DNA from: Defluviitaleaceae bacterium
Lineage (GTDB): Bacteria; Bacillota_A; Clostridia; Lachnospirales; WQUN01
Direction of reading: 5' to 3'
Assembly (NCBI GenBank): GCA_009779525.1
Contig: WREB01000053.1
Span: 1 to 7,320, forward strand
DNA: 7,320 nt
Each line of letters opens with the position of its first letter. Position 1 is the stretch's first letter. Shown here piece after piece: positions 1 to 7,320 of the stretch. A program made the translations under genes and the position numbers. The notes beneath the pieces are model-generated. The model saw only the letters and a program-made list of their open reading frames with translations. It was not told the origin of the DNA and made no database searches.

Positions 1-2
1 AG

Positions 3-1133
3 TCGATACAAAGGATTATCGAGCCTCTAGCATTGGCGCACCGCCGTTTGGACAAATCCCTTTATGAGATAAGGCGGGCGCTTTCGGACGAAAGGCGCAT
101 TGATCCGCTTAGCCAAAACGAGTCGGAAGAACGCGGCTTCCCGCTTACGGCCGCCGAATTTAACGCTGTTTCGGCGCTTAACCCGCGCTACGTTTTTTTA
201 AATGAAATTGGCGAGACAAATAGATTATTTAAAGAGTTATCCGTAAAAAAAGATCTGTTCCTTTCCGCGCTTGAGACGGAAACGGAGGAGCTCTACGAAC
301 AGATCCGGCTCGCCTTCGCGAAGGCCGCGTACCGGTTCCAACGGCTCGTGAGCGTCGAGGCGTTTCTCGCCGACGACCTTTCGGAGATATTCGACTATCT
401 GCTTCGCGACCTCCCGAAGTCAGACGCCTATCCGGAAGGCATTGAAAGGGACATCCTCTCCGGGATAATCGAGACGTTGCAAATAAAGACCGAAAGCATA
501 AGGGACGGCGTCGCGGCGTTTCACGCGGACGGCGCGCGCCTCGTCGGCGAATTTACTTCGGGGCTTGGCGAAGAAGCTTTCGATAAAAACCGCGGCGCCG
601 GGCCGGACGGCGGCGGAAGGACTCCCGCGTTTGCGGCGGTGCTCTCTTTATGGGCGGGCCGCGCGCCATCCGAAAAGGATTCCGTCCAACCCTTCTTCGA
701 CGAATGCTTCCGGTTGGAAACATTCGAGGGGTACGCGTCGAAGCAAGACAAAAGGGCCGCCGAATACCAATCCAAAATCGACAAGCTGGTGCTTCAGTTT
801 AAAAAAGAAACCATACTCTACGAGGTCAACACATACGAAGAAATCATCACCTACAGCGTTTCAAGGCTGCGCCAATTGACGGACGAAAACACACAGAAGG
901 CGGTGGCGCTCTTCGACGGGGCGGTCGCCTCGCTGGGAATGCTTTTGAAGAAAAACAACATTAGGCAGATAAACCCTTCGCCGCACGAACCGTTCAACGG
1001 CAGGGAGCACGAGGTGTTGATCGCCGAAAAGCAGGAAGGTTTCGGAAAGGGCGAAATAATCAAGGTGATTAACAGCGGCTACCAGTACAAGGATACAATA
1101 TTGATGCGGGCGAACGTGATAGCCGCGAAATAG
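3..1133 (+). CDS. GrpE-head protein with long helical N-terminal region (5' partial)
   Basis: Probable nucleotide-exchange co-chaperone for the Hsp70s encoded downstream. The last 64 or so residues match the GrpE beta-domain: a helix with LGMLLKKNNIRQI, then P-x-x-x-EPF-x4-HE (nt 975-1010), a Gly-Lys-Gly turn, IIKVINSGY and a final ILMRANVIAAK, parallel to the GrpE ending with GY-x3-D-x-xLRPA-x-V. Before this lie more than 300 residues, rich in Glu, Lys, Arg and Leu and largely helical, that I do not recognise; a Gly/Pro-rich spot (GAGPDGGGRTP) sits near the middle. Ordinary GrpE is about 180-220 residues, so this is at least 1.7 times longer. The frame is open to the left edge; a TTG at 33 could start a 366-residue product but has no well-spaced Shine-Dalgarno, so I treat the gene as 5'-truncated. 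It ends 22 bases before the first Hsp70-like gene. The GrpE call rests on motif recognition only. Confidence 0.8.
   Translation, partial: SIQRIIEPLALAHRRLDKSLYEIRRALSDERRIDPLSQNESEERGFPLTAAEFNAVSALNPRYVFLNEIGETNRLFKELSVKKDLFLSALETETEELYEQIRLAFAKAAYRFQRLVSVEAFLADDLSEIFDYLLRDLPKSDAYPEGIERDILSGIIETLQIKTESIRDGVAAFHADGARLVGEFTSGLGEEAFDKNRGAGPDGGGRTPAFAAVLSLWAGRAPSEKDSVQPFFDECFRLETFEGYASKQDKRAAEYQSKIDKLVLQFKKETILYEVNTYEEIITYSVSRLRQLTDENTQKAVALFDGAVASLGMLLKKNNIRQINPSPHEPFNGREHEVLIAEKQEGFGKGEIIKVINSGYQYKDTILMRANVIAAK
963..1130 (+). other. GrpE-type beta-domain (C-terminal head)
   Basis: This segment encodes the part of the first gene that looks like GrpE. It contains P-x-x-x-EPF-x4-HE, where GrpE families have PxxGEPFDPxxHEA, then the Gly-x-Ile-x-x-Val-x-x-x-Gly-Tyr stretch and a hydrophobic closing strand ending in Lys. 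In GrpE this beta domain contacts the Hsp70 nucleotide-binding domain and opens it to release ADP. Retention of these landmarks next to three Hsp70 genes supports a real exchange-factor role. The usual GrpE Asp-Arg-Val-Leu-Arg-Pro is here Asp-Thr-Ile-Leu-Met-Arg. Confidence 0.78.
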
Positions 1134-1136
1134 CTT

Positions 1137-1147
1137 AAAGGCGGGGG
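1137..1147 (+). promoter_or_regulatory. Ribosome binding site for the TTG start at 1156
   Basis: The purine-rich run AAAGGCGGGGG lies 8 bases before a TTG codon at 1156. A competing ATG at 1174 has GGAAGAGG ending only 3 bases upstream, which is too close for ideal spacing. The TTG start is preferred because the resulting N-terminus (HWKRY) lines up with the N-terminus of the downstream paralogue (NWDEY). Confidence 0.5.
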
Positions 1148-1155
1148 CGCGGGGT

Positions 1156-2703
1156 TTGCACTGGAAGAGGTACATGGCGCTTGGCGACGCCGAAAAGCGC
1201 GACGAGGCGTATTACATAATAGGGCTTGACATCGGGAACGATTCTTCCGGCATCGCCTTCTACAACTTGGCGGACGGCGCGCCCGAGCCGATCGACTTAA
1301 GCGGCGGCTACGGGCGCCCCACGATACCGACCGTGGCGCAGTACATAGCCGAAACGAAGGAATGGGTCTTCGGCGAATACGCCGCGCTTAACCGCGGCGC
1401 CGGAAACGAATCGACTTTCGAGGGGCTCATAGGCCGGCTCGGCAGGAACGAATACGTGGACGTCGGGAAAAAACCCGTCAGCGTCGTCTCCGTGCTTGCG
1501 CTGTACATCAGGGAGCTTCTCGGGCACGTTAAAAACATTAACCCAAAGGCCGAAATCGTCGGAATCGTCGCATCGGTCCCAAGCTATTCAAACCCGCAGG
1601 CGCGCGAAGACTACGCAAGGGCGTTCAAACAGGCCGGCTACGAAAAGGAGCTGATCGCCTTAGTCTCCGACCGCGAGTGCGTATTCTCGAGACATTACGC
1701 GGCCAACGCGCCGAAGGACGAGACCATACTGCTGCTCGACTACGGCAGCGGGGAGGTTCGGGGCGGGCTTTACCGCGCGGCGCCGGACGCGTCCGAAATC
1801 AAGATGGCGTGCATGTCCTCGCTTTTCGACGACAATATCGGGACGTCGCGGCTCAATACGGAAGTCGAGGCGATGTTCAAGGCCTTCTACCTCGAAAACT
1901 CGCCCGACGCTTCAGGCGGCGAGGTAAGCCAGATCCCCTCCTTCGCGTACATGCACCGCGACATGCTTTTTCAAAAAAATATCAGAAGCAAGCCGGTAAA
2001 GCTTTACTTCAACTTCGCGTACCCGCCGTTCATGCAATCGGTTTCGCACGGCCGGGTCATGACGATGGTAAAGCCGTACGCGGAGGCGCTCGGCCGGTTC
2101 GTCCGCGACGTTTTGGACAAAAACCTCTATTCGGGGGAAACCGACGCGCATAAGAAAGTCGAGAGCGTCATTTGCGTCGGAGGCGGATTCGAAATGCTTT
2201 GGGCGAAGGAAACGGTTTGCGAAACCTTCCCTGGGATTTGCGTGGCGGCCTACAAAAACGCCAAGACCGTCGCGTCCGAGGGGGCCGCGGTAACCGCCGC
2301 GACGCTGCTCGGAGTCGCCTCCGGGAAACGCTTCGAAATTGAGGACAGGCATCAATTGAAAACGGACATAGGCATACTTTCAGGCGGCGGATTCATTCCG
2401 TTAGTCGAGCGGAACGCCTTCTGGTGGCAAAAGCATCCGGCTAAAATAATGCTGCTTAACGAACCCTGCGGAGGGCGCATTTTTATACCGATTGCCTCGC
2501 GCGCCTCGGAAGGCGGGATAAGGCGTCTCGCCGAACTGCCGCTCGACGGCCTGCCCGCGCGCCCGAAGGGCGTAACCAGGCTTTGCGCCACGCTTTCGTT
2601 TCAATCGGACGGCGAATTTAGCGTGACGCTTTCCGACTGCGGCTTCGGGGAGCTTTTCCCGAAGACGGACTACACAAAAGAATTTAACGTAAAAATCGCA
2701 TAG
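1156..2703 (+). CDS. Degenerate Hsp70-like protein, predicted pseudo-ATPase
   Basis: A 515-residue Hsp70/actin-fold protein, collinear with the next gene but missing the residues Hsp70 uses to hydrolyse ATP. The phosphate-1 loop DLGTTNS is DIGNDSSG (residues 25-32). The catalytic-lysine segment SIKRKMG of the neighbour aligns with GLIGRLG, with Ile at the Lys position. The phosphate-2 motif FGGGTLD is YGSGEVR (196-202), losing the Thr and the Asp; the EEP of the next motif is SDR. Only the late VGGG (341-344) looks conserved. Homology is clear from shared stretches such as INPKAEI before a VP strand, and from a similar beta-rich C-terminal region (about 400-500) ending in an LxDxGFG-type motif. 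No helical lid follows. The frame is uninterrupted, so it is a maintained gene, not a pseudogene. The start is TTG; ATG at 1174 is the alternative. It may regulate or pair with the active paralogue, but this is inference. Confidence 0.85.
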   Translation: MHWKRYMALGDAEKRDEAYYIIGLDIGNDSSGIAFYNLADGAPEPIDLSGGYGRPTIPTVAQYIAETKEWVFGEYAALNRGAGNESTFEGLIGRLGRNEYVDVGKKPVSVVSVLALYIRELLGHVKNINPKAEIVGIVASVPSYSNPQAREDYARAFKQAGYEKELIALVSDRECVFSRHYAANAPKDETILLLDYGSGEVRGGLYRAAPDASEIKMACMSSLFDDNIGTSRLNTEVEAMFKAFYLENSPDASGGEVSQIPSFAYMHRDMLFQKNIRSKPVKLYFNFAYPPFMQSVSHGRVMTMVKPYAEALGRFVRDVLDKNLYSGETDAHKKVESVICVGGGFEMLWAKETVCETFPGICVAAYKNAKTVASEGAAVTAATLLGVASGKRFEIEDRHQLKTDIGILSGGGFIPLVERNAFWWQKHPAKIMLLNEPCGGRIFIPIASRASEGGIRRLAELPLDGLPARPKGVTRLCATLSFQSDGEFSVTLSDCGFGELFPKTDYTKEFNVKIA

Positions 2704-2714
2704 GAACCGGTTCG

Positions 2715-2721
2715 AAGGGGG
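2715..2721 (+). promoter_or_regulatory. Ribosome binding site for the GTG start at 2729
   Basis: AAGGGGG sits 7 bases before GTG at 2729 within the 25-base gap after the previous stop. This supports the GTG and gives a product starting MNWDEY, matching the N-terminus chosen for the upstream paralogue. Confidence 0.6.
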
Positions 2722-2728
2722 CACCGCC

Positions 2729-4357
2729 GTGAATTGGGACGAATACAGGCGCAAGATTGAGGAAAGCGGATATCAGGAGGATTGGTACGTGCTGGGGATC
2801 GATCTCGGGACCACAAACTCCGTGATCTGCTTTTGGGACAACGGCAACCGCAGGCCGGAACCGATCGACATATCCAACGGCTTCGGCAAGATACCCCTGC
2901 CTTCGGTCGTGCAGTACCGCGAGGACGAGGATTCGTCCGAGTGGGTTATCGGCGAGGAAGCGTACCGTTCGATGAAGATTTACCCGGAAACCACCGTAAG
3001 GTCGATAAAGCGCAAGATGGGCACGAACGAGACCGTAACGCTCGGCGGCATAGAATACCTGCCCGAGGAGATCGCCGCGAAGATCTTGCAAGAACTCGTC
3101 GCGCACGCCCAGGGCATGAACCCCAAGGCGGAAATCGCGGGTCTTGTCGTTTCGGTCCCCTACGACTTCGACGACGCGGCAAAAAAGGCGACAATGCGCG
3201 CGTGCGAGGCCGCGGGGCTTTCCGAAAAATTGATTTGCCTTATAGAAGAGCCGAAGGCGGCGGCGCTCGCTTACAACTTCAGGAGGCAGCTCGACCAAAA
3301 CGAAAAGATACTCGTCTTCGACTTCGGCGGCGGAACGCTTGACATAACGCTTTTTCACGTTACGGAGCGGGACGAGTCAAGGATAAAGCTGCAGGTGATA
3401 AGCGAAGGCGGCGAGGCGTACCACGGCGGCGACAACATCGACGACACGCTCGCCGCGCTCTGCTACGGCTTTATTAAAAGCAAAACGGGCCAGGAAGCCG
3501 AAGAGATCGCGATCGAAAACCAAGTCGAGCTGATCGTGCGCGCGAGGGAGGCGAAGGAGCGGCTCTCCGGGGTAAAGAGCTTCAGGATACCGTTCACGTT
3601 CTGCGTGCCGCCATTCGTCGAGCTAATAACCCGCGACCAGTTCCACGAGCTCATTAGGCCGTTCATCGACAAGACGCGAAAGCTCGTGCAGAAGGCGCTC
3701 CGCGAGGCTTACACAGGCAGCATAACGGCGGGCGACGTGGATCGGGTGCTGCTTGAGGGCGGCTCCTCTCAGATGCCCTGGGTCAAGGAAATGCTGATGG
3801 ATATCTTTAACGACGAAAATAAAATATATACTTCCGAACGCCCTGCCCTGGACATATCGATCGGGGCGACCTACTACGCGGCGATGAAGATGGGGCTTTT
3901 GGCCAAGCAGGACGTCGAATCGGAACGGATCACGGTGGAGTTCGAGGTGACGGTGCCCCACGACATCGGGATCGAAATCGACAACGGCCGCAGAAAAAGC
4001 TTCTTCACGATGATACGGCGCGGCACCTCGTACGCGCTCGCGAAAAAACACCACATTTTCACGCTTTCCGGCGAAACCCCGGACGAGATGACGAATTTCG
4101 AGCTTAAGCTGCTCGAGCGAATACACCAGGACGACCCGTACGAAAATTGCAAGCTCATAGGCGAAGTGGCGGTCGCCGGCCTGCCCGAACGCCCGAGCGG
4201 CAAGACCAAGCTTAAAATCACGCTTACGGTGGAGGAGGAAGGCGGCCTGGTCAAGGGAAGCGTCGAGGATCTCGGATTCGGGGACGAATTTATTGCGTCC
4301 GGCTTCAAGGAAAACTTCGACCCCGGCAGGTTCAAAAAAACCGTGGTGGAGGGTTAA
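2729..4357 (+). CDS. Hsp70-family chaperone, short form lacking lid
   Basis: A 542-residue cytosolic Hsp70-family ATPase. After an extension of about 20 residues come, in order: phosphate-1 DLGTTNS (25-31); catalytic-lysine segment SIKRKMG (Lys94); SVPYDFDD, corresponding to VPAYFND; EEPKAAALAY (173-182); phosphate-2 FDFGGGTLD (197-205); GGDNID (233-238); TRDQFHELI (301-309); and the adenosine motif EGGSSQMP (343-350). All expected nucleotide-binding residues are present. A beta-rich region follows from about 410 (DIGIEID; RRGTSYALAKK, compare the IPRNTTIP strand of DnaK; then GEVAVAGLPERPSG, compare LxGIPPAPRG). The protein ends about 40 residues later, so the helical lid and the disordered tail of DnaK (about 600-640 residues) are absent. 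The usual leucine-rich linker is not evident. It lacks the proteobacterial-type insertion after the lysine segment. It is a tandem paralogue of the preceding gene and abuts the next start with no gap. It is not housekeeping DnaK. Confidence 0.9.
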   Translation: MNWDEYRRKIEESGYQEDWYVLGIDLGTTNSVICFWDNGNRRPEPIDISNGFGKIPLPSVVQYREDEDSSEWVIGEEAYRSMKIYPETTVRSIKRKMGTNETVTLGGIEYLPEEIAAKILQELVAHAQGMNPKAEIAGLVVSVPYDFDDAAKKATMRACEAAGLSEKLICLIEEPKAAALAYNFRRQLDQNEKILVFDFGGGTLDITLFHVTERDESRIKLQVISEGGEAYHGGDNIDDTLAALCYGFIKSKTGQEAEEIAIENQVELIVRAREAKERLSGVKSFRIPFTFCVPPFVELITRDQFHELIRPFIDKTRKLVQKALREAYTGSITAGDVDRVLLEGGSSQMPWVKEMLMDIFNDENKIYTSERPALDISIGATYYAAMKMGLLAKQDVESERITVEFEVTVPHDIGIEIDNGRRKSFFTMIRRGTSYALAKKHHIFTLSGETPDEMTNFELKLLERIHQDDPYENCKLIGEVAVAGLPERPSGKTKLKITLTVEEEGGLVKGSVEDLGFGDEFIASGFKENFDPGRFKKTVVEG

Positions 4358-5311
4358 ATGGGGAGCGCCGCGAAAAAAATAATCGGCGAGCTGGCCGAAG
4401 CGGGCTATCCGGCCGCCTTCGCGCCCTTTGGCGCGATGGAGCGAATAAGCGCGCACTACGACAAGATTTTAGTGGAAAACGCCGGCGTGCGCTACGTCGC
4501 CGACGCCGTCAATCATTTTAAATCCAACCAGCCGCCCGACGTCCCGTTTGAGCCGCTCTCGCTTTTCGTCGCAGCGTTCCCGTGCGAGTTTTCGAAAATA
4601 AGCTTCGTCCTGGACAAAAAAAGCGCCTCAATCCCTATCCCGCCGTTTTACGTCGACGACCCGGCGAGAAGGGCGCGCTTTGACGAAACGGTCAAGTCGT
4701 CGCTCTCGGGCTATCAAACGGCGCACACCAAGGGAGTTTCGCAGAAGCTGATCGCGGTAGTAAGCGGGCTCGGCCGCTACGGGCGAAACAACATCTGCTA
4801 CATAGACGGAATCGGAAGCTACTTCCAATTGAAGGCGTACTACACCGACGCGCCGTGCGGCGGCGCGCCGGACTATCCGGTCAGGTTCCTCGACTCGTGC
4901 GAAGGCTGCGGGCTTTGCAGATCAAACTGCCCCACCGGCGCCATCGGCGAAAACCGCGCGATCGACGCGACGCGCTGCCTCACGATGTACAACGAACGCG
5001 CGAATCCGCTTCCCGACTGGCTGCCCGGCGAAATACACCACGCGCTGACCGGCTGCCTTCGCTGCCAGGAAGTCTGTCCGGCCAACGCGCCGCTATCCAA
5101 AATGCCAACGAGGTCGATTGCGCTCGACGAAGCCGAAACGCGGGCCTTCATCGGGTCCGAAACCGGCGGGCTGCCTGAGGAGTTAAACGCTAAACTGAAA
5201 TCGTTCGGATTCGAGGAGCGCGACATGCAAGCCTTTGCCCGCAACGCGGGGCTTGCGCTAAAAAATATTTATAGCCGAAACGTTTCGCAAAACGGGGAGC
5301 CGAAATCATGA
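4358..5311 (+). CDS. QueG-like double [4Fe-4S] cluster protein
   Basis: A 317-residue soluble iron-sulfur protein related to epoxyqueuosine reductase. The C-terminal half holds exactly eight clustered cysteines: CEGCGLCRSNCP (Cys181, 184, 187, 191), RC at 207, and GCLRCQEVCPAN (233, 236, 240). This is the QueG arrangement for two [4Fe-4S] clusters. Upstream, GLGRYGRNN-x-x-x-I-x-x-x-GSYFQL (137-158) parallels QueG's GLGW-x-GKN-x-x-x-GS-x-F. However, the D-S/T-x-P-x-x-E motif that precedes this in QueG is replaced by a KGVSQK stretch, and the C-terminal HEAT-type extension of long QueG proteins is absent. Known QueG uses cobalamin to reduce epoxyqueuosine in tRNA; whether this protein does so is doubtful. 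GGAGGG at 4348-4353 serves the ATG. Its start follows the Hsp70 stop directly and its stop overlaps the next start. General family call is firm, substrate unknown. Confidence 0.85.
   Translation: MGSAAKKIIGELAEAGYPAAFAPFGAMERISAHYDKILVENAGVRYVADAVNHFKSNQPPDVPFEPLSLFVAAFPCEFSKISFVLDKKSASIPIPPFYVDDPARRARFDETVKSSLSGYQTAHTKGVSQKLIAVVSGLGRYGRNNICYIDGIGSYFQLKAYYTDAPCGGAPDYPVRFLDSCEGCGLCRSNCPTGAIGENRAIDATRCLTMYNERANPLPDWLPGEIHHALTGCLRCQEVCPANAPLSKMPTRSIALDEAETRAFIGSETGGLPEELNAKLKSFGFEERDMQAFARNAGLALKNIYSRNVSQNGEPKS
5308..5311 (+). other. ATGA stop-start overlap
   Basis: The TGA stop of the QueG-like gene and the ATG of the acetyltransferase share bases in ATGA. Such overlaps commonly couple translation by reinitiation, which suggests the two products are made in linked amounts. 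Confidence 0.9.
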
Positions 5312-5844
5312 AGTATTTTAAAAAGATAGCGGGCGAGCGGCTGTACCTTTCGCCGATATGCACCGACGATTTCGAGATTTACACGAAATGGCTGAACGAT
5401 TACGACGTCGCAGCCGGCATCGGCCAGTATCCGAAAATGATAGGGATCGGCGGCGAGAAGAAAATACTTGAAAGGCTCGCGGCGGACGAACAGTGCTACG
5501 CGATGGTGCTATACGAAACCGACGAGCTGATAGGAAACATCGGGCTCCACAACATAGACGACATCAGCCGGAGCGCGGAAATCGGGCTTTTCATAGGCGA
5601 GGCGGCAAACCGGGGGAAGGGCTACGGCGCCGAGGCGCTCGGGCTGATGCTAAACTTCGCGTTCGAGTCGCTTAATTTAAGGAACGTCATGCTCCAATTG
5701 AACTCGGACAACGAAAGGGCTTTCGCGTGCTATAGAAAAACGGGCTTTCGCGAAATCGGCCGGAGGAGATCGGCGAAATTTAAGGACGGCAAATATATCG
5801 ACGTCATATACATGGACATAGTCAAAGATGAGTTTCGCAAATAA
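5308..5844 (+). CDS. GNAT-family N-acetyltransferase (RimJ/RimL-like)
   Basis: A 178-residue acetyl-CoA-dependent acetyltransferase of the GNAT fold. It opens with ERLYLSPICTDDFEIYTKW (10-28), typical of the Acetyltransf_3/RimJ-RimL branch (R-L-x-L-x-P-x-x-x-x-D). Motif A follows as EIGLFIGEAANRGKGYGAEAL (91-111), with R-G-K-G-Y-G for the acetyl-CoA pyrophosphate, and motif B as N-x-x-AFACYRKTGF (135-147). The length is normal and no domain is missing. The start is ATG at 5308, overlapping the previous stop as ATGA, with GGGGAG at 5294-5299 eight bases upstream. This implies translational coupling to the QueG-like gene. RimJ/RimL-like enzymes acetylate protein N-termini or small amines; the substrate here cannot be read from sequence. 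Confidence 0.9.
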   Translation: MKYFKKIAGERLYLSPICTDDFEIYTKWLNDYDVAAGIGQYPKMIGIGGEKKILERLAADEQCYAMVLYETDELIGNIGLHNIDDISRSAEIGLFIGEAANRGKGYGAEALGLMLNFAFESLNLRNVMLQLNSDNERAFACYRKTGFREIGRRRSAKFKDGKYIDVIYMDIVKDEFRK

Positions 5845-5848
5845 TTAA

Positions 5849-5854
5849 AGGAGG
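5849..5854 (+). promoter_or_regulatory. Strong ribosome binding site before the DnaK-like gene
   Basis: AGGAGG lies 6 bases before ATG at 5861 and is the best Shine-Dalgarno match in the window. It decides the start of the last gene, which otherwise has no obvious alternative before its DLGTTNS motif. It suggests this Hsp70 is translated more efficiently than the two with TTG and GTG starts. Confidence 0.8.
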
Positions 5855-5860
5855 GGCTTT

Positions 5861-7320
5861 ATGGGTTATTTGGGAATCGACCTCGGCACGACCAATTCGG
5901 CCGCGATAATCTACAACGACAAGCTTGACAGCCTCGACGTGGTTAAAGTCGACGGAACGGACGAAATTCTGCCTTCCGTGGTCAGCTACACCGACGAGGG
6001 GGTGATCGTCGGCGCCGAGGCGAAGTCCGGCGCGATCATCTATCCCGAAAACACCGTGATTTCAATTAAGCGGATGATGGGCTCGGGCGACAAGCTCGTC
6101 GCCGGCGGCGCGGAGAGAACGCCCGAGGAGATAAGCTCCGAGATACTGCGCAAGCTCAAGCGCGCCGCGGAGGAACAGTCCGGCGAGGCTTTCGACGAGG
6201 TCGTCGTGACGCATCCCGCGTACTTCAACGACAGGCAGATATACGCGACGAGGCAGGCGGGCCTGCTCGCCGGCTTCAAAAACGTCTACCTGCTTTCCGA
6301 ACCGCTTTCGGCCGCGATCGAGTACGGCTACAGGCAGGCGTACGCCCAGACGCTTCTGGTGTACGACTTAGGCGGCGGGACGTTCGACGCGTGCGTGCTG
6401 CAGGTATCGCAGGACGAAAACGGGCAGGAAATATTCCAGGAGCTCTCCGACGTAGGCGACATGAACCTCGGCGGCGACGATTTCGATTCGGAAATCATCC
6501 GCTGGATGAAGGCGAAGTTCCTCGAGGCTAACGGAATCGACCTCGACGCGCAAGACACGTCCGAGCGCAAGCGGGTGATGCAGAAGCTGAAGCACGAAGC
6601 CGAGCAAACCAAGAAGAAACTGTCCGGCACGAACAAGACCGTAGTAAGGATAAACCCGCTCGTCATCTCGGACGGCGTCCCAAAGAACTTAAACGCCGAA
6701 ATAACCCGCGAAGAATTTGAGGCGCTGATACGCAAGTACGTCGACCGAAGCCGCGACATCGTGGAGGAAGCGCTAAACCGCGCGGGCAAGCACGCGGACG
6801 AGATTTCGAAGGTCATACTCGTCGGCGGCTCGACCCTGATACCGATGGTGAAGCGCATGGTCGCGGGCTTCATAAAGGAGCCGTACCGCGCGACCGACCC
6901 CGCGAAAAGCGTCGCGATGGGCGCGTCGATATATAACTACCTGATACACCTGCCGAACAGCAACGTCAAGGTCGGGCAGATCACGCGCCAGATCTTCGGG
7001 ACGGAAGCCGTAACCAACATCGCCACGATGGAGCGCGGGCTTATCCCGATAATCCCGATGGGGAGCCCGATACCGATTAGGTTTTCCGACAGCAATTTCG
7101 CGAGCATGTCGGGCGCGTCGAGGGTCAACGTCGACGTCTACCAGTGGGAGGCGCGCCACGAGGCCGAGAAAAAATACATCGGCACCGTAGGTCTCGCCGG
7201 CCTTTCCGGCGCGACCCAGCTCGAGATTACGTACGCGATCGACGAAAACAACATCTTCGAGGTTTACGTCCGCGACATGGCGACCGGAAGGACCGAACGC
7301 GCCGAATTCGACAGGACGCA
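5861..7320 (+). CDS. DnaK-like Hsp70 chaperone (3' partial)
   Basis: An Hsp70 with a complete nucleotide-binding domain, cut by the right edge after 486 codons. Landmarks: GIDLGTTNS (5-13); catalytic Lys70 in SIKRMMG; THPAYFND (117-124); SEPLSAAIEYG (146-156); YDLGGGTFD (168-176, Thr174); NLGGDDFD (202-209); TREEFEALI (282-290); and VGGSTLIP (321-328). The beta substrate-binding domain begins near 393 (GLIPIIPMGSPIPI) and continues through YQWEARH, GLAGLSG and EITYAIDENNIFEVYVRD, parallel to DnaK's IEVTFDIDANGILxVSAxD. Between them, where DnaK has the DVLLLDVTPLSLG linker, the protein has SNVKVGQITRQIFG, so the conserved hydrophobic linker is missing. Like Bacillota DnaK, it lacks the proteobacterial insertion after the Lys segment. 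It is the closest of the three to standard DnaK, but the linker and neighbours argue for a specialised paralogue, so I give no gene symbol. Any lid would lie beyond the window. Confidence 0.92.
   Translation, partial: MGYLGIDLGTTNSAAIIYNDKLDSLDVVKVDGTDEILPSVVSYTDEGVIVGAEAKSGAIIYPENTVISIKRMMGSGDKLVAGGAERTPEEISSEILRKLKRAAEEQSGEAFDEVVVTHPAYFNDRQIYATRQAGLLAGFKNVYLLSEPLSAAIEYGYRQAYAQTLLVYDLGGGTFDACVLQVSQDENGQEIFQELSDVGDMNLGGDDFDSEIIRWMKAKFLEANGIDLDAQDTSERKRVMQKLKHEAEQTKKKLSGTNKTVVRINPLVISDGVPKNLNAEITREEFEALIRKYVDRSRDIVEEALNRAGKHADEISKVILVGGSTLIPMVKRMVAGFIKEPYRATDPAKSVAMGASIYNYLIHLPNSNVKVGQITRQIFGTEAVTNIATMERGLIPIIPMGSPIPIRFSDSNFASMSGASRVNVDVYQWEARHEAEKKYIGTVGLAGLSGATQLEITYAIDENNIFEVYVRDMATGRTERAEFDRT

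Follow-up and report, generated by a model that had tools for sequence, protein, structure and literature searches.

A conserved operon of four Hsp70 homologues and a GrpE fusion protein within one order of Clostridia

The window, by which we mean the whole stretch of 7,320 nucleotides analyzed here (Defluviitaleaceae bacterium, contig WREB01000053.1), covers part of an operon that is conserved within one order of Clostridia. In full, this operon encodes a DUF5717 protein (Ig-like, TPR-like), A, a GrpE fusion, B, C, D (an Hsp70-VWA fusion), and a TPR protein, in that order, with A, B, C, and D being four Hsp70 homologues. The first-pass annotation had proposed that several Hsp70s form a dedicated machine, possibly with an exchange factor of its own, and the dedication and architecture of this machine were borne out: neither of two opposing patterns, namely the lack of any other dnaK and grpE and a gene order unconserved in relatives, was found among related genomes. 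As the operon has no J-protein and its Hsp70s have no normal lids, the chaperone engine seems to have been repurposed for a task of its own, probably at the membrane.

Gene content and order

Six genes lie in the same direction in the window, separated by 22, 25, 0, −4, and 16 bp (Table 1), and all Pfam domain assignments of their products exceeded the cut-off. These gaps and domains agree with the earlier description of a co-directional unit of a GrpE-type protein, Hsp70s, a redox protein, and an acetyltransferase. The sole terminator-like site on the plus strand (173–189) falls within the GrpE fusion gene, and an Rfam scan of the window returned no RNA element at gathering score. D is truncated by the window end, ahead of its VWA domain. 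The earlier count of three Hsp70 homologues holds for the window, but the full operon has a fourth, A, located 5' of the GrpE fusion. No J-domain was detected in the six window proteins (Pfam, E up to 0.5), in line with the first-pass annotation.

Table 1. Genes in the window, with positions counted from its first nucleotide.
Feature	Position	Strand	Support
GrpE fusion (gene 1), 5'-open	1..1133 (ORF 3-1133)	+	Pfam GrpE C-terminus, E 1.9e-11
B, DUF5716 pseudo-Hsp70	1156..2703	+	Pfam DUF5716_C 1e-14, HSP70 2.2e-7
C, lidless Hsp70, 542 aa	2729..4357	+	Pfam HSP70 1.8e-59
4Fe-4S protein, inserted gene	4358..5311	+	Pfam 4Fe-4S
GNAT acetyltransferase, inserted gene	5308..5844	+	Pfam GNAT
D, Hsp70 part (486 codons) of Hsp70-VWA fusion	5861..7320 (ORF 5861-7318)	+	Pfam HSP70 5.5e-93

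Among related loci, the GrpE fusion directly followed A in 27 of 28 and was directly followed by B in 34 of 37, the latter count being partly a matter of choice because 33 of the 40 loci had been retrieved via B. C was not next after B in 20 of the 37 loci, and the stretch from A to D was contiguous in all five loci L102–L106. D was followed by family F4, as judged by sequence, in 7 of 16 loci; in L102, L104, and L106, the F4 label is positional, since one L102 gene was itself a reference, and these genes had no sequence match to other F4 proteins. Of 295 genomes, 94 had the GrpE fusion and 92 had D; of the 97 with at least one of the two, 89 had both. D gave a single match in 91 of the 92 genomes, and the match in the 92nd resembles one gene split over two contigs.

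The redox protein and the acetyltransferase, which had been counted as members of the machine, proved to be local insertions outside the conserved unit, and we rejected both as operon subunits. The Fe-S protein, which resembles QueG, had no match at E 1e-3 in 33 related loci, and its score of 76 bits falls short of the 200-bit cut-off of the QueG model, by which it is not QueG. GNAT matches were found in L002, L003, L004, and L022, but were strong only in L003, where the gene lies 3' of C, and in L022, where it lies between C and D.

Reading the relatives' loci beyond the window revealed partners of Ig-like, TPR, and transmembrane type but no J-protein; likewise, no J-domain was found in those operon proteins of relatives that were Pfam-scanned. 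By hydropathy scan, a gene for a transmembrane helical protein adjoined the operon in most loci read, L029 having none in the stretch read; coiled-coil character was assessed by eye. In all five loci L102–L106, the gene one step beyond A–D encodes a protein with two central transmembrane segments, which is homologous to a protein adjoining a minimal DUF5717–DUF5716 cassette found in related genomes (two such cassettes, in L054 and L058, had no transmembrane gene after them). A second transmembrane family lies 5' of F3 in five loci, and the upstream and downstream proteins showed no mutual match at E 1e-3. This neighborhood suggests that the Hsp70 machine is probably tethered to the membrane.

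A GrpE and a DnaK-like gene in one window could also mean a housekeeping dnaK locus whose genes are unusually arranged. An additional full-length DnaK was found in 18 of 18 relatives searched, and grpE, dnaK, and dnaJ lie together on a separate contig in all eight operon genomes examined, and in each of these eight no J-domain gene other than the one located there exceeded the cut-off. On the separate DnaK of the relatives, we rejected this reading, to which we attach next to no probability.

Hsp70 homologues and the GrpE fusion

All 20 A, C, and D proteins examined retained intact ATPase motifs, and these three Hsp70s are evolving at the slow pace of DnaK (conservation of 72, 71, and 72%, respectively, vs 73%). 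Features tied to J-proteins and to the lid are gone: of the 29 sequences compared for A, C, and D, not one had an arginine at the J-contacting DnaK position 167 or an LLLD-like linker (the linker of the window C being divergent), and none of 28 complete sequences had a helical lid. A and C run on for 2–12 residues past E. coli position 507, compared with 131–136 in DnaK, and complete D extends by 200–207, which form the VWA domain. Arg167 was present in all four local DnaK and in E. coli DnaK, HscA, and HscC. Its loss is not unique to A, C, and D, since it is shared by the Hsp70s adjoining a GAP1-N2 gene in L095 and by the GrpE-adjacent Hsp70 of L099.

In the phylogenetic tree, A, B, C, and D formed their own clades (supports of 1.0, 0.97, 0.87, and 1.0, respectively), apart from a single E. 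coli HscC. Neither C nor the truncated window D reached the cut-off of the DnaK equivalog model TIGR02350 (206.8 and 341.9 bits; cut-off 822.55) or that of the HscA equivalog model (208.7 and 284.7 bits; cut-off 708.55).

The retained ATPase motifs and the J-domain gene over cut-off in all 17 genomes examined are also what would be expected if A, C, and D were auxiliary general chaperones, that is, extra Hsp70s using the housekeeping DnaJ in stress protection, and a canonical DnaJ could act on them via another contact. However, the lack of lid, Arg167, and LLLD-like linker, the linkage with B, DUF5717, and the TPR protein, and the co-occurrence of the GrpE fusion and D argue against this reading, which we consider improbable. 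An actin-like assembly, in which lidless paralogues polymerize or build a heteromeric scaffold instead of acting on a client, would fit the four paralogues with their Ig-like, TPR, and transmembrane helical partners, and C and D did match MreB/Mbl over cut-off, as expected from the shared ATPase fold. We regard such an assembly as more improbable still, given that A, C, and D align with DnaK across the substrate-binding beta region, to approximately residue 507, and that the operon includes a GrpE exchange factor.

D of the window is 68–84% identical to D of four relatives. Complete relatives are approximately 692 aa long and carry the VWA domain at the lid position, with residues that we take to be of the MIDAS type invariant in eight D proteins. 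D also retains the length of one loop, presumably the GrpE signature loop, whereas C has lost that length.

The window encodes the last 376 aa of the GrpE fusion, a protein of approximately 600 aa (full-length relatives are mostly 500–660 aa), which consists of a helical part of approximately 480 aa and a C-terminal GrpE domain. This domain scored 44.4 bits against a cut-off of 25.8, and the AlphaFold2 model of the relative P0003 (pLDDT 94.4) matched the GrpE structures 9a81, 9bls, and 1dkg in Foldseek (TM by target of 0.66 for 9bls and 0.57 for 1dkg). By domain score and predicted fold, the fusion is thus a putative GrpE exchange factor. The helical part had only two Foldseek matches at E ≤0.001, both to GrpE.

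B is 515 aa long from the TTG start in the window (509 aa in the protein collection). Its ATP-site motifs were missing in seven of seven proteins, and the window B has no lid. By score, the window B and families F2 and F3 are members of DUF5716/DUF5717, for which our search found no relevant open-access literature. The DUF5716 model PF18980 (cut-off 34.7) is not exclusive to B, as it was passed by both the window B (54.7 bits) and the window C (38.2 bits), and the class "long DUF5716" therefore denotes a match to B and/or C; B of L103 fell under the cut-off and B of L102 was unmatched. With C also matched, a sample of 295 genomes from one order gave a DUF5716 match in 142, over the cut-off in 134. 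For F3, the best Foldseek E-values were to ciliary central-apparatus chains, with TM by query of ≤0.35, so that only an Ig-like fold was accepted. The DUF5717–DUF5716 cassette comes without the GrpE fusion and D, which were both missing in 49 of 50 genomes with short DUF5716. Four of the minimal-cassette genomes carry extra Hsp70s. Its function was not to be read from its neighbors, an approach we rejected: ten scanned proteins, nine of them neighbors, looked unrelated (purine synthesis, transport, DUF58, AAA ATPase, and tRNA synthetase).

Proposed mechanism and a conflict-system alternative

We propose a dedicated second Hsp70 system on a platform that is probably membrane-tethered. A, C, and D would act as ATPases that hydrolyze ATP and cycle on a specific client, and the GrpE head of the fusion would reset one or more of these, with D the likeliest, while the helical part of the fusion may dock onto the platform. 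The pseudo-Hsp70 B would be a structural partner that does not cycle, and D, whose putative metal-binding VWA domain stands where the helical lid would be, may use this domain to clamp or sense the client. Client recruitment and anchoring of the complex would fall to DUF5717, the TPR protein, and the transmembrane helical protein; with client coupling supplied by the platform, no J-protein would be needed. Taken as a whole, this explanation remains tentative, at just short of an even chance. Its most specific form, a J-independent machine in which a metal-dependent VWA domain serves as the lid and an ATP-site-dead Hsp70 substitutes for the J-protein, with several Hsp70 ATPases, one private GrpE, and a membrane-tethered Ig/TPR scaffold, is possible but clearly the more doubtful claim.

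Alternatively, the operon might be a conflict (defense-like) system, in which the conserved Hsp70 engine would serve as a switch, with invaders sensed by the Ig/TPR, B, and GrpE-fusion parts that evolve fast. A conflict role has been proposed for GAP1-N2 GTPase systems containing Hsp70 and GrpE; according to Kaur et al. 2020 (PMC7159879), their Hsp70 theme comprises Hsp70, GrpE, an Hsp70 without a peptide-binding domain, and FNIII-DnaJ or FNIII-TPR proteins, which the operon resembles in its components; among the open-access titles listed for Hsp70, VWA/von Willebrand, and GrpE, this was the relevant one. Conservation of only 29–38% in F3, F2, the GrpE fusion, B, and F4, compared with 71–72% in A, C, and D, points in the same direction, as does an Mrr-type endonuclease gene between B and C in L005. 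GAP1-N2 was found in 10 of 18 operon genomes vs 0 of 9 minimal-cassette genomes, a difference that kinship may explain. On the other hand, GAP1-N2 matched 12 times in 10 of 27 genomes, never on a contig with the listed operon genes, and although these contigs are fragments, we rejected GAP1-N2 membership on this lack of linkage. Neither GAP1 nor a DO-GTPase was found among the Pfam-scanned operon proteins (flanking genes were partly scanned), and PADLOC matched C and D to PDC-M61B, the Fe-S protein marginally to BrxP, and F4 to TPR and PDC-M71B. The single match to D in nearly all carriers also argues against a conflict role, as does the absence of D relatives from viral contigs and of B relatives from plasmids, on which we rejected viral or plasmid cargo. 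We therefore consider a conflict system unlikely, albeit less so than auxiliary chaperones or an actin-like assembly.

Comparison with known systems

Like the DnaK-DnaJ-GrpE machine, the proposed dedicated system combines an Hsp70 ATPase with a GrpE-type exchange factor, but its operon has four Hsp70 homologues, a GrpE fused to the long helical part, and no local J-protein, and its A, C, and D lack the lid, Arg167, and LLLD-like linker. Despite sharing Hsp70, GrpE, a second Hsp70-like protein, and FNIII/TPR-type proteins with the GAP1-N2 Hsp70 theme, as described in PMC7159879, the operon differs in having no linked GAP1-N2, three ATPase Hsp70s, the Hsp70-VWA fusion, the GrpE fusion, and DUF5717. 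In addition, the two GAP1-N2-adjacent Hsp70s of L095 clustered with DnaK, HscA, and HscC (support of 0.96), not with A–D.

In eukaryotic Ssz1/RAC and Hsp110, an Hsp70 homologue serves as a partner to a cycling Hsp70. B may be likened to these by analogy, the operon being bacterial and having no J-protein partner. The operon also places DUF5716 and DUF5717 in a chaperone context.

HscA-HscB and HscC-DjlB/DjlC are likewise specialized Hsp70 systems separate from DnaK. According to the review PMC8215388, HscA and HscC have their own J-proteins and are thought to be independent of GrpE, and action at the plasma membrane is suggested for HscC. E. coli HscA and HscC keep Arg167, with 112 and 82 residues past position 507, respectively, unlike A, C, and D, which have lost this arginine. 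The operon reverses the HscA/HscC pattern, with a private GrpE, no J-protein in the locus, and J-contact features lost in A, C, and D. J-proteins are termed obligatory Hsp70 cochaperones in PMC7289447; if the J-independent form of the mechanism is true, it would show that an Hsp70 cycle can be linked to its client with no J-domain involved, a question that can be addressed by experiment since Petrocella atlantisensis is a cultured carrier of the operon.

Operon organization in the window and its relatives

The data show that the operon encodes a dedicated multi-Hsp70 set together with its own exchange factor, a pseudo-Hsp70 (B) and scaffold proteins. The 7320 bases of the window, which is probably the entire contig, are occupied by six genes, all co-directional (see table), with intergenic gaps of 22, 25, 0, −4 and 16 bp in gene order. 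The sole plus-strand terminator-like site of the window sits within the first gene, the GrpE-domain gene, and Rfam gave zero family matches in the window.

Genes of the window
Gene	Position	Strand	Remark
GrpE-domain protein	3–1133	+	5′ end open
B, DUF5716/Hsp70-like protein	1156–2703	+	Pfam
C, Hsp70	2729–4357	+	Pfam
4Fe-4S protein, QueG-like	4358–5311	+	Pfam
GNAT acetyltransferase	5308–5844	+	Pfam
D, Hsp70	5861–7320	+	continues past window end

Scanning species genomes once with an alignment of DUF5716 yielded 33 related loci, all in MAGs and the majority named Defluviitaleaceae or Clostridiales bacterium; their sample codes resemble those of termite-gut MAGs. The complete operon in relatives reads F3 – F2 – Hsp70 A – GrpE fusion – B – C – D – F4. 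F3 matches the initial part of DUF5717_N, and F2 matches the remainder together with DUF5717, with TPR signals under cut-off; in D (L032) the Hsp70 part precedes a VWA domain, and F4 is a TPR protein (L032 and L029). Order was counted in 40 loci (the 33, all selected through B, plus the window and six more), with unlabelled ORFs counted only if they were at least 130 aa. The step from A to the GrpE fusion was intact in 27 of 28 testable cases and that from the GrpE fusion to B in 34 of 37; B to C held in 17/37, C to D in 15/24, and D to F4 in 10/16 by labels or 7/16 by sequence, because three F4 labels are positional only. The order is conserved, as the first-pass annotation had asked of relatives, yet the unit is frequently broken after B. 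Looking beyond the window through the relatives' loci, as it had also suggested, revealed TPR, DUF5717 and transmembrane (TM) neighbors around the Hsp70 and GrpE genes.

That annotation had also placed a redox protein and an acetyltransferase in the same unit; both genes are insertions in the C–D interval (4358–5844). No counterpart of the Fe-S gene was found among the 33 related loci, and GNAT homologs occur in the C–D interval of L022 and 3′ of C in L003, in each case with NUDIX-family genes. Because the window and L022 carry extra genes there, and L003 has them downstream of C, the C–D gap accepts cargo; in the nearest relative, L001, A, the GrpE fusion, B, C and D are uninterrupted by insertion. 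Further genes were seen next to B: an Mrr-type restriction endonuclease gene between B and C in L005 (12201–13088), and an HD-domain gene immediately 3′ of B in L003 (11526–12158), L005 and L022, assigned by Pfam for L003 and by shared cluster for the other two. The candidate defense model PDC-M61B of PADLOC matched C (2729–4357) and D (5861–7318), which probably reflects the generic Hsp70 fold.

Distribution and the separate housekeeping DnaK

We investigated 295 genomes of one order, probably Lachnospirales; the sample contains genomes chosen beforehand for carrying operon genes. PF18980 matched 142 genomes (134 over cut-off), split by E-value into 50 short-type and 92 long-type. Since PF18980 matches both B and C, and B of L103 falls under cut-off, a long-type match stands for either or both of them. 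The GrpE fusion (E up to 1e-15) occurred in 94 genomes, D (E up to 1e-100) in 92, and both together in 89; a long-type match, the GrpE fusion and D were all present in 83 of the 99 genomes having any. Among the 50 short-type genomes, G600 alone carried the GrpE fusion or D, and once the pre-chosen carriers were removed, the GrpE fusion remained in 69 of 74 long-type genomes. These data show that the GrpE fusion and D are present or absent jointly, which supports the earlier proposal of a dedicated multi-Hsp70 machine, possibly with its own exchange factor, although its action as a machine is our reading. Farther afield, DUF5717 turned up in 10 of 291 genomes across the class and DUF5716 in 4 of 299 across the phylum. 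In a draw of 299 genomes from the whole phylum, for which the genome list is complete for matches at 1e-80, the D model reached 6.3e-96 at best and the matches listed stop before the VWA domain; D was therefore absent at 1e-100, the threshold used in the order. One carrier of the operon, Petrocella atlantisensis (L103), is a cultured anaerobe (PMC6647913).

The window operon could have been the housekeeping dnaK locus. However, a further full-length DnaK (618–670 aa open frames, the top Hsp70 score per genome) was present in 18 of 18 relatives searched, and grpE, dnaK and dnaJ were grouped on another contig in all 8 operon genomes examined further, so the relatives rule this candidate out and have the separate canonical locus sought earlier. 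DnaK and the listed operon genes were on separate contigs, save in G010, whose D and DnaK share one contig, ~167 kb apart. A 327–378 aa ORF of HrcA-like size lies upstream of grpE-dnaK-dnaJ. In those 8 genomes, which are MAGs and possibly incomplete, this dnaJ was the sole J-domain gene over cut-off; one additional match under cut-off was present in each of G005 and G006.

Hsp70 motifs, rates and predicted structures

Phosphate-1, Lys70, Glu171-Pro and phosphate-2 were retained in 20/20 A, C and D sequences and these ATP-site motifs were lost in 7/7 B sequences (six loci and the window). In a shared-region tree, A and D (support 1.0 each), B (0.97) and C (0.87) formed clades separate from DnaK, HscA and HscC. 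An alignment extended with L102, L103 and L105 (A, n = 9; C, n = 10; D, n = 10) and controlled with E. coli DnaK, HscA and HscC showed that none of the 29 sequences of A, C and D has Arg at DnaK position 167, which 4/4 local DnaK and 3/3 E. coli proteins do have; an LLLD-like linker was likewise found in 0 of the 29. The J-domain HPD motif touches Arg167 and the linker (PMC7289447, PMC8215388). The helical lid is absent: A and C have only 2–12 residues past E. coli position 507 (DnaK, 131–136; HscA, 112; HscC, 82), and in complete D proteins the 200–207 residues there form the VWA part (n = 9, the cut window D excluded). Arg167 is also missing in two Hsp70s near the GAP1-N2 gene of L095 and in the GrpE-adjacent Hsp70 of L099, so the loss is not unique to A, C and D. 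In L099 (8673–10941, genome G006), a ~204 aa GrpE-matching protein adjoins this 542 aa Hsp70, possibly a third GrpE/Hsp70 pair.

Mean pairwise identity across four operon genomes was 72, 71 and 72% for A, C and D, close to DnaK (73%), and 30, 29, 29, 38 and 37% for F3, F2, the GrpE fusion, B and F4 (canonical GrpE, 49%; DnaJ, 57%), so that a slow engine is coupled to fast adaptors. One loop keeps its length in D and is lost in C; as we take this loop to be a GrpE signature, our guess is that D is the partner of the GrpE fusion. A relative's GrpE fusion (P0003) was predicted to be a helical protein with a terminal GrpE fold (pLDDT 94), and in Foldseek its GrpE part alone matched GrpE structures (best E 2.1e-4). 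The predicted fold of F3 of L032 (2553–3731) comprises three beta-sandwiches, with a helical domain between the first and the other two (pLDDT 85, six sequences). Its top Foldseek E-values were ciliary central-apparatus chains, then Ig-domain proteins, with TM by query ≤0.35, a likeness that probably reflects just the common Ig-like fold of the model.

Minimal cassettes, membrane neighbors and published systems

Nine short-type loci carry a minimal cassette, DUF5717 – DUF5716 – F4-like protein (phmmer E-values between 6e-7 and 6e-14; the L050 copy had no Pfam match, and the L056 DUF5716 gene, masked by a reverse ORF, was revealed by Pfam). MreB-sized matches aside, DnaK is the lone Hsp70 in five of the nine genomes, which therefore lack A and C; additional, untyped Hsp70s or fragments occur in the remaining four. 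In 7/9 loci the cassette is directly followed by a gene for a protein with two central TM segments (exceptions, L054 and L058). In L102–L106, A to D are contiguous and such a protein lies one gene further on (5/5), homologous to the cassette neighbor (21% across 262 residues at E 4e-18; phmmer values of 1e-11 to 5e-27 among 26 sequences). L006, L025, L027, L032 and L107 carry a second family upstream of F3, its proteins having two or three TM segments; the members match one another, not the downstream family. L029 has F3 without an adjoining TM gene, and L023 begins at F3. Both families look coiled-coil when judged by eye. We infer that the operon product is a membrane-tethered remodeling machine working without a J-protein.

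Searches of the open-access literature turned up no account of this operon. Among published systems, the Hsp70 theme of GAP1-N2 systems comes nearest (PMC7159879); this theme is defined by GAP1-N2 linkage, whereas such linkage was not found for the operon. GAP1-N2 genes occurred in 10 of 18 operon genomes (G001–G018), on other contigs, and in 0 of 9 minimal-cassette genomes. In L095 (8813–15135), a GAP1-N2 gene adjoins two further Hsp70 genes, and the same genome also carries the operon.
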